Under the pieces are notes generated by a model, which saw only the letters and a program-made list of their open reading frames with translations, was not told the DNA's origin and ran no database searches. A program made the position numbers and the translations under genes. Positions 1 through 55,061 of a stretch of DNA of 55,061 bases are shown piece by piece. Positions within the stretch are counted from its first letter, which is position 1. Each line of letters begins with the position of its first letter. This DNA is from Spirobacillus cienkowskii. Its GTDB lineage: Bacteria; Bdellovibrionota_B; Oligoflexia; Silvanigrellales; Silvanigrellaceae. The DNA is taken from NCBI GenBank assembly GCA_003339605.1, contig QOVW01000064.1, positions 1 to 55,061 on the forward strand, written 5' to 3'.

Positions 1-92
1 ATCGAATTCGTGCGCACTCTGCCCTTGATTATCTTGCACCATTAGAGTATGAAAAAAATTATGATATTTAACCGTCCACTTTTCGGGGATCA
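1..92 (+). mobile_element. right end of an IS3-family insertion sequence (truncated by window)
   Basis: The window opens inside a transposase reading frame that stops at 69-71. About 20 bases later comes a terminus which, read inward on the minus strand from about 92, begins TGATCCCCGAAAAGTGGAC. This looks like a typical IS3-family terminal inverted repeat, recalled from the family rather than compared by search. The outer boundary could be 92 or 94. The left end and target duplication are outside the window. Confidence 0.75.
3..71 (+). CDS. IS3-family transposase OrfB, C-terminal fragment
   Basis: Frame 3 reads 22 codons and then TAA. The peptide RIRAHSALDYLAPLEYEKNY matches the usual end of IS3-family DDE transposases, of the form R-x-H-S-A-L-x-Y-L-x-P-x-E-[YF]-E. 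Only this tail is in the window, so intactness of the gene cannot be judged. The stop lies just inside the element's terminal repeat, as is normal for the family. Confidence 0.75.
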   Translation, partial: RIRAHSALDYLAPLEYEKNYDI

Positions 93-142
93 CACCACTC
101 TTAGTTCACTTCGGTCACCATTAAGTCAGAGAGGTGACTTTA

Positions 143-1237
143 TCATGCATAATATTTTCCGAATCGATTTCCAATAAATTTATCATAAGAAATATCTTCT
201 TGGCGAACAAATCCAGCACTCGGTAACTGCCCATGAGCATGAAGATCAAGAACTGCGCAAATACCAGAGGCTGTGGTAATTTGGATAGCTCCCCAGTGTT
301 CTCCCCTTATTTCGGCATTATATATTTTTTTAGCGTAGCTGAGTTGACTCAGTTTATTATTTTTTTCACCTGTGACTGTAACAAAAATAATGACAACATC
401 TTGTGTAGTATGCGGGAGAGATCTTTCAAGAATTTTTTTAAAGTTTTCTCTATCATCAATAAACTTTAAATCGTGCAGTAAAGTGTGAATTATTTTTCTA
501 TGTCCTGGATAACGTATAGATTTATAGTCCATAAATTTGACTTTACCAGCGAGAGTTTCGGCAAGAGTCCCAAGCCCTCCAGATGTATTGAAGGCTTCAT
601 ATTCTTCCCCATCTAAATTAAAAAGTTCTTTACCTTCTAAAGCGGGAGTCAGTTCTAGTTTACCATTATTAATAACTTCACAAGGGTTACAATATTCGTT
701 AATTAGACCATCAGTACTCCAGGTTAAATTGTATTTTAAACTATTATGAGGATAAATTGGAAGAGCTCCTACTCGCATTTTTACAGTATGGACAGAATCA
801 AATTGTTCAGTAAGATGTTTTGCTGCAATTGTAATAAAACCAGGAGCTAAGCCACACTGTGGAATAAATGTGCAAGGAGCGTTTTTGGATAGTTCTTTGA
901 TGATAGAAGTTGTTTTAACATCTTCTGTTAAATCTAAGTAATTTACTTTTAATTTTCTTGCTGCTTCTGCTATATCTTTATTGCAAAAAAACGGAGCGCA
1001 GCTCAATACGTAGTCTTTTTCTTTTAATGCTTTTTCTATTTCTTTAGAAGACATAAAATTAGCGGTATCATAACTAACATTTTTATGAGGATATTTTAAT
1101 ATGGTAGCAGATTTAGCGGTATCTATATTAGAATCAAAAACTGTAATTTGGTATTCTTCGCATTCTGAAAGCATGCTTACAACAAGTTTTCCAATTTTTC
1201 CTGCGCCAAAAACGGCTACATTTTTTTTTGCCGACAT
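143..1237 (-). CDS. saccharopine dehydrogenase family NAD(P)-binding protein
   Basis: A 364-residue oxidoreductase of the saccharopine/lysine-6-dehydrogenase family. An N-terminal Rossmann fold carries GAGKIG at residues 11-16, followed by the family's C-terminal domain with TWSTDGLINEY and a GGLGTLAETL stretch. The start is placed at ATG 1237, preceded by AAGAGGT at good spacing, rather than 11 codons upstream. Family members make or consume saccharopine, or oxidise lysine at the 6-amino group; the substrate cannot be read here. It is divergent from arginine deiminase with about 110 bp between starts, which suggests shared control and a role in basic amino-acid metabolism (inference). Confidence 0.8.
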   Translation of the reverse strand: MSAKKNVAVFGAGKIGKLVVSMLSECEEYQITVFDSNIDTAKSATILKYPHKNVSYDTANFMSSKEIEKALKEKDYVLSCAPFFCNKDIAEAARKLKVNYLDLTEDVKTTSIIKELSKNAPCTFIPQCGLAPGFITIAAKHLTEQFDSVHTVKMRVGALPIYPHNSLKYNLTWSTDGLINEYCNPCEVINNGKLELTPALEGKELFNLDGEEYEAFNTSGGLGTLAETLAGKVKFMDYKSIRYPGHRKIIHTLLHDLKFIDDRENFKKILERSLPHTTQDVVIIFVTVTGEKNNKLSQLSYAKKIYNAEIRGEHWGAIQITTASGICAVLDLHAHGQLPSAGFVRQEDISYDKFIGNRFGKYYA

Positions 1238-1349
1238 CTTTGTACCTCTTAATAAATATTGAATTGCCATTTGATTAGATCCATGCGATCTATGTTAACA
1301 GTAAGTATGTTTTTCTCACTAGGAATTAAATTGGTCAAGGAGTTTTATT

Positions 1350-2702
1350 GTGAAAGAAGATCAAAGAGTACAAAAAACGAGCCATTTTTGTTATTGGAAC
1401 TCTTTAACTGAAGAAAAAAAAGCAGAACTTATTAAGAATTCACAAACAGAAATTGGAGTTAATTCAGAAATTGGGTATTTAAGAAAAGTTTTTTTACACT
1501 CTCCAGGACATGAAGTTGAACTCATGACTCCAAAAAATGCTCCAGAGCTTTTGTATAATGATATTATTTATTATAAAAATGTTGTTGCAGGGCACGCGCA
1601 GTTAAAATCTGTTTTAAGTTTGGTAAGCAATGTGTTAGAGGTAACAGATTGTCTAGAAGAAATATTAGACATTCCTATAGCAAGAGAGCAGTTACTCGAC
1701 AAGATTTTAAGATATCAAAATTGTATAGAGTATAAATTAGAACTCGAATCATTACCTTCTGCAGATTTGGCACAAGCTTTATTAACGGGTGTGCCATTAA
1801 AACGGAACACACTGGAAACTTGGTTGTCTTCAAAGAATTTTTCTCTTGTTCCGTTACCAAATATGTATTTTATGCGCGATACAAGCATGGTAGTGGGAAA
1901 TCGAGTGATAACATCAAAAATGGCAAGTTCAGTGCGGTATGCCGAATCACTTATAATGCGCACTATTTATGATTACCATCCAAATTTGCAAGGATATGGT
2001 TTGTTACTTGATGCGTTAAATGAGCAAAATGATCCTGAATTTACAATAGAAGGCGGAGATATTCTTGTTATCAATAAAGATCTTTTATTGGTAGGAATCA
2101 GTGAGAGAACAACTCCAAAAGCAATTGATACTCTTGTTAATCAATTAATCAAAGCACGAGCTGAAGAAGCTAAAGAAGAACCTTTTAATTTACTCTGTGT
2201 TATTTTACCAAAAAATCGAAGCACAATTCATCTTGATATGATTTTTACTGTTGTAAATAATGAACAAGCAATTGTTTACCCTCCTTATGTATTAGGTAGA
2301 GAGCGAGCTCGTGTTGTTCGTATTCGTGTTAAACCAGATGGAGATAAAAAATTTAAAGAGGTTGAAGATCTTATTTTAGGCTTGAGAAGTGTCGGGGTGC
2401 GAATGGATCCTATTCCTTGTGGTGGAGATGATCCGTTGTATCAACAGCGTGAACAATGGAATAGTGGAGCCAATTTATTTGCGTTTGCTCCTGGAAAAGT
2501 CATTAGCTACATTCATGAGCACACGCTTCGGGCTTGCGAGTCAGCTGGGTTTAAAATTGTGTCTGCAAAAGATGTTATCAAGCACCCAACACTGCTGCAA
2601 AGTCACTCTCCATTGGTTGTTACTGTTGAGGGAAGTGAATTATCTCGTGGAGGTGGAGGGCCGCGGTGCATGACCTGCCCTGTTTTGCGAGATCCAGTAT
2701 AA
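1350..2702 (+). CDS. arcA: arginine deiminase
   Basis: Hydrolyses L-arginine to L-citrulline and ammonia. The full family fold is present (450 residues, slightly longer than the usual 410-420). Catalytic residues are visible: D177 in FMRDTS, E234 in EGGD, H294 and D296 in IHLDM, and the nucleophile C440 in GPRCMTCP. The start is GTG, with AAGGAG seven bases upstream. No arcB, arcC or arcD genes are nearby, so a complete ATP-yielding arginine deiminase pathway is not supported locally. The enzyme may instead supply citrulline or ammonia, or serve acid tolerance. The divergent neighbour is a saccharopine-dehydrogenase-family gene. Confidence 0.93.
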   Translation: MKEDQRVQKTSHFCYWNSLTEEKKAELIKNSQTEIGVNSEIGYLRKVFLHSPGHEVELMTPKNAPELLYNDIIYYKNVVAGHAQLKSVLSLVSNVLEVTDCLEEILDIPIAREQLLDKILRYQNCIEYKLELESLPSADLAQALLTGVPLKRNTLETWLSSKNFSLVPLPNMYFMRDTSMVVGNRVITSKMASSVRYAESLIMRTIYDYHPNLQGYGLLLDALNEQNDPEFTIEGGDILVINKDLLLVGISERTTPKAIDTLVNQLIKARAEEAKEEPFNLLCVILPKNRSTIHLDMIFTVVNNEQAIVYPPYVLGRERARVVRIRVKPDGDKKFKEVEDLILGLRSVGVRMDPIPCGGDDPLYQQREQWNSGANLFAFAPGKVISYIHEHTLRACESAGFKIVSAKDVIKHPTLLQSHSPLVVTVEGSELSRGGGGPRCMTCPVLRDPV

Positions 2703-2796
2703 ATTTTGCAACAATATGCCCCTTTGCATTTGCTCTTGCCTCAAGTCATAATTAAAGGTGACGATACATTAAGTAACGAAGAGGGGAATAATAAGT

Positions 2797-4836
2797 ATGC
2801 GAGGAGCGTTTCGATATACAAGTACTTTGTTCATCGCTTCATATATTTTATTACCATCTTCATTTTTATTTAATTCTTGCTCAAGTAACAATGATGTTGC
2901 TTCTAGTAAGTTAGAATTAAATCTCCCAGAGCAAAAAAGTTTACTTTCAAAAGTAAAACGTAGCGAAATTAACTATATTTCAAACTTAAAAGATTATTCT
3001 CCTCCAACAGAAAAACAACTTATAGATGAAGCTAATTTTCAAAATATTAAGCTTTATAATGAAAGTGCACGTGTTTTAACAGATTGGATTTCAAGATCGT
3101 TACCATCTAAAGATCGAATTCAAATTGCAAAAAATTGCGAAAATTTAATTGCTGGATTTAAAAATCAATTTCCCTTAAATGAAGAAACTCTTACCTGTGC
3201 TGCATGGTGGTTAGAAAAAAGAAATAATGAAACTTTAGCGAATGCGTCTAAATTATCTGCAGCATCTCCGCCAATTATAAAATTTTTATCTAATAAACAA
3301 AGGGCAGAATGGAAAAACTTTGAGGGACTTTCGTTTAATGATGCATTTTATCAATTAGATCCTCCAAGCATTAGTAAAGCTAAAAAAATTTCTGCAGAAG
3401 CGCTAGAAGTTGCATCTGATTGCGATTATAGTAATGCAAATGCAGCATTAATTATCAGATTAGAACCATTTTTACCTGATAAAGAGATTTATTCATTCAT
3501 TGATAAAATATATAATAAAATGAAAAAATGTTTGTCTGCAAATGTTGAACCAAGTGAAAAACTTCATTTAAGGGTTGGGTTATTACGTTTAATTTCAGGG
3601 CAACCTGAGATTGCAAAAGAATCACTAGAAGATGCTTTACTAGATAAAGATCCAGGAGAAAGTTCCAGAAGTCTTTTTTGGTTAGGCACAATTCATCATA
3701 AATCTAAAAATAATTTAAAAGAAAATCCATATTGGCAAAGATTATTAAAAGAAAATCCAATTTCTCTAGCAGCCATAGTTGCTTCCCAGCAATTAGGAAT
3801 TGATCCATTAGATAACTTGGTTCCAGATAAAGATATTGAATTGCAGTCCAGAGATTCTAATGTTTGGAACGAAAATAATTTAGAAGCATTTGTTTTTGAT
3901 TTACTACGGGCAAAAAAACAAATATCTGCTGCAAAAGAATGGGCAAATTTTGTAGGGAGAACATCTACAATCACAAATCCAAAATTAATTCTTTACTGGA
4001 TTTTAGCGCAAAATAGTATGAAAAATTATAGATACTCAATTTTTATGTTGGGTAGATATAGTAAATATTATAAAAATTTTCCTGTTAGTAAAACACTTTT
4101 ATCGTTTCATTTTCCTAAGCCTTATTTAAGAGAAATTGCAAATCACTCAAAAGAGATTGATCCAATTTTTGTATTATCACTTGTTCGTCAAGAGAGTGCT
4201 TTTGATACTCATGCCCAATCAACTGCCAACGCTAGAGGTTTGATGCAGGTTTTACCAACAACTGCAAAAACAATAAAAAGAAAAACATCTCCACGCCATT
4301 TGTTTGATGCTGATAAAAATTTAGAGATTGGTACTAAATATCTTAATATCTTGTTAAGAAAGTACAATGGAAAAACTGAGTATGCACTTGCAGCCTATAA
4401 CGCGGGAGCTTCAAATGTAGATAAATGGCGAGAAAGAGTGAGTAGCGATAATATTATGCTTTTTTGTGATTATATGCCTTTTAAAGAAACGCGAAGCTAT
4501 GTGTCCTTAATTTTAAGAAACTACTATTGGTATACAAGAATTATTTCTGAAAAAGACGATGTATTATCAAAAAAAGTGATTGCTCAAAGCTTAAATGCAA
4601 AATGGAAATCAGAGAGAGTTAAAGCTCTCGTTAATCATGCATCAAATGCAGATATAAAATTACGACAAAAAGAATTATTAGATAAAATTTTTATTTTTGG
4701 GAAATCAGTATCAAATATTAGTACAAATCAATATGATAATAAAAACTCGAGCAATCTAAAAAATACTCCAAACAAAAATTTTAACTATAAAGATAAGAAA
4801 ATTAAAGCAATTTCTTTAGAAAAAGAGATTAAGTAA
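2797..4836 (+). CDS. soluble-type lytic murein transglycosylase (Slt family), probable lipoprotein
   Basis: Cleaves peptidoglycan glycan strands in the periplasm to 1,6-anhydro-muropeptides. The N-terminus has a hydrophobic signal ending in a lipobox-like FNSC with C28, so membrane anchoring is likely. A long alpha-helical region (about 40-440) resembles the superhelical U-domain of Slt70. The catalytic SLT domain follows, with E466 in LVRQESAFD, then ARGLMQVLP and ALAAYNAGASNVDKW. The C-terminal about 90 residues are Lys/Asn-rich and low complexity. The start has GAGGGG upstream. It converges on the next gene with only 10 bases between stops. Confidence 0.9.
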   Translation: MRGAFRYTSTLFIASYILLPSSFLFNSCSSNNDVASSKLELNLPEQKSLLSKVKRSEINYISNLKDYSPPTEKQLIDEANFQNIKLYNESARVLTDWISRSLPSKDRIQIAKNCENLIAGFKNQFPLNEETLTCAAWWLEKRNNETLANASKLSAASPPIIKFLSNKQRAEWKNFEGLSFNDAFYQLDPPSISKAKKISAEALEVASDCDYSNANAALIIRLEPFLPDKEIYSFIDKIYNKMKKCLSANVEPSEKLHLRVGLLRLISGQPEIAKESLEDALLDKDPGESSRSLFWLGTIHHKSKNNLKENPYWQRLLKENPISLAAIVASQQLGIDPLDNLVPDKDIELQSRDSNVWNENNLEAFVFDLLRAKKQISAAKEWANFVGRTSTITNPKLILYWILAQNSMKNYRYSIFMLGRYSKYYKNFPVSKTLLSFHFPKPYLREIANHSKEIDPIFVLSLVRQESAFDTHAQSTANARGLMQVLPTTAKTIKRKTSPRHLFDADKNLEIGTKYLNILLRKYNGKTEYALAAYNAGASNVDKWRERVSSDNIMLFCDYMPFKETRSYVSLILRNYYWYTRIISEKDDVLSKKVIAQSLNAKWKSERVKALVNHASNADIKLRQKELLDKIFIFGKSVSNISTNQYDNKNSSNLKNTPNKNFNYKDKKIKAISLEKEIK

Positions 4837-4846
4837 TAATAATTTA

Positions 4847-5461
4847 TTACTGAAAGTTATTGATGATTTCTCCTTTGATTGATGAGTTTTTTGTTATATT
4901 TATTTTTGAATTTTTGTTTTCAATAATTATATTTCCAGCTACAACTGTATTTTCTAATGTTAGGGTCTGTTGATTAGAGTTATTTAAATTTTCTTTTAAT
5001 ATTATATTTTTATTTATTATAGAGTTTTTTATTGTATTATTAAGACCAAAAATTTCAGTATTATCATAAAATATGCTATTATCTGCAAATAAATTTCCAA
5101 AAACTTGTGTGTATTTATTAATAACTACTTCGTGAATAAAGGCGTTTTCTGTAACATATAAATTTGAAAATCTTACAAATTTTGCGATAAGTTGACCATA
5201 AAAATTACCATTAAAGACAGTAGAATTTAAAAGATTGCTTCTTCCTAAAATTACAAGATTATCTTTGAAATTAGAATTATTAGATACAATATTTCCATTA
5301 ATAATTATATTAGATGTTGAATGACATTTATTAAAATTAGCGTTTCCCTCTATCATCAGTTCATTGATTGTATTTTCATTGCAAACATATGTATCACTTG
5401 TAGTGGCAAAGCATAAATTTGAAATCAAAAACAAAAAAACACTCAGTCTAAAATACTTCAT
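4847..5461 (-). CDS. secreted protein with beta-helix-like (bactofilin-like) repeats
   Basis: A 204-residue protein with a clear Sec signal peptide (1-19, cut after CFA). The rest is Asn/Ile-rich and built of short hydrophobic strands spaced by polar turns, for example GNIVSNNSNFKDNLVILG and VVAGNIIIENKNSKI. That pattern resembles a right-handed beta-helix, as in bactofilins, but here the protein is exported. The start is ATG 5461, preceded by AAAGGAG eight bases upstream; an ATG seven codons earlier would place the ribosome site inside the gene. Family not recognised. Envelope structural or surface role is inferred only. Converges on the lytic transglycosylase gene. Confidence 0.65.
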   Translation of the reverse strand: MKYFRLSVFLFLISNLCFATTSDTYVCNENTINELMIEGNANFNKCHSTSNIIINGNIVSNNSNFKDNLVILGRSNLLNSTVFNGNFYGQLIAKFVRFSNLYVTENAFIHEVVINKYTQVFGNLFADNSIFYDNTEIFGLNNTIKNSIINKNIILKENLNNSNQQTLTLENTVVAGNIIIENKNSKINITKNSSIKGEIINNFQ

Positions 5462-5610
5462 ACTTATTACTCCTTTCGTCAAATTTGTAATATTAAAATT
5501 AAATTCTTTATAATTAAAATTAGAACAAGAAGATCATTAAACTATTTAATAGCATATAAGTACATTTATATCAAATTTTTATTTTAAATATAATTTTTAA
5601 AATTTATTGT

Positions 5611-5639
5611 AAAAACACATTAAAGGTTTAAGTGTTTTT
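5611..5639 (-). terminator. intrinsic terminator after the BpsA-like gene
   Basis: The inverted repeat AAAAACAC (5611-5618) / GTGTTTTT (5632-5639) starts at the stop codon of the minus-strand gene. The loop can pair further (TTAA/TTAA). It is low in GC, but flanking A/T runs suit a terminator working for the leftward gene. Confidence 0.5.
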
Positions 5640-6593
5640 TTAAATTTTTTTATTGTGATGCTTGTTAAAAGGTATAAAAAAAGCAACTGGATATTCTGGA
5701 TATGAAAGATGACTAGAAGGTTGATTATTGCTCTGACTTTCTTCTAATTTATTGACCTTATCATTAATTTGAGTCATTGATTTAAATTCTAAACAATCTG
5801 TAAAATAATATAAACATTTAAATCCTTTTTTTCTTTCATGATAATTATGAGTAAAATAAGACATTAGATTTAGCAACCAGGATTGTCCTCGATTAAGAGG
5901 ATAGCAATTAAAATATTCAAATTTTTGAGTATTTTTAAAGCCAAATACATCTAAATAATTTAAAATTCTAATAGTGAAAATTTCTCCCATTGCATTTGCA
6001 TTCATCATCATATAAATAGAAGAATTTTTATGTTTTACAGCTTTTAAGGCACAATCTAAAAAAATTTTTAAATCATAATAGTTTTGAGGTGGATCAAAAC
6101 AAATTACAGAAAATAATTTACTTAAATAATTTGGAAGGCCTTGATATAAATCAATGTGTAAAAATGTAATCGGAAATTTTGCATCATGAGTTAATATTTT
6201 TAATTTATTTAATAAAGATTTATCACAATCTAGTACTGTAATGTACTTAAACTTTCGTGAAGCGAGTTCAACACATAGTAAATCATCATCACCCATTAGC
6301 AATATTTCTTTATCTCTATAACCATTTTTTTCTAAAAGATCTGCTCTTTTTTTACGAGTTTCCACAGTGCATGGAAGTTGATTATAATGTTCTACAAATT
6401 TTAAGGATGGTTTTTTTATTATTAATTCATTATTTTCAGATTTATGATATTTAATGTTTTCATCAATTATTTTTCTTAAAAAAAGCATTTTTTCTTTACT
6501 ATTTAATTTTAAAATATGTTTAACAGTTTTGCTTCTAAAAAAAATACTTAAAGTTGAGCATAAAATTTTATGAAAAATTTCTTTTATTTTCAT
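5640..6593 (-). CDS. branched-chain polyamine synthase A (BpsA) C-terminal-domain-like aminopropyltransferase
   Basis: A 317-residue Rossmann-fold transferase. The motifs GDDDLL (101-106), VLDCD (120-124) and FDPP (166-169) match the BpsA/DUF43 family, whose members transfer aminopropyl groups from decarboxylated S-adenosylmethionine to spermidine to make branched polyamines. Length is a little under that of archaeal BpsA (about 350). The ATG overlaps the stop of the upstream LysE-like gene by four bases (ATGA), implying translational coupling. The N-terminal 60 residues are basic and may be a reduced winged-helix region. Product identity (branched or linear polyamine) is not readable from sequence. 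Followed by a terminator-like hairpin. Confidence 0.72.
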   Translation of the reverse strand: MKIKEIFHKILCSTLSIFFRSKTVKHILKLNSKEKMLFLRKIIDENIKYHKSENNELIIKKPSLKFVEHYNQLPCTVETRKKRADLLEKNGYRDKEILLMGDDDLLCVELASRKFKYITVLDCDKSLLNKLKILTHDAKFPITFLHIDLYQGLPNYLSKLFSVICFDPPQNYYDLKIFLDCALKAVKHKNSSIYMMMNANAMGEIFTIRILNYLDVFGFKNTQKFEYFNCYPLNRGQSWLLNLMSYFTHNYHERKKGFKCLYYFTDCLEFKSMTQINDKVNKLEESQSNNQPSSHLSYPEYPVAFFIPFNKHHNKKI

Positions 6594-7279
6594 GCAGTTA
6601 ATCCTAGATAATAGGTAATTATAAACTTTATAGAAAATATAATTGCAATCATAATTAATGTGTAACCCATATATTTTTCAATTTTACTAATGGAATTTTG
6701 TGTCATTTTTTTGCCTATATGGTTTGCAAAGTATCGGTATAATTTAAACACTATCCAATCACCAAATCCAACTCCTATCGCAATTGCGATGATTTCTATA
6801 AATAATAAGTTTTCTTTTAAATAGTTTTGTCCCATCCACCAAAGATACCAGAAGGGAATTAAACCTGGTATCGTCAATGTTCCAACTACTCCTTCAAAAA
6901 ATGTGCTTACATATTTACTTTTATGGTTATTTGATGTTTTGACTTGATGTATAAGTTTATCATTTTTATTGTTAAGGATGTATTTTGTGCCTATATATAT
7001 TAATAATAAAATAAAAATTACGTTTGCTAAGGTAATAAATAAATCTTTGTAATCCGAAAGTAAACTAAGCTGCAGTGTTTCTTTAACAATAAGGTAAATT
7101 ATTATGCAACAAATTGTATCTGCGATAATAATGCCTAATTGAAAAAAAAATAATTTAATTTTTTCATTTTTTAGATAAAAAACAATCATTGAAACATTAA
7201 GTAGACCTGGAGGCGCTGATGAGATAATACCACCAACCATTGCAGAAAAAAATAAATATAAAATTATTTCATATTCCAT
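6590..7279 (-). CDS. LysE-family exporter
   Basis: A multi-pass inner-membrane protein of 229 residues with about six hydrophobic segments. Its N-terminal signature, SSAPPGLLNVSMI, corresponds to the PGP region of LysE/RhtB exporters, which expel amino acids or related amines. The start is set at ATG 7279: an upstream in-frame start at 7336 would lie on the far side of a strong terminator hairpin. The SD is weak (TAGG) and touches the base of that hairpin. The downstream gene is a polyamine-type aminopropyltransferase overlapping by four bases, so the cargo may be a polyamine or its precursor (inference). Confidence 0.75.
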   Translation of the reverse strand: MEYEIILYLFFSAMVGGIISSAPPGLLNVSMIVFYLKNEKIKLFFFQLGIIIADTICCIIIYLIVKETLQLSLLSDYKDLFITLANVIFILLLIYIGTKYILNNKNDKLIHQVKTSNNHKSKYVSTFFEGVVGTLTIPGLIPFWYLWWMGQNYLKENLLFIEIIAIAIGVGFGDWIVFKLYRYFANHIGKKMTQNSISKIEKYMGYTLIMIAIIFSIKFIITYYLGLTA

Positions 7280-7286
7280 TAAAAAC

Positions 7287-7326
7287 CTATAGAGAGTGTT
7301 ATTTAATATAATAACACTCTCTATAG
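7287..7326 (-). terminator. intrinsic terminator after the malic enzyme gene
   Basis: A perfect 16-bp inverted repeat (7287-7302 with 7311-7326, 8-base loop) lies 26 bases past the maeA stop. On the minus strand it is followed by GG and five T. Its 3' arm abuts the ribosome-binding region of the LysE-like gene, so it separates, or conditionally joins, the two units. Confidence 0.75.
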
Positions 7327-7352
7327 ACAAACCCAAATTTAACTTAAAATTT

Positions 7353-9071
7353 TTAAATGTTTTCTTTAAAAACGTATTTTACGTAACTCGTTTTCCAAGT
7401 GTTTTCATGAATACTGTTATGGATTTCTTGATCAGAAGTTGTGGGAGCGACTCCTGTAAGTTGTGCTGCTTTAGCTGTTGCAAAAGCAATTTTATAAGAA
7501 ACATGAGTAATATCTGTTAGAGAAGGCAGCAACGAAAGGGTTGGATCTTTGTTAACTTGTGCACATTCGCTAATTACCTTAGCGCAAGCGACAAGCATTT
7601 CGTTATTGACTCGAGTTGCCTTTGCAGCAACAACGCCTAATCCAAGGCCAGGGAATACAAAAGCATTATTACATTGACCAATAGGATATACCTTGCCTTT
7701 GTAACGCACTTCTGGAAATGGACTGCCTGTAGCAACCAAAACTTTTCCATCAGTCCATTCAATTAAATTAGCTGGAATTGCTTCGGATCGTGAGGTTGGA
7801 TTAGATAAAGGAAATATAATTGGTCTTTCACAATATGATGCCATCATTTTAACAATTTCTTCGTTAAATGCTCCAGTTTGCGTAGAGGTTCCAATAAGAA
7901 TTGTTGGTTTTATGTTTTTTACAACATCATAAAGCTGAATGACTTTTCCTTTTACGCGATCCCAGTTGTTATAAATTTCGACGGGTTGCGCATATTTTTT
8001 TTGAAAATATTCTAAATGATCCATGTTTGAATGAAGCAATCCGTCTTTATCAATTAAAAACATTCTTGAGTAAGCGTCTTCTTCACTTAGGCCATCGGCA
8101 ACCATTGCGGCAATAATTTGATCGGCAATACAGCATCCCGCTGTTCCTGCTCCATGAATGACAACCCGTTGTTCGCTCATTTTTGTGCCATTAACTTTTA
8201 ATCCAGCTAAGATTGCTCCCAAGGTAACGGCTGCGGTTCCTTGCATATCGTCATTGAATGTGCACATTTGATCATTATAACGATCTAAATTTTTTCGCGC
8301 GGTTTGTCTTCCAAAGTCTTCCCAATGTAAATAAATATTAGGAAATTTTTTGCGTAAGGCTGTGACAAATGCATCGATAAAATCGTCATACTGTTCGCCA
8401 CGAATTCTTTCGTGTCTCCACCCTAAATATAATGGGTTTTGGAGAAATTCTTTATTATTAGTGCCGACATCAAGAACGATTGGAAGAACTTTTGTTGGAT
8501 GAAATCCAGCACATAAAGTGTACATGGCAAGCTTAGCAATAGAGATCACAATTCCTCCAACCCCTTGATCTCCAATTCCTAATATTGCCTCGGAATCTGT
8601 TACGCAAACTGCTTTAATGTCGTAGCCTTCTGGCAAGTTTTCGAGTATTTCGTCGATTTGAGACATTTGAGGATATGAGATAAATAGTCCTCTTGGTCTT
8701 CTGAAGTTTTGGTTAAACTGTTGCACCACATCGCCAACGGTAGGTGTATAAAATACTGGTACCATTTCAACAAGATGCTCTTGCAGAAGGCGAAAAAATA
8801 ACGTTTCATTGCGATCGTAAAGTTGTGTTAAAAAAATATTTCTTTCAATGTCTGTATCTTTTTTTAGATATTGACCATAAACACGGACAACCTGTTCATC
8901 TAAAGTTTCAACAACATTTGGAATTAAACCTTCGAGTTTTAATTCTTTGCGTTCTTCAAGGGTAAATGCGGTATCTTTATTTAAAAATGAATTTAAAAGA
9001 AGTTGTTTGCCCTGAAGACTAACTTCGTAAAATTTTTTATTATCAAAAGTATCTCGTTTTTCTTTAAACAT
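7353..9071 (-). CDS. maeA: NAD-dependent malic enzyme
   Basis: Oxidatively decarboxylates malate to pyruvate with NAD+. At 572 residues it matches the large MaeA/SfcA type (E. coli 565). Visible motifs include VPVFYTPTVGD, RPRGLFIS, DSEAILGIGDQGVGG, FNDDMQGTAAV and the nucleotide-binding HGAGTAGCCIA. The start is ATG 9071 with GGAG six bases before it; a TTG 11 codons upstream is possible but has no good ribosome site. It begins 20 bases after the ung stop, so ung and maeA are probably cotranscribed, ending at the 7287-7326 hairpin. Confidence 0.93.
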   Translation of the reverse strand: MFKEKRDTFDNKKFYEVSLQGKQLLLNSFLNKDTAFTLEERKELKLEGLIPNVVETLDEQVVRVYGQYLKKDTDIERNIFLTQLYDRNETLFFRLLQEHLVEMVPVFYTPTVGDVVQQFNQNFRRPRGLFISYPQMSQIDEILENLPEGYDIKAVCVTDSEAILGIGDQGVGGIVISIAKLAMYTLCAGFHPTKVLPIVLDVGTNNKEFLQNPLYLGWRHERIRGEQYDDFIDAFVTALRKKFPNIYLHWEDFGRQTARKNLDRYNDQMCTFNDDMQGTAAVTLGAILAGLKVNGTKMSEQRVVIHGAGTAGCCIADQIIAAMVADGLSEEDAYSRMFLIDKDGLLHSNMDHLEYFQKKYAQPVEIYNNWDRVKGKVIQLYDVVKNIKPTILIGTSTQTGAFNEEIVKMMASYCERPIIFPLSNPTSRSEAIPANLIEWTDGKVLVATGSPFPEVRYKGKVYPIGQCNNAFVFPGLGLGVVAAKATRVNNEMLVACAKVISECAQVNKDPTLSLLPSLTDITHVSYKIAFATAKAAQLTGVAPTTSDQEIHNSIHENTWKTSYVKYVFKENI

Positions 9072-9091
9072 CTGTTGCTCCAAATAACTTT

Positions 9092-9790
9092 TTACAATGT
9101 CCAATCAATTTCTAGTTCGTTTTGTGCTCTTAAAATTTCGTTTACCTTTGAAAAATGTTTGCATCCCAAAAAACCTCTATGAGCTGATAAAGGAGAAGGA
9201 TGTGCTGCTTTTAAAATAATATGATTCGGATTGCTAATCATAATTGCTTTAGATTGTGCCGCAGCTCCCCATAGTAAAAAAATAATGGGCTTCTTTTTTT
9301 CATTCAAAAGAGCAATAATTTTGTCAGTAAAAATTTCCCATCCCTTATTGCGATGAGAGAATGCGGCATTTTCTCTAACAGTTAATACCGTATTTAATAA
9401 AAGTACTCCTTGATTAGCCCAGTTTTCTAAGTTTGTGCTACTTGGGCGTTTGCCGCAGTTTTCTTCTATTTCTTTAAAAATATTGTTAAGTGAAGGAGGA
9501 ATTGCAACACCATTTTCAACAGCAAAAGAAAGACCATTGGCTTGTCCTTTGCCATGATAAGGATCTTGTCCAATAATGACAACGCGGACATTGTTGTAAT
9601 CCACCATTTTTAGTGCTCTAAATATTTTATCTTTATGAGGAAAAAACTGATAGCCTTGATGAATTTCTTGTTTGAGATGTTGGCGTATTTGCTCAAGATA
9701 TGGCTTAGAAAACTCATTTTGGAGTAAAGGTTTCCATCCCTCAGCAAGGAAATGCAAGTCTTTATTTTGATGAATTTCAGTTTGACTCAC
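9092..9790 (-). CDS. ung: uracil-DNA glycosylase (family 1)
   Basis: Removes uracil from DNA, starting base-excision repair. The catalytic motif GQDPYHGKGQA (water-activating Asp), LLLNTVLTV, LLWGAAAQ and the C-terminal AAHPSPLSAHRGF (His) are all present. The start is GTG 9790, preceded by TTGGAG at nine bases. This gives 232 residues, the usual size. The open frame extends 31 codons further, but that part is hydrophobic and overlaps a terminator hairpin, so it is not counted. Upstream of maeA in the same orientation. Confidence 0.93.
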   Translation of the reverse strand: MSQTEIHQNKDLHFLAEGWKPLLQNEFSKPYLEQIRQHLKQEIHQGYQFFPHKDKIFRALKMVDYNNVRVVIIGQDPYHGKGQANGLSFAVENGVAIPPSLNNIFKEIEENCGKRPSSTNLENWANQGVLLLNTVLTVRENAAFSHRNKGWEIFTDKIIALLNEKKKPIIFLLWGAAAQSKAIMISNPNHIILKAAHPSPLSAHRGFLGCKHFSKVNEILRAQNELEIDWTL

Positions 9791-9827
9791 TCTTTTATTC
9801 TCCAATAATATTAGCAAGAAAAGTAAA

Positions 9828-9851
9828 GCTGAGAAAAATGATTTTCTCAGC
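9828..9851 (-). terminator. intrinsic terminator after the DEAD-box helicase gene
   Basis: A 10-bp stem GCTGAGAAAA/TTTTCTCAGC with a 4-base loop, followed on the minus strand by a T-rich tract (TTTACTTTTCTT). It lies 88 bases beyond the helicase stop and just upstream of ung. Confidence 0.6.
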
Positions 9852-9938
9852 AGAAATATTACTATTTTTTTATTGAAGCTCACAACTGGTAAAGGGAGCT
9901 TTTATTGTGAACCATTGAATTATTAAATGGTTTTAAAA

Positions 9939-11579
9939 TTAGGCAATAGGAAAACTTCTTTTTCCAGAACCTTCAGATGTTCTTTTAGGATTCCCTCGAC
10001 CCCCAAAACCACTATTGTTTTCTGAGCGTCCACCAAATTTTTTAGAATCACCAAAGCGTCCACCGTTGCTTTTGCCACCATTTCGATCATTGTAGCGACC
10101 CTGGCCTCCAAAACGACCACCGCGATCGCCGCCTCTGCCGTAACCGCCTTTGTGTGAACGGCCTCTATCTCCACCCACTGCAAATTTAGAGTTTTCTACA
10201 TTTGCACCAAATTCAGTTTTAAAGGCAGGAGAAAGGTCTTCAACATGCAGACTTTTGCCAATTTGGCGTGAAGCTTCTGCTTTTAAAAGTGTTGCAAGGG
10301 CATCTTTAATTTTATCTTGGTCAAGTTTAGAGATAATTTGATCCACAGATTGATTGATAAACTCTTGAGTTTCTGTGCCTTGCTCATTAACTCTAAAAAG
10401 TAAATTATTAAAAAATTGCGTTGTGATCTTTTTAGCATCTGGTAGTTCAATGCGTAAAGGATTGATTTTAACTTTTTGACAAACAAATTGGTACTCACGG
10501 CGTTCAACGTGAGTAATAATAGTCCACGCTTTTCCGGTTGCGCCTGCGCGTCCTGTACGCCCAGCTCTATGAGTATAGGTTTCCACATTTGTTGGCACAG
10601 TGTAGTTAATAACGTGAGACAATCCAGTGATGTCAATTCCGCGTGCTGCGACGTCAGTTGCGACAAGTAAACGCAATTGTTTGTTTTTAAAGCGTTCCAT
10701 CGTTTGGCTACGATCGTTTTGTGTCATTTCTCCATTTAACACACCTGCAGAAAAACCTCTTTCCATAAGGGCATTATGAATATTGCGAGTTTCTTCGCGT
10801 GTTTTGCAGAAAATAATTGCATGTTCTGGATCGTGATAAATAAGAAGACCTAATAATGCATCGAGGTTACGACCCATTTTAACTTCTAAGAACCCATGAT
10901 CAATTTGACCAGTGCTGGTGTCAGTGCTCGCAACCTTTACTTCAAAAGGATTGGCAACCATTTGACGTGCAATATTTGTCACTTTTGGAGGAAAAGTTGC
11001 TGAAAATAAAAGAGTTTGGCATTTTTTTCCAATTGCTCCTTTAATTTTGATAATGTCTTCAGCAAAACCAAAATCAAGCATTTCATCCATTTCATCGAGA
11101 ACAAGAATCTCGATATTAGTAAGACTGACAGCGCCTTGTTCTAACAAATCGTTAAGGCGGCCTGGTGTGGCAACAATAATGTCAACGCCTCGTTGAATGG
11201 TAGATGTTTGAAAGCGATAGCTTTTACCACCAGTGATTGCAAGAATTTTAAATCCCTGTGGTTTAAAATTGGTTTCAAAAACATCGGCAACTTGCTGTGC
11301 GAGCTCACGTGTTGGTGTTAACACGAGCATTCTCGGTTTGCCGCCATTTTGAGTTTTTTCAAGTTTAGCAACAGAAGGAAGACCAAAAGCAAGAGTTTTT
11401 CCTGAGCCTGTACGACTTTGTGCAATAACGTCGCGACCAGCTAATACAGGTTCATAGGAAGCCTGTTGAATTGGGGTAGGCTTTGTGATGCCTTGTGCAA
11501 TAAGGCCATTGCGAATAGCCTCTGGCAATAGGTTAAAGATAGAAGAATCTTCTGCTGCAATAGTATTAGTATTTGTCAT
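9939..11579 (-). CDS. DEAD-box ATP-dependent RNA helicase with Gly/Arg-rich tail (DeaD/CsdA-like)
   Basis: Unwinds RNA; relatives assist ribosome assembly and mRNA turnover in the cold. The order of motifs is complete: Q-motif (F..LLPEAI...PTPIQ), Walker A SRTGSGKT, PTRELAQQ, motif II DEMD in LVLDEMDEMLDF, SAT, the motif IV-V region and HRAGRTGRAG. Motif II has Met in place of the usual Ala. After about residue 465 comes a low-complexity tail of repeated GGR, GRGG and GGRFG blocks, a general RNA-binding element. The upstream leader is long (about 280 bases). DeaD-like by architecture; the exact paralogue is uncertain. Confidence 0.9.
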   Translation of the reverse strand: MTNTNTIAAEDSSIFNLLPEAIRNGLIAQGITKPTPIQQASYEPVLAGRDVIAQSRTGSGKTLAFGLPSVAKLEKTQNGGKPRMLVLTPTRELAQQVADVFETNFKPQGFKILAITGGKSYRFQTSTIQRGVDIIVATPGRLNDLLEQGAVSLTNIEILVLDEMDEMLDFGFAEDIIKIKGAIGKKCQTLLFSATFPPKVTNIARQMVANPFEVKVASTDTSTGQIDHGFLEVKMGRNLDALLGLLIYHDPEHAIIFCKTREETRNIHNALMERGFSAGVLNGEMTQNDRSQTMERFKNKQLRLLVATDVAARGIDITGLSHVINYTVPTNVETYTHRAGRTGRAGATGKAWTIITHVERREYQFVCQKVKINPLRIELPDAKKITTQFFNNLLFRVNEQGTETQEFINQSVDQIISKLDQDKIKDALATLLKAEASRQIGKSLHVEDLSPAFKTEFGANVENSKFAVGGDRGRSHKGGYGRGGDRGGRFGGQGRYNDRNGGKSNGGRFGDSKKFGGRSENNSGFGGRGNPKRTSEGSGKRSFPIA

Positions 11580-11864
11580 TTGTTTCCCAAAAAAATAAAG
11601 AAAAGAAGGGGTTAGCTGTAATTAGCTAAGACACTTAGGCGAGAATTGAGAAAGAGTCACGAGCTTGTAAAACAAGCAATATTAAGAGGTTGCAACACAG
11701 TGCTCCATATTGAGCGTTTTGCAACAAAAGATTTAATCTTTCTGAACCCCTGCCAGCAGACCCTTAAACTGTATTCTATCTATAGTGTCAAGAGGGTTTT
11801 TTTTATTCTTCATTAATGGTATGTTAAGCAGGTTTAGAAATGTTTTTTGAAATAAGAGGTAACT
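11580..11864. other. divergent intergenic region with helicase leader
   Basis: 285 bases without a gene between the helicase (minus) and a small protein gene (plus). It holds short hairpins: GCTTGT/ACAAGC at 11663-11677, and GTTGCAA (11689-11695) with TTGCAAC (11719-11725). It also holds an eight-T run near 11796, and one copy of a 16-base sequence repeated at 18564. Long structured 5' leaders are typical of cold-shock helicase genes; that role here is inference. Confidence 0.4.
11637..11652 (+). repeat. 16-base dispersed repeat, copy 1
   Basis: AGGCGAGAATTGAGAA occurs here and again, same orientation, at 18564-18579. Both copies are intergenic and sit among small hairpins. One 16-base match in 55 kb can arise by chance, so function is not established. 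Confidence 0.35.
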
Positions 11865-12122
11865 ATGCAAAATCAAGACGAATTAAAATTAGAACTCGAA
11901 AGACTCAAAGCAGAAAATGCTGCCCTTAAAAGTGAAAAAAAATTACTCTCAACAAGAGAAATTAGCTTTAAGGTTGCAGAAAAAGGAGGTTTATCGGTTT
12001 ATGGCTTAGGACGTTTTCCTGTCACTCTGTATAAAGAACAGTGGCTAAAGCTCCTTAGCAAAGAGCAGGACATCAGAAAATTTATTCAAGAAAATGACGA
12101 AAAGCTAAAGTCTCGAGAGTAA
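11865..12122 (+). CDS. conserved small protein, coiled-coil N-terminus
   Basis: 85 residues. Residues 1-28 are a Leu/Glu/Lys heptad-like coiled coil. Residues 33-65 hold a compact motif with KGGLSVYGLGRFPVTLYKEQ, which I recall from other small uncharacterised bacterial and phage proteins (memory, not searched). RBS AAGAGG lies just upstream of the ATG. No signal peptide or membrane segment. It converges on the glycerate kinase gene with three bases between stops. Function unknown; the coiled coil suggests oligomerisation. Confidence 0.7.
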   Translation: MQNQDELKLELERLKAENAALKSEKKLLSTREISFKVAEKGGLSVYGLGRFPVTLYKEQWLKLLSKEQDIRKFIQENDEKLKSRE

Positions 12123-12125
12123 AAA

Positions 12126-13280
12126 TTAGTGTTTTTTTGCGAGTTTGTGCGCTAATTCTTGGCCTATATGGTAAAGCTTATGTTTAGAATTTTTTGTCAA
12201 TTCGCTACTGCTCATACCCAATCTGCCTTCTTCAAATAAGGTCAAAATCTCAGAAAAACCTAATTTTTGTTTTAGTTCTGGTTTGTTTTTAGAAACGTTG
12301 CCAAAAACTCCGATAAGTTTATGACGCCCTGTTTGGTGAGCGATTTCAGACACTATGCTGACCGCTTTGCCGTATAGTGTTAATTCATCGAGACTTCCTT
12401 CTCCACACGCAATTAAGTCTGCGCCCGAAAAACTTGGTCCAAGGGCAATGGCTTTAGCAATAAGTTTGGCACCAAGTTCAAACTTAATATTTGGAAATAC
12501 AGCTGCTAAACCTATGCCAACTCCTCCTCCTGCGCCCATGAACGGTTCATCAAGTTTAGGGATATGAGAATATTGATTTTTAAGTGTTTTACAAAATTGC
12601 TGAACTTGTTTCTCGATATAAGGTATTTTTGCTTGTGAAGCGCCTTTTTGTTTTAAAAATGATAGGAGAGAAACCCCTTCGCCATTTGCAGGGGCGTTAA
12701 CATCACATAAAGCTGTAATACGGCATTTTTTAACATAGTCTGGCAACTCTTCTTGCTGAAAAGAACGAATTTTGTCCATATTTTCAATGCAGGGACGTAG
12801 TCTTTTGCCATGCTCATCGTAAGCAGATAAACCAAAAGTACTTGCGAGTCCCCAACCTGCATCCGCTGTGAGTGTGCCGCCAATACATAGCCATACTTCC
12901 TGTGGGCGAAGTGGAAAACATTTTTGCAAAAGCCTGCCAAACCCCCAAGTGCTTGATTGAATGAGACCCTCTTCTGTAGCGAGTGCTTTTGAGTTGCCTA
13001 ACACTTCTGCAGATTCTATAACAGCTAGTCTTCTAGCCTGTTGCCAATAAACATTAGCTTCAGTTGGTTTGCCGAGTAAATCAAATACCTCAACCCTAAG
13101 AGATTCCATTCCTAAATTATCAGCTAGCAAAGAAGCGCTGCCTTCTCCGCCATCGGCCATAGGTTTGAGTATAATTTCAATTTTAGGATTGCGATTGCGA
13201 ATGCCTTCTGCAACAAGTTCACACACTTGTCGTGCTGAAAAAGTGCCTTTAAATTTATCAAAAGCTAGAACTATGCGCAT
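12126..13280 (-). CDS. glycerate kinase (GlxK/GarK family)
   Basis: Phosphorylates D-glycerate, usually to 2-phosphoglycerate in this family, feeding lower glycolysis. At 384 residues it has normal length. Hallmarks include the start IVLAFDKFKGTFSA, PMADGGEGS, an IGGTLTADAGWG block, AGGGVGIGLAA and the GEGSLDELT region. The start is ATG with GAGGG six bases upstream. It stands alone on the minus strand, divergent from acpP. Regulation is not evident. The 2- versus 3-phosphate product cannot be decided from sequence. Confidence 0.9.
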   Translation of the reverse strand: MRIVLAFDKFKGTFSARQVCELVAEGIRNRNPKIEIILKPMADGGEGSASLLADNLGMESLRVEVFDLLGKPTEANVYWQQARRLAVIESAEVLGNSKALATEEGLIQSSTWGFGRLLQKCFPLRPQEVWLCIGGTLTADAGWGLASTFGLSAYDEHGKRLRPCIENMDKIRSFQQEELPDYVKKCRITALCDVNAPANGEGVSLLSFLKQKGASQAKIPYIEKQVQQFCKTLKNQYSHIPKLDEPFMGAGGGVGIGLAAVFPNIKFELGAKLIAKAIALGPSFSGADLIACGEGSLDELTLYGKAVSIVSEIAHQTGRHKLIGVFGNVSKNKPELKQKLGFSEILTLFEEGRLGMSSSELTKNSKHKLYHIGQELAHKLAKKH

Positions 13281-13400
13281 GATTAACCCTCTTTACTCAC
13301 GACAAGATTCGTAGTTTTTTGAGTTTCTAAGCTCGATTAAGTATATGCAGAAAATAGGAGTTGTCCAAAAGTTACTGCAGATTCTGGATTGCTTTTATCA

Positions 13401-13466
13401 CTCTGCTTTGTTAAAGAAGCCTAAGCAGAGGTATTTGTTGGCAAGAAGGCAAACCGCCTCTTTTTT
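13401..13466 (+). promoter_or_regulatory. possible attenuator-like leader of acpP
   Basis: Upstream of acpP, an inverted repeat CTCTGCTT (13401-13408) / AAGCAGAG (13423-13430) contains a competing inner pair GCTT/AAGC. It is followed by a weak terminator-like hairpin AAGAAGGC/GCCTCTT with one mismatch (13443-13463) ending in a run of T (to 13466). No plus-strand gene precedes it, so the terminator would act within the acpP leader or end a short RNA. Weak evidence. Confidence 0.3.
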
Positions 13467-13496
13467 ATACTAAATTTTATTCAGAGGTATTAGACA

Positions 13497-13748
13497 ATGG
13501 ATGCGCAGCTTGATTCTAAACAATTAGAAATGAAACTTATAAAGATCGTTGCTGAAAAATTAAATATTGAAGAACAAAGTGTAACAACTGCTTCTCGTTT
13601 TCAAGAAGATCTCGGCGCTGATTCTCTTGACATCGTAGAACTCCTCATGGAAATTGAAGAAGTATTTGGTGTTAACATTTCTGATGAAGAGTCAGAACGC
13701 CTAAAAACAGTCGGTGACGCTGTAAAGTTTATTATCGCAAAGCTGTAA
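13497..13748 (+). CDS. acpP: acyl carrier protein
   Basis: The central carrier of fatty-acid synthesis, holding acyl chains on a phosphopantetheine arm. The attachment site is S43 in GADSLDIVELLMEIEE. The protein is small (83 residues) and acidic, typical of AcpP. The N-terminal MDAQLDSK extends slightly past the usual start. It is monocistronic here, without the common fabD/fabG/fabF neighbours, and is closed by a strong terminator 15 bases downstream. Confidence 0.95.
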   Translation: MDAQLDSKQLEMKLIKIVAEKLNIEEQSVTTASRFQEDLGADSLDIVELLMEIEEVFGVNISDEESERLKTVGDAVKFIIAKL

Positions 13749-13762
13749 AGGCATTCATCTCG

Positions 13763-13793
13763 AAAAGGCACCAGGTAGGTGCCTTTTTTTTTT
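13763..13793 (+). terminator. strong intrinsic terminator after acpP
   Basis: The stem AAAAGGCACC (13763-13772) / GGTGCCTTTT (13778-13787) with a 5-base loop runs into a ten-T tract. A textbook rho-independent terminator. Confidence 0.9.
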
Positions 13794-13872
13794 AAAGATT
13801 TTTAGTTGCTGGTGATTAAAGAGCGAGTACAAACTAAATTGCGCAGTTTAAAAAATCATTTGAGGATTAGCT

Positions 13873-14328
13873 ATGAAAATTGCAATTGCAGCCGATCATG
13901 CGGGACGTGAGTTAAAAAGTTATGTGATAGATTTTTTAACGTTAACAAATCATCAAGTTTTAGATTACGGAGTGGCGTCTGATTCTTCTGCCTCAGTTGA
14001 TTATCCTGATTATGCAGATATTGTTGCATCAGAAGTGTCAACTGGACGTTGTGATAGAGGTATCTTAATTTGTGGAACAGGTATTGGAATGTGTATCACT
14101 GCCAATAAGTTTCCAGGTGTTCGGGCTGCCGTGGTGAACGATGAATTTACGGCTCGAATGAGTCGCGCTCATAACGATTCAAATATTATGTGTTTAGGTT
14201 CAAGAATTGTTAATTATCAAAGAGCAATTGATTTTGTAAAAATTTGGTTGGCTGCTGAATGTGAAGAAGGTCGCCATAGAAATCGTATTGGAAAAGTTGC
14301 TGCAATAGAAAGAAGGCTTGCTCAATGA
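13873..14328 (+). CDS. rpiB: ribose-5-phosphate isomerase B
   Basis: Interconverts ribulose-5-phosphate and ribose-5-phosphate in the pentose phosphate pathway. The RpiB/LacAB fold is shown by ADHAG near the start, YPDYADIV, the phosphate loop and catalytic Cys in [10 protein letters not shown], and RAHND. 151 residues is normal. The RBS is GAGG. The last bases overlap the glyA start (ATGA), so the pair is translationally coupled, as in many bacteria where rpiB-glyA-nrdR are adjacent. Confidence 0.95.
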
Positions 14329-15611
14329 ACTCATTTTTGGCTTTAGATCGTGCACATTTAGCAAATTCTGACCCTGAAATTGCAAACTTGTTTGCACAAG
14401 AGAGTCACCGTTTAAACGAAGGACTTGAGCTTATTGCTTCTGAAAATGTTGCAAGTCCGGCTGTACTGGCTGCTTTAAGTTCTGTTTTATCAAATAAGTA
14501 TGCAGAAGGGTATCCTGGACGCCGTTATTACGGTGGCTGTGAGTTTAATGATCAGGTTGAGAGTATCGCGATTGAGAGAGTCAAAAAAATATACGGCGCT
14601 GAGCATGCTAATGTGCAGCCACATAGTGGAGCACAAGCAAATCAAGCGGTATTTTTAAGTTGCTTAAAGCCTGGTGATACCATTTTAGGTATGAGTCTTT
14701 CGCATGGTGGACATTTAACTCACGGATCGCCAGTCAATTTGTCTGGAATATATTATAAAGCAGAATCGTATGGTGTTGATGAAAATGGTTTTATTAATTA
14801 TGACGCTGTCGAAAAAAAAGCCCTAGAATGCCAGCCTAAATTGATTATTGCCGGTGCAAGTGCTTATCCAAGGTTGCTTGATTTTGCGCAGTTTAAAAAA
14901 ATAGCAGATAAAGTGAATGCTCTTCTTTTAGTAGACATGGCACACATCGCAGGGTTGGTTGCTGGTGGACAGCATCAAAGTCCTATTCCTTTTGCAGATT
15001 TTGTGACAACAACCACTCACAAAACACTAAGAGGCCCAAGAGGGGGTGTTATTTTTTGCAAAGAAAAATATGCTAAAGCCATTGATAAAGCTGTTTTTCC
15101 TGGTGTTCAAGGCGGTCCACTGATGCATGTTATTGGTGCAAAAGCAGTGGCTTTTGGTGAGGCTTTGCAACCATCATTTAAATTGTATTCAGAACAAATT
15201 GTAGTAAATGCAAAAGCCTTGGCGCAGTCTTTAATAAAACATAATATTTCACTCGTTTCTGGTGGTACAGACAATCATCTCATTTTAATTGATCTGAAAG
15301 CTTCTCCTTTAAGTGGAAAAGATGCCGAAGAACGTTTGGCAAAAATCAATTTGACTGTGAATAAAAACAGTGTCCCTAACGATCCGCGTAAACCGCTTAT
15401 TACAAGCGGCATCAGAATAGGAACTCCTGCAATTACCACACGAGGCCTTGTTGCAGCAGATATGCAAGTTCTTGGTGAAGCAATATCTCTCGCATTAAAA
15501 AATGATGATTCGTTGTTAGATAAGGCTAAGGAAATGGTTGTCTCATTATGTCATAAGTATCCTTTGTACGATAAAGCCTTACAACGAAACGGTTATGTTT
15601 CTATTAGCTAA
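14325..15611 (+). CDS. glyA: serine hydroxymethyltransferase
   Basis: A PLP enzyme converting serine and tetrahydrofolate to glycine and methylene-THF, the main one-carbon source. The PLP lysine is K233 in [14 protein letters not shown]. Other signatures are [18 protein letters not shown] and HSGAQAN. 428 residues is standard (E. coli 417). The start overlaps the rpiB stop by four bases. Followed 15 bases later by nrdR. Confidence 0.97.
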
Positions 15612-15626
15612 AGGTTATGTTGTGCT

Positions 15627-16115
15627 ATGAAGTGTCTGCAATGCCAAAATCCTGAAAGTAAAGTGCTTGAAAGTCGTGAAAACCGCGATGGCAGAACGGT
15701 GAGGCGAAGACGAGAGTGTGTAAATTGTGGCTACCGTTTTACAACATTTGAGCGTTCTGAGGAGCAACCTTTTTATATTATTAAGCGAGATGGAACACGT
15801 GAGTTGTTCAATCGTGAAAAGTTGTTAAAAAGTTTGAGCATTGCATGTCAGAAAAGGTCAGTCAGTTCTAAAAGCTTAGATGCAATTGCGGATTGGGTGG
15901 AAAGTGTTTGTTATTCTTGCGAAGAGCGTGAGATTTCTTCGCATAAAATTGGAGAACTTGCGCTTGAAGCTTTATTAAAGCTTGATCCTGTTGCATATGT
16001 TCGATTTGCTTCTGTATACCGCGCTTTTTCAAGTCCTGAGGATTTTGTGGTTGAATTAAAATTTTTGACTGAAAAAACTCAAAGTAAAAATAATTTTAAA
16101 CTTGAGCCTAACTAA
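15627..16115 (+). CDS. nrdR: transcriptional repressor NrdR
   Basis: Represses ribonucleotide reductase genes in response to dATP/ATP. The zinc ribbon shows as CLQC near residues 3-6 and CVNC near 31-34, with the basic RRRREC stretch between; then comes an ATP-cone domain (YIIKRDGTRELFNREKLLKS). 162 residues is standard. It sits in the conserved glyA-nrdR-rib arrangement, though ribD is missing between nrdR and ribE. No nrd gene or NrdR box was recognised in this window. Confidence 0.95.
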   Translation: MKCLQCQNPESKVLESRENRDGRTVRRRRECVNCGYRFTTFERSEEQPFYIIKRDGTRELFNREKLLKSLSIACQKRSVSSKSLDAIADWVESVCYSCEEREISSHKIGELALEALLKLDPVAYVRFASVYRAFSSPEDFVVELKFLTEKTQSKNNFKLEPN

Positions 16116-16155
16116 GTTCCCGCCAATTTTAAGCAAACAAGTAAAATGGAGCGAT

Positions 16156-16812
16156 ATGTTTACAGGAATTATTCAAGATATTGGTGTTATTTTATTTAAA
16201 GAATCTTTTCATAATTCTTTACGACTTTCTATTAAAACAAAACTTAATAAAAGTTATCTTGGCATTGGCTCAAGTGTTGCTTGCAATGGTTGTTGTTTAA
16301 CAATTGTTGAGGTCTATTCCGAGCAAGATAGTCACATTTTTCTTGTTGATATTGGGATTGAAAGCATAAAGCTTACCAACTTTACTTTATTGCAAGTTGG
16401 TTCTTGTGTGAATTTAGAGCCTGCGCTAAGAATTGGAGATTCTCTTGGAGGACACCAATTAACAGGGCATATAGACTGTATGTGTGTTATTGAAGAGTTT
16501 AATAAAATAAATAACCAAGATGGTGATTTTTGGAAGTTAATGATAAGGATTCCAAGTAAATTTACCAAATGGGTCATTCCAAAAGGCTCTATTGCTATTG
16601 CAGGGATTAGTTTAACAATTGCTCAAATTCTTCCAGGAGATCATGAAGATAAGTTCATTGAGATCATGATCATTCCGCATACTTTTCGCTATACAAATCT
16701 ACAATTTTTTGCTGCTAAAATGTGCATTGAAGTTGAGTATGATCAATCGGTCAAGGCTATTGCGTCTGTACTCGAAACTATGTTACCAAATTATATTCAG
16801 GCTCGTAAATAA
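16156..16812 (+). CDS. ribE: riboflavin synthase alpha subunit
   Basis: Joins two 6,7-dimethyl-8-ribityllumazine molecules to form riboflavin. Two lumazine-binding beta-barrel repeats are visible: the first begins MFTGIIQDIG with SVACNGCCLTI; the second follows GGHQLTGHID and has SIAIAGISLTIAQI. The start is placed at ATG 16156 (GGAG just before), because all family members begin MFTG; the open frame runs 18 codons further into nrdR. 218 residues is normal. The rib genes usually beside it (ribD, ribBA, ribH) are absent here. Confidence 0.93.
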   Translation: MFTGIIQDIGVILFKESFHNSLRLSIKTKLNKSYLGIGSSVACNGCCLTIVEVYSEQDSHIFLVDIGIESIKLTNFTLLQVGSCVNLEPALRIGDSLGGHQLTGHIDCMCVIEEFNKINNQDGDFWKLMIRIPSKFTKWVIPKGSIAIAGISLTIAQILPGDHEDKFIEIMIIPHTFRYTNLQFFAAKMCIEVEYDQSVKAIASVLETMLPNYIQARK

Positions 16813-16846
16813 ACGGCTTTAACAATTCAGGATATTAATAAAAAAT

Positions 16847-18484
16847 ATGTCATTTGATCTGCAAAAACGTGATGTTGCGGCTCAATCACCGCGCCTAGCT
16901 CCAGAATTTAAAAAAACTTCTTATTCGGAGTTGGGAGTGACGCAGTTGAAGCATGTAAAGTCAACTCGTCAACTTGAAGAAGAAGCTCATTATCCAAAAG
17001 TTCTCGCAACTACACCAAAGCAGCATATTTCTTTAATTTCTGATTCAAGAATCTATGCCTTAAAAAGAAGACTGCTTGCTCCGACTTGGTGGGTAGAAGG
17101 TATTTTATTAAGTTTAGGAGCCAAAGAAGTTTGGTTTGACTCTTTAATTGCCAGTAAAGCTGGAGAATTTATTGTCGCTCCTCCACAAGTCACAGGAAAA
17201 AACATCTCGTTAATGTTTGCAGTTTGGCACGAAGTGTTATCACAGATGTTTTCTGCAACTGGTGAAACTCTTAGTTTTAGATTTCAAATTAATAAATATC
17301 TTTCTGGTACTCAAAAAGACATTTTAGAAGAATGCAAACAACTCGAAGAAATTTGGGCTACTCCAATGGGGCTGTTTGAAGTCAAAACATCAAAAAAAAC
17401 AAAATCATTGTCGCTTGCTAAAGCGGGGAGCCTTGGTTTAATTCATCATGCACATATTGAACAAGAGGTTGATGGTATCTGGCTTTCTTTAAGTTTTAGC
17501 CAATCCTTACAAACTTTTTACAGTTCACAAAATAAAGTGTTTCGTAGTCATTCACCAAGACCTTCTTATGTAAGTATCAATCCTGTTGTGATTCAGTCTA
17601 TGGGACGTAGGGCGAGCATTAAAAAAGTCATAAATTATTTATATCTCGAATACTCAAAGCAAGAGTTAAATGATGCGGTGATTAACAACTGGCATTCTGT
17701 TCCTATTGAATGCAAAAATATAAATTCTTTTCATAAAGAAATGTTAGTCAATGTGCCTTCATTGTACGATCATGGAGTTTTAGGTTGGAATATTTCTGCA
17801 CCAAATATGAAATTATCTGAACTTAAAAATAAAATTTCTGAAAATAAACAGTTTCAATGTCAAAATGTTGGAACTGTTGTGTATTGTTGGCAGCTTTCGC
17901 ATCAAGCAAAAGAAGCCATAGAACTCGAGCAGGCTATTAGTGATAAATTGACTGCTTTATCTCACAATTTCGCGATGGAATCGCAACAGCAGACAACAGC
18001 TTCGCATGCTTTTTCAAAGTATATTGCAGCATCACAGCCTGATGAAACACTTTTTCCAGAACCTCCAGCAGATGAACTTAAAAAAGCTCGTAAAGAAAAA
18101 GCATTAAAAATAGAAAAATTTGAAAAAAAGGCAGAAAAAAAAGTTGTTGTTCCAAAATCTGAGCCATTAAATAAAAAAATTATTAAAAAAGTTCCACCAT
18201 GTACGTTATTTGATTCTACAGAAAGTCCTCATCTTAATGTATCGTCCAAAGTGGTGCAGGATACGGTATCTCCTAGAAAAAGCCTTGTTAAAAAGAAAGT
18301 AATTTCTGTAAAAGATACGTTGTCTGATAATGAATTTTTGGTATTAGTTTCTGAGTTTTATGAGGCTTTAAAACCGTTGCAAAAAAAGGCTTTTGAAAGA
18401 GAGCGAGCGGGCATGACTCCCGAACAGTTTAGAGTTTATATGACGCCAATTCTTAAAAGAAAAATTAGTAAAAAAACTATTTAG
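16847..18484 (+). CDS. uncharacterised 545-residue protein
   Basis: Not recognised. Cytosolic by appearance: no signal peptide or membrane segment. Residues about 60-390 look globular, with aromatic-rich stretches (LLAPTWWVEGILLS, YVSINPVVIQSMGRR, KVINYLYLEY). Residues about 400-490 are a Lys/Glu-rich linker containing many KK and EKK runs. The last 55 residues form a short charged helix domain (VLVSEFYEALKPLQKKAFE). 34 bases after ribE, so probably cotranscribed, but the SD is poor. A DNA-binding or scaffold role would be a guess. Confidence 0.6.
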   Translation: MSFDLQKRDVAAQSPRLAPEFKKTSYSELGVTQLKHVKSTRQLEEEAHYPKVLATTPKQHISLISDSRIYALKRRLLAPTWWVEGILLSLGAKEVWFDSLIASKAGEFIVAPPQVTGKNISLMFAVWHEVLSQMFSATGETLSFRFQINKYLSGTQKDILEECKQLEEIWATPMGLFEVKTSKKTKSLSLAKAGSLGLIHHAHIEQEVDGIWLSLSFSQSLQTFYSSQNKVFRSHSPRPSYVSINPVVIQSMGRRASIKKVINYLYLEYSKQELNDAVINNWHSVPIECKNINSFHKEMLVNVPSLYDHGVLGWNISAPNMKLSELKNKISENKQFQCQNVGTVVYCWQLSHQAKEAIELEQAISDKLTALSHNFAMESQQQTTASHAFSKYIAASQPDETLFPEPPADELKKARKEKALKIEKFEKKAEKKVVVPKSEPLNKKIIKKVPPCTLFDSTESPHLNVSSKVVQDTVSPRKSLVKKKVISVKDTLSDNEFLVLVSEFYEALKPLQKKAFERERAGMTPEQFRVYMTPILKRKISKKTI

Positions 18485-18563
18485 CCAGACTGAGCAGAAA
18501 CCCTCTTGATTCATTAAGAGGATGAATGCGAACTGACAAAGCCAAGTTTTCGCAAGGAAACGC

Positions 18564-18579
18564 AGGCGAGAATTGAGAA
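18564..18579 (+). repeat. 16-base dispersed repeat, copy 2
   Basis: Second copy of AGGCGAGAATTGAGAA (first at 11637). It lies in the 135-base gap between two convergent genes, which also holds a CCTCTT/AAGAGG hairpin at 18502-18521. No T-run follows that hairpin. Confidence 0.35.
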
Positions 18580-18619
18580 TATGCAAGATAAGAACATCTC
18601 ATAAATACGGCTAAATTTT

Positions 18620-19159
18620 TTAATGCTTAACGTTTTTCATCGCTTCTAAAACGCGTTTTTTTGCTAATGGAAAGCTTTCTGCTTCTAAAAACTGTAGCTC
18701 AGTACTGGTAAATTTACTAAGCACCCAATTTGCGGTGGCACTTTTGTGTTCGGGTTTACCGATTCCCACTTTTACGCGGCTAAACTGATTAAAGCCTGTT
18801 TTAAGGAGAATATCTCTCATCCCATTATGACCACCATGTCCTCCGCCAACTCGCATTTTTACTGCGCCAAATGGCTGATCGAGGTCGTCAAATATTGTAA
18901 TAAGTTGATTTTCTTGGGCTTTAAAAAAATTTAAAGCCTGCTGTACACATGAACCAGAGAGGTTCATGTATGACATAGGCTTCATTAAAAACACATCATG
19001 CCCGTTCCAAGTTGCTCGGGCCGTGAGCGAATTAAATCGATTTTGTGAGACCGAAACACCAGCTTCTGCTGCAATTTGGTCTATAATCATAAAACCGATA
19101 TTATGCCGCGTATTTTCGTAAGAGGTGCCGGGATTGCCAAGACCAACGAGAATAAACAC
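18620..19159 (-). CDS. pth: peptidyl-tRNA hydrolase
   Basis: Frees tRNA from peptidyl-tRNA dropped by the ribosome. Motifs are complete: N9 in GLGNPG, catalytic H19 in NTRHNIGF, MKPMSYMNLSG, FDDLDQPFG (Asp) and the GGHGGHNGMRD loop. 179 residues is slightly short of the usual 190. The start is GTG, six bases after the rplY stop. The rplY-pth order is widely conserved, so one transcript is likely. Confidence 0.95.
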   Translation of the reverse strand: MFILVGLGNPGTSYENTRHNIGFMIIDQIAAEAGVSVSQNRFNSLTARATWNGHDVFLMKPMSYMNLSGSCVQQALNFFKAQENQLITIFDDLDQPFGAVKMRVGGGHGGHNGMRDILLKTGFNQFSRVKVGIGKPEHKSATANWVLSKFTSTELQFLEAESFPLAKKRVLEAMKNVKH

Positions 19160-19165
19160 TGTGCA

Positions 19166-19714
19166 TTAAACTTTAACAAGAGAAGCAAGCGCAAGATTTT
19201 TGCCCTTACCAGTGCGAACAGTCATGCCTTCAGCTAGTTTGATATCAAATAGCTGAATAGATTGGTCTACTTTAAGGCCACTCACATCAACTTCAATCGC
19301 TTCTGGAAGTTTAGACAAAGGAGCCTTAACTTCAAGGTAACGAGTACGGATACTAAATGCCCCTTCTTTTTCTTGTTCGCGAGTAAGGCCTACAAAGTTC
19401 AAAGGCACGTGCACTCGAACAATATCGTTAGGCTCAACTTCTTGAAAGTCGAAATGAAGAGGTTTGTCATTTAAAGGGTTTACTTGCACTTCGCGCATGA
19501 GAACGTTTTTCTCAACACCATCAAGTTTAAGCTTGATAACACGAGAGCGAGTATGGCATTTAGGAAGGTCATGTGTTGCGATTTCAATTTTAGTTGAAAT
19601 CCCTTTTTTATAAAGAATGCCTGGTACAAGTCCGCTATGGCGTTGCTTGCGAATGGCACCTTTGCTTGCATCTTTGCGCATAGTAGCGCAAATTACAGTA
19701 TTTTCTATGGTCAT
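19166..19714 (-). CDS. rplY: 50S ribosomal protein L25/Ctc (TL5 type)
   Basis: Binds 5S rRNA in the large ribosomal subunit; long CTC-type forms are linked to stress. N-terminal L25 domain (KGAIRKQRHSGLVPGILYKK, PLHFDFQEV), then the C-terminal TL5 beta domain (PEAIEVDVSGLKVDQSIQL). The start is ATG 19714 with GGAG six bases upstream, giving 182 residues, in place of a start ten codons earlier. prs, a common upstream partner, is absent. An unusually long leader precedes it. Confidence 0.93.
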   Translation of the reverse strand: MTIENTVICATMRKDASKGAIRKQRHSGLVPGILYKKGISTKIEIATHDLPKCHTRSRVIKLKLDGVEKNVLMREVQVNPLNDKPLHFDFQEVEPNDIVRVHVPLNFVGLTREQEKEGAFSIRTRYLEVKAPLSKLPEAIEVDVSGLKVDQSIQLFDIKLAEGMTVRTGKGKNLALASLVKV

Positions 19715-20198
19715 GAGATACTCCATTTGAGGTAAACAGCTCACACCGCTAAAGCGGCTGCGTTTTTCGTCTTTGTTCTACCTGCTTAACATCACGTAGT
19801 TCCAACGATGATCTATGGTTAGGTGACGAAACGCTAGCACAAAAGCGGAAAAACGTAAATTGATCGTTTGTTCTTGACGAGCCTTTGAAAGAACGGGTCA
19901 AAACCTTAGATTGCTTAGAACCGACCAAAGGACGGTGTAGAGGGCTTGAATATATCAAAAAATCTTTTGGAGCAAGAGAAGGTTTTCTAATTATAAAAAA
20001 AAATCAATTCTTTTTATTTAGTGATGAGAAGTCTTGTCTGTAATCAGGGATGCAAAGCTTGTAATCATTAAAATAATTTGTCATCTTTATGACCTAATTA
20101 AAAATCGCCAGTATTTGATTTTTCTTGGCTATTTCGTTTATAACTTCTAAACTAACTGGTTTGTCTCCGCTACCATAACGTTAACTATGGAGTTACCA
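19715..20198. other. 484-base gene-free region between rplY and pal
   Basis: The half nearest rplY (19740-19960) looks less AT-rich than other intergenic DNA and has inverted repeats: CCGC/GCGG around 19748-19759 and GTTCTT/AAGAAC at 19868-19892. This suggests a structured 5' leader or small RNA on the minus strand. A 69-codon open frame there starts with TTG, has no SD and shows no protein-like pattern. The half nearest pal is AT-rich and should carry the pal promoter; no confident -35/-10 pair is visible. Confidence 0.4.
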
Positions 20199-20684
20199 AT
20201 GAAAATCTCTAAGATTATTGCATGTTCATCAATTATTTCGCTTGCGGTGATTGCTTCTAGCTGTTCGAGTACCAACACAGCATCGGGCACGAAGCCAGCA
20301 ACATCAGGATCTGAGTCCACCGCTAAGGTGGCAACACAAACTCCAGACTCTTCGCTTATTTTAAAGACTATTTACTTTGATTTTAATAAGTACGTTATTC
20401 GTGAAGATCAAAAAGATAGTGCAATGCAAATTGCTGAAAAGTTAAAATCAAGTTCTTCTCTAGAAATTCAGATTCAGGGTAATACAGATGATCGTGGTTC
20501 AACTGAGTATAATATCGCGCTCGGTCAAAAACGCGCTCAAGCATTAAAGAATTTTTTAATTTCAAATGGCGTGCAAAACAATATTGAAACAATTAGTTTT
20601 GGCAAAGAGCGTCCTGCTGTAAAAGGAAATAACGAAGATGCGTGGGCTAAAAATCGTCGAGATGATATTGTTAAATTAAAATAA
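20199..20684 (+). CDS. pal: peptidoglycan-associated lipoprotein Pal
   Basis: An outer-membrane lipoprotein that grips peptidoglycan and works with Tol proteins in envelope constriction. Lipobox IASSC gives C22. A Ser/Thr-rich linker follows (about 23-50), then an OmpA-like domain with TIYFDFNKY and GNTDDRGSTEYN, then ALGQKRA and SFGKERP. The start is ATG 20199 with GGAG six bases upstream. The usual tolB and ybgF neighbours are missing. GN replaces the more typical GHAD/GHTD, so His is Asn in this peptidoglycan-binding loop. Confidence 0.92.
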   Translation: MKISKIIACSSIISLAVIASSCSSTNTASGTKPATSGSESTAKVATQTPDSSLILKTIYFDFNKYVIREDQKDSAMQIAEKLKSSSSLEIQIQGNTDDRGSTEYNIALGQKRAQALKNFLISNGVQNNIETISFGKERPAVKGNNEDAWAKNRRDDIVKLK

Positions 20685-20733
20685 TTTAAACTAATAAATA
20701 AGTTTTTAAAAAAAATATCAATACGTAGTTTGA

Positions 20734-21516
20734 TTAGATTTTAATTGTATTCATGTTTTCTTCTAACGACTCTACAATATCTTTTAATGTGAGTTTATTT
20801 CCTACAAGTAAGGTTTGTATTCCTAAAATATGAGCAGGAAGATCGTAATACGGGTCGTTGCCAATCATAATCGTTCTTTCTGGAGCTGCTCCAATTTTAT
20901 TGAGAGTGTCATTAAAAAATTGCGTGTGTGGCTTAGTGCTTTTCATGACATCCCAAGAAGTGACTAAGTCAAAATCATGGAGATACAAATCGCTTGCTTT
21001 GAGTCTTAATTCTATTTCTCTTCTACCAAAAACAGGATTTGTTGCGAGCGTAATGTGGCGGTTGCTTGCATGCAATAAATCAACCAGTTTACGAGCATTG
21101 GGATCAGAATGTAAAAATAAACAAATAAATGGGTAATCGGAGTCAAAAAATTTAGCAATAAATCTTTCAATTTTTTTTCTATTTGCATTTAATTCAGAAG
21201 ACAGTGTTTCAAAAAAAGCTTCTTCATTAGATTTAAATGAATGAGATGATAATAATATTTCTTTTGTTTTTTGGGCGGCTTTTATGAGTTTAGAAAATGA
21301 GCCTAGACTCCGCATTCTAAACAACACACCAAGAGCAAACAAATTGTGAAAAAGTGCACCCGGTTGGTTGATAAGAGTGCCATCCATATCAAGAAGAACG
21401 TGGGTTTTACCATCCCACCAGTCTCCAGAAAGAGTAATTCTATTTCGAATTCTTTTTAATTCTGATGACTTTTGTTTAACTTTTTTAAATTCAGAATTTT
21501 CTTTTCTTATCTTCAT
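20734..21516 (-). CDS. HAD-superfamily hydrolase
   Basis: A 260-residue predicted phosphatase. The first motif LLDMDGTLI carries both aspartates, the second ATNP carries Thr, the Lys lies near STKPHTQFF, and IGNDPYYDLPA carries the acidic motif. A helical cap lies at about 60-150. A Lys-rich N-terminal 40 residues precedes the fold. The start is ATG 21516; the open frame extends 17 codons further. It follows the giant TPR gene by 82 bases on the same strand. Substrate unknown; the layout resembles the HAD IA (phosphoglycolate phosphatase-like) group. Confidence 0.8.
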   Translation of the reverse strand: MKIRKENSEFKKVKQKSSELKRIRNRITLSGDWWDGKTHVLLDMDGTLINQPGALFHNLFALGVLFRMRSLGSFSKLIKAAQKTKEILLSSHSFKSNEEAFFETLSSELNANRKKIERFIAKFFDSDYPFICLFLHSDPNARKLVDLLHASNRHITLATNPVFGRREIELRLKASDLYLHDFDLVTSWDVMKSTKPHTQFFNDTLNKIGAAPERTIMIGNDPYYDLPAHILGIQTLLVGNKLTLKDIVESLEENMNTIKI

Positions 21517-21598
21517 TATGAAAGCACCCCTCTGGGGATAAAATAACAAAGTGTTACTAAACATCAATATTCATTTTTTATGAACTAAAGTCAATTCA

Positions 21599-24277
21599 CT
21601 AACAGGCTAAACCAACAGGATTTGTATCGCTTTTATTTCCAACCGTAATAAATATTTCTTCCACCATTTTTTGTTCAAAAGAATTTGTAGGATAAATTTT
21701 AAATAACTGAGTTAATGATTCTTTAGTGGTGTTATTGAGCTGACCAGCTCTTTCAAGTCCTTTAATTAAGAAGTAAAGACTTTGAATAGATGCATTTGTA
21801 CTAATATTATTTTGCATTTTTTCAAGCCCAACAGAAAATTGCCCTTGTGCTACAAGCAGGTATCCATGAAGGACTTTTGTGTCTAAAGGAACTTTTTGAA
21901 CATTATCATAAGAATCAATTGCAGCCTCTAAAAGGAGTTGTGCTTTTTTTAGATCGGTACCTCGCATTGTCATACTGAGGGCTTCAAGCTCAAAAAGTTT
22001 TTGTTTTGTAAGCTTTGCAGCAGAATCTTTATTGCTTTTTGCAATAGAAAGCCATTCGTCGACAAGCGGCCAATTTCCAGAAAGACTGTAAATTTTAGCA
22101 ATGCAGGCAGACAGGGTCGCAAAGTTTAATCCCTTATTTATATTTTTATTTTTAAGTAGCAGTAAAAGCTCTTGAACTGCAATACGAGAGTTAAAACCAG
22201 CACCTGATTTTGCTATAAATTGTAATAAATTTTCGCTGATATTGTTAGTAATGAGAATAGCGCATTTAGATAATATCCAGGCATATTCAACTTGATTATT
22301 TTCAATACAATCATTTCCATATTTAATCGTTTTTTGGGCTAATGTGTCTTTTTCTGAATCTTGAATTTCTGTATTTAAAATTACGTCTTCTAAATTTTTA
22401 ATTAACTCTTCATTATTTTTTAAAAACTTATTATTTTCTATATTAAGAGAAGATCTTAATAGCAATATTAAATACGAAGGATTCCAAGGATCGCTACTGA
22501 GAGATTTTAAAATTTCATTGTATGAGTTCTCAAAGTTACCTTCAGAAAAATATGTTGCAGCAATGCTCCAATGCATTTCATTAGCTTGTTGTTCTGATAA
22601 AGAACTAAGCAAAAGACCTTCTTGAGCAATTTTACGGGCTGTAACATAATCTCGTGTTTTAAGAAGAAAGAATATATATCTTAATATACCATCAGTATTA
22701 TAATAATCTCTTGCAAACATGGATGTAAAATATTCTTTCGCTTCTTTGTAATGACCGAGTTTAGAATGAATTTCTCCAAGATAGTAGTGAACTTCTGGAT
22801 CTGAATTATAAATTTTGTTTAATTCTTCGAGAATGTTTAAAATATTTTTGCTGTGAGGTTCTTTGAGAATTAAGTCTCGCACTTGATTTTTTTTGAGCAT
22901 ATACTCAGAAATATTGACATGAGCAATTTTTAAACCACAAATCAAAATACAAAAACGGATTTCTGGGCTTCCATGTGTGTTTTTGTAAGATACTTTTAAA
23001 CACTCTAATAAACCTTCTGAAGGATTATTGCTAACACAGTGAGATGCAGTTTGAATGACAAGATCTAAATGAGATTCAGAAGAAATTAAGACGGTAAAAT
23101 AACACATTCTCGCTAAGGATTTTAAACCATAATCTTCGCAAAGTTGTGCAATAAAATAAAGCTGATTCATGTCTCGCGGAGATTTTTTACAAGCTATAAC
23201 GATATTTTCGACTTCTGCCCGGCTTGTTTCTGCTGCTTCAAAGTTATTTGCAAGTTTATACGCTTGCATAGAGCCAAGTAAGTTAAGAACTTCTATTTCA
23301 ACAGGAACTTCTCCGTACTGCCGTTGCAACCATTCTGCTAATATTTTTAGCGATTGTATCGCATTTTTGTAGTCTCCAGCTTTGATAAATTCATTATAAA
23401 GCTGTGTATGGGTTTCGAGGTGACCATGAACTAGAAACTTATCTAAAGACTCAAATTTTTCAGAATAGTTCGCCCCAAAATCAGTCACAACGCCAAGTTG
23501 TTGTAATTCTGTTAGAGTTGCTAAGGTCGCAATCGAAGAATTATTGAGTTTATAAGACTGTGTCCATAATTCGAGAGCTTCTTGAATGCGGCCAATACCT
23601 TCTAAAGCACACCCGGCAACATACCATGCGGCATAGTTGTCAGGATAGTTAGTTTGGAGTTCTATGGCCTTATTATAAATTTCTTCTTTTTCTGAAGAGG
23701 TTTTATTGAGTTGATCTAAATTTTCTGGGTTTGCGAAATCTTCGGGGTAGTAATCATCAGGGATATCAAGTGCTCTATTAATTCTTACTTTCTTGTTTGA
23801 CAAAACATGAATTAAAGGCATTTTAATATTCGGTGAGTAGGTGATTTCTTTGTGATGTGGAAAAAAACTCTTTTTTAAATCAGTTTTTTTATCTTTATCG
23901 AAATCGTACTTCGAAGCAATTCGTATTTTTGTTAAAATACTAGCAAACTCAATTGCTTTAGATTCGGGGTGTTTTTGAGCAAGCTTTTGTAAATCAATCA
24001 GAAGTTCAGAAAGTCCGTCTCGTTTTGAGGCAACTTCGACTCTTCTAAAAAGTACTTCATAATCATTAAAGTATTTTTTTGAAAGTTGTTTTAATATCAA
24101 TCCTGCTTTTTCAAAGTCATGAACAAATATGTATTTGTTTGCTGTTTTTAAAAGATTTTGGGATAGATTGGAGTTAGAGTTTTTAAAACGAGCCTTTTTG
24201 GATAAGTTAAGGCATGATCTAGAAATTCGCCGTAATTTCGTATTTTTTTTGGGCGAAGTTTTAGTATTTGCCTGCAT
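21599..24277 (-). CDS. large TPR-repeat protein
   Basis: 892 residues, nearly all alpha-helical, with tetratricopeptide-like units. Clear examples are AAWYVAGCALEGIGRIQEAL (about 216-235) and VHYYLGEIHSKLGHYKEAKE. No signal peptide or membrane segment; the first 45 residues are very basic. Predicted to be a cytoplasmic scaffold or assembly factor. It is divergent from gspL across 155 bases, so co-regulation with the secretion genes is possible. No named family recognised. Confidence 0.75.
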   Translation of the reverse strand: MQANTKTSPKKNTKLRRISRSCLNLSKKARFKNSNSNLSQNLLKTANKYIFVHDFEKAGLILKQLSKKYFNDYEVLFRRVEVASKRDGLSELLIDLQKLAQKHPESKAIEFASILTKIRIASKYDFDKDKKTDLKKSFFPHHKEITYSPNIKMPLIHVLSNKKVRINRALDIPDDYYPEDFANPENLDQLNKTSSEKEEIYNKAIELQTNYPDNYAAWYVAGCALEGIGRIQEALELWTQSYKLNNSSIATLATLTELQQLGVVTDFGANYSEKFESLDKFLVHGHLETHTQLYNEFIKAGDYKNAIQSLKILAEWLQRQYGEVPVEIEVLNLLGSMQAYKLANNFEAAETSRAEVENIVIACKKSPRDMNQLYFIAQLCEDYGLKSLARMCYFTVLISSESHLDLVIQTASHCVSNNPSEGLLECLKVSYKNTHGSPEIRFCILICGLKIAHVNISEYMLKKNQVRDLILKEPHSKNILNILEELNKIYNSDPEVHYYLGEIHSKLGHYKEAKEYFTSMFARDYYNTDGILRYIFFLLKTRDYVTARKIAQEGLLLSSLSEQQANEMHWSIAATYFSEGNFENSYNEILKSLSSDPWNPSYLILLLRSSLNIENNKFLKNNEELIKNLEDVILNTEIQDSEKDTLAQKTIKYGNDCIENNQVEYAWILSKCAILITNNISENLLQFIAKSGAGFNSRIAVQELLLLLKNKNINKGLNFATLSACIAKIYSLSGNWPLVDEWLSIAKSNKDSAAKLTKQKLFELEALSMTMRGTDLKKAQLLLEAAIDSYDNVQKVPLDTKVLHGYLLVAQGQFSVGLEKMQNNISTNASIQSLYFLIKGLERAGQLNNTTKESLTQLFKIYPTNSFEQKMVEEIFITVGNKSDTNPVGLAC

Positions 24278-24432
24278 AAATTCTCCAACAAATGTTTGAC
24301 TCTTTTACTGGTTCGGACTTTTTTAAAGAGAATTGATGTTTAATTTAAAAAGTCATTATTTCGTGCTTTTTGTGCAAAGAGGCTTTAGTGTAATTTAATG
24401 ATTATACAGATTATTGTGGAGTAGTTTAGAAA

Positions 24433-26154
24433 ATGCAAAAGATTCTTGGTCTAGACATTGGAAGTTATTCGGTTAAGGCCACAATATTATGGAATGATTT
24501 TAAAAATTTTACAGTTAAAAAAATTGTTGAACAGAAAATTGATTATAAAGAAGGCGTTGAGCATAACGCAAGTTTAGTGACTGCAATTGATATCTTAATT
24601 CATGAGAATCAACTTGAGTATGATGTTGTTTATGCGGCACTTGATTCTCGATCAGTTTCAATAAGAAAAGTTGATTTTGAGAATATACGCAAGCGAGATA
24701 TTTTGGGTTTTTTAGAAAACGAGCTCGAAAGCACCAGTCCATTTGACATGGAAGAAACTATTCTTGATTATCAAATCATAAAATATTCAAAAACGAGCTC
24801 TGCTGTATTAGCTGTTCTATGCCAAAAATCTGTAATCAAAAATTTCTTGGATGCAGTTGAAAAAGAGCATTTGCGAGTTAAGGTACTAGATATTGACAAT
24901 TTATCATATTTAAATATGAGTTCATTTTTAAAAATAAATGCTAATAATGATTTGGTTACAGAAAATAAAGAAGAAAAAAAAGAAGAAGAAGTTAAAAAAA
25001 ATTGTTTTTTAATTGCAAATATTGGACATAGTAAAACAACTTTAACTTTTATTAATGATAATAATGTATTATATACTCGAATTATTAATATTGGTGGATT
25101 GTATTTTAATCAAGTACTAAAAAATAGATTTGATATAAGTATTGAGGAAGCAGAAAGTTTAAAATGTTTTGTTAGCTCAATATTAATAAACGATGATGAA
25201 TTTAATAATAATAAAGAAAATATGGTTGCACAAGTATTAAATGAAGCTGTTACTGAATTGGGATTAGAAATTTTAAGAACTATTCAAGCGTTTGTTGCAA
25301 AAGAAAATTTAAATATTACATCTATTTTTTTAACAGGCGGTTCTAGTAAAATAGCAGGAATTGACAGTGTTTTTCAAGAGCTATTAGGTATTTCTGTCTC
25401 TTTTTTATTAATTCAAGAAGATAAAATATTATTTGATTTAAATGATGAAAATATTAAAAACTCAGATGAAATTGCAAAAAATTTAAAAGTTTTTTCTCAA
25501 TCAATTGCAATATCAATGCGAGGTCTTCCAATAATTAAAGAGATTTCTAAAATTAATTTTAGAAAGGGAGAGTTTGCGCAAATTAGTAATTATGATAAGT
25601 TAATTAAGCAAATATTCTTATATTCGTCAATTGTCGCCATTGTTCTTGTTTCTTTAATGTTAAGTTACTTTTTTAGATATTTTATGTATAACAAAGAGAT
25701 AAATGATTTAAAAACAAATTTTAGAAGAGATATAATAAGTTTGTTTTCAGGAGAGCCAGCCTCTTTAAGAATGATTTCTGGAAAAAAAGATTGGGATTTT
25801 ATTAATTATGGTAAAGAATCTCTTATTCTTTTGCAGGAAAATATGAGCGATAAAAAATTATTTTTAGAACAATTTTCTTCTTCTGAAACTCCATTGCCTC
25901 TTAAAATTATGAATCAAGTTTCTCAATCTATTCCAAGTACAATGTATTTTGAAGTTTCGGAGTTTAGAGTTCAAGATAATCAGTTTTATATTGAAGCAGA
26001 AACTAATGACCCAGAAAATATCAAAAAAATTATTAATATTTTATCTAAAATAAATTTAATTAGTAATGTAACAAAGAAATCGCAGTCTGTTAAAGTTGGG
26101 ACAGACAAAAAAATTACGCATTTTTCTTTAGTAGCAAACGTTGTAGAAAGATAA
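24433..26154 (+). CDS. gspL: type II secretion system protein GspL (PilM/PilN-like)
   Basis: An inner-membrane platform protein linking the secretion ATPase to the pseudopilus machinery. The N-terminal about 375 residues form an actin-like PilM/GspL cytoplasmic domain, shown by ILGLDIGSYSVKATI, LIANIGHSKTT and LTGGSSKIAGI. One membrane segment lies near 396-416, followed by a coiled coil and a periplasmic ferredoxin-like domain. Residues about 177-190 are a Glu/Lys-rich insert. 573 residues is longer than E. coli GspL (about 390). Followed after three bases by gspM; no other gsp genes are in the window. Confidence 0.82.
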   Translation: MQKILGLDIGSYSVKATILWNDFKNFTVKKIVEQKIDYKEGVEHNASLVTAIDILIHENQLEYDVVYAALDSRSVSIRKVDFENIRKRDILGFLENELESTSPFDMEETILDYQIIKYSKTSSAVLAVLCQKSVIKNFLDAVEKEHLRVKVLDIDNLSYLNMSSFLKINANNDLVTENKEEKKEEEVKKNCFLIANIGHSKTTLTFINDNNVLYTRIINIGGLYFNQVLKNRFDISIEEAESLKCFVSSILINDDEFNNNKENMVAQVLNEAVTELGLEILRTIQAFVAKENLNITSIFLTGGSSKIAGIDSVFQELLGISVSFLLIQEDKILFDLNDENIKNSDEIAKNLKVFSQSIAISMRGLPIIKEISKINFRKGEFAQISNYDKLIKQIFLYSSIVAIVLVSLMLSYFFRYFMYNKEINDLKTNFRRDIISLFSGEPASLRMISGKKDWDFINYGKESLILLQENMSDKKLFLEQFSSSETPLPLKIMNQVSQSIPSTMYFEVSEFRVQDNQFYIEAETNDPENIKKIINILSKINLISNVTKKSQSVKVGTDKKITHFSLVANVVER

Positions 26155-26157
26155 ATT

Positions 26158-26799
26158 ATGGCAAAATATGCTGAATATTTAAATCAGGCAATTCAATCAA
26201 TAAGAAATGTTATTTTTGGCGAAAATAATACACGCCTAGATTATATAATAGAAAGCTTTTATAAACTTCGATATGAAGTGAGATCTCGAATTATTGTAGG
26301 TAGTATTTTCTTTGGAATTTTATTTTTTATAAGTATATTAATAGTTTATTTTTTTAATATGGCTTCTATGCAAAATCGACTTGATGAGTCTTATGAAAAT
26401 GTAAATAAGTTAAAAAATATTAAATCTTCCTATGTTGCAATCAATCAAAATTTTGAAGAGTTAACTCAAAATATTTATAATAATAACTCTAATTTATCAC
26501 TCATAACTGTACTTGAACAAAAAGCAAAAGATATGAGTATTCAAACGCAAGGCTTTCCAAACAAGCCGGTGTTGTCAAAATTTCCTGGTCATAGTCCTTT
26601 GCAGGCAAAGTTCCAGATTGCTAGTGTAGAATTCAAGCTGATAGGAGTGAGTATTAAAAAAATTATTGAGTTTTCAAATGCTGTTGAGCAATTACCAAAT
26701 AAACTTAAAATTTCTAAGTTTCGCCTGCTTTCTACAACAGATGCAAAACTTTATTTTGATGTGTTGTTAACGGTGGAAGCAATTGTTCCAATAAATTAA
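26158..26799 (+). CDS. gspM: type II secretion system protein GspM-like
   Basis: 213 residues with one membrane helix (about 44-66) after a cytoplasmic N-terminus, a coiled coil (about 70-120), and a small periplasmic alpha/beta domain ending in VEFKLIGVSIKKIIEFSNAV. This is the GspM/PilO layout, which partners GspL/PilM-PilN. The call rests on architecture and position between gspL and gspN; sequence conservation in this family is weak. Confidence 0.75.
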   Translation: MAKYAEYLNQAIQSIRNVIFGENNTRLDYIIESFYKLRYEVRSRIIVGSIFFGILFFISILIVYFFNMASMQNRLDESYENVNKLKNIKSSYVAINQNFEELTQNIYNNNSNLSLITVLEQKAKDMSIQTQGFPNKPVLSKFPGHSPLQAKFQIASVEFKLIGVSIKKIIEFSNAVEQLPNKLKISKFRLLSTTDAKLYFDVLLTVEAIVPIN

Positions 26800-26825
26800 A
26801 GAAAATTTTAATTATTAAGGTTATT

Positions 26826-27776
26826 ATGAGTTTTTTTAAAAGAAAACATATTTTAGGTTTGGTTTTTTTATTTATAGTTTTTATAATAATAATAATTTAT
26901 CAAACATTTCCATATAATATTTTAAAGGAAAATATTACAAATAAAATCAATAATCAGCTACAGTTAGAAAAAATTCCATTAAAAGTTGAAATAAAAAACA
27001 TAAGGCCGTACTGGTTTACAGGAATTCAAATTGATGATTTAGTGATTAAAAATCAATTTGAATTCAATAATTCTTTTATTCTTGATTCTATTATAGTAAG
27101 AATAAAAATTTTGCCACTTTTTTTAGGCAAAGTTTCTGTTAATTTAAAATTGTCTCAGAAAAGCGGTTTATTAAATGCAGCATTTTCTGCTCCAATTAAT
27201 TCTTTAATAAACAATAATTTTTTTCCAGAAAAAGCTAGTGTTATTATAAAGAAGTTTTCTGTTGATAGACTTTCCCAGGTTTTATTAAAAGCTTCGATGT
27301 CTGGTATCAATTATAATGTAGCTCTTCTCGAACCAATAATTAATCACATTAATTTTGGAGGAGATTTAGATGGATTTATGATTTTATCAAATCCTAGCTC
27401 ACTCGATGTAGATTTAAATTTATTAAATTCTTATTTAGGAATTGATAATGAATCACTTGAATTTCCTAATCAAGATTTTTCTAAACTAAGATTAAAGCTT
27501 AAATGGAATGGAAATGACATTGAAATTTTTAAAGAGACAGAAATTATTTCCAAAAATATTGATATTGAATTTTATGGTACTGTTGAAACTCCTCCGGCGT
27601 TAAGTAGAAATCCAGCAAATATAAATTTATTTGTAAATTTTTCTCTTAGCGGAGAAGTCGAAAAGAATTTTGGATTTTTAATTCCTCAATTATTAAATTG
27701 TCCGAGTAGCTCGATGTTAGCAGGGTATTTAAAGGTTCAGCTAACAGGAACTTTAGATGAACTAACTTGTCGTTAA
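26826..27776 (+). CDS. gspN: type II secretion system protein GspN
   Basis: 316 residues with one N-terminal membrane anchor (about 9-26). A beta-rich periplasmic part follows, starting with a stretch typical of GspN (IRPYWFTGIQIDDLVIKN) and continuing with strand repeats resembling AsmA-like proteins. GspN is a variable, non-universal component of type II systems. The end overlaps the convergent deaminase-like gene by 15 bases. Twenty-six bases separate it from gspM, so the three genes form one operon. Confidence 0.75.
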   Translation: MSFFKRKHILGLVFLFIVFIIIIIYQTFPYNILKENITNKINNQLQLEKIPLKVEIKNIRPYWFTGIQIDDLVIKNQFEFNNSFILDSIIVRIKILPLFLGKVSVNLKLSQKSGLLNAAFSAPINSLINNNFFPEKASVIIKKFSVDRLSQVLLKASMSGINYNVALLEPIINHINFGGDLDGFMILSNPSSLDVDLNLLNSYLGIDNESLEFPNQDFSKLRLKLKWNGNDIEIFKETEIISKNIDIEFYGTVETPPALSRNPANINLFVNFSLSGEVEKNFGFLIPQLLNCPSSSMLAGYLKVQLTGTLDELTCR

Positions 27777-28778
27777 TTTAAGAATTTTATTTTCAAAACC
27801 AAATAAGGATAATCCACCACCAGAATGAATAATTAAAATATTACCTTTTAGTTTAGATTCTGTTATTATTTTTCTAGATTCAAAAAAAAGTTTTGAACTG
27901 TAAATTGGATCTGTAATTATACCATATTCACTAGATATTTTTTTAATTTCATGAAATGTCTTAGAATTTGTGGAGCCAAAAGATTTGGCATTTGAAGGAA
28001 AGTATAGCAAATAATTAATAATATTAGTACCAATTTTATTAAAATTTTTTTCAAATTCAACTTTAAGATTTTCTAAATTGCTCTTAAATGATTCTTGATT
28101 TCCAGATAATAAAAGTACATGAATAATAGTCTTTCTCTTTAAAAACAAAAAACTTAAAATTAGTGAAATTGCAATAAATCCTGTCCCTGCATCTATAAAA
28201 ATATGGTTAAATTCTAAATTATAGTCGAGTTCGTTTTTAATGATATCCAATGCCAGAGTGCATGCTCCGGGTAAAGCCTCAGGGCAAAATGCCCCTTCAG
28301 GTATATATCCTACCTTTTTATTAACCAATTTTTTTTCATTAATATAATTTAAAATATATTTTTCGATTTCTGATAAAGAATTTTCAATCCAATAAATAGA
28401 TTTTTGATCGACAAATAATCTTGTTAGAAGATAATTTCCTGAAATTTTTTCCTTTTTTTTACCAAATAAAAATAAAATAGGTGAGATTTCGTTTTCAATT
28501 AAAAGTTGAGTCGCTGTAAGAATATTGTTTGAATGAGAACTTCCAATAATAATAACTTCATTAAAATTTTGTTTCTTTATAAATGGAATTAAAGAAAGAT
28601 ACTTTCTAATTTTACTACCGCTAGCTCCAAACCCAAGCTCATCATCTCTTTTTATAAAAACTGTTGTTTCTTTGTTAGTCAGTTTAAATAATTTATGAAT
28701 TCTCGAATTTTGGGGATATTTTTCAAAATTAAAATTATTAAATTTTTCTTTAAATTTATTAATATTATTGTTTATCAT
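27762..28778 (-). CDS. D-cysteine desulfhydrase / ACC deaminase family PLP enzyme
   Basis: 338 residues of the tryptophan-synthase-beta fold. The PLP lysine is K56 in FGASGSKIRKY. Other signs are GSSHSNN (substrate loop), EGAFCPEALPG, FIDAGTGFIA and the C-terminal HSGGGLSLFGF. This matches the ACC deaminase/D-cysteine desulfhydrase/YedO group. D-cysteine breakdown to pyruvate, H2S and ammonia is a plausible reaction, not proven. Last gene of the gpsA-mfd minus-strand cluster. Strongly AT-rich codon usage and a 15-base overlap with gspN. Confidence 0.78.
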   Translation of the reverse strand: MINNNINKFKEKFNNFNFEKYPQNSRIHKLFKLTNKETTVFIKRDDELGFGASGSKIRKYLSLIPFIKKQNFNEVIIIGSSHSNNILTATQLLIENEISPILFLFGKKKEKISGNYLLTRLFVDQKSIYWIENSLSEIEKYILNYINEKKLVNKKVGYIPEGAFCPEALPGACTLALDIIKNELDYNLEFNHIFIDAGTGFIAISLILSFLFLKRKTIIHVLLLSGNQESFKSNLENLKVEFEKNFNKIGTNIINYLLYFPSNAKSFGSTNSKTFHEIKKISSEYGIITDPIYSSKLFFESRKIITESKLKGNILIIHSGGGLSLFGFENKILKLTTS

Positions 28779-28801
28779 AAAAGAAAACTCAAAGTTATAA
28801 G

Positions 28802-31258
28802 CTAAAAAATACCAGTCACCATAAATTGAGCTCCTGGTTTAAAAATATTGTCGTTTTTAGGCATAACTCGAGAATAATCAAACTGTAAAGTAAAATTTCC
28901 AATTAACCATTCAAGAAAAAAGTAATTTATAGCAGCAGCGGGCGAAATTTTATAGCTACTTTGCATTTGTGTTGAAAATGTGTATAAAATGTCAAGAGCG
29001 CTCGTAATATTTAGACTTGTTTTAGAATTTAATGAATATGTTGCACTAGGTTTTGCTATAAATTCAATAGTATTGCCAACATTACTTGAAGTTTGAAACA
29101 TCATTTGTTCTTGGGCTTGTAAACTGAGATCAAACATAATGTCTTGAAATTGTCCTAAATTAAGCAAAAAATATTGATTATAAATAATTCCACTCTTTTT
29201 ATCACTAGTGGCTCTGTTTGATGAATCAATTTGTAAGCCAATATTTAAATCTAAATTTTTATAACTACCGCCCATTAAAAAATAAAAGGTATCAATTTTT
29301 TGATTTACAAAAATATTACCAAAAGTTTCGTAAATTTTTACTGTACTTTTTTCTTTAATCGTTGAATTTGCTTCCCAACGTTTTGTTTCATATACGCTTC
29401 CTTCTAAAATTATTGTATCAAGTGCACTATATTGCTGTGAAAAGTTTTTTACATAGAATGCTTTTCCGCTTCCTCCAATAAACCAGCCATTATCATTATT
29501 GGAAAGTGATGTATCGTAAGTAAAAACTCCTCCAATCAAACTTCTCATTACGCTTTTTTGCGAATATTGCGAGGGCAAAGATTGATTTTGTCCTAATGAG
29601 AGAGCGTTGTTATCGTATTGTAAACTAACAGGAACAATTAATGACCAAGGTTTTTCAATTTTTAATTTTTGAAGATATTGACTTGCTGAATGTCTTAAGG
29701 CTGGATCCAGATCATTATCCCAAACAGCTGTTTGAAATGAGCTATTTGCGAGAATTGATTTGTCATTAAAATAATATGCGACCCCTACGTAATATTCGAA
29801 TTCATGAGCCAGTTTGCTATCGGATTTAGAATTAATTCTTGCTAAAATAAATGCTTTTTCTGCTTCGAGATAATTTTTTTCATCTAAATATATCAAGCCT
29901 AAATTCCAGTGAGCCATAGCAAATGAATTATTCATATTTTTTGCATATACTAAATATTTCTTTGCTTCTTGGTTTTGATACAAACCTTTCTTTGCTAAAC
30001 CTAAATAATAAGATATTCTAATATCTTTATTTATATAAATTTGATATGGTGAAAGTAGATTAATTGTTTCAAAATAAGCTTCATTTTCTATGTAAAAACT
30101 TGCCTTTTCGAGCACTTCATTTAAATTTTCTAAGTCTAATGAATTCGATACATCACCTTTTAATTCAAATTCGGTTGTTGTTAGTGTTCTAAAATAATCA
30201 ATTTCTGAGCTATTTGGTGTTTTTAAAGGATATACTTTACCATCACTTGTAATTTTAAGCTCTAGCCCAGCAGAAATTACGGCTTTATTACTTTCGTATT
30301 TTTTATAATCATTTTTATTTTGATTAAATAAATTAATATATGCTTCGCCACCAAAGACAATAATTTTTGTATAAAAATTATTGTGGGTATCTTTTTCTAT
30401 TTCTCTAATAATTGCAACATCACCCCCTCTTGGTATTGTGATTATTGCCTCTAAAGTTTCTATTTTAATTTTGTTATTGAAATTTTCTGCTATTGATGGA
30501 GCATCATTTTTAATACCTGAAGCCTTTACTTTAATTTTTCCGTAATTAAGAATCCCGTTTCTAATATCAGAGGAACTATCGTTTTCTATAATTGTAAGAC
30601 TAGTAGAAGGAAGTAAATACCAAACTCCAGATTTTGAGTCCGCAATTCTTAATGTATCCAAATTATCTGTTTGAAAGACTCCATGATTCCAGTTAAATTT
30701 TTTGCCAATTGAACCAATGTACATAATATAATCACTTTGAATTAATGTACCTTTACCCATTACTGCGCTTACTGTTTGTGTGGTAAAACTGTTTTCTGGG
30801 TAATCGATTGATTCTAAATATTTTGTTTCTTTATTAAATAACTTTGCGTTAAAAGTATCTTTGGGGTGCATTTCAAATTCATAGCTATATGTTGTGCCAC
30901 CAAATTGATTGTAAGTAATAATTTGTAGAATGGGAATAGTCTTTTGAAAATCAGATTCTTTAAGTACTAAAGGGCAATATAAACCTGTACATACAATTTT
31001 ATTATTTATTATCCAAATTATTCTAGAATTTTGTGAAGAAAAATCATCAGATGTTGTTACTTCTAACAGTACTTCTTTTCCATAAGATGTGTGAATACTT
31101 GTTGGCGGCCCTGATTGTAGAGTGGGAATTTTGTTGTTTTTAATTTTGCTTGGAGCTGTGATTGAAAAAGAAATTTGTTGAAAACATAAAATAAAAAAAA
31201 GTAATAAAGTAATTTTATAAATTAAAAAACATTTATTCTTATTAATTTTTTTCCTCAT
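28802..31258 (-). CDS. outer-membrane protein with FecR domain, TPRs and C-terminal beta-barrel
   Basis: 818 residues. Signal peptide about 1-30. An Ig-like segment (35-140) is followed by a FecR-type region (about 145-340), including VWYLLPSTSLTI, ILNYGKIKVKA and ITIPRGGDVAII. TPR units follow (about 380-520, with AHWNLGLIYLDEKNYLEAEK), then a beta-strand-rich barrel ending in a terminal Phe (QFMVTGIF), the usual outer-membrane signal. The start is ATG 31258 with GGAG six bases upstream; it overlaps mfd by 17 bases. FecR domains sense or bind periplasmic partners; here function is unknown. Confidence 0.8.
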   Translation of the reverse strand: MRKKINKNKCFLIYKITLLLFFILCFQQISFSITAPSKIKNNKIPTLQSGPPTSIHTSYGKEVLLEVTTSDDFSSQNSRIIWIINNKIVCTGLYCPLVLKESDFQKTIPILQIITYNQFGGTTYSYEFEMHPKDTFNAKLFNKETKYLESIDYPENSFTTQTVSAVMGKGTLIQSDYIMYIGSIGKKFNWNHGVFQTDNLDTLRIADSKSGVWYLLPSTSLTIIENDSSSDIRNGILNYGKIKVKASGIKNDAPSIAENFNNKIKIETLEAIITIPRGGDVAIIREIEKDTHNNFYTKIIVFGGEAYINLFNQNKNDYKKYESNKAVISAGLELKITSDGKVYPLKTPNSSEIDYFRTLTTTEFELKGDVSNSLDLENLNEVLEKASFYIENEAYFETINLLSPYQIYINKDIRISYYLGLAKKGLYQNQEAKKYLVYAKNMNNSFAMAHWNLGLIYLDEKNYLEAEKAFILARINSKSDSKLAHEFEYYVGVAYYFNDKSILANSSFQTAVWDNDLDPALRHSASQYLQKLKIEKPWSLIVPVSLQYDNNALSLGQNQSLPSQYSQKSVMRSLIGGVFTYDTSLSNNDNGWFIGGSGKAFYVKNFSQQYSALDTIILEGSVYETKRWEANSTIKEKSTVKIYETFGNIFVNQKIDTFYFLMGGSYKNLDLNIGLQIDSSNRATSDKKSGIIYNQYFLLNLGQFQDIMFDLSLQAQEQMMFQTSSNVGNTIEFIAKPSATYSLNSKTSLNITSALDILYTFSTQMQSSYKISPAAAINYFFLEWLIGNFTLQFDYSRVMPKNDNIFKPGAQFMVTGIF

Positions 31259-34200
31259 ACGTTTCTCCAACAAGGAGACTCAAAACTCTTTTAAGTTCAG
31301 AAATAGATGATGCTTGATCCTTGTTAAAGTGTTGTTTTCTAATTGCAAAAATCAGCTTACCTTCTGGTGATATTCTCATTCCTTTAACTTTACGATTACA
31401 AACATCTAAAATTCTCTTTACGAGTATTTCGCTTGCTTCATCATAAGAATCTGGTTGTAAAATACCTTTGCCTAATCGCAGTTCGGTACTGTCTTCGCTC
31501 ACAATCAGCGAAGTTGCGCCAAGTGTAATTAACCACCTTCTAATTCGAACGAGTTCTGCCAGATTTTTTACTTCAACAGGAAGTGTACCAAATCGATCTT
31601 CGCATTCTGTAATGAGGTTTTGCAATAAGGTCTCGTTGCGGGCACCAAAAAAACGACGGTATGTTTTTAAACGTTCTTTAGAATTTACAATGTAATTTTC
31701 TGGTATATGTGCAATAAAAGGAATTTGAATTTCTACATCAGTATTTGTTGTAACCTTATTTCCTCCTAAATTTTTAATTGCGTCATCGAGCATTTGTAAA
31801 TATGTTTCTAGACCCACATCAGAAACTTTGCCGCTTTGCTCATCTCCTAAAATATTTCCAGAACCTCGCATTTCCATGTCGTGACTAGCAATCACAAAGC
31901 CGCTGCCCAGCTCTTGATGTTCTTTTAATATTTCTAAACGCTTTATGCCTTCTTGATCTTCTTTTGAGTTTTGTGAAGTTAAAAAGTAGGCATAGCCACG
32001 CGTTGAGCGTCTACCAACTCTGCCGCGAAGCTGATACAGTTGTGCTAAACCAAAATGATCTGCATTTTGAACAATAATTGTATTGACGTTTGGCATATCA
32101 ATTCCAGATTCAATGATGGTGGTACATAGTAAAACCTGATATTTTCCATCTAAAAAATCAATAATCGTTTTTTCTAAGTCTTTTTGTGTCATTTTCCCAT
32201 GGGCAATACAAATTTTAGCTTGTGGTATAAGGTTTTGTAAATATGAAAATACGGTATTTAATTCTTCGACACGGTTGTGGACATAAAATACTTGACCACC
32301 TCGATGGAGTTCAAATTGAATGCTTTCTTTAATTGTTGTTTCTTCAAATGGGCAGACAAATGTTTTTGTTGCAAGTCGAGATTTTGGAGGTGTGGTCAGT
32401 AAACTCAATTCTCTTAAGCCAACCATTGCCATTTGTAAGGTTCTAGGAATTGGTGTGGCAGTCATTGTTAAAACATCAACCCCATAAGACATAGACTTAA
32501 TTTTTTCTTTTTGAAGCACGCCAAACCGTTGTTCTTCATCAACGATAAGTAAACCTAAATCACGAAATTCAATGTCTTTAGAAAGTATACGATGAGTGCC
32601 AATTAAAACATCGATTTCACCTTTTTTAAGTTTTTCGAGGTGCTTTGAAGACGATGTCACAGATCTATCGAGTATTGAGATATTGGCAGGAAATTCTGCA
32701 AAACGTTCTTGGAGAGAGCGAAAGTGTTGATGAGCCAAAACTGTAGTAGGCACTAACCAAGCAACTTGTTTGCCATCTAAGATGCATCGATAAGCAGCGC
32801 GCATTGCGACTTCTGTTTTTCCAAAGCCAACATCACCGCAAAGAAGGCGATCCATTGCTTTAGGTTCTCCCATATCGATCATAATTTCTTTAATCGCTTT
32901 AAGCTGATCAGGAGTTTCGTCAAAAGGAAATGCGTCTTCAAAAGCAATATATTCTTCATCAATTTTAGAAAAAGCATGACCTAAAGTCATTGCTCTTTTG
33001 GCTTGATGTTCCATCAATTCTTTGGCAAGTTTTTCGACGTCTTGTTTCGCTTTTGTTTTTCTTTTTTCCCATGAAGAGTTTTTGAGCGTATCTAACGAAG
33101 TGTTATCGGAACTGCCAATATATTTTTGTACAAGATTGAGTTTGTGAACTGGAACATAAATTTTATCGTTTTCGGCATATTCAAGCACTAAAAAATCGCC
33201 AGTAATGTCATGAATTTTAATGGTCATTAGTCCGCGAAAACGAGCAATTCCATGTTGCACATGAACAACCAAATCACCTTCAATAAAGTCTGCGTATTGA
33301 GCACTTAAAAATGCTTCTGAGTTTTCTTTAGAAGAGTTTTTATTTTCGTTATTTTCAAACGTTTCAAAAGATTCTACGTTTGCAATTCCTCTAATCCAAT
33401 TTTCTGAAACGGCAAGAGTGTTAGAAAATGGAAGGTAAAAGTACTCTTTTGCGTTTAAAATACAAGATTGAATTTTTTCGGAAATATTTGGGTATTTTGT
33501 GATTGGTGATAAAATGTCTTTAATATTAAATTTTGGTGGTTCTTCAAAATTTAAATTATTATTGTCAATATTAAAATATTTAGAACTAATTCCTGCAAAT
33601 TCAATAAAGCTATCATTTGAGTTAGATAGAATTAAAATATTATTAATTACATTATTATTTATCAAATAATTTAATTTTTCAATTCTATTAGACATTTTTT
33701 GTTTTTCAAATGGCTTTAAAATTGAAATAATATGATCAGGAATAAAAAATCGAGATGAGATTAAATTATTTTCATTAAAATAATCTTTGGTTTTACTGAT
33801 TTTAGGAAAAACAGTCTCTATTTTACCTACGGGATAATTTTTTCCAGTAGCATTAATTAAAGAGTTTTCATAAATTTTTTCAATTTCTAGAAGCGGCTTA
33901 ATAAAAGCATCTGCTTCGCAAGCAAAAGAAAATAACAACTTTTTACTTTTCTTATTTGCAAGATCAAAAATGTATTCGTTAAAAGAGGATATTTGATCAA
34001 AAGTAAACATGTAAAATATATCATCTATGCCAGGAAATGTTACGTTAGCTCTTAAGTCTTCTAACAAATTAGCACGTCCAACTCCCATTACTTTTTGACT
34101 TAATATCGACGCATTTAATTTCTCAATTGATTTTTCTAGTTCACTTGGATACGGCCAAACAAATTCTCTTGACGGTAAAATAGTCACTTCGTTTAATGTT

Positions 34201-34775
34201 TGAAATGATCTCTGATCAGTTATGCGAAAAGAGCGAATTTTATCGACTGCATCATCAAAAATTTCTATGCGTGTTGGAGTTTTTTCTCCTGGTGTCCAAA
34301 AATCAACAATAGATCCTCTAATTGCAAATTCACCAATGTCTTCAACTCGCTGCACTTGTAAATAAACACGTTGCAACAATTGTTCCACCAATAAGTCAGG
34401 ATCTATGGAATCGCCAACTTTAATTTGAAATTTATGATTATCAACCCATTGAGCTTGCGGAAAATTTCTTGTTAATCCGCTAATGCTACAGATAATAATT
34501 CGTGGAAAATGGGAGTGAATACAATATGCAGCTTCAATTCTTTTTGCGATAATTTTTTTTGCAGATTCAAAGCGAAACACACCCGCCTGAAAAAAACCAG
34601 GAATATATAAAATATCTTTATGAGTTAAATAATTTGCAGTTGCTTCTCTTATAAATTTTTCATACTCTTGTGCTTCTGATTCATTTGGTGTGACAATAAT
34701 TCTGTTAAGTGATGGGTTTTCAATGAGAGAAGCAATTAATTCAATCAAACTCGACTCAACAGAAAATAATGTCAT
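31242..34775 (-). CDS. mfd: transcription-repair coupling factor Mfd
   Basis: Dislodges RNA polymerase stalled at DNA lesions and recruits UvrA. 1177 residues (E. coli 1148). Order: UvrB-like N-terminus, the RNA-polymerase-interacting domain near EGDLVVHVQHGIARFRG, then SF2 translocase motifs LLCGDVGFGKTEVA (near 645), DEEQRFGV (near 743), TMTATPIPRTLQMA and the C-terminal TRCF domain. The middle (about 300-440) is poorly conserved and Asn/Ser-rich. The 3' end overlaps the next gene, so translational coupling is likely. Confidence 0.96.
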   Translation of the reverse strand: MTLFSVESSLIELIASLIENPSLNRIIVTPNESEAQEYEKFIREATANYLTHKDILYIPGFFQAGVFRFESAKKIIAKRIEAAYCIHSHFPRIIICSISGLTRNFPQAQWVDNHKFQIKVGDSIDPDLLVEQLLQRVYLQVQRVEDIGEFAIRGSIVDFWTPGEKTPTRIEIFDDAVDKIRSFRITDQRSFQTLNEVTILPSREFVWPYPSELEKSIEKLNASILSQKVMGVGRANLLEDLRANVTFPGIDDIFYMFTFDQISSFNEYIFDLANKKSKKLLFSFACEADAFIKPLLEIEKIYENSLINATGKNYPVGKIETVFPKISKTKDYFNENNLISSRFFIPDHIISILKPFEKQKMSNRIEKLNYLINNNVINNILILSNSNDSFIEFAGISSKYFNIDNNNLNFEEPPKFNIKDILSPITKYPNISEKIQSCILNAKEYFYLPFSNTLAVSENWIRGIANVESFETFENNENKNSSKENSEAFLSAQYADFIEGDLVVHVQHGIARFRGLMTIKIHDITGDFLVLEYAENDKIYVPVHKLNLVQKYIGSSDNTSLDTLKNSSWEKRKTKAKQDVEKLAKELMEHQAKRAMTLGHAFSKIDEEYIAFEDAFPFDETPDQLKAIKEIMIDMGEPKAMDRLLCGDVGFGKTEVAMRAAYRCILDGKQVAWLVPTTVLAHQHFRSLQERFAEFPANISILDRSVTSSSKHLEKLKKGEIDVLIGTHRILSKDIEFRDLGLLIVDEEQRFGVLQKEKIKSMSYGVDVLTMTATPIPRTLQMAMVGLRELSLLTTPPKSRLATKTFVCPFEETTIKESIQFELHRGGQVFYVHNRVEELNTVFSYLQNLIPQAKICIAHGKMTQKDLEKTIIDFLDGKYQVLLCTTIIESGIDMPNVNTIIVQNADHFGLAQLYQLRGRVGRRSTRGYAYFLTSQNSKEDQEGIKRLEILKEHQELGSGFVIASHDMEMRGSGNILGDEQSGKVSDVGLETYLQMLDDAIKNLGGNKVTTNTDVEIQIPFIAHIPENYIVNSKERLKTYRRFFGARNETLLQNLITECEDRFGTLPVEVKNLAELVRIRRWLITLGATSLIVSEDSTELRLGKGILQPDSYDEASEILVKRILDVCNRKVKGMRISPEGKLIFAIRKQHFNKDQASSISELKRVLSLLVGETYEEKN

Positions 34776-34814
34776 AAAACTATAGTTCCTTATTTTTAAA
34801 ATTTATATTTTAAG

Positions 34815-35834
34815 TTATTTAAATTCGCTTTTTTGCTGTCTTGCAATTAAGTCTGTAACTGCATCTTGGATGGGCTTTTTTTCATACAATACACTATACG
34901 CTGTGTTGATTATTGATGCTTCAATATCATATTTTTTACATAATGAATATGCGCTATTTGCAGTTGTATAGCCTTCAATCACTTGGTTCATTGATTTCAT
35001 TATGGATTCGCTATTTTCTCCTTGAGATATTCTAAAACCAAATTGACGATTTCTAGAAAGATTTCCTGTACAGGTTAAAATCAAATCGCCAACCCCACTT
35101 AATCCAAGAAATGTAATGGGATCTGCGCCTAGTTTTGTGCCAATACGAACAATTTCTGCAAGTCCTCGAGTCATAACAGCCGCTCTTGCATTGCTTCCTA
35201 AATTAAGGCCATCGACAGCACCGGCGACCATTGCAATCACGTTTTTAAGTGCGCCAGCTATTTCAATACCAATAACATCTTTAGAATCATAAACTCTAAA
35301 ATAAGGTTTGTGTAATATTTTTGAAGTAATAGAAAGCAGTTCTTGGCATTGAGAAGCGACAACAACGCACGTTGGTTTTCCTTCGAGCATTTCTGTAGCA
35401 AAACTAGGACCGCTTAATGCTCCTATGCTTGCAGAATTTTGCCAAAAATTTTGTAAAATTTGCGATGGTAGCAATAGTGTATTTTGTTCAATCCCTTTTG
35501 CGGCGGAAATAATTTTTATTTTATTTAAAAATTTTTTCTTTTTAGAAGTCTGTTTTTTTGTGTGTTCAATCATCCATTCGTTCACACTTCTGATACTTTG
35601 ACATGGTATAGCAAGAATAATAAGACTATAATCACTAAAGCTTGATTTAAAATTTTCAAATGTTTCCATTTCACAATTTTTCAGCGTATTATGTTTTTGT
35701 AAGGATGCAAAGTTGTTGTTGTTTCTTGAAAGAATTGTAACAGGATTACTAGAGCTATGAATGCATGTTGCAATAGCAGTTCCAAAAGCTCCAGATCCTA
35801 TAATTAAAATTTTTTCTTTTGGTGTTGAGGTCAT
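34815..35834 (-). CDS. gpsA: glycerol-3-phosphate dehydrogenase [NAD(P)+]
   Basis: Reduces dihydroxyacetone phosphate to sn-glycerol-3-phosphate for phospholipid synthesis. The Rossmann motif GSGAFG (13-18), AIPCQ, the GALKNVIAMVAG block and GVGDLILTC are family hallmarks. 339 residues is normal. The RBS is AAAGGAG, nine bases before ATG. First gene of the minus-strand cluster with mfd, divergent from moxR across 95 bases. Confidence 0.95.
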   Translation of the reverse strand: MTSTPKEKILIIGSGAFGTAIATCIHSSSNPVTILSRNNNNFASLQKHNTLKNCEMETFENFKSSFSDYSLIILAIPCQSIRSVNEWMIEHTKKQTSKKKKFLNKIKIISAAKGIEQNTLLLPSQILQNFWQNSASIGALSGPSFATEMLEGKPTCVVVASQCQELLSITSKILHKPYFRVYDSKDVIGIEIAGALKNVIAMVAGAVDGLNLGSNARAAVMTRGLAEIVRIGTKLGADPITFLGLSGVGDLILTCTGNLSRNRQFGFRISQGENSESIMKSMNQVIEGYTTANSAYSLCKKYDIEASIINTAYSVLYEKKPIQDAVTDLIARQQKSEFK

Positions 35835-35929
35835 TGCAGATTACTCCTTTAAGCTTCCTTCCAAATATCAATTACCTTTAATCTATTAGGAAGTGAAGAA
35901 GTTTTCTTGATAAAGAGAGGTTTGTAAAA

Positions 35930-36898
35930 ATGAGTGATTTTGAAAAAGCGACTCATGCTGCAAAAATGCTTGTTGAGCATTTGGAGCAAAAAATTTTTGG
36001 TCAAGATGATGTGATTGAGTTGGCTGTAATTTCTGTAATTTGCAATGAGCATGCGTTGCTCACAGGGGCTCCAGGCGTTGCTAAAACAACTTTGGTGCGA
36101 AACCTAGCATCATCACTCGGTTGTAACTATAAGCGGATTCAGTTTACTCCAGACCTCACACCTTTTGATATTTTGGGTGGTGAAACCATACAATTTGATC
36201 AAAAAGATCCAAATTTAAAAAAACTCGCATTTGTTCCTGGACCAATTTTTTCACCTTTTATTTTAGCAGACGAAATAAATAGAGCCTCGCCAAGAACACA
36301 ATCGGCGTTATTAGAAGCGATGCAAGAACGTCAAGTGAGTTTGGGAGGAGTGACGAGGCAATTGCCATTTCCATTTTTAGTATTTGCAACACAAAACCCT
36401 ATTGAAAACGAGGGCACATTTCCTTTGCCTGAAGCACAGCTTGATAGATTTTTGCTAAATATTGAGATGCCTTATCCAGACTTTGAGGCTGAAGTGAAAG
36501 TTGCAGTATTATCAAAAAATCGCACGGATCTTACTGCGCAGCCAGAGGCTCAGTGGGTGCTAAATGCTCGAGCTGTGGTCGAAAAAATTTTAATTTCAGA
36601 AGAATTATTGCATGGAATTGTGCGGATTGTTCGCAATACCCGTCCTCAAGACTCTAAACTCTCTGTTGCCAAAGAATACTTGGAGTTTGGTGCAAGTCCT
36701 AGAGCAACTCAGGCATTATTAATTGCGAGTAAAGCATTAGCATTAATTCGTGGGCGTCATGAAGTGATATTTGAAGATGTCAGTGAGGTTGCGCCAGCAG
36801 TACTTAGGCACCGTTGTATTCAAAATTTTCGTTCTTTGTCTGAAAAAAGAACAACAACCAGTATTGTAAATCAAATTATTCAAGAAACAATTTTATAA
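35930..36898 (+). CDS. MoxR-family AAA+ ATPase
   Basis: A predicted chaperone-like ATPase of 322 residues. Walker A is GAPGVAKT (46-53), Walker B is ILADEINRA, the sensor is ATQNPIENEGTFPLPEAQLD, and the C-terminal lid matches the family. MoxR proteins usually activate partners with VWA or DUF58 domains, encoded just downstream. Here the next gene is a HAD-like protein instead, so the partner is elsewhere or absent. GAGAGG RBS. Confidence 0.9.
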   Translation: MSDFEKATHAAKMLVEHLEQKIFGQDDVIELAVISVICNEHALLTGAPGVAKTTLVRNLASSLGCNYKRIQFTPDLTPFDILGGETIQFDQKDPNLKKLAFVPGPIFSPFILADEINRASPRTQSALLEAMQERQVSLGGVTRQLPFPFLVFATQNPIENEGTFPLPEAQLDRFLLNIEMPYPDFEAEVKVAVLSKNRTDLTAQPEAQWVLNARAVVEKILISEELLHGIVRIVRNTRPQDSKLSVAKEYLEFGASPRATQALLIASKALALIRGRHEVIFEDVSEVAPAVLRHRCIQNFRSLSEKRTTTSIVNQIIQETIL

Positions 36899-36914
36899 AA
36901 AAGATAAAAAATAA

Positions 36915-37433
36915 ATGAATATTAAAACAGAACAAGAAGAGCAAAAATATGCGTTATTTTTAGACGCCTCAGGCACTTTATTAGGTAGTTCTTCGTTTAA
37001 TGCGCTTGGTGTCCAATTGCTTCCAGATACGTCTCATATTTTGAATGCAGTAAAACAGAGAAAAATCAATAATCATAATTTAAAAACAGGCGTGATTACA
37101 AGTTGGGGAAATCGAATAAACCCTATGCTTAAGGCATTAAAAATTGATACGTTTTTTGATGTTGTGGTCAGTGCAGATTCTATTATGAAAACCAAACCAA
37201 ATCCTGAAGTTTTTCTTTATGCATGCAATAAGGTAGGGGTCTTACCGCAGTATGCAATTCATGTAGGAGATTCTTTATATGACGACGCCTTAGGTGCACA
37301 GTCTGCAGGATTGAATGGAATCTGGGTAAGAAGAGGTCATGTTTCTTTTGCAGAAGCAGATCAGTTAAAACATCCTGTGTTCGAAAATTTAAATGATGTG
37401 TTAGAATATATATCGCAAAAAATTATTCTCTAA
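36915..37433 (+). CDS. HAD-like hydrolase with altered catalytic motif
   Basis: 172 residues of the HAD IA fold. Nucleophile D17 is present in FLDASGTLL, but the second aspartate of DxD is replaced by S19. Other motifs are intact: ITSW (motif II), KTKPNPEVF (Lys) and HVGDSLYDDALGA (acidic). The helical cap is short. The change argues against ordinary phosphatase action. Sixteen bases after moxR, probably in the same transcript. Confidence 0.8.
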   Translation: MNIKTEQEEQKYALFLDASGTLLGSSSFNALGVQLLPDTSHILNAVKQRKINNHNLKTGVITSWGNRINPMLKALKIDTFFDVVVSADSIMKTKPNPEVFLYACNKVGVLPQYAIHVGDSLYDDALGAQSAGLNGIWVRRGHVSFAEADQLKHPVFENLNDVLEYISQKIIL

Positions 37434-37453
37434 TTTTAGAAATTACAATTTTT

Positions 37454-37966
37454 TTAAAAATAACTTCTTCCACATCCATTAATTAAAAATGTATGAGTTT
37501 TAATTAATGTTCTATTGAAATTTTGATCTGTTAAAAAATGATTATTTTTAACTTTTAAATGGTGATGAAAAATTAGCATGAAATTTTGAAATCTATAGCA
37601 TTTTAATTGTTCCTCTAATTCTGCTTGTTCTATTTCTGAGTGGTTTTTTTTATTAACTGTTTGTTGTAATAATAAGGTTAATCTTTCGATTTTTTGCTTT
37701 ACAGTTGAGTAAATATAATCATCAGAATGTCCTTCGTAACTTTTATCAAAAATTATTTTTTCAGTGTAACTTTTAGCACATTTTAATAATAATTCTTCTG
37801 GAGTAATTTGAACTTCACCAAACTCAACTATTTTTTGATAATTATTTCCATTTTTTTCTTGGCAATATCTAAATGACTCACTAATTATTGCCTTATAATT
37901 ATTTCCATTGGCTGCTGTTAGATAAAACAGCAAGGAACACGCAAGGAGAACTTTTTTTATTTTCAT
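37454..37966 (-). CDS. secreted protein of unknown function
   Basis: 170 residues with a Sec signal peptide (about 1-21, cut after ANG). The mature part is mostly helical, with four Cys (FRYCQ, LLKCAK, LKCYRF, NGCGR) that could form disulfides in the periplasm, and an HHH run near 135. RBS AAAGGT precedes the ATG. It converges on the HAD-like gene with 20 bases between. Family not recognised. Confidence 0.6.
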   Translation of the reverse strand: MKIKKVLLACSLLFYLTAANGNNYKAIISESFRYCQEKNGNNYQKIVEFGEVQITPEELLLKCAKSYTEKIIFDKSYEGHSDDYIYSTVKQKIERLTLLLQQTVNKKNHSEIEQAELEEQLKCYRFQNFMLIFHHHLKVKNNHFLTDQNFNRTLIKTHTFLINGCGRSYF

Positions 37967-38309
37967 AAGATTACCTTTCTAACTAAAACGAAATGTTTAT
38001 GTGTAAAAAAAACATTATGAAAGTTGACCTAGAAAGCGAAAAAGTCAATTATCTAAAAAAACCATAACCAATTTTATAATCATTTGTGATTTAGAAAATA
38101 TAATTGATAAATAGGATATAATTTAAATTATATAAATTATTTAAATATATTACAATAAAATTAGTGTTTTTTTATTTATGATGATATGTTGTTTGTTTTA
38201 GATTGCAGGTCTCTCTTAGAGTAAAACAAAAAACCGCTATTCCCTTTTTTTACTTTTAGGTGAGAAAAGGTTGATCTTTTTTTCTTCATAATGTAGTAAC
38301 GCCCTCACT
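37967..38309. other. 343-base AT-rich intergenic region upstream of tRNA-Leu
   Basis: No coding frame with a ribosome site is visible. The part near 37970-38160 is almost only A/T. The stretch just before the tRNA contains CATAAT (38287-38292), but no matching -35 box at normal spacing. Nothing else was found. Confidence 0.4.
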
Positions 38310-38392
38310 GCGGATGTGGTGAAATTGGTAGACACGCACGTTTGAGGGGCGTGTGCGCAAGCTTGGCGGTTCGAGTCCGCCCATCCGCACCA
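38310..38392 (+). tRNA. tRNA-Leu (anticodon GAG)
   Basis: An 83-base cloverleaf with acceptor stem GCGGATG/CATCCGC, D-arm TGGTGAAATTGGTAGACAC, anticodon stem CACGT/GCGTG around loop TTGAGGG (anticodon GAG), an extended variable arm, TTCGAGTC T-loop, and encoded ACCA end. Followed four bases later by a terminator. Confidence 0.95.
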
Positions 38393-38396
38393 ATTT

Positions 38397-38433
38397 AAAA
38401 AAGGCTGTCAACTAAACTTGACAGCCTTTTTTT
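38397..38433 (+). terminator. strong intrinsic terminator after tRNA-Leu
   Basis: A 15-bp perfect stem (38397-38411 with 38418-38432, core GGCTGTCAA/TTGACAGCC, 6-base loop) followed by T residues. Confidence 0.9.
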
Positions 38434-38550
38434 GTTTTTACACTTAAGACCTATTTCACAGCATATCTATTACTGGTAAAAATCTATACGATGTTCTAAG
38501 GTCTGAAATTGTAAAATGCTTTGTATGTCCTTGAAAGGATTTACTAAGGC

Positions 38551-40161
38551 ATGTCAACAATACAAGTTTTTTGGAGTTATTTTAAAATGGGTGCTTGGGA
38601 ATATGTTTTGATCATAGCTATTGGAGTGGCTGTGGCAGCTCTTGCGTTTTTAGCTGTGCATACGATGAATATGCGCGCGCTAGCTCAAGAATTAAAGATT
38701 AAACATGCAGAAGCTGAAAAAAGGCTTTCAGAAGCCAGGCAGCAAGCAGAAGAATTGGTTAAAAAGGCATTACGAGAGGCAAAGGAGGTTGCAATCAATG
38801 AAGGTCGGGACTTTGAACGCATTCAGAGAGAAAAAAATTTAGAAATAAAAAAGATCGAAGCCCGAATTCAAAAGCGCGAAGAAACAATCGAAAAAAAAGC
38901 ACAATCACTTGATGTAAAAGAAAAAGAGCTTAAGCAAAAGCTTGAAAATCTTGAGCTAGAACAGCACAAAGTCCAAAGTACTTTAAAAAAAGCAGAAGAA
39001 ACCCTTGAAGAAAGTAAGTCTAAATTAGAAACAGTTGCAAGACTCTCGCAAGACGAAGCACGCGAGCAACTTAAAAAAGCAATTGAGGTTGAAGTGCGTA
39101 AAACAGCGAGTGCTGAAATTAGACTTGCTGAAGATGAAGCACATAAGGTTGCCGAGGAGCGTGCACGCAATATTATTGCAACATCCATTCAACGTATCGC
39201 AAATGAGTTTGTGACTGATGCCACTGTCTCGGTAATTAGCTTGCCTACAGATGATATGAAGGGGCGGATAATTGGTCGGGAAGGGCGCAATATTCGTACA
39301 ATAGAACAAGCGACCGGAGTTGATTTGATTATTGATGATACCCCAGAAGCAGTTATTATTTCGTGTTTCAATCCTGTTCGAAGAGAAATAGCCAAAACGG
39401 CAATAGAACGTTTGGTTGCAGATGGTCGCATTCATCCTGCCCGTATTGAAGAAGTTGTGCAAAAAACTCGTGCAGAATTTGATCAAATGATCCGGGAAGC
39501 AGGAGAACGTTCTTCGTTTGACTGCGGCATTACCGGATTGCATCCAGAGGTAATACAGGCATTAGGAAAGTTAAAGTACATGACAACGGGAGGGCAGTCG
39601 GTATTGCAGCATTCTATTGAGACAGCGCAAATTGCCGGTATTCTTGCTTCTGAACTAGAGCTCAATGTGCGTATGGCTAAAAGGGCGGCTTTACTTCACG
39701 ACATTGGCAAAAGTCTTGATGAAGAAACTGAAGGTCACCACGCTCATGTTGGCGCGATGTTTTTGCAAAAATATGGTGAAGCTCCAGAAGTTGTAGAGGC
39801 TGCTTTAAAACATCATCATGAAAATTTGCATGGTTCGAGCTTAATTACTGTTGTGGTTCAAACCGCCAACACATTAAGTAATTTTAGACCTGGTGCTCGT
39901 AAAGAATTTTTAGAAAAGGCAATTGATAGACTTAAAGATATGGAAACAACCGTAGAAAAGTTTGATGGAGTCGAGCAAGCTTATGTTATTAAATCTGGTA
40001 GAGAGGTGAGAGCTATGGTATCACCAACAGTTATGGATGACGAAGCGGTCACGCTTTTAGCAAAAACAGTTGCCAAAAAGCTTCGCGGGGATCTGCATCA
40101 ATCGACTAATATTAAAGTTACTATGGTACGAGAACAGAGAGCGACTTATCTTGCAAAATAA
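38551..40161 (+). CDS. rny: ribonuclease Y
   Basis: A membrane-anchored endoribonuclease starting mRNA decay. N-terminal membrane helix (about 17-37), then a long charged coiled coil (about 45-210), a KH domain (GRIIGREGRNIRTIEQ) and an HD domain with catalytic HD in ALLHDIGKS and HHHEN. 536 residues (B. subtilis 520). The SD before the ATG is not clear-cut. It overlaps the probable start of ymdB, its usual partner. Confidence 0.95.
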   Translation: MSTIQVFWSYFKMGAWEYVLIIAIGVAVAALAFLAVHTMNMRALAQELKIKHAEAEKRLSEARQQAEELVKKALREAKEVAINEGRDFERIQREKNLEIKKIEARIQKREETIEKKAQSLDVKEKELKQKLENLELEQHKVQSTLKKAEETLEESKSKLETVARLSQDEAREQLKKAIEVEVRKTASAEIRLAEDEAHKVAEERARNIIATSIQRIANEFVTDATVSVISLPTDDMKGRIIGREGRNIRTIEQATGVDLIIDDTPEAVIISCFNPVRREIAKTAIERLVADGRIHPARIEEVVQKTRAEFDQMIREAGERSSFDCGITGLHPEVIQALGKLKYMTTGGQSVLQHSIETAQIAGILASELELNVRMAKRAALLHDIGKSLDEETEGHHAHVGAMFLQKYGEAPEVVEAALKHHHENLHGSSLITVVVQTANTLSNFRPGARKEFLEKAIDRLKDMETTVEKFDGVEQAYVIKSGREVRAMVSPTVMDDEAVTLLAKTVAKKLRGDLHQSTNIKVTMVREQRATYLAK

Positions 40162-41080
40162 AATTGCCTTTCAGTATTTTAAAGACGATCTTTTTTATTC
40201 CAACTTACAAAATCTTTTGAAGCCAAAACACCAAAGCATTAAAATTTTAATGATTGGTGATGTGTTAGGAAGAGGTGGAAGAAAAATTACCAAAACAATT
40301 TTGCCGCAACTTAAAAGAACTGCACAAATAGATTTTGTAACTATGAACGCAGAAAATTTAGCAGGTGGATTTGGAATTACATTAAAAATTTACGAAGAAA
40401 TGAAGTTGGCAGGTGTTGATGTTTTTACAATGGGAAACCATTGGAAAGACAAAGCAGAAGTGCATGTTATTCGTAAAAATAATAATGATTTGGTTTTGCC
40501 GCAAAATTTAAATGGACTCAGCGATGTAGAAACTGTTCCCTCTTTTTATATTTCTGACCGTAATAAAAGTATTAGTGTTATTAATTTAATGGGCAATTTT
40601 GCTATGAAAGAAGAATACAAAGATCCTTTTTTAATTTTGCAAAAAGAAAAAGAAAATTTTATTGATAAGGTAAAGTCGGGTTCGCATATTGTGATTGCAG
40701 ATATTCATGCTGAAGCGAGTTCAGAAAAACAGGCTATTGCTTGGTATTATGATGGAATATTGGCTGCTCAAATAGGAACTCATACCCATACTCCCACATC
40801 TGATGAACGCTTAACCAATAAAGGAACGGCATTTATTACAGATGTTGGTATGACAGGAGCATACGATAGTGTTATTGGCATGAATAAGGAACGAGTCATT
40901 TCAAGATATATTAATTCTAGCTTACGTTTGCCTTACGAAGTTGCTGACAAAGAACTTTGGTTTTGTGCTTTTTTAGTAGAAGTTTGTCCATCATTAAACA
41001 CGTCTATTGCATGCCATCGGTTACAATGCCGAAACCTTGATGAGAAACACTGGATGGTGTCAAGTATTCTAAAAGTTTGA
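40151..41080 (+). CDS. YmdB-like metallophosphoesterase (TIGR00282 family)
   Basis: In Bacillus, YmdB is a cyclic-nucleotide phosphodiesterase acting with RNase Y. Metal ligands lie in MIGDVLGRGGR, MNAENLAGG, MGNHWKDK and GTHTHTPTSDERL, followed by FITDVGMTGAYDSVIG. The start is uncertain: I use TTG 40151, overlapping rny by 11 bases with GAGAG upstream. ATG 40250 lies next to the conserved region but has no ribosome site. The C-terminus extends beyond B. subtilis YmdB (264 residues). Confidence 0.85.
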   Translation: MQNKIAFQYFKDDLFYSNLQNLLKPKHQSIKILMIGDVLGRGGRKITKTILPQLKRTAQIDFVTMNAENLAGGFGITLKIYEEMKLAGVDVFTMGNHWKDKAEVHVIRKNNNDLVLPQNLNGLSDVETVPSFYISDRNKSISVINLMGNFAMKEEYKDPFLILQKEKENFIDKVKSGSHIVIADIHAEASSEKQAIAWYYDGILAAQIGTHTHTPTSDERLTNKGTAFITDVGMTGAYDSVIGMNKERVISRYINSSLRLPYEVADKELWFCAFLVEVCPSLNTSIACHRLQCRNLDEKHWMVSSILKV

Positions 41081-41178
41081 ATTTTTTTAATAAAACATGT
41101 TAATTAATTTTTAAAAAGTATATGTATCAAGAATCAGAATTTTCTATTTCTTGATGTGCTAGATATATTGGAGTTAAC

Positions 41179-42648
41179 ATGTTCGATAGCGAAACAATTG
41201 TATTTTATTGTGAAAGTAAAGTAGCTCCGCTTTGGAGTTATGCTGCTCCAGCTAACTGCAGAGGAAGTTTCAATCCAGCAGTTCTTGGTCTTTTATTTTA
41301 CATTGATAAAAATGCAGAATTAAAACCATCAGCAATAGATAAATATAGTTGGGATTTTAAACATCAACATTATAAATTAATATTAAAAGATAACTTATAT
41401 TTTCAGAACGGGAGAAAGGTAACTGCAAAAGATTTTGAATTTAGCATTTTAAGATTTTTTTTTACTAAAGAAGCTAATATTGCTTCAACTTTTATGTCTA
41501 ATCTTTTAGGGACAGAAAAAATACAGCGAGGCCAACCTTATCAATCGGGTGTTATTGAGGGTATACAAATATTAGACGATAAAACAATAATTTTAAAACC
41601 TGCTAAGTATAATCCAAACTTTCTTTATACTTTTGCACTGGCAGATTATGCGCTGGTTCCGCAAGAAGAATTACAAAATGATTTGTTAACATGGAAAACA
41701 TGGCCAATTGGAAGCGGGCCTTATAAAGTTAAAAGTTTTGATGCTAAAACAGGAATTTATCATTTAAAATTAGATAAAGAAAAAGAATATCCGAATGCTC
41801 CTAAAAAAATATTATTTGAAAGTAATTATATTTATGAACCAGATTTGACTTTAAAAGATAAAGAAGCCGCAGTGAGTAAAAAATATAAAAAAGAAACAAT
41901 GTTTGCTTCGTTTTATATTAGGCTTTTAAATTTTAATTTTTCTTCTAGTTTAGGAAAAGATCTAGATTTTAGAAAAGCTGTTTCTTTTGCATTATCGCAA
42001 TCTAAAATTTCTAAAGCAACAGTTCCTAAAACACAACCTTTATATGAAACTATTCCTATAGGTGGAATTGGGAGAATTAATGTAGGAGAACTGCATAATA
42101 TAAATGAAGCTAAAAAATTATTTAAAAAAGTTTTAGGAGAAAATTATAATAATACAATATTTAAAGTTCCATATACTCCAGATATTTATTTAGGTGAGGA
42201 GTATTTAAATATAATAAAAGATCAGTTAAGTTTGGCTGGATTTAAAGTAGAATTTGTTAAAACTACAAATTTGTGGAATCCATTTAATAATGAATTTAAA
42301 GATTCTCCAATGTATTTGTGTTCCCAAGGAGCAGATTTTATTGATCCGCTTGTTTCGTTTTCTAAGTACCGAAAAGGTGGTCCAGCTGCCGACAGATACC
42401 CCTCTGATCCTGAGTTAGGTGCTTTAATTGAAGAAACAAAAGATTCAAATAATAGAAATTTATTAAACGAAAGATTAAAGTTAATTTCAAATTATTTTCA
42501 TGAATATAAAATAGTTATTCCATTATTTAATGTGCCTACTACAGCATATTATAAAGCTAATAAAATAAAAAATGTTGGTGATCAATTTGGTGGAGCAACA
42601 TTTTATTTATTTCATGTTGAATTAAATAAAAAGCAAAAAATAAACTAG
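41179..42648 (+). CDS. peptide/oligopeptide-type solute-binding protein homologue without signal peptide
   Basis: 489 residues matching the SBP_bac_5 (OppA/DppA) family: YFQNGRKVTAKDFEFSILRF, WPIGSGPYKVKSF, and the final PLFNVPTTAYYKANKI. The ATG 41179 has GGAG at good spacing, and the protein begins directly with MFDSETIVFYCESK, with no export signal. So either the protein is cytoplasmic or its export is unusual. No permease or ATPase genes adjoin. Related proteins exist as sensors (SgrR C-terminal domain), but no DNA-binding part is present here. Confidence 0.8.
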   Translation: MFDSETIVFYCESKVAPLWSYAAPANCRGSFNPAVLGLLFYIDKNAELKPSAIDKYSWDFKHQHYKLILKDNLYFQNGRKVTAKDFEFSILRFFFTKEANIASTFMSNLLGTEKIQRGQPYQSGVIEGIQILDDKTIILKPAKYNPNFLYTFALADYALVPQEELQNDLLTWKTWPIGSGPYKVKSFDAKTGIYHLKLDKEKEYPNAPKKILFESNYIYEPDLTLKDKEAAVSKKYKKETMFASFYIRLLNFNFSSSLGKDLDFRKAVSFALSQSKISKATVPKTQPLYETIPIGGIGRINVGELHNINEAKKLFKKVLGENYNNTIFKVPYTPDIYLGEEYLNIIKDQLSLAGFKVEFVKTTNLWNPFNNEFKDSPMYLCSQGADFIDPLVSFSKYRKGGPAADRYPSDPELGALIEETKDSNNRNLLNERLKLISNYFHEYKIVIPLFNVPTTAYYKANKIKNVGDQFGGATFYLFHVELNKKQKIN

Positions 42649-42673
42649 TAAAAATAGTATCAATTAAAATTTA

Positions 42674-43255
42674 TTATACAATTTTAGAAACAATTTTATC
42701 TGCTAGTTTTAAAAATGTTTCCATAACACCTATTCCTTCTACTGCTACGGCTTTAATACAATCTTCTTCTGGTAAGTTAAAAGTTTCTTTAAGTGTTAAA
42801 AATGGCAGAGCATCGTATGAATCAGAGTGATTAAATTGATAAACTGTAGAAATTTTATTTTCATCAATTTGCAGAGAATTCATTAAATTTTTTAGATTTT
42901 GAGATTGAGCATTGTATTTTTCTAAATAACGCATACGGCTATCAATAATATGTATTATTCCATCTACACCAAGCATGAGGTTAATATTGACACTTTGCCA
43001 TAGCTGGTTTGAAGGCAATGTGTACAAATGCATTCGAGATTTTCTGTTTGCAATTGTTTTATAGCTTAAAGGTAAAAAATCAAAAAAATTGTTTCGAGGT
43101 AAATCTTTTAAAACTGAAAAATTAGTTTTTTCTTTAGGCTTTTTATTTTTTTCTAAAAAGATAGATTGAAGATTTGTTGTTTTACCAGAGTTTTGGCATC
43201 CAATATACAATATTTTAAAATGAATATCACCTGTTGCTTCATTAATAAAAGCCAT
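42674..43255 (-). CDS. MglA-like small GTPase, divergent
   Basis: 193 residues resembling MglA, the polarity GTPase of myxobacteria. MAFINEATGDIHFKILYIG is the MglA start, P-loop GCQNSGKTT spans 19-27, FFDFLPLS is the switch I region, and LGVDGIIHIIDS follows. The switch II PGQ of MglA reads PSN here (81-83), and the G4 NKxD reads NHSD (142-145). So GTP cycling may be altered. The ATG overlaps the manA stop (TAATG). Last gene of the aroQ operon. Confidence 0.78.
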   Translation of the reverse strand: MAFINEATGDIHFKILYIGCQNSGKTTNLQSIFLEKNKKPKEKTNFSVLKDLPRNNFFDFLPLSYKTIANRKSRMHLYTLPSNQLWQSVNINLMLGVDGIIHIIDSRMRYLEKYNAQSQNLKNLMNSLQIDENKISTVYQFNHSDSYDALPFLTLKETFNLPEEDCIKAVAVEGIGVMETFLKLADKIVSKIV

Positions 43256-44337
43256 TAAATAACCTCACTGTTTAATGAAAAAAAAGCGGCTTTAGGCAAA
43301 TCAGAATTTTTACTTTTTAATGTTAAATGAATATTGTCTATGTTAGATAATATTAATCCGCTTTCTCCTCCTTTAAGTGTAGATGTTTTGTTATTGTGCT
43401 TCATGATAATTTCACCAGACCATACAGTAATAATAGAAAAAGTATTTTTAAATAAAGGTTTATAACAAAAAGTGCCTATTTCATTAAAAACACTAATAGC
43501 AAAAGGATTATATGTGTCCCCATAAAATACTGTGTTTTCGGCCATATTTTTTATTAATAATTTTTCGAGATGTTTGCCTCTAGGCAAACTCCAATCAATC
43601 GAATTGATTGACTCTTTGACATGAAGTTCTCTAGGCTTTCCAGTTTCGCTTTTTTGTCCATGTTTATTATAAAGCCTTTTCCAATCAGAAATTCTCCAGG
43701 TTTTTCCTGACTTTTGCGGTAATACATACTGAGGTTCGGCAACAAAAACGCCTTTGCCAATTGCATGGACACAACCAGGAGGGACAGATATGTAATCAAA
43801 AACTTTGGGTTCGTATCGGTATAAACATTTTTCTGGCTCGTCATTTAACAAAAATTCTGTAATTTCACTTTGTGTTAAATGCTCTTTAAAGCCTAAGTAA
43901 ACAAAACCATCTTGTTCTATATCTAAAACTAACCAGCTTTCGGGTTTACCGCACTCTTCTGGTTTTAAAGCTGGATTATTATTATTTGGATGAAGCTGCA
44001 CAGATAAAAAATCTGAAGCATTTAACCATTTTAATAAAAGAGGACAATGTGCACCATATTTATTAAAAATAGATTCGCCGAGTATTTTTTTTGCGTTGTT
44101 ATTTTTTAAAACTTCGATTAAAGTTTTATTGTTAAGTTCTTTATTATCAGAAATAATTTTTGAAGGATAATGAATATCTGTAGAAACTTCCCAGCTTTCA
44201 CCAATTTTAGCTGGAATTTTATTTAAAAAATGTGGAAAATATTTTTTTTTGATTTCTGCAATTTTGCTACCACCCCATGGAGTTTTATTTATTGGTACAA
44301 AATTAAAAGAATCTGTTTTTAAAAAAAAATAACTCAT
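43255..44337 (-). CDS. manA: mannose-6-phosphate isomerase, class I
   Basis: Interconverts fructose-6-phosphate and mannose-6-phosphate, feeding mannose-containing glycans. Zinc-site motifs are SVQLHP (Gln and His), GKPESWLV (Glu) and PPGCVHAIG (His); AEPQY and WRISDW are also present. 360 residues, near bacterial type I size. The start overlaps the upstream J-domain gene (ATGA) and the stop shares a base with the next ATG, so it lies in a tightly coupled operon. Confidence 0.9.
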   Translation of the reverse strand: MSYFFLKTDSFNFVPINKTPWGGSKIAEIKKKYFPHFLNKIPAKIGESWEVSTDIHYPSKIISDNKELNNKTLIEVLKNNNAKKILGESIFNKYGAHCPLLLKWLNASDFLSVQLHPNNNNPALKPEECGKPESWLVLDIEQDGFVYLGFKEHLTQSEITEFLLNDEPEKCLYRYEPKVFDYISVPPGCVHAIGKGVFVAEPQYVLPQKSGKTWRISDWKRLYNKHGQKSETGKPRELHVKESINSIDWSLPRGKHLEKLLIKNMAENTVFYGDTYNPFAISVFNEIGTFCYKPLFKNTFSIITVWSGEIIMKHNNKTSTLKGGESGLILSNIDNIHLTLKSKNSDLPKAAFFSLNSEVI

Positions 44338-45260
44338 TTTGGAATAATCTCTTTTAAGTATTCGTAATGTTCTCGAGCCTCTCGAAATAGTTCTTGAGAA
44401 CCACCAATATCTGGATGATGGTTTTTTGCCATTTCAAGAAAGCGTCGCCGCAATTCGTTGCCACCATCTTGTTTTATTTCCTCGAGCGAAGAAAAGCTAT
44501 AGAATTTTAACATGTCTTTAATTTTTTCAGTATCCCGTAGTTCTGGAGCGCTAAATTTAAAACTACTTTCAAAATAGTGAAAGAAATTATTGATCAATTG
44601 TTTGAGACTTTCTTCATCAAATTGAGAAAAGTTGTTTGTGTTCGCATAAAATTGAGACATTTTTGTTTGAATAGAAGCTTCAATAGATATTGTTTCATGC
44701 CAAAACTTTTCGTGTTTATGTTGTTCACAAAAAACATCTGTGGTCACATTTTTACAATACGGTATGTGGTATGCGTCAAACGCTCTACACAATGAAACAT
44801 CACGCATGGCAAAGTGACAACCAATTGCCGAAAATCCAAAAATTGGTAATTGCTTTGCTTCGCCCCAATAATTTGAGCCAAGCATGTTATGATTTAAACA
44901 ATATTGCTCAAAAAACTCTTCACCAAATACAACACAAAATTCATCTTTAGTTTGTTGAAATAAAGGACTATTTTTATGCTTGATGGAGGATAGATGAAAC
45001 ATACTATTTAAAAAAAGTATTTTGTGTCTTAATGCAAAAATAAACGCTAATAAATTTAAATTTCCTAATCCAAACATTTTTTTTGAAATTTCTGGAGGTA
45101 ATATAAATTTTAAAATATCTGAATCAGAAGTTTTTGCAACTTTTGCCTGGCGTAAAGCATAAGTCTCATGATAAAGATTAAAATCTTCAAATAAATTTTG
45201 ATTTTTAAAAGAATCTATTAATTTTTCAAACGATATTAACTTTAGCAAATGCTCAAGCAT
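44334..45260 (-). CDS. protein with C-terminal J domain and Cys/His-rich centre
   Basis: 308 residues. The J domain is at the extreme C-terminus (about 255-308), with HPD at 282-284, as opposed to the usual N-terminal placement; it should stimulate Hsp70 (DnaK). Residues 145-185 are Cys/His-rich (C148, C158, C169, C178, H181, H183), which may bind zinc. The N-terminal 1-140 is unrecognised. It overlaps aroQ by eight bases and manA by four. A dedicated co-chaperone for some client is the simplest reading. Confidence 0.72.
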   Translation of the reverse strand: MLEHLLKLISFEKLIDSFKNQNLFEDFNLYHETYALRQAKVAKTSDSDILKFILPPEISKKMFGLGNLNLLAFIFALRHKILFLNSMFHLSSIKHKNSPLFQQTKDEFCVVFGEEFFEQYCLNHNMLGSNYWGEAKQLPIFGFSAIGCHFAMRDVSLCRAFDAYHIPYCKNVTTDVFCEQHKHEKFWHETISIEASIQTKMSQFYANTNNFSQFDEESLKQLINNFFHYFESSFKFSAPELRDTEKIKDMLKFYSFSSLEEIKQDGGNELRRRFLEMAKNHHPDIGGSQELFREAREHYEYLKEIIPK

Positions 45261-45741
45261 TTTTACCCATTTCTATGATTTTAAAAATAGCGGCTTCATA
45301 TCCATACGATCCTAATCCTGAAATAACACCTGTTGCAATGGGGCTAATATAAGACTTATGACGGAATGTTTCGCGAGAAAAAATATTACTTAAGTGAACC
45401 TCAATGATAGGAACTTTAGTTTCATTAAATACTTCTAAGGCGTCTCGAATTGCAATGCTTGTATGTGTATATGCTGCAGGGTTTATAATAATACCAATTA
45501 AATTTCTTTTTAAGTTTTCTGATTTTGAGTTGTCGCAATAACTTATATAAATTTCATTTAATATAGAAACAATTTCACCTTCACTATTTTTTTGTAAATG
45601 TATAATTTCTATGTCATTTTTTGTAGCAATAATTTTTAAATTATCTTCTATGTCGTTAAGAGTTTTATTTCCATAAATATTGTTTTGTCTTTTGCCAAGA
45701 ATACCTAAATTTGGTCCGTTAATTATAAAAACCTTTTGCAT
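45253..45741 (-). CDS. aroQ: 3-dehydroquinate dehydratase, type II
   Basis: Third step of the shikimate pathway. Hallmarks are the INGPNLGILGKRQ start with catalytic Y23 in NIYG, NPAAYTHTS, and EVHLSNIFSRE (His). Gly replaces the usual Asn in GPNLN. 162 residues includes a small insertion near 75-85. RBS AGGT before the ATG. Preceded by a small coiled-coil gene and overlapping the J-domain gene. Confidence 0.93.
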   Translation of the reverse strand: MQKVFIINGPNLGILGKRQNNIYGNKTLNDIEDNLKIIATKNDIEIIHLQKNSEGEIVSILNEIYISYCDNSKSENLKRNLIGIIINPAAYTHTSIAIRDALEVFNETKVPIIEVHLSNIFSRETFRHKSYISPIATGVISGLGSYGYEAAIFKIIEMGKNA

Positions 45742-45756
45742 TAAAATTACCTGTAT

Positions 45757-45954
45757 TTAAGATATAAATTTTTTATTTTCTTTTATTTTTTGCTCAATTT
45801 TATCTAAAATTAAAGTTAATGTTTCTATTTTTTGAATTCTTTTGTTTTTATAATTACTAGAATTCTTCTCTGTACTTAAAAATTCTTTTAAAGAGTTGAC
45901 TCTTTGAAAGAATTTAATTTTTTCGTAAACAGATGAGTGACTTTCTGTAGTCAT
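45757..45954 (-). CDS. small coiled-coil protein, unknown
   Basis: 65 residues, highly charged, with a predicted coiled coil over 38-62. RBS AAAGG sits nine bases before the ATG. It leads the aroQ operon, 15 bases upstream of that gene. No family recognised; the good ribosome site and operon position support it as real. Confidence 0.55.
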   Translation of the reverse strand: MTTESHSSVYEKIKFFQRVNSLKEFLSTEKNSSNYKNKRIQKIETLTLILDKIEQKIKENKKFIS

Positions 45955-46082
45955 AATATTTCCTTTGCGTTATTGTTACCATTTAGTAAGAATAACAAGA
46001 ACTATCAAACTGTGTATACAATGCGAAATTTGCCCGCTTTTCTTAAAGATGAAAAAAGTTAACTACAATTTAATCTGTTGAC

Positions 46083-46179
46083 AAAATTGATTAATTAACA
46101 TGGCAAATGGTTTACTTAAAATTTAGCATTATCCTTATTATAGTTAACATTAACTATTGACAAATAATTAATCAATTTT
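46083..46179. repeat. long-range inverted repeat with central palindrome
   Basis: AAAATTGATTAATTA (46083-46097) is the exact reverse complement of 46165-46179. Between them lies a perfect 8+8 palindrome ATAGTTAA-CA-TTAACTAT (46140-46157). Both arms are next to TTGACA on the plus strand. The region lies downstream of dut and upstream of the aroQ operon. Operator or terminator role possible; the DNA is so AT-rich that chance is not excluded. Confidence 0.4.
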
Positions 46180-46199
46180 TTTTAAATAAACTTTGTTAC

Positions 46200-46655
46200 T
46201 TAATTTTTTCCGCTCGAACCAAAACCGCCCTCTCCGCGCTCAACATCTTTTATGCTAAGTCCTGGTAGTTGAATTGCTAAACTACAAATGCCTTGTGCAA
46301 TGCGATCCCCAGCTTGAATATGAAAAGTACTTTTAGAGTGATTGATTAAGGTCACCATAATTTCGCCGCGGTAATCGGCGTCAATCGTGCTTGGAGAATT
46401 GAGTACTGTAATTCCATGCTTGAGTGCTAATCCGCTGCGTGGACGGATTTGAATTTCGGGTACAGCGTAAAATTTTTCGTTTCCAAATATAACAGTATTT
46501 GTTGGTAAGGATTCGACAATGTACAAACCTGTTTTAATCAATCGCCACTCTTGGGAGGGGATATCAATTGCTTCATTGGCACAGATATCAAATCCCGCTG
46601 ATTGTTGCGTTGCATAAAAAATGCTTCCTGTTCCTGTATGGCGTATTTTTAACAT
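46200..46655 (-). CDS. dut: deoxyuridine 5'-triphosphate nucleotidohydrolase
   Basis: Hydrolyses dUTP to dUMP, keeping uracil out of DNA. The five trimeric dUTPase motifs are visible: SAGFDICA, IRPRSGLALKHG, VLNSPSTIDADYRGE, GDRIAQ, and the C-terminal RGEGGFGSSGKN. 151 residues is standard. It stands alone; the ung gene acting on the same problem is at 9092. Confidence 0.96.
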   Translation of the reverse strand: MLKIRHTGTGSIFYATQQSAGFDICANEAIDIPSQEWRLIKTGLYIVESLPTNTVIFGNEKFYAVPEIQIRPRSGLALKHGITVLNSPSTIDADYRGEIMVTLINHSKSTFHIQAGDRIAQGICSLAIQLPGLSIKDVERGEGGFGSSGKN

Positions 46656-46755
46656 AATGCTGCTGCCTTTTTAGTTAGGTGGTGTAAAAATACAAATGTT
46701 TTGGATCAAAAACTTGACCTTGCAGATTTCAACTGATAACGAAATTAACGTGTGT

Positions 46756-46831
46756 AGGTCAGTAGCTCCAATGGTAGAGCGGCTGATTCCAAATCAGCTT
46801 GTTGGGGGTTCGAGTCCCTCCTGGCCTGCCA
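46756..46831 (+). tRNA. tRNA-Trp (anticodon CCA)
   Basis: A 76-base cloverleaf. Acceptor AGGTCAG/CTGGCCT (one T-G pair), D-arm with AATGGTAGAGC, anticodon stem CTGAT/ATCAG around TCCAA (anticodon CCA), T-arm GGGGGTTCGAGTCCCTC, discriminator G and encoded CCA. Confidence 0.95.
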
Positions 46832-46893
46832 ATTCTTTCTTAATCTGTTTTTCATAAAAAGAAAATTTTATATTTTGTTCAAGCAAAGTTAAG

Positions 46894-47178
46894 TTAGAAG
46901 TTATCATCTTCGTCATCTTCAATCGTTGTGTTATGTGGGTTTTCTAATGGTTTTCCCTTGTTTTCGAGTAGTTTCTTAATAACAGGGCCGCAACGGGTTG
47001 CATTGCACCCCCCTCGTCCGCTACCTGTTTTTTGGTTTACCTGCTCAACGGTTTGTGCGCCATTTTCAATTGCCTCACAAATTCGACTTTGTTTAATACC
47101 TTTGCAAATACAGACAACCTTGAGTCGCGCTTTAATTTCTGCAAGAGTTAATTTTTTTTGGTTCATACAACTAATCAC
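46894..47178 (-). CDS. BFD-like [2Fe-2S]-binding protein
   Basis: 94 residues. Cysteines in CICK (23, 25) and GGCNATRCG (58, 63) with the helical spacer between match bacterioferritin-associated ferredoxin-like domains; the second pair is Cx4C here. The C-terminus is acidic. The assigned GTG overlaps the panB stop (GTGA), so it is translationally coupled; ATG 47166 is an alternative. The acidic tail and operon with panB are unexplained. Confidence 0.75.
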   Translation of the reverse strand: MISCMNQKKLTLAEIKARLKVVCICKGIKQSRICEAIENGAQTVEQVNQKTGSGRGGCNATRCGPVIKKLLENKGKPLENPHNTTIEDDEDDNF

Positions 47179-47996
47179 TCATTTTCACTTTTGTAATCAA
47201 TCACTTCTTTACAGTATTCGTTTATGGCGGTTTGAATATTTTCTTCTAGGTTTAAATAATGTTTTAAAAATTTTGGCTTGAACTGTTGATTTAAGCCCAA
47301 CATATCATAAAGCACAAGAATGTTGCCGTCGCAATAATTGCCACTTCCTATACCAATTGTGGGAACTGTTAAGGTTTGGCTCACCTCTTTTGCAACTTCG
47401 GCTACAGTCAATTCTAAGACTATTGCAAAACAACCACAGTCTTCAAGGCGTTTTGCTTCTTGCAACAGTCGTTGTTTATCATGCTCGGTTTTGCCCTGAA
47501 TCCGATAACCTCCTAACGTATGGACACTTTGGGGTGTAAGACCAATATGCCCCATAACGGGCACGCCATGTGCGGTTAAAAATTGAATTTGGTCGCAAAT
47601 TTCTGGGGTTGCGCCTTCTATTTTGACAGCTTCGGCACCGGCTTGCATAAGCAGTCCTGCATGATGAATTGTTTCTTGGCGACTCACCCCTGCAGTCAAA
47701 AAGGGCATGTCAGCAACAAGTAATGGAGTTTTTAACGATTGGCGAACAGCGCGAACGTGATAGGCAATTTCTTCTAATGTGACAGGAATGGTAGAGTTTT
47801 TTCCTTGTATTACGTTACCCAAACTATCGCCTACCAGTACAAAATCAATGTCAGTTGCTTCGATGATTTTTGCAAAAGTGGCATCATAACAGGTGATTGA
47901 AGTAACTTTTTTCCCTGCACTTTTCTTTTCAAAAAAGTCTTGAATTCGAACTTTTTTGCGTTTGACATGCTGCGATTGTGAATTAGAGTAAATCAT
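47175..47996 (-). CDS. panB: 3-methyl-2-oxobutanoate hydroxymethyltransferase
   Basis: First committed step of pantothenate synthesis. Motifs are SITCYDATFA, LVGDSLGNV, ADMPF, VKIEGA, GHIGLTPQSVHTLGGYRIQG and VPTIGIGSG. The start is ATG 47996, about ten bases after AAGG, in place of a TTG two codons upstream. 273 residues. panC and panD are not adjacent. The downstream iron-sulfur gene overlaps it. Confidence 0.95.
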   Translation of the reverse strand: MIYSNSQSQHVKRKKVRIQDFFEKKSAGKKVTSITCYDATFAKIIEATDIDFVLVGDSLGNVIQGKNSTIPVTLEEIAYHVRAVRQSLKTPLLVADMPFLTAGVSRQETIHHAGLLMQAGAEAVKIEGATPEICDQIQFLTAHGVPVMGHIGLTPQSVHTLGGYRIQGKTEHDKQRLLQEAKRLEDCGCFAIVLELTVAEVAKEVSQTLTVPTIGIGSGNYCDGNILVLYDMLGLNQQFKPKFLKHYLNLEENIQTAINEYCKEVIDYKSENE

Positions 47997-48113
47997 AAGC
48001 AAGTTGCCTTTTTATTTTAAGTTAAAAGAACAAATTAAAAACCGAAACTGTTTAATAACCCTATTTTATGTAGTATAATTGAACTTGTCTGTAAATGTAG
48101 AGGAGTTGTCATA

Positions 48114-49013
48114 ATGGCAAAGCGAATATTCTTGTTTTTATTAGTCAATATCTTAGTAATGGTTACTATCACTGTTGTGACGTCGTTGTTGGGTGTTAAT
48201 CATTACATGACAGCGCGTGGTATCAATTACCAAAGTCTTTTATTCTTTTGTTTGATTTGGGGTTTTGGTGGTGCATTTATTAGCTTGGCGATTTCTCGTT
48301 GGATTGCTAAGTTTACAATGGGTATCAAACCTATTAATCCGCAAAGTTGCACTGCACAAGAGCGTGAACTTTATAATCGTGTTGCAAATTTGGCTCAAAA
48401 AGCTGGTTTACCAAAAACTCCAGAAGTTGGAATTTATCAAAGTCCAGATCTCAACGCATTTGCGACAGGGCCTTCTAAAAGCCGTTCGTTGGTTGCGGTA
48501 TCAAGTGGCTTGCTTGATCGTATGGATAAACATGAGGTTGAGGGTGTGTTGGCGCATGAGATCGCCCATATTGCAAACGGCGACATGGTGACCATGACTC
48601 TAGTGCAAGGTGTGGTGAATGCGTTTGTCATGTTCTTTGCACGTATTGTTGCGTATGCGGCAACGCAGTTTGTCAAAGAAGACATCAGACCATTTGTTAA
48701 TATGGCTGTGGTTATTGTGCTCGAAATTTTATTTAGCATTTTAGGTATGATTGCAATTGCTTGGTTTTCGCGCAAAAGAGAATTTCGTGCCGATCAAGGA
48801 GGCGCACAACTTGCTGGAAAATCAAGTATGGTTGCTGCCCTTGCGGCATTACAGCGTGTCTATGCTACGCCAATTGCCGAGCAAGACTCTGCTCCTCAAT
48901 CCATTGCTGCCTTTAAAATTTCTAATAAAGCAGGTTTCTTGAGTTTATTTTCAACTCACCCACCGCTTGAACAACGTATTCAAGCATTAAAGCAAAATAC
49001 TCAAATTCTTTAA
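48114..49013 (+). CDS. htpX: membrane zinc metalloprotease HtpX
   Basis: Inner-membrane quality-control protease. Two N-terminal membrane helices (about 4-28 and 38-62), catalytic HEIAH at 148-152, two further hydrophobic segments (about 157-180 and 190-215), and the zinc ligand region FRADQGGAQLA. 299 residues is standard. RBS GAGGAG region upstream. Closed by a terminator. Confidence 0.95.
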   Translation: MAKRIFLFLLVNILVMVTITVVTSLLGVNHYMTARGINYQSLLFFCLIWGFGGAFISLAISRWIAKFTMGIKPINPQSCTAQERELYNRVANLAQKAGLPKTPEVGIYQSPDLNAFATGPSKSRSLVAVSSGLLDRMDKHEVEGVLAHEIAHIANGDMVTMTLVQGVVNAFVMFFARIVAYAATQFVKEDIRPFVNMAVVIVLEILFSILGMIAIAWFSRKREFRADQGGAQLAGKSSMVAALAALQRVYATPIAEQDSAPQSIAAFKISNKAGFLSLFSTHPPLEQRIQALKQNTQIL

Positions 49014-49046
49014 GCATTAAGAGCAACGTCTAAATTTTGATTGTAC

Positions 49047-49076
49047 AGGAACTTAAATTCTTTAAGTTCCTTTTTT
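49047..49076 (+). terminator. intrinsic terminator after htpX
   Basis: Stem AGGAACTTAAA (49047-49057) / TTTAAGTTCCT (49061-49071), 3-base loop, then TTTTT. Confidence 0.85.
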
Positions 49077-49129
49077 CTTTTCCGATTTTTTAAAAACATG
49101 GTGAAAATTAAAAATAGAGGAAAAAATCC

Positions 49130-50278
49130 ATGGATGGATTGCTTAAAAAAATCCTTTATGCGTATAAGAAAAAATTAAATTTAGCTTCTTTTATAATTGC
49201 TTTAATACCATCATTATTAATAGAACACTCTATATTTGCTGAAGCAATTCAAAGAGAATATCGATCGGCCAATTTTTTAGGCAAAGGGGACACAGGAATT
49301 GCTGATGCAAAAGGGTTTGATGCAATATTTTACAATCCTGCAGGAATTGCGCAAGGCAAAGGGATCTTAAATGAAATCATCGTTGCCAGTCCTCAGGCTG
49401 AAGCCAGTACAAATATTATGGAATTAAAAAATAGTGTAACAGGACAAAGTGGTTCTAGTGTTTTACAGGTTCTTTCGCAAAATCAAAACAAATCTTATAG
49501 CGCTGTAATTCAAAATTATTCTGGAGTGATATTTAGAAAAGTTGCCATTGGGGCATTTGCAAGAGGAAGTGCAAATTACTACAATTATACCGATTTGAGT
49601 ATTCCATCGGGCTTTTCCCAGGTTGATACGAATGTCCGCTACGGTGCGCATTTAACGTTAGCGCAACCTTTATTAAATGATAGAATATTTATTGGATTAA
49701 ATGGAAAATATCTTCAAAAAGATCAAATTAAGTTTAAAATTGATTCTTCTTCACCCGACTATTCTGGTTCTAATAATATTTTAGACTCTTTAAAAAGTAC
49801 AAACCAACGAAAAGGGGCAGGGATTGGCGCAGATATTGGGATGATGTTTTTACTTGAAAAAAACACGGGAACGCAATTAGGGATTGCGTATCGAAACATA
49901 GGAATGACCTACAGATGGGTTGCAGATTCTAATAAAGGGGCGCCTGCTGCTGAACCTACAACTTTAGATGTTGGTTTTGTGTCGTCTATTGGAACAACTC
50001 GAAACAAAATTTCTTTATCTGTCGATGTTGTTGATGTTCTCAATACTCAAAAACAAATATTCTTAAAACGCTCTCACATTGGCTTAGAGTATTCGTTATT
50101 GGATATGTTTGGTGTGCAAACTGGGATAAATCAAGGATATTGGGTTTATGGAGGATACTTGGGAACAAAAGTGATTCGAGTTGAGGGAGGGGTCTTTACA
50201 GAAGAAATGGGAAATAAATATAAAGAGAACCCAAATCAAAGTGCTTTTGTAAGGTTGGTTGTTGGATGGTTAAATTGA
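49130..50278 (+). CDS. predicted outer-membrane beta-barrel protein (PorV/FadL-like)
   Basis: 382 residues with a long N-region and hydrophobic signal (about 19-40, ending near FAEA). The mature start YRSANFLGKGDTGIADAKG is followed by AIFYNPAGIA; this resembles the N-terminal region of FadL and PorV-type barrels (and TraF-like OMPs). The rest alternates hydrophobic and polar residues, as in beta strands. The last residues are VGWLN, not a terminal Phe. GAGG RBS. Cargo unknown. Confidence 0.7.
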   Translation: MDGLLKKILYAYKKKLNLASFIIALIPSLLIEHSIFAEAIQREYRSANFLGKGDTGIADAKGFDAIFYNPAGIAQGKGILNEIIVASPQAEASTNIMELKNSVTGQSGSSVLQVLSQNQNKSYSAVIQNYSGVIFRKVAIGAFARGSANYYNYTDLSIPSGFSQVDTNVRYGAHLTLAQPLLNDRIFIGLNGKYLQKDQIKFKIDSSSPDYSGSNNILDSLKSTNQRKGAGIGADIGMMFLLEKNTGTQLGIAYRNIGMTYRWVADSNKGAPAAEPTTLDVGFVSSIGTTRNKISLSVDVVDVLNTQKQIFLKRSHIGLEYSLLDMFGVQTGINQGYWVYGGYLGTKVIRVEGGVFTEEMGNKYKENPNQSAFVRLVVGWLN

Positions 50279-50381
50279 TTGGCTTAATTTTTTTATATCA
50301 AGAAATTTTAAATTTAATTTTTTATAGAATTTTTTAAAATAAGATATTATGAGTTATTAACAGTTCTAACCGGAGGTTAAT

Positions 50382-51218
50382 ATGCTCATATCCTGTATTC
50401 AAGTTAATCCCCAAGAAAATGTCAGAGAAAATTTAAAGGTAATTATAAATTATATATTTGAAGCTGCAAAATTGGGATCAGAAATTGTCGTGCTTCCAGA
50501 AATGTTTACATTTATGGGAAACGAACTTGATAGAAAAAAAACTAAAGATCAAATTAACGAAGGCGTTTTTGCAGAAGTTCAAGCAGTTGCAAAACAATTA
50601 AATATTTATTTAATTGCCGGAAGTCATTCTGAAAAAATACAAAATAATGAAAATAAGGTTTACAATACTTCAGTCACCTATAATCCCGAAGGGGAAATTA
50701 TTAATGTTTATAGAAAACAGCATTTATTTAATTTAAAAGATAAAGAGGGTAAGTCTTTATATTGTGAAAGTGATACGTTTGAGTTTGGGAGTTCTCCAAT
50801 ACCTTATTTCATGAAAACTAAAAATAATCAAGAATGGAATGCGTTAAACATTATTTGTTACGATTTGAGATTTCCAGAAATTGTTCGATCTCAGGCGGCA
50901 AAATTTACGAATAATTTTGATATTATTTTTGTGCCAGCAGCTTTTACTTGGCAAACAGGAAAAGAGCATTGGGAAATTTTATTAAGAGCACGAGCAATTG
51001 AAAATCAATGCTATGTGGTTGCCTGCAATCAAACAGGATATTTTTACAACCAGCAAAAACGTAACTACGGCCATAGTATGATTGTTGATCCCTGGGGAAA
51101 TATTGTTGCGCGGTTAGAAGAAGAATGTGGGTTATTAAGTTGTGAAATTTCAAAAGAGAGTATTGAATTATCTAGAATACGCCTTCCAGCTTTGCAAGAT
51201 AGAAAAATATTTGGATAA
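50382..51218 (+). CDS. nitrilase-superfamily amidase (Nit1/Nit2-like)
   Basis: 278 residues. The catalytic triad E40 (VVLPEMF), K112 (NVYRKQHLF) and C159 (NIICYDLRFPE) is complete. The CYDLRFPE form and length fit Nit1/Nit2, which repair deaminated glutathione or hydrolyse omega-amides (2-oxoglutaramate). Which substrate is used cannot be read here. CCGGAGG gives a strong ribosome site before the ATG. Next gene, 115 bases on, is a transporter. Confidence 0.88.
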   Translation: MLISCIQVNPQENVRENLKVIINYIFEAAKLGSEIVVLPEMFTFMGNELDRKKTKDQINEGVFAEVQAVAKQLNIYLIAGSHSEKIQNNENKVYNTSVTYNPEGEIINVYRKQHLFNLKDKEGKSLYCESDTFEFGSSPIPYFMKTKNNQEWNALNIICYDLRFPEIVRSQAAKFTNNFDIIFVPAAFTWQTGKEHWEILLRARAIENQCYVVACNQTGYFYNQQKRNYGHSMIVDPWGNIVARLEEECGLLSCEISKESIELSRIRLPALQDRKIFG

Positions 51219-51286
51219 AACCAATTTTTAGAATTAAAAATTTATTCTTTAATATCATAAATATGGCAGTGCAAATTTTTCCTAGA

Positions 51287-51310
51287 AATTTTTATTGTAA
51301 AATAAAAATT
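51287..51310 (+). repeat. inverted repeat before the MHS transporter start
   Basis: Perfect 10+10 repeat AATTTTTATT-GTAA-AATAAAAATT, 13 bases upstream of the AGGAGG ribosome site. Could be an operator or hairpin; pure A/T makes it weak evidence. Confidence 0.35.
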
Positions 51311-51333
51311 GTTATTTGCTATTAGGAGGATTT

Positions 51334-52878
51334 GTGACAAACAAAAATTCTGAAAAAAAAGTAATTATTGCTGCATCATTAGGGACTGTTTTTGAATGGT
51401 ATGACTTTTATCTGTATGGTACTTTAGCTGTTTTTTTTGGAACTTTGTTTTTTCCGACAGGAAATGAAACAGCCTCCTTTTTAGCAAGCTTAGCGACCTT
51501 TGGTGCAGGGTTTGCTGTCAGACCTTTTGGTGCCATTGTGTTTGGTAGAATTGGTGATATTGTAGGGCGAAAATATACTTTTTTAATAACAATAATTGTA
51601 ATGGGTTTATCGACTGCTCTTGTGGGATTGTTACCAACTTACGAGCAAATAGGTATTTTTGCGCCTATCCTTCTCACTTTATTGCGACTAACGCAAGGCT
51701 TAGCATTAGGCGGAGAATACGGAGGCGCTGCAGTTTATGTTGCCGAGCACTCGCCTAATGAAAGGCGTGGTTTGAACACCAGTTGGATTCAAACAACAGC
51801 GACAGGGGGATTTTTACTGTCTCTTATTGTCATTTTATGCTGCAGAGTGATGCTTACAGAAGAAGATTTTAAATTTTGGGGTTGGAGAATTCCTTTTTTA
51901 ATTTCGATTGTTTTATTAATTATTTCTGTTTATATTCGCCTGAAATTAAGTGAATCTCCAATTTTCTTAAAAATGAAAAAAATGGGTAAGACTTCAAAAT
52001 CTCCTTTAAAAGAAAGTTTTACAAAACCTAAAAATTTAAAATTAATTTTATTGGCATTGTTTGGGGCAACCGCTGGACAAGGAGTTATTTGGTATACAGG
52101 ACAATTTTATGCTTTGTATTTTTTACAAAACACGTTAAAAATTGATTTTCAAAATTCTTATATCATGATTGCCATCGCTCTTGTGATTGCAACTCCATTT
52201 TTTATATTATTTGGTAAACTATCCGATCGCATTGGCAGAAAAAAAGTTATCTTAACAGGATTTTTGTTATCGGCTTTGCTTTATATTCCAATTTTTAAAG
52301 GTATAGCTTATTATGGAAATCCTGCTTTAATTAGAGCGCAAAACGAAGCTCCAATAGTTATTACAACCAATCAATGCAAGAGTTTATGCAAAGAAATTAA
52401 AGAATATTTTTCTAAAAAAGGATACAATTATCAATTAAATGTTGAGCTAGAAAAAAAAGATTTCTTAACTGTTTTTATTGGTGATTATCAAGTGAATTCT
52501 TTAGACTCTAGAACGTTAGACAAAGAAGTTGCCATAGCAGGATATCCTCTGGTAGCAGATAATGATGCAATTAATTACGTTATGGTCATAATTTTGCTAA
52601 CCGTATTGGTTCTTTTTGTAACCATGGTTTATGGCCCAATTGCGGCATTTTTGGTTGAATTATTTCCAACTCGTATTCGCTATACGTCTATGTCGTTTCC
52701 GTATCATATTGGAAATGGATGGTTTGGTGGATTTTTACCATTAATTGCAACTGCATTGGTACTTTATACAGGTAATATTTATGCAGGACTTTACTATCCA
52801 ATTGCCATAGCAATTATGAGTTTAATTATTGGTGTAATATTTATTAAAGAAACGAAGGATAATAAGATAGATAGTTGA
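51334..52878 (+). CDS. MFS transporter, metabolite:H+ symporter (MHS) family
   Basis: 514 residues, 12 predicted membrane helices. GTVFEWYDFYLYGTLAVFF, RPFGAIVFGRIGDIVGRK, QGLALGGEYGGAAVYVAEH and ERRGLNTSW are MHS signatures (ProP, KgtP, ShiA relatives). A soluble insert of about 90 residues (about 330-420) splits two C-terminal helices; similar inserts occur in larger MHS members. The start is GTG 51334, set by AGGAGG four bases upstream. Substrate (organic acid, osmolyte or similar) unknown. Confidence 0.88.
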   Translation: MTNKNSEKKVIIAASLGTVFEWYDFYLYGTLAVFFGTLFFPTGNETASFLASLATFGAGFAVRPFGAIVFGRIGDIVGRKYTFLITIIVMGLSTALVGLLPTYEQIGIFAPILLTLLRLTQGLALGGEYGGAAVYVAEHSPNERRGLNTSWIQTTATGGFLLSLIVILCCRVMLTEEDFKFWGWRIPFLISIVLLIISVYIRLKLSESPIFLKMKKMGKTSKSPLKESFTKPKNLKLILLALFGATAGQGVIWYTGQFYALYFLQNTLKIDFQNSYIMIAIALVIATPFFILFGKLSDRIGRKKVILTGFLLSALLYIPIFKGIAYYGNPALIRAQNEAPIVITTNQCKSLCKEIKEYFSKKGYNYQLNVELEKKDFLTVFIGDYQVNSLDSRTLDKEVAIAGYPLVADNDAINYVMVIILLTVLVLFVTMVYGPIAAFLVELFPTRIRYTSMSFPYHIGNGWFGGFLPLIATALVLYTGNIYAGLYYPIAIAIMSLIIGVIFIKETKDNKIDS

Positions 52879-52882
52879 GCAT

Positions 52883-53824
52883 TTATTTATATTTACCAAA
52901 ATTAATTCCTGTAGTTGGATTGTAGTGTAAGGAGAATTCGTTATCAAAATCCGTGATTTTTATATTAATATTAAATTCACGATCAATAGTGCTTTTTAGA
53001 ATTAAAACACAATTTTGACTAGGCAGCAGTTTTCTACGAAAATAGATAGGAGAGTTTAATTTATTTTTGTCAGGCTCACATTTTGGTAAGCGGTTAAATA
53101 CTTCTGGTTCTGTCTCTGGATTAGCAAATTCAAGACTATCTGTTGTTGTATAATTTTCAATTATAAATTTAATATTATCTTTTTCTATTTTTGTTTCTTT
53201 ATTTGTATTTTTTATTTCTATTAAATAAAAATAATTATTACTTTGAAATTGTTTAGAAAAATTCAATTCTAAATATTTAAATCTATCTAGTGGTTTTTCT
53301 AATTTTTGAACAATAGCCAAGTTAAATAACATTTTATTACCTGGTTTTGAATATTCAATTTTTCCAGAAACGTTTCTTGAATAGTATTTTATCTCATTAT
53401 TTTTATCTGTATATTGATATTTATAAACTCGAGAATTTATAGAATTTTCTCCAATAGTGAAAATTTTTTTAAAACTATCGTTTTGCTTATTTTTTTCATC
53501 ATAGGGTCGATATTCATCATGGGATTGTTTATCATTTTTGATAAATAATTTGTTAATTTCTACCTGGCAGAGCTTATCGTCAATTTTCTCTGGTATCCAT
53601 ATATATTTATCAGATTTTTTCAATGACATCTGATAAGTGAATAAAATAGATTTGTTTTTTTTGTCTTTACATATTAAAGTAGTATCTATTTTAATATCTT
53701 CACTCTCTGAACTTGAAGAAAAAATAACTTCACCAAGAATTTTATTTTCAAAAAAATGATCTTGTTTACAAGATGTCAATAGACAAAAAGCTGTAAAAAA
53801 TATAAGCTTGAATTTAAAAAACAT
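52883..53824 (-). CDS. lipoprotein of unknown function (paired with the next gene)
   Basis: 313 residues. Signal peptide ends in lipobox LLTSC with C19. The mature part is rich in charged residues and beta-like stretches. A segment with LICKDKK, then C-x3-IN (CQVEIN), resembles the neighbouring lipoprotein (SCTSD, then CTISIN). No family recognised. Outer-membrane anchored (no Asp follows the Cys). Four bases separate its stop from that of the transporter. Confidence 0.65.
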   Translation of the reverse strand: MFFKFKLIFFTAFCLLTSCKQDHFFENKILGEVIFSSSSESEDIKIDTTLICKDKKNKSILFTYQMSLKKSDKYIWIPEKIDDKLCQVEINKLFIKNDKQSHDEYRPYDEKNKQNDSFKKIFTIGENSINSRVYKYQYTDKNNEIKYYSRNVSGKIEYSKPGNKMLFNLAIVQKLEKPLDRFKYLELNFSKQFQSNNYFYLIEIKNTNKETKIEKDNIKFIIENYTTTDSLEFANPETEPEVFNRLPKCEPDKNKLNSPIYFRRKLLPSQNCVLILKSTIDREFNINIKITDFDNEFSLHYNPTTGINFGKYK

Positions 53825-53851
53825 AATTAATTTTCTTTCTTGAAATTAAAA

Positions 53852-53881
53852 AATAAAGGAAGTACTATAACTTCCTTTATT
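53852..53881 (-). terminator. intrinsic terminator after the second lipoprotein gene
   Basis: Stem AATAAAGGAAGT (53852-53863) / ACTTCCTTTATT (53870-53881), 6-base loop; read on the minus strand it is followed by TTTTAATTT. Confidence 0.75.
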
Positions 53882-53900
53882 CTAAAAATTACATCAAAAA

Positions 53901-54767
53901 TTACTTTTGTTTAGCTACTGTAATAATAAGAAATGAGTTAAATTCACTTGCTTTTTCATTTGTAGCTAAAATAATATATTGTATATTGTCTGCAAAATTA
54001 TCCCAGTTATTTATTTCATTTAAATCAGGGCATGGAGCTCCAAGGGAACTATTGTTATAGGCGGCAAGCGCATCTGCCAATCCTGCAGGTTTAGCAGAAA
54101 CAATTTTGCACTTATTCTTATCGTAGTTTGAGAATAAATTATTTGCTTTAAGAGAAAAAGATCTACTAATTGCTTTACCATTGTATTTAAGTTCTTTTAT
54201 GTCAATTCTAAACAATGGGTCTGTTGGAGGATCAATTGAATTCACACTAAATTGATGCTCAATCATTGGAATAGAATTGGGTGCTACTTTTTCAACTACG
54301 AGTTCTGATAAATTATATAAATTTAAAATAAATTTATTTTCTGCAAATGTCATGGCTGCGTATTTGTATTCAGCGCCATTTTTATAAGTTATAATTTTAT
54401 CATTTTGTTGAAGCACAAGAGGACTAACTTGGGAATTAAAACTTACTGTTAAAATTTTATTATTATCATTTGGAGTAAATATTTTGCCGTCTACTGTAAA
54501 ATTGTTAATACTAATTGTGCACTCGGAATTAGGGGCATAAAAAAATATATTTGATGTATTGCTGATTGTTACATTGTTATCTGTATACGCAGGATCAGAG
54601 GTACAACTCACTTGCGCTGTGATATTAAAAGTGTCAACAGGTCTGCTAAAAGCAAAACTCGCTTCTTTTAAGAGCAAAACTTTGTTTGTATCACTATTGT
54701 TTTTGCAAGAAATGGTAGTTATCGCTGATGCGCTGATTGTTAATAACATGAGGCCTAGTGATTTCAT
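53901..54767 (-). CDS. lipoprotein of unknown function
   Basis: 288 residues. Start ATG 54767 with GGGAG five bases upstream (the open frame runs seven codons more). Lipobox TTISC gives C21. Mature part Asn/Ser/Thr-rich with beta-like strands; N-terminal half includes C-x27-C followed by x3-IN, as in the next lipoprotein. C-terminal half unrecognised. Followed by a terminator, so expressed separately from its downstream partner. Confidence 0.65.
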   Translation of the reverse strand: MKSLGLMLLTISASAITTISCKNNSDTNKVLLLKEASFAFSRPVDTFNITAQVSCTSDPAYTDNNVTISNTSNIFFYAPNSECTISINNFTVDGKIFTPNDNNKILTVSFNSQVSPLVLQQNDKIITYKNGAEYKYAAMTFAENKFILNLYNLSELVVEKVAPNSIPMIEHQFSVNSIDPPTDPLFRIDIKELKYNGKAISRSFSLKANNLFSNYDKNKCKIVSAKPAGLADALAAYNNSSLGAPCPDLNEINNWDNFADNIQYIILATNEKASEFNSFLIITVAKQK

Positions 54768-54968
54768 TTTAACTCCCAAAAAATACATAAATTATTTTTA
54801 TTAGTCATTTGTAAAAAATAACGAAAAAATTGTTATTATATAGTTAAAAATTTGTCAATTCATGAATTATAAAAAACTTATTTTTATAATAAATTCAAAT
54901 ACTTATTCTTAATAAGGAATGGTGAATAACAAATTCATATAAGAAGGCTTAATAATTATTAAAGATTA

Positions 54969-55061
54969 GGGGCTGTCCAACATAGAATTTAGAAGAAGTT
55001 GACAGAATATAAAAGAAGGTGTTCAATTATTTTCGCAAAAAATACAAAGGAACACCAGATG
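54969..55061 (+). mobile_element. probable left end of an insertion sequence (truncated by window)
   Basis: GGGGCTGTCCAAC at 54969 has the look of a terminal repeat found on several IS families (IS5/IS1182-like; recalled, not searched). It is followed by TTGACA (54999-55004), an AAGGA ribosome site, and an ATG at 55059 that would begin a transposase. The rest lies outside the window. Upstream, 54768-54968 is AT-rich with nothing else seen. Confidence 0.5.

Follow-up and report, generated by a model that had tools for sequence, protein, structure and literature searches.

A putative BpsA-like aminopropyltransferase and a divergent LysE-superfamily transporter are encoded side by side in two families of Oligoflexia

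We analysed a stretch of 55,061 nucleotides from the water-flea parasite Spirobacillus cienkowskii (contig QOVW01000064.1, positions 1 to 55,061; henceforth referred to as 'the window'), in which two adjoining genes on the reverse strand encode a divergent LysE-superfamily membrane transporter of 229 amino acids (6590..7279 (-), from an ATG start) and a BpsA-like putative aminopropyltransferase of 317 amino acids (5640..6593 (-); henceforth referred to as 'the enzyme'). Both reading frames lie where the first-pass annotation had placed them and, as it had claimed, they share an ATGA at 6590..6593 (-), which the sequence gives as the stop codon of the transporter gene and the start codon of the enzyme gene. 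A TTG at 7336 is a less likely start for the transporter than the ATG, judged from the sequence, and a gene starting there would cross a terminator-like hairpin at 7285..7328 (-). This hairpin splits the pair from its upstream neighbour, the malic enzyme gene; it comprises 18-19 base pairs, has a folding energy of -24.3 kcal/mol (z -6.2, none of 200 shuffles being as good), is included in the terminator scan list and has its 3' end 5 nt from the transporter ATG. We took the hairpin to mark where the malic enzyme gene probably ends; if it does terminate that gene, a transporter promoter would have no room. A promoter scan of the unit returned 24 promoter-like sites compared to 23.3 in shuffles, i.e. 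no excess over chance. The position of the hairpin 5 nt from the ATG, together with promoter-like sites at chance level, counts against the two genes being a simple unit in which a compound is made and exported. A weak hairpin directly 3' of the enzyme stop codon (5611..5639 (-); -6.9 kcal/mol, z -2.6, 3 of 200 shuffles being as good) is absent from the terminator scan list. A conserved leader structure was considered and rejected, as the stretch preceding the transporter gene has 59% mean column identity in sister species; a similar inverted repeat before the transporter gene was noted, by eye only, in the sister locus L020. Near the pair, at 143-2702, the window also carries a gene for a member of the saccharopine dehydrogenase family and, transcribed divergently from it, one for a member of the arginine deiminase family (PF02274, E 5.9e-63, under the NCBIfam arcA cut-off).

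The enzyme passes the Pfam model PF01861 (BpsA_C) with an E-value of 3.5e-19 (score 69.5 bits, cut-off 27) and matches Tk-BpsA (PDB 5xnc) with E-values of 1.5e-8 by sequence and 2.4e-17 by profile. In an AlphaFold2 model of the enzyme, which was built from 16 relatives and has a mean pLDDT of 81.2 (residues 55-71 and 286-317 being below 50), the fold is that of BpsA: the first nine places of a Foldseek search were occupied by 2qm3 and BpsA chains, and VIA-align superposed the model on BpsA chains with Z scores of 20.8-23.2 (rmsd 3.3-3.8 over 211-219 residues) and on 2qm3, a Pyrococcus 'predicted methyltransferase' that also matches the family profile, with a Z score of 22.1. To compare individual residues we used the profile alignment with Tk-BpsA, in which the chain numbering equals the native numbering of a 2026 review (PMC12979288) plus 20. 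According to that review, Asp159 and Asp160 of Tk-BpsA hold the aminopropyl group of decarboxylated S-adenosylmethionine (dcSAM), Asp225, Tyr290, Glu259 and Tyr316 are acceptor-side residues, and the acidic C-terminal cluster from Glu339 to Glu345 carries the aminopropyl group. The GDDD motif of the enzyme (residues 101-104, 6282..6293 (-)), which aligns with Gly157-Asp160 of Tk-BpsA, is invariant in all 16 relatives. Within the DPP motif (residues 167-169, 6087..6095 (-)), Asp167, which aligns with Asp225, and Pro168 occur in 16 of 16 relatives and Pro169 in 15; Tyr231, the equivalent of Tyr290, is likewise invariant (16/16). Glu259, on the other hand, is not kept, the aligned position 201 being A, S, V, I or C in every one of the 16. 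Tyr316 lies beyond the profile alignment, and the range offset of the structure alignment places it near Tyr263, in a column that contains Tyr in six and Phe in ten of the relatives. The acidic C-terminal cluster is missing from the tail of the enzyme, which past residue 270 contains four acidic and six basic residues and which in 8 of the 16 relatives is no more than five residues long. Finally, where BpsA has an N-terminal domain of about 125 residues, 71 residues precede Gln72 of the enzyme, about 55 fewer than the 126 that come before the Gln aligned with it in Tk-BpsA; a partial structural match is obtained from residue 30 or 31.

Since conservation extends to the dcSAM side but to only part of the acceptor and carrier side, we filed the enzyme as BpsA-like and not as BpsA. 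With BpsA itself (N4-bis(aminopropyl)spermidine synthase, EC 2.5.1.128, of Thermococcus and Thermus, whose products are N4-aminopropyl- and N4-bis(aminopropyl)spermidine) it has in common PF01861, the fold, GDDD, the Asp of the DPP motif and the Tyr290 equivalent, but its identity to BpsA is 20-22%, it lacks Glu259 and the acidic carrier cluster, and it is shorter at the N-terminus; also unlike BpsA of Thermococcus and Thermus, it is paired with an exporter-like protein, and its hosts, in Silvanigrellaceae and an Oligoflexus-like family, are presumably mesophiles. The earlier description of a BpsA-type synthase thus stands for the family, whereas a plain BpsA is not supported: Glu259 and the acidic tail are missing, and the N-terminus is shorter. 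Because the fold is also the common class I methyltransferase fold, and METTL5-type chains reach a Z score of 18.0 (the best value for the enzyme model among methyltransferases outside the BpsA/2qm3 group in VIA-align), we weighed whether the enzyme could be a distant ordinary SAM-dependent methyltransferase and not an aminopropyltransferase. We regard this as quite improbable: BpsA chains score higher, and the enzyme shares GDDD as its first motif with BpsA, in which, according to PMC12979288, Asp159 and Asp160 hold the aminopropyl group of dcSAM. The SpeE-type spermidine/spermine synthases, which are encoded in the same genome, presumably use the same dcSAM donor, but the enzyme has no match to the Spermine_synth models at E up to 1. 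Our best reading of the enzyme is a putative dcSAM-dependent aminopropyltransferase.

The genome is predicted to encode its own supply of dcSAM. It contains an E. coli-type SpeD, which passes PF02675 and scores 238.4 bits with TIGR03331, under the NCBIfam cut-off of 255.8, and this shortfall counts against a make-and-export role for the pair. It also contains a SpeE over the cut-off (L089), two further SpeE-like genes (L090 2242-3126 and L091 2216-3187) and two Orn_Arg_deC_N proteins, one of them in a 649-amino-acid frame, which we take to be the size of biosynthetic arginine decarboxylase. The SpeE-like protein of L091 has GIGDLG where SpeE of L089 has GGGDGG, and its activity seems doubtful. 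In a set of 56 genomes, speD was present in all 16 enzyme-bearing genomes compared to 25 of the 40 others (one-sided Fisher p 0.0025, a test that ignores relatedness). Independent support for the use of dcSAM by the wider family is provided by a fusion protein of 555 amino acids (L094, MT839461.1, reverse complement, 1606-3273) that joins BpsA_C (E 1.9e-33) to AdoMetDC (E 7.2e-42). This was the sole match in the phage collection, on an unverified contig from human stool that is filed as phage and is probably bacterial; on our reading of the sequence the fusion gene adjoins a gene for an AraC-like regulator. Our literature search, which left most subscription papers outside, found no paper on a BpsA-AdoMetDC fusion, and it found no polyamine profile of the bacteria considered here.

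The transporter is less readily assigned to a family. Taken alone, it passes no Pfam cut-off, PF01810 (LysE/RhtB) being unlisted at E up to 1, and the best PF01810 match among nine transporter orthologs is under the cut-off (E 0.0019). A profile of these nine orthologs (A2), by contrast with the single sequence, finds proteins of the same class at E 4.2e-15 (L060) and 5.1e-13, both of which are clear LysE proteins (PF01810 at 5.4e-24 for L060 and 5.0e-24 for the other). The transporter is thus predicted to be a divergent member of the LysE superfamily that is visible only by profile, and the LysE-type exporter of the first-pass annotation holds at the level of the superfamily but not at that of a single sequence. 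A similar length, the P-x-G block and two GxxxxD motifs are also found in LysE proteins (the motifs in L060-L062); in contrast, a FWxxWW block present in 9 of 9 orthologs sets the transporter apart as a subfamily of its own. Residues P23, G25, N28, D54, W144, W147, W148, D174 and R182 are invariant in all nine. The model of the transporter is helical (mean pLDDT 77.1); compared with solved structures it matched none at E up to 0.001, its best Z score (10.6) being to part of a chloroplast TOC-TIC chain, and a solved-structure search with the sequence returned no relative. We rejected a DsbD-like electron-transfer protein, as the match was weak (E 0.0076) and no cysteine is found among the invariant columns. 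The cargoes of the LysE superfamily are diverse, and this diversity counts against the make-and-export reading.

We then considered how widely the pair is distributed. The search set comprised 58 Oligoflexia genomes (the phylum- and class-level sets are both these 58), and strong matches to the enzyme were detected in 17, two weak matches (G014 and G029) being left out of the count. Orthologs of the transporter (E < 1e-70) were found in ten, i.e. the window and nine others, a count that leaves out weak matches in G020, G030, G032, G046 and G056 as well as a fragment in G055. Of the weak matches, the three that we checked (G046, G056 and G030) score above the PF01810 cut-off as LysE proteins, and those in G020, G030 and G032 are not on the contig that bears the enzyme gene. 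In 10 of 10 genomes the transporter ortholog adjoins the enzyme gene and is co-directional with it (the window, L018-L022, L028, L029, L031 and G057), the transporter gene at one of these loci (L028; G055) being cut by a contig end. G057 is the same species as the window (99.8% identity over 11,903 bases). The pair nevertheless spans two families, Silvanigrellaceae (genus g1) and an Oligoflexus-like family (genus g29, with three pair-bearing genomes), which excludes that it is unique to one strain, an outcome that the first-pass annotation had named as refuting its proposal. Adjacency in other genomes was therefore confirmed, but the ATGA overlap is confined to the window's species: the gap between the two genes is -4 nt there and +9 to +29 nt at the eight loci of other species. 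Neither gene was found in G049 or G050 (genus g29), genomes that are 82% and 72% complete. A scan of an 84,980-species collection gave nine loci, all from genomes already in the set; its reach is limited, as it missed other enzyme-bearing genomes. A phage or plasmid origin of the pair was rejected, as no relative was confirmed in viral_contigs and no match was obtained in plasmids.

Rates of substitution at the two genes were estimated from dS values that are high or near saturation and are accordingly rough. In two pairs of sister species, dN/dS was about 0.06 for the enzyme (dS near saturation) and 0.08 and 0.21 for the transporter (high dS), and between the window and two sisters, again at high dS, it was 0.28-0.32 and 0.40-0.42, respectively. 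We counted the low value of the enzyme in the sister pairs in favour of the make-and-export reading and the weaker constraint between the window and its sisters against it. With respect to gene order, blastp (E 1e-4) found nothing apart from the pair in common between the fetched loci of g1 and those of g29. The controls for synteny do not settle the background rate at which gene order is lost: a search of the three g29 genomes for malic enzyme came back empty, which carries no weight, and the helicase was found there only at 23-42% identity. All loci belong to one class, and could descend from a single ancestral arrangement, and the chance-level promoter scan would also be compatible with two genes that are merely co-inherited neighbours. 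Such simple co-inheritance is nonetheless very improbable in our view, given that the two genes stay adjacent and co-directional while the loci fetched from the two families have no other neighbour in common.

The genes that follow the pair in related species bear on the nature of the acceptor. In five sister species (L018-L022), three same-strand genes of like sizes follow the enzyme gene, and at L018 (2418-7385) Pfam identifies them as a glycosyltransferase, a Wzy_C ligase-like protein and an ABC exporter; at L019-L022 similarity confirmed only the ligase-like gene, so that the three gene names are established on L018 only. Siderophore synthetases, which the gene sizes had led us to suspect, were rejected on these Pfam assignments. 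The ligase-like gene is present in 5 of the 10 pair-bearing genomes and was not found in the two genomes of the window's species or in the three pair-bearing g29 genomes. In the window, a gene at 4847-5482 occupies the place of the three sister genes and shows weak similarity (E 2.4e-6) to a bactofilin-like protein of L018. The enzyme-transporter pair is thus the core, but an envelope role is possible. The three sister genes and the loss of the acceptor-side Glu259 favour a dcSAM aminopropyltransferase acting on a building block of an envelope product, be it a sugar, a lipid or an amino acid, the precursor being moved by the transporter. We consider it unlikely, as the three genes do not adjoin the pair in the window, the ligase-like gene was not found in the window's species or in the three g29 genomes, and a transporter of about 220 amino acids would seem small for a lipid-linked precursor. 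The sister genes do leave room for a non-polyamine acceptor, and the module for an unusual polyamine proposed at first pass is to that extent not supported in the form in which it was put.

Overall, the most economical reading of the conserved pair is that it makes and exports a modified amine. The enzyme would bind dcSAM through its GDDD and DPP motifs and pass the aminopropyl group on to an amine acceptor, for which spermidine or a similar polyamine is the likeliest candidate; the product would be a longer or branched amine, and the adjoining LysE-superfamily protein would carry it out of the cell. This reading draws on homology, the kept dcSAM-side motifs, adjacency in two families and the speD and speE genes, and it is supported by the conservation of adjacency with different neighbours in the two families. 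The replacement of Glu259 and the absence of the acidic carrier cluster count against it. Taking these together, we put the chance that the pair is a small make-and-export unit, with aminopropyl transfer, acceptor and export all deduced, at a little short of even.

Seven of the 17 enzyme-bearing genomes (six of genus g12, and G017) keep the enzyme without an orthologous transporter, from which it follows that export is not obligatory, and the polyamine export claimed by the first-pass annotation could accordingly not be sustained as claimed. These seven genomes would suit a transporter that serves as a relief valve for excess polyamine, amino acid or a by-product while the product of the enzyme has an intracellular role, like the branched-chain polyamines of thermophiles (roles inside cells are described in PMC12979288). 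We think that the transporter is unlikely to have this role: among the 58 genomes it never occurs without the adjoining enzyme (10/10), which argues for the product of the enzyme as its cargo. Extending the make-and-export reading to its hosts, it is conceivable, though on balance doubtful, that Silvanigrellaceae and the Oligoflexus-like family secrete a longer or branched polyamine by means of a BpsA-like enzyme that has no acidic tail (perhaps with direct transfer) and a dedicated LysE-type exporter.

No report of a BpsA-type enzyme paired with a LysE-type exporter was found among the papers listed by our literature searches, most subscription papers being outside their scope, and in a term search the word BpsA was absent from PMC11107197. 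Branched-chain polyamines are described in the 2026 review (PMC12979288) as signatures of organisms in extreme thermal environments. A BpsA-like enzyme tied to an exporter would extend branched-chain polyamine chemistry outside thermophiles, and the pair offers a natural test of whether BpsA-type catalysis needs an acidic carrier tail. A conserved enzyme and exporter would further suggest that the product is used outside the cell and, if this is true, the product may be a secreted polyamine that acts as a signal, a defence or an envelope agent, in a group to which an animal parasite belongs.
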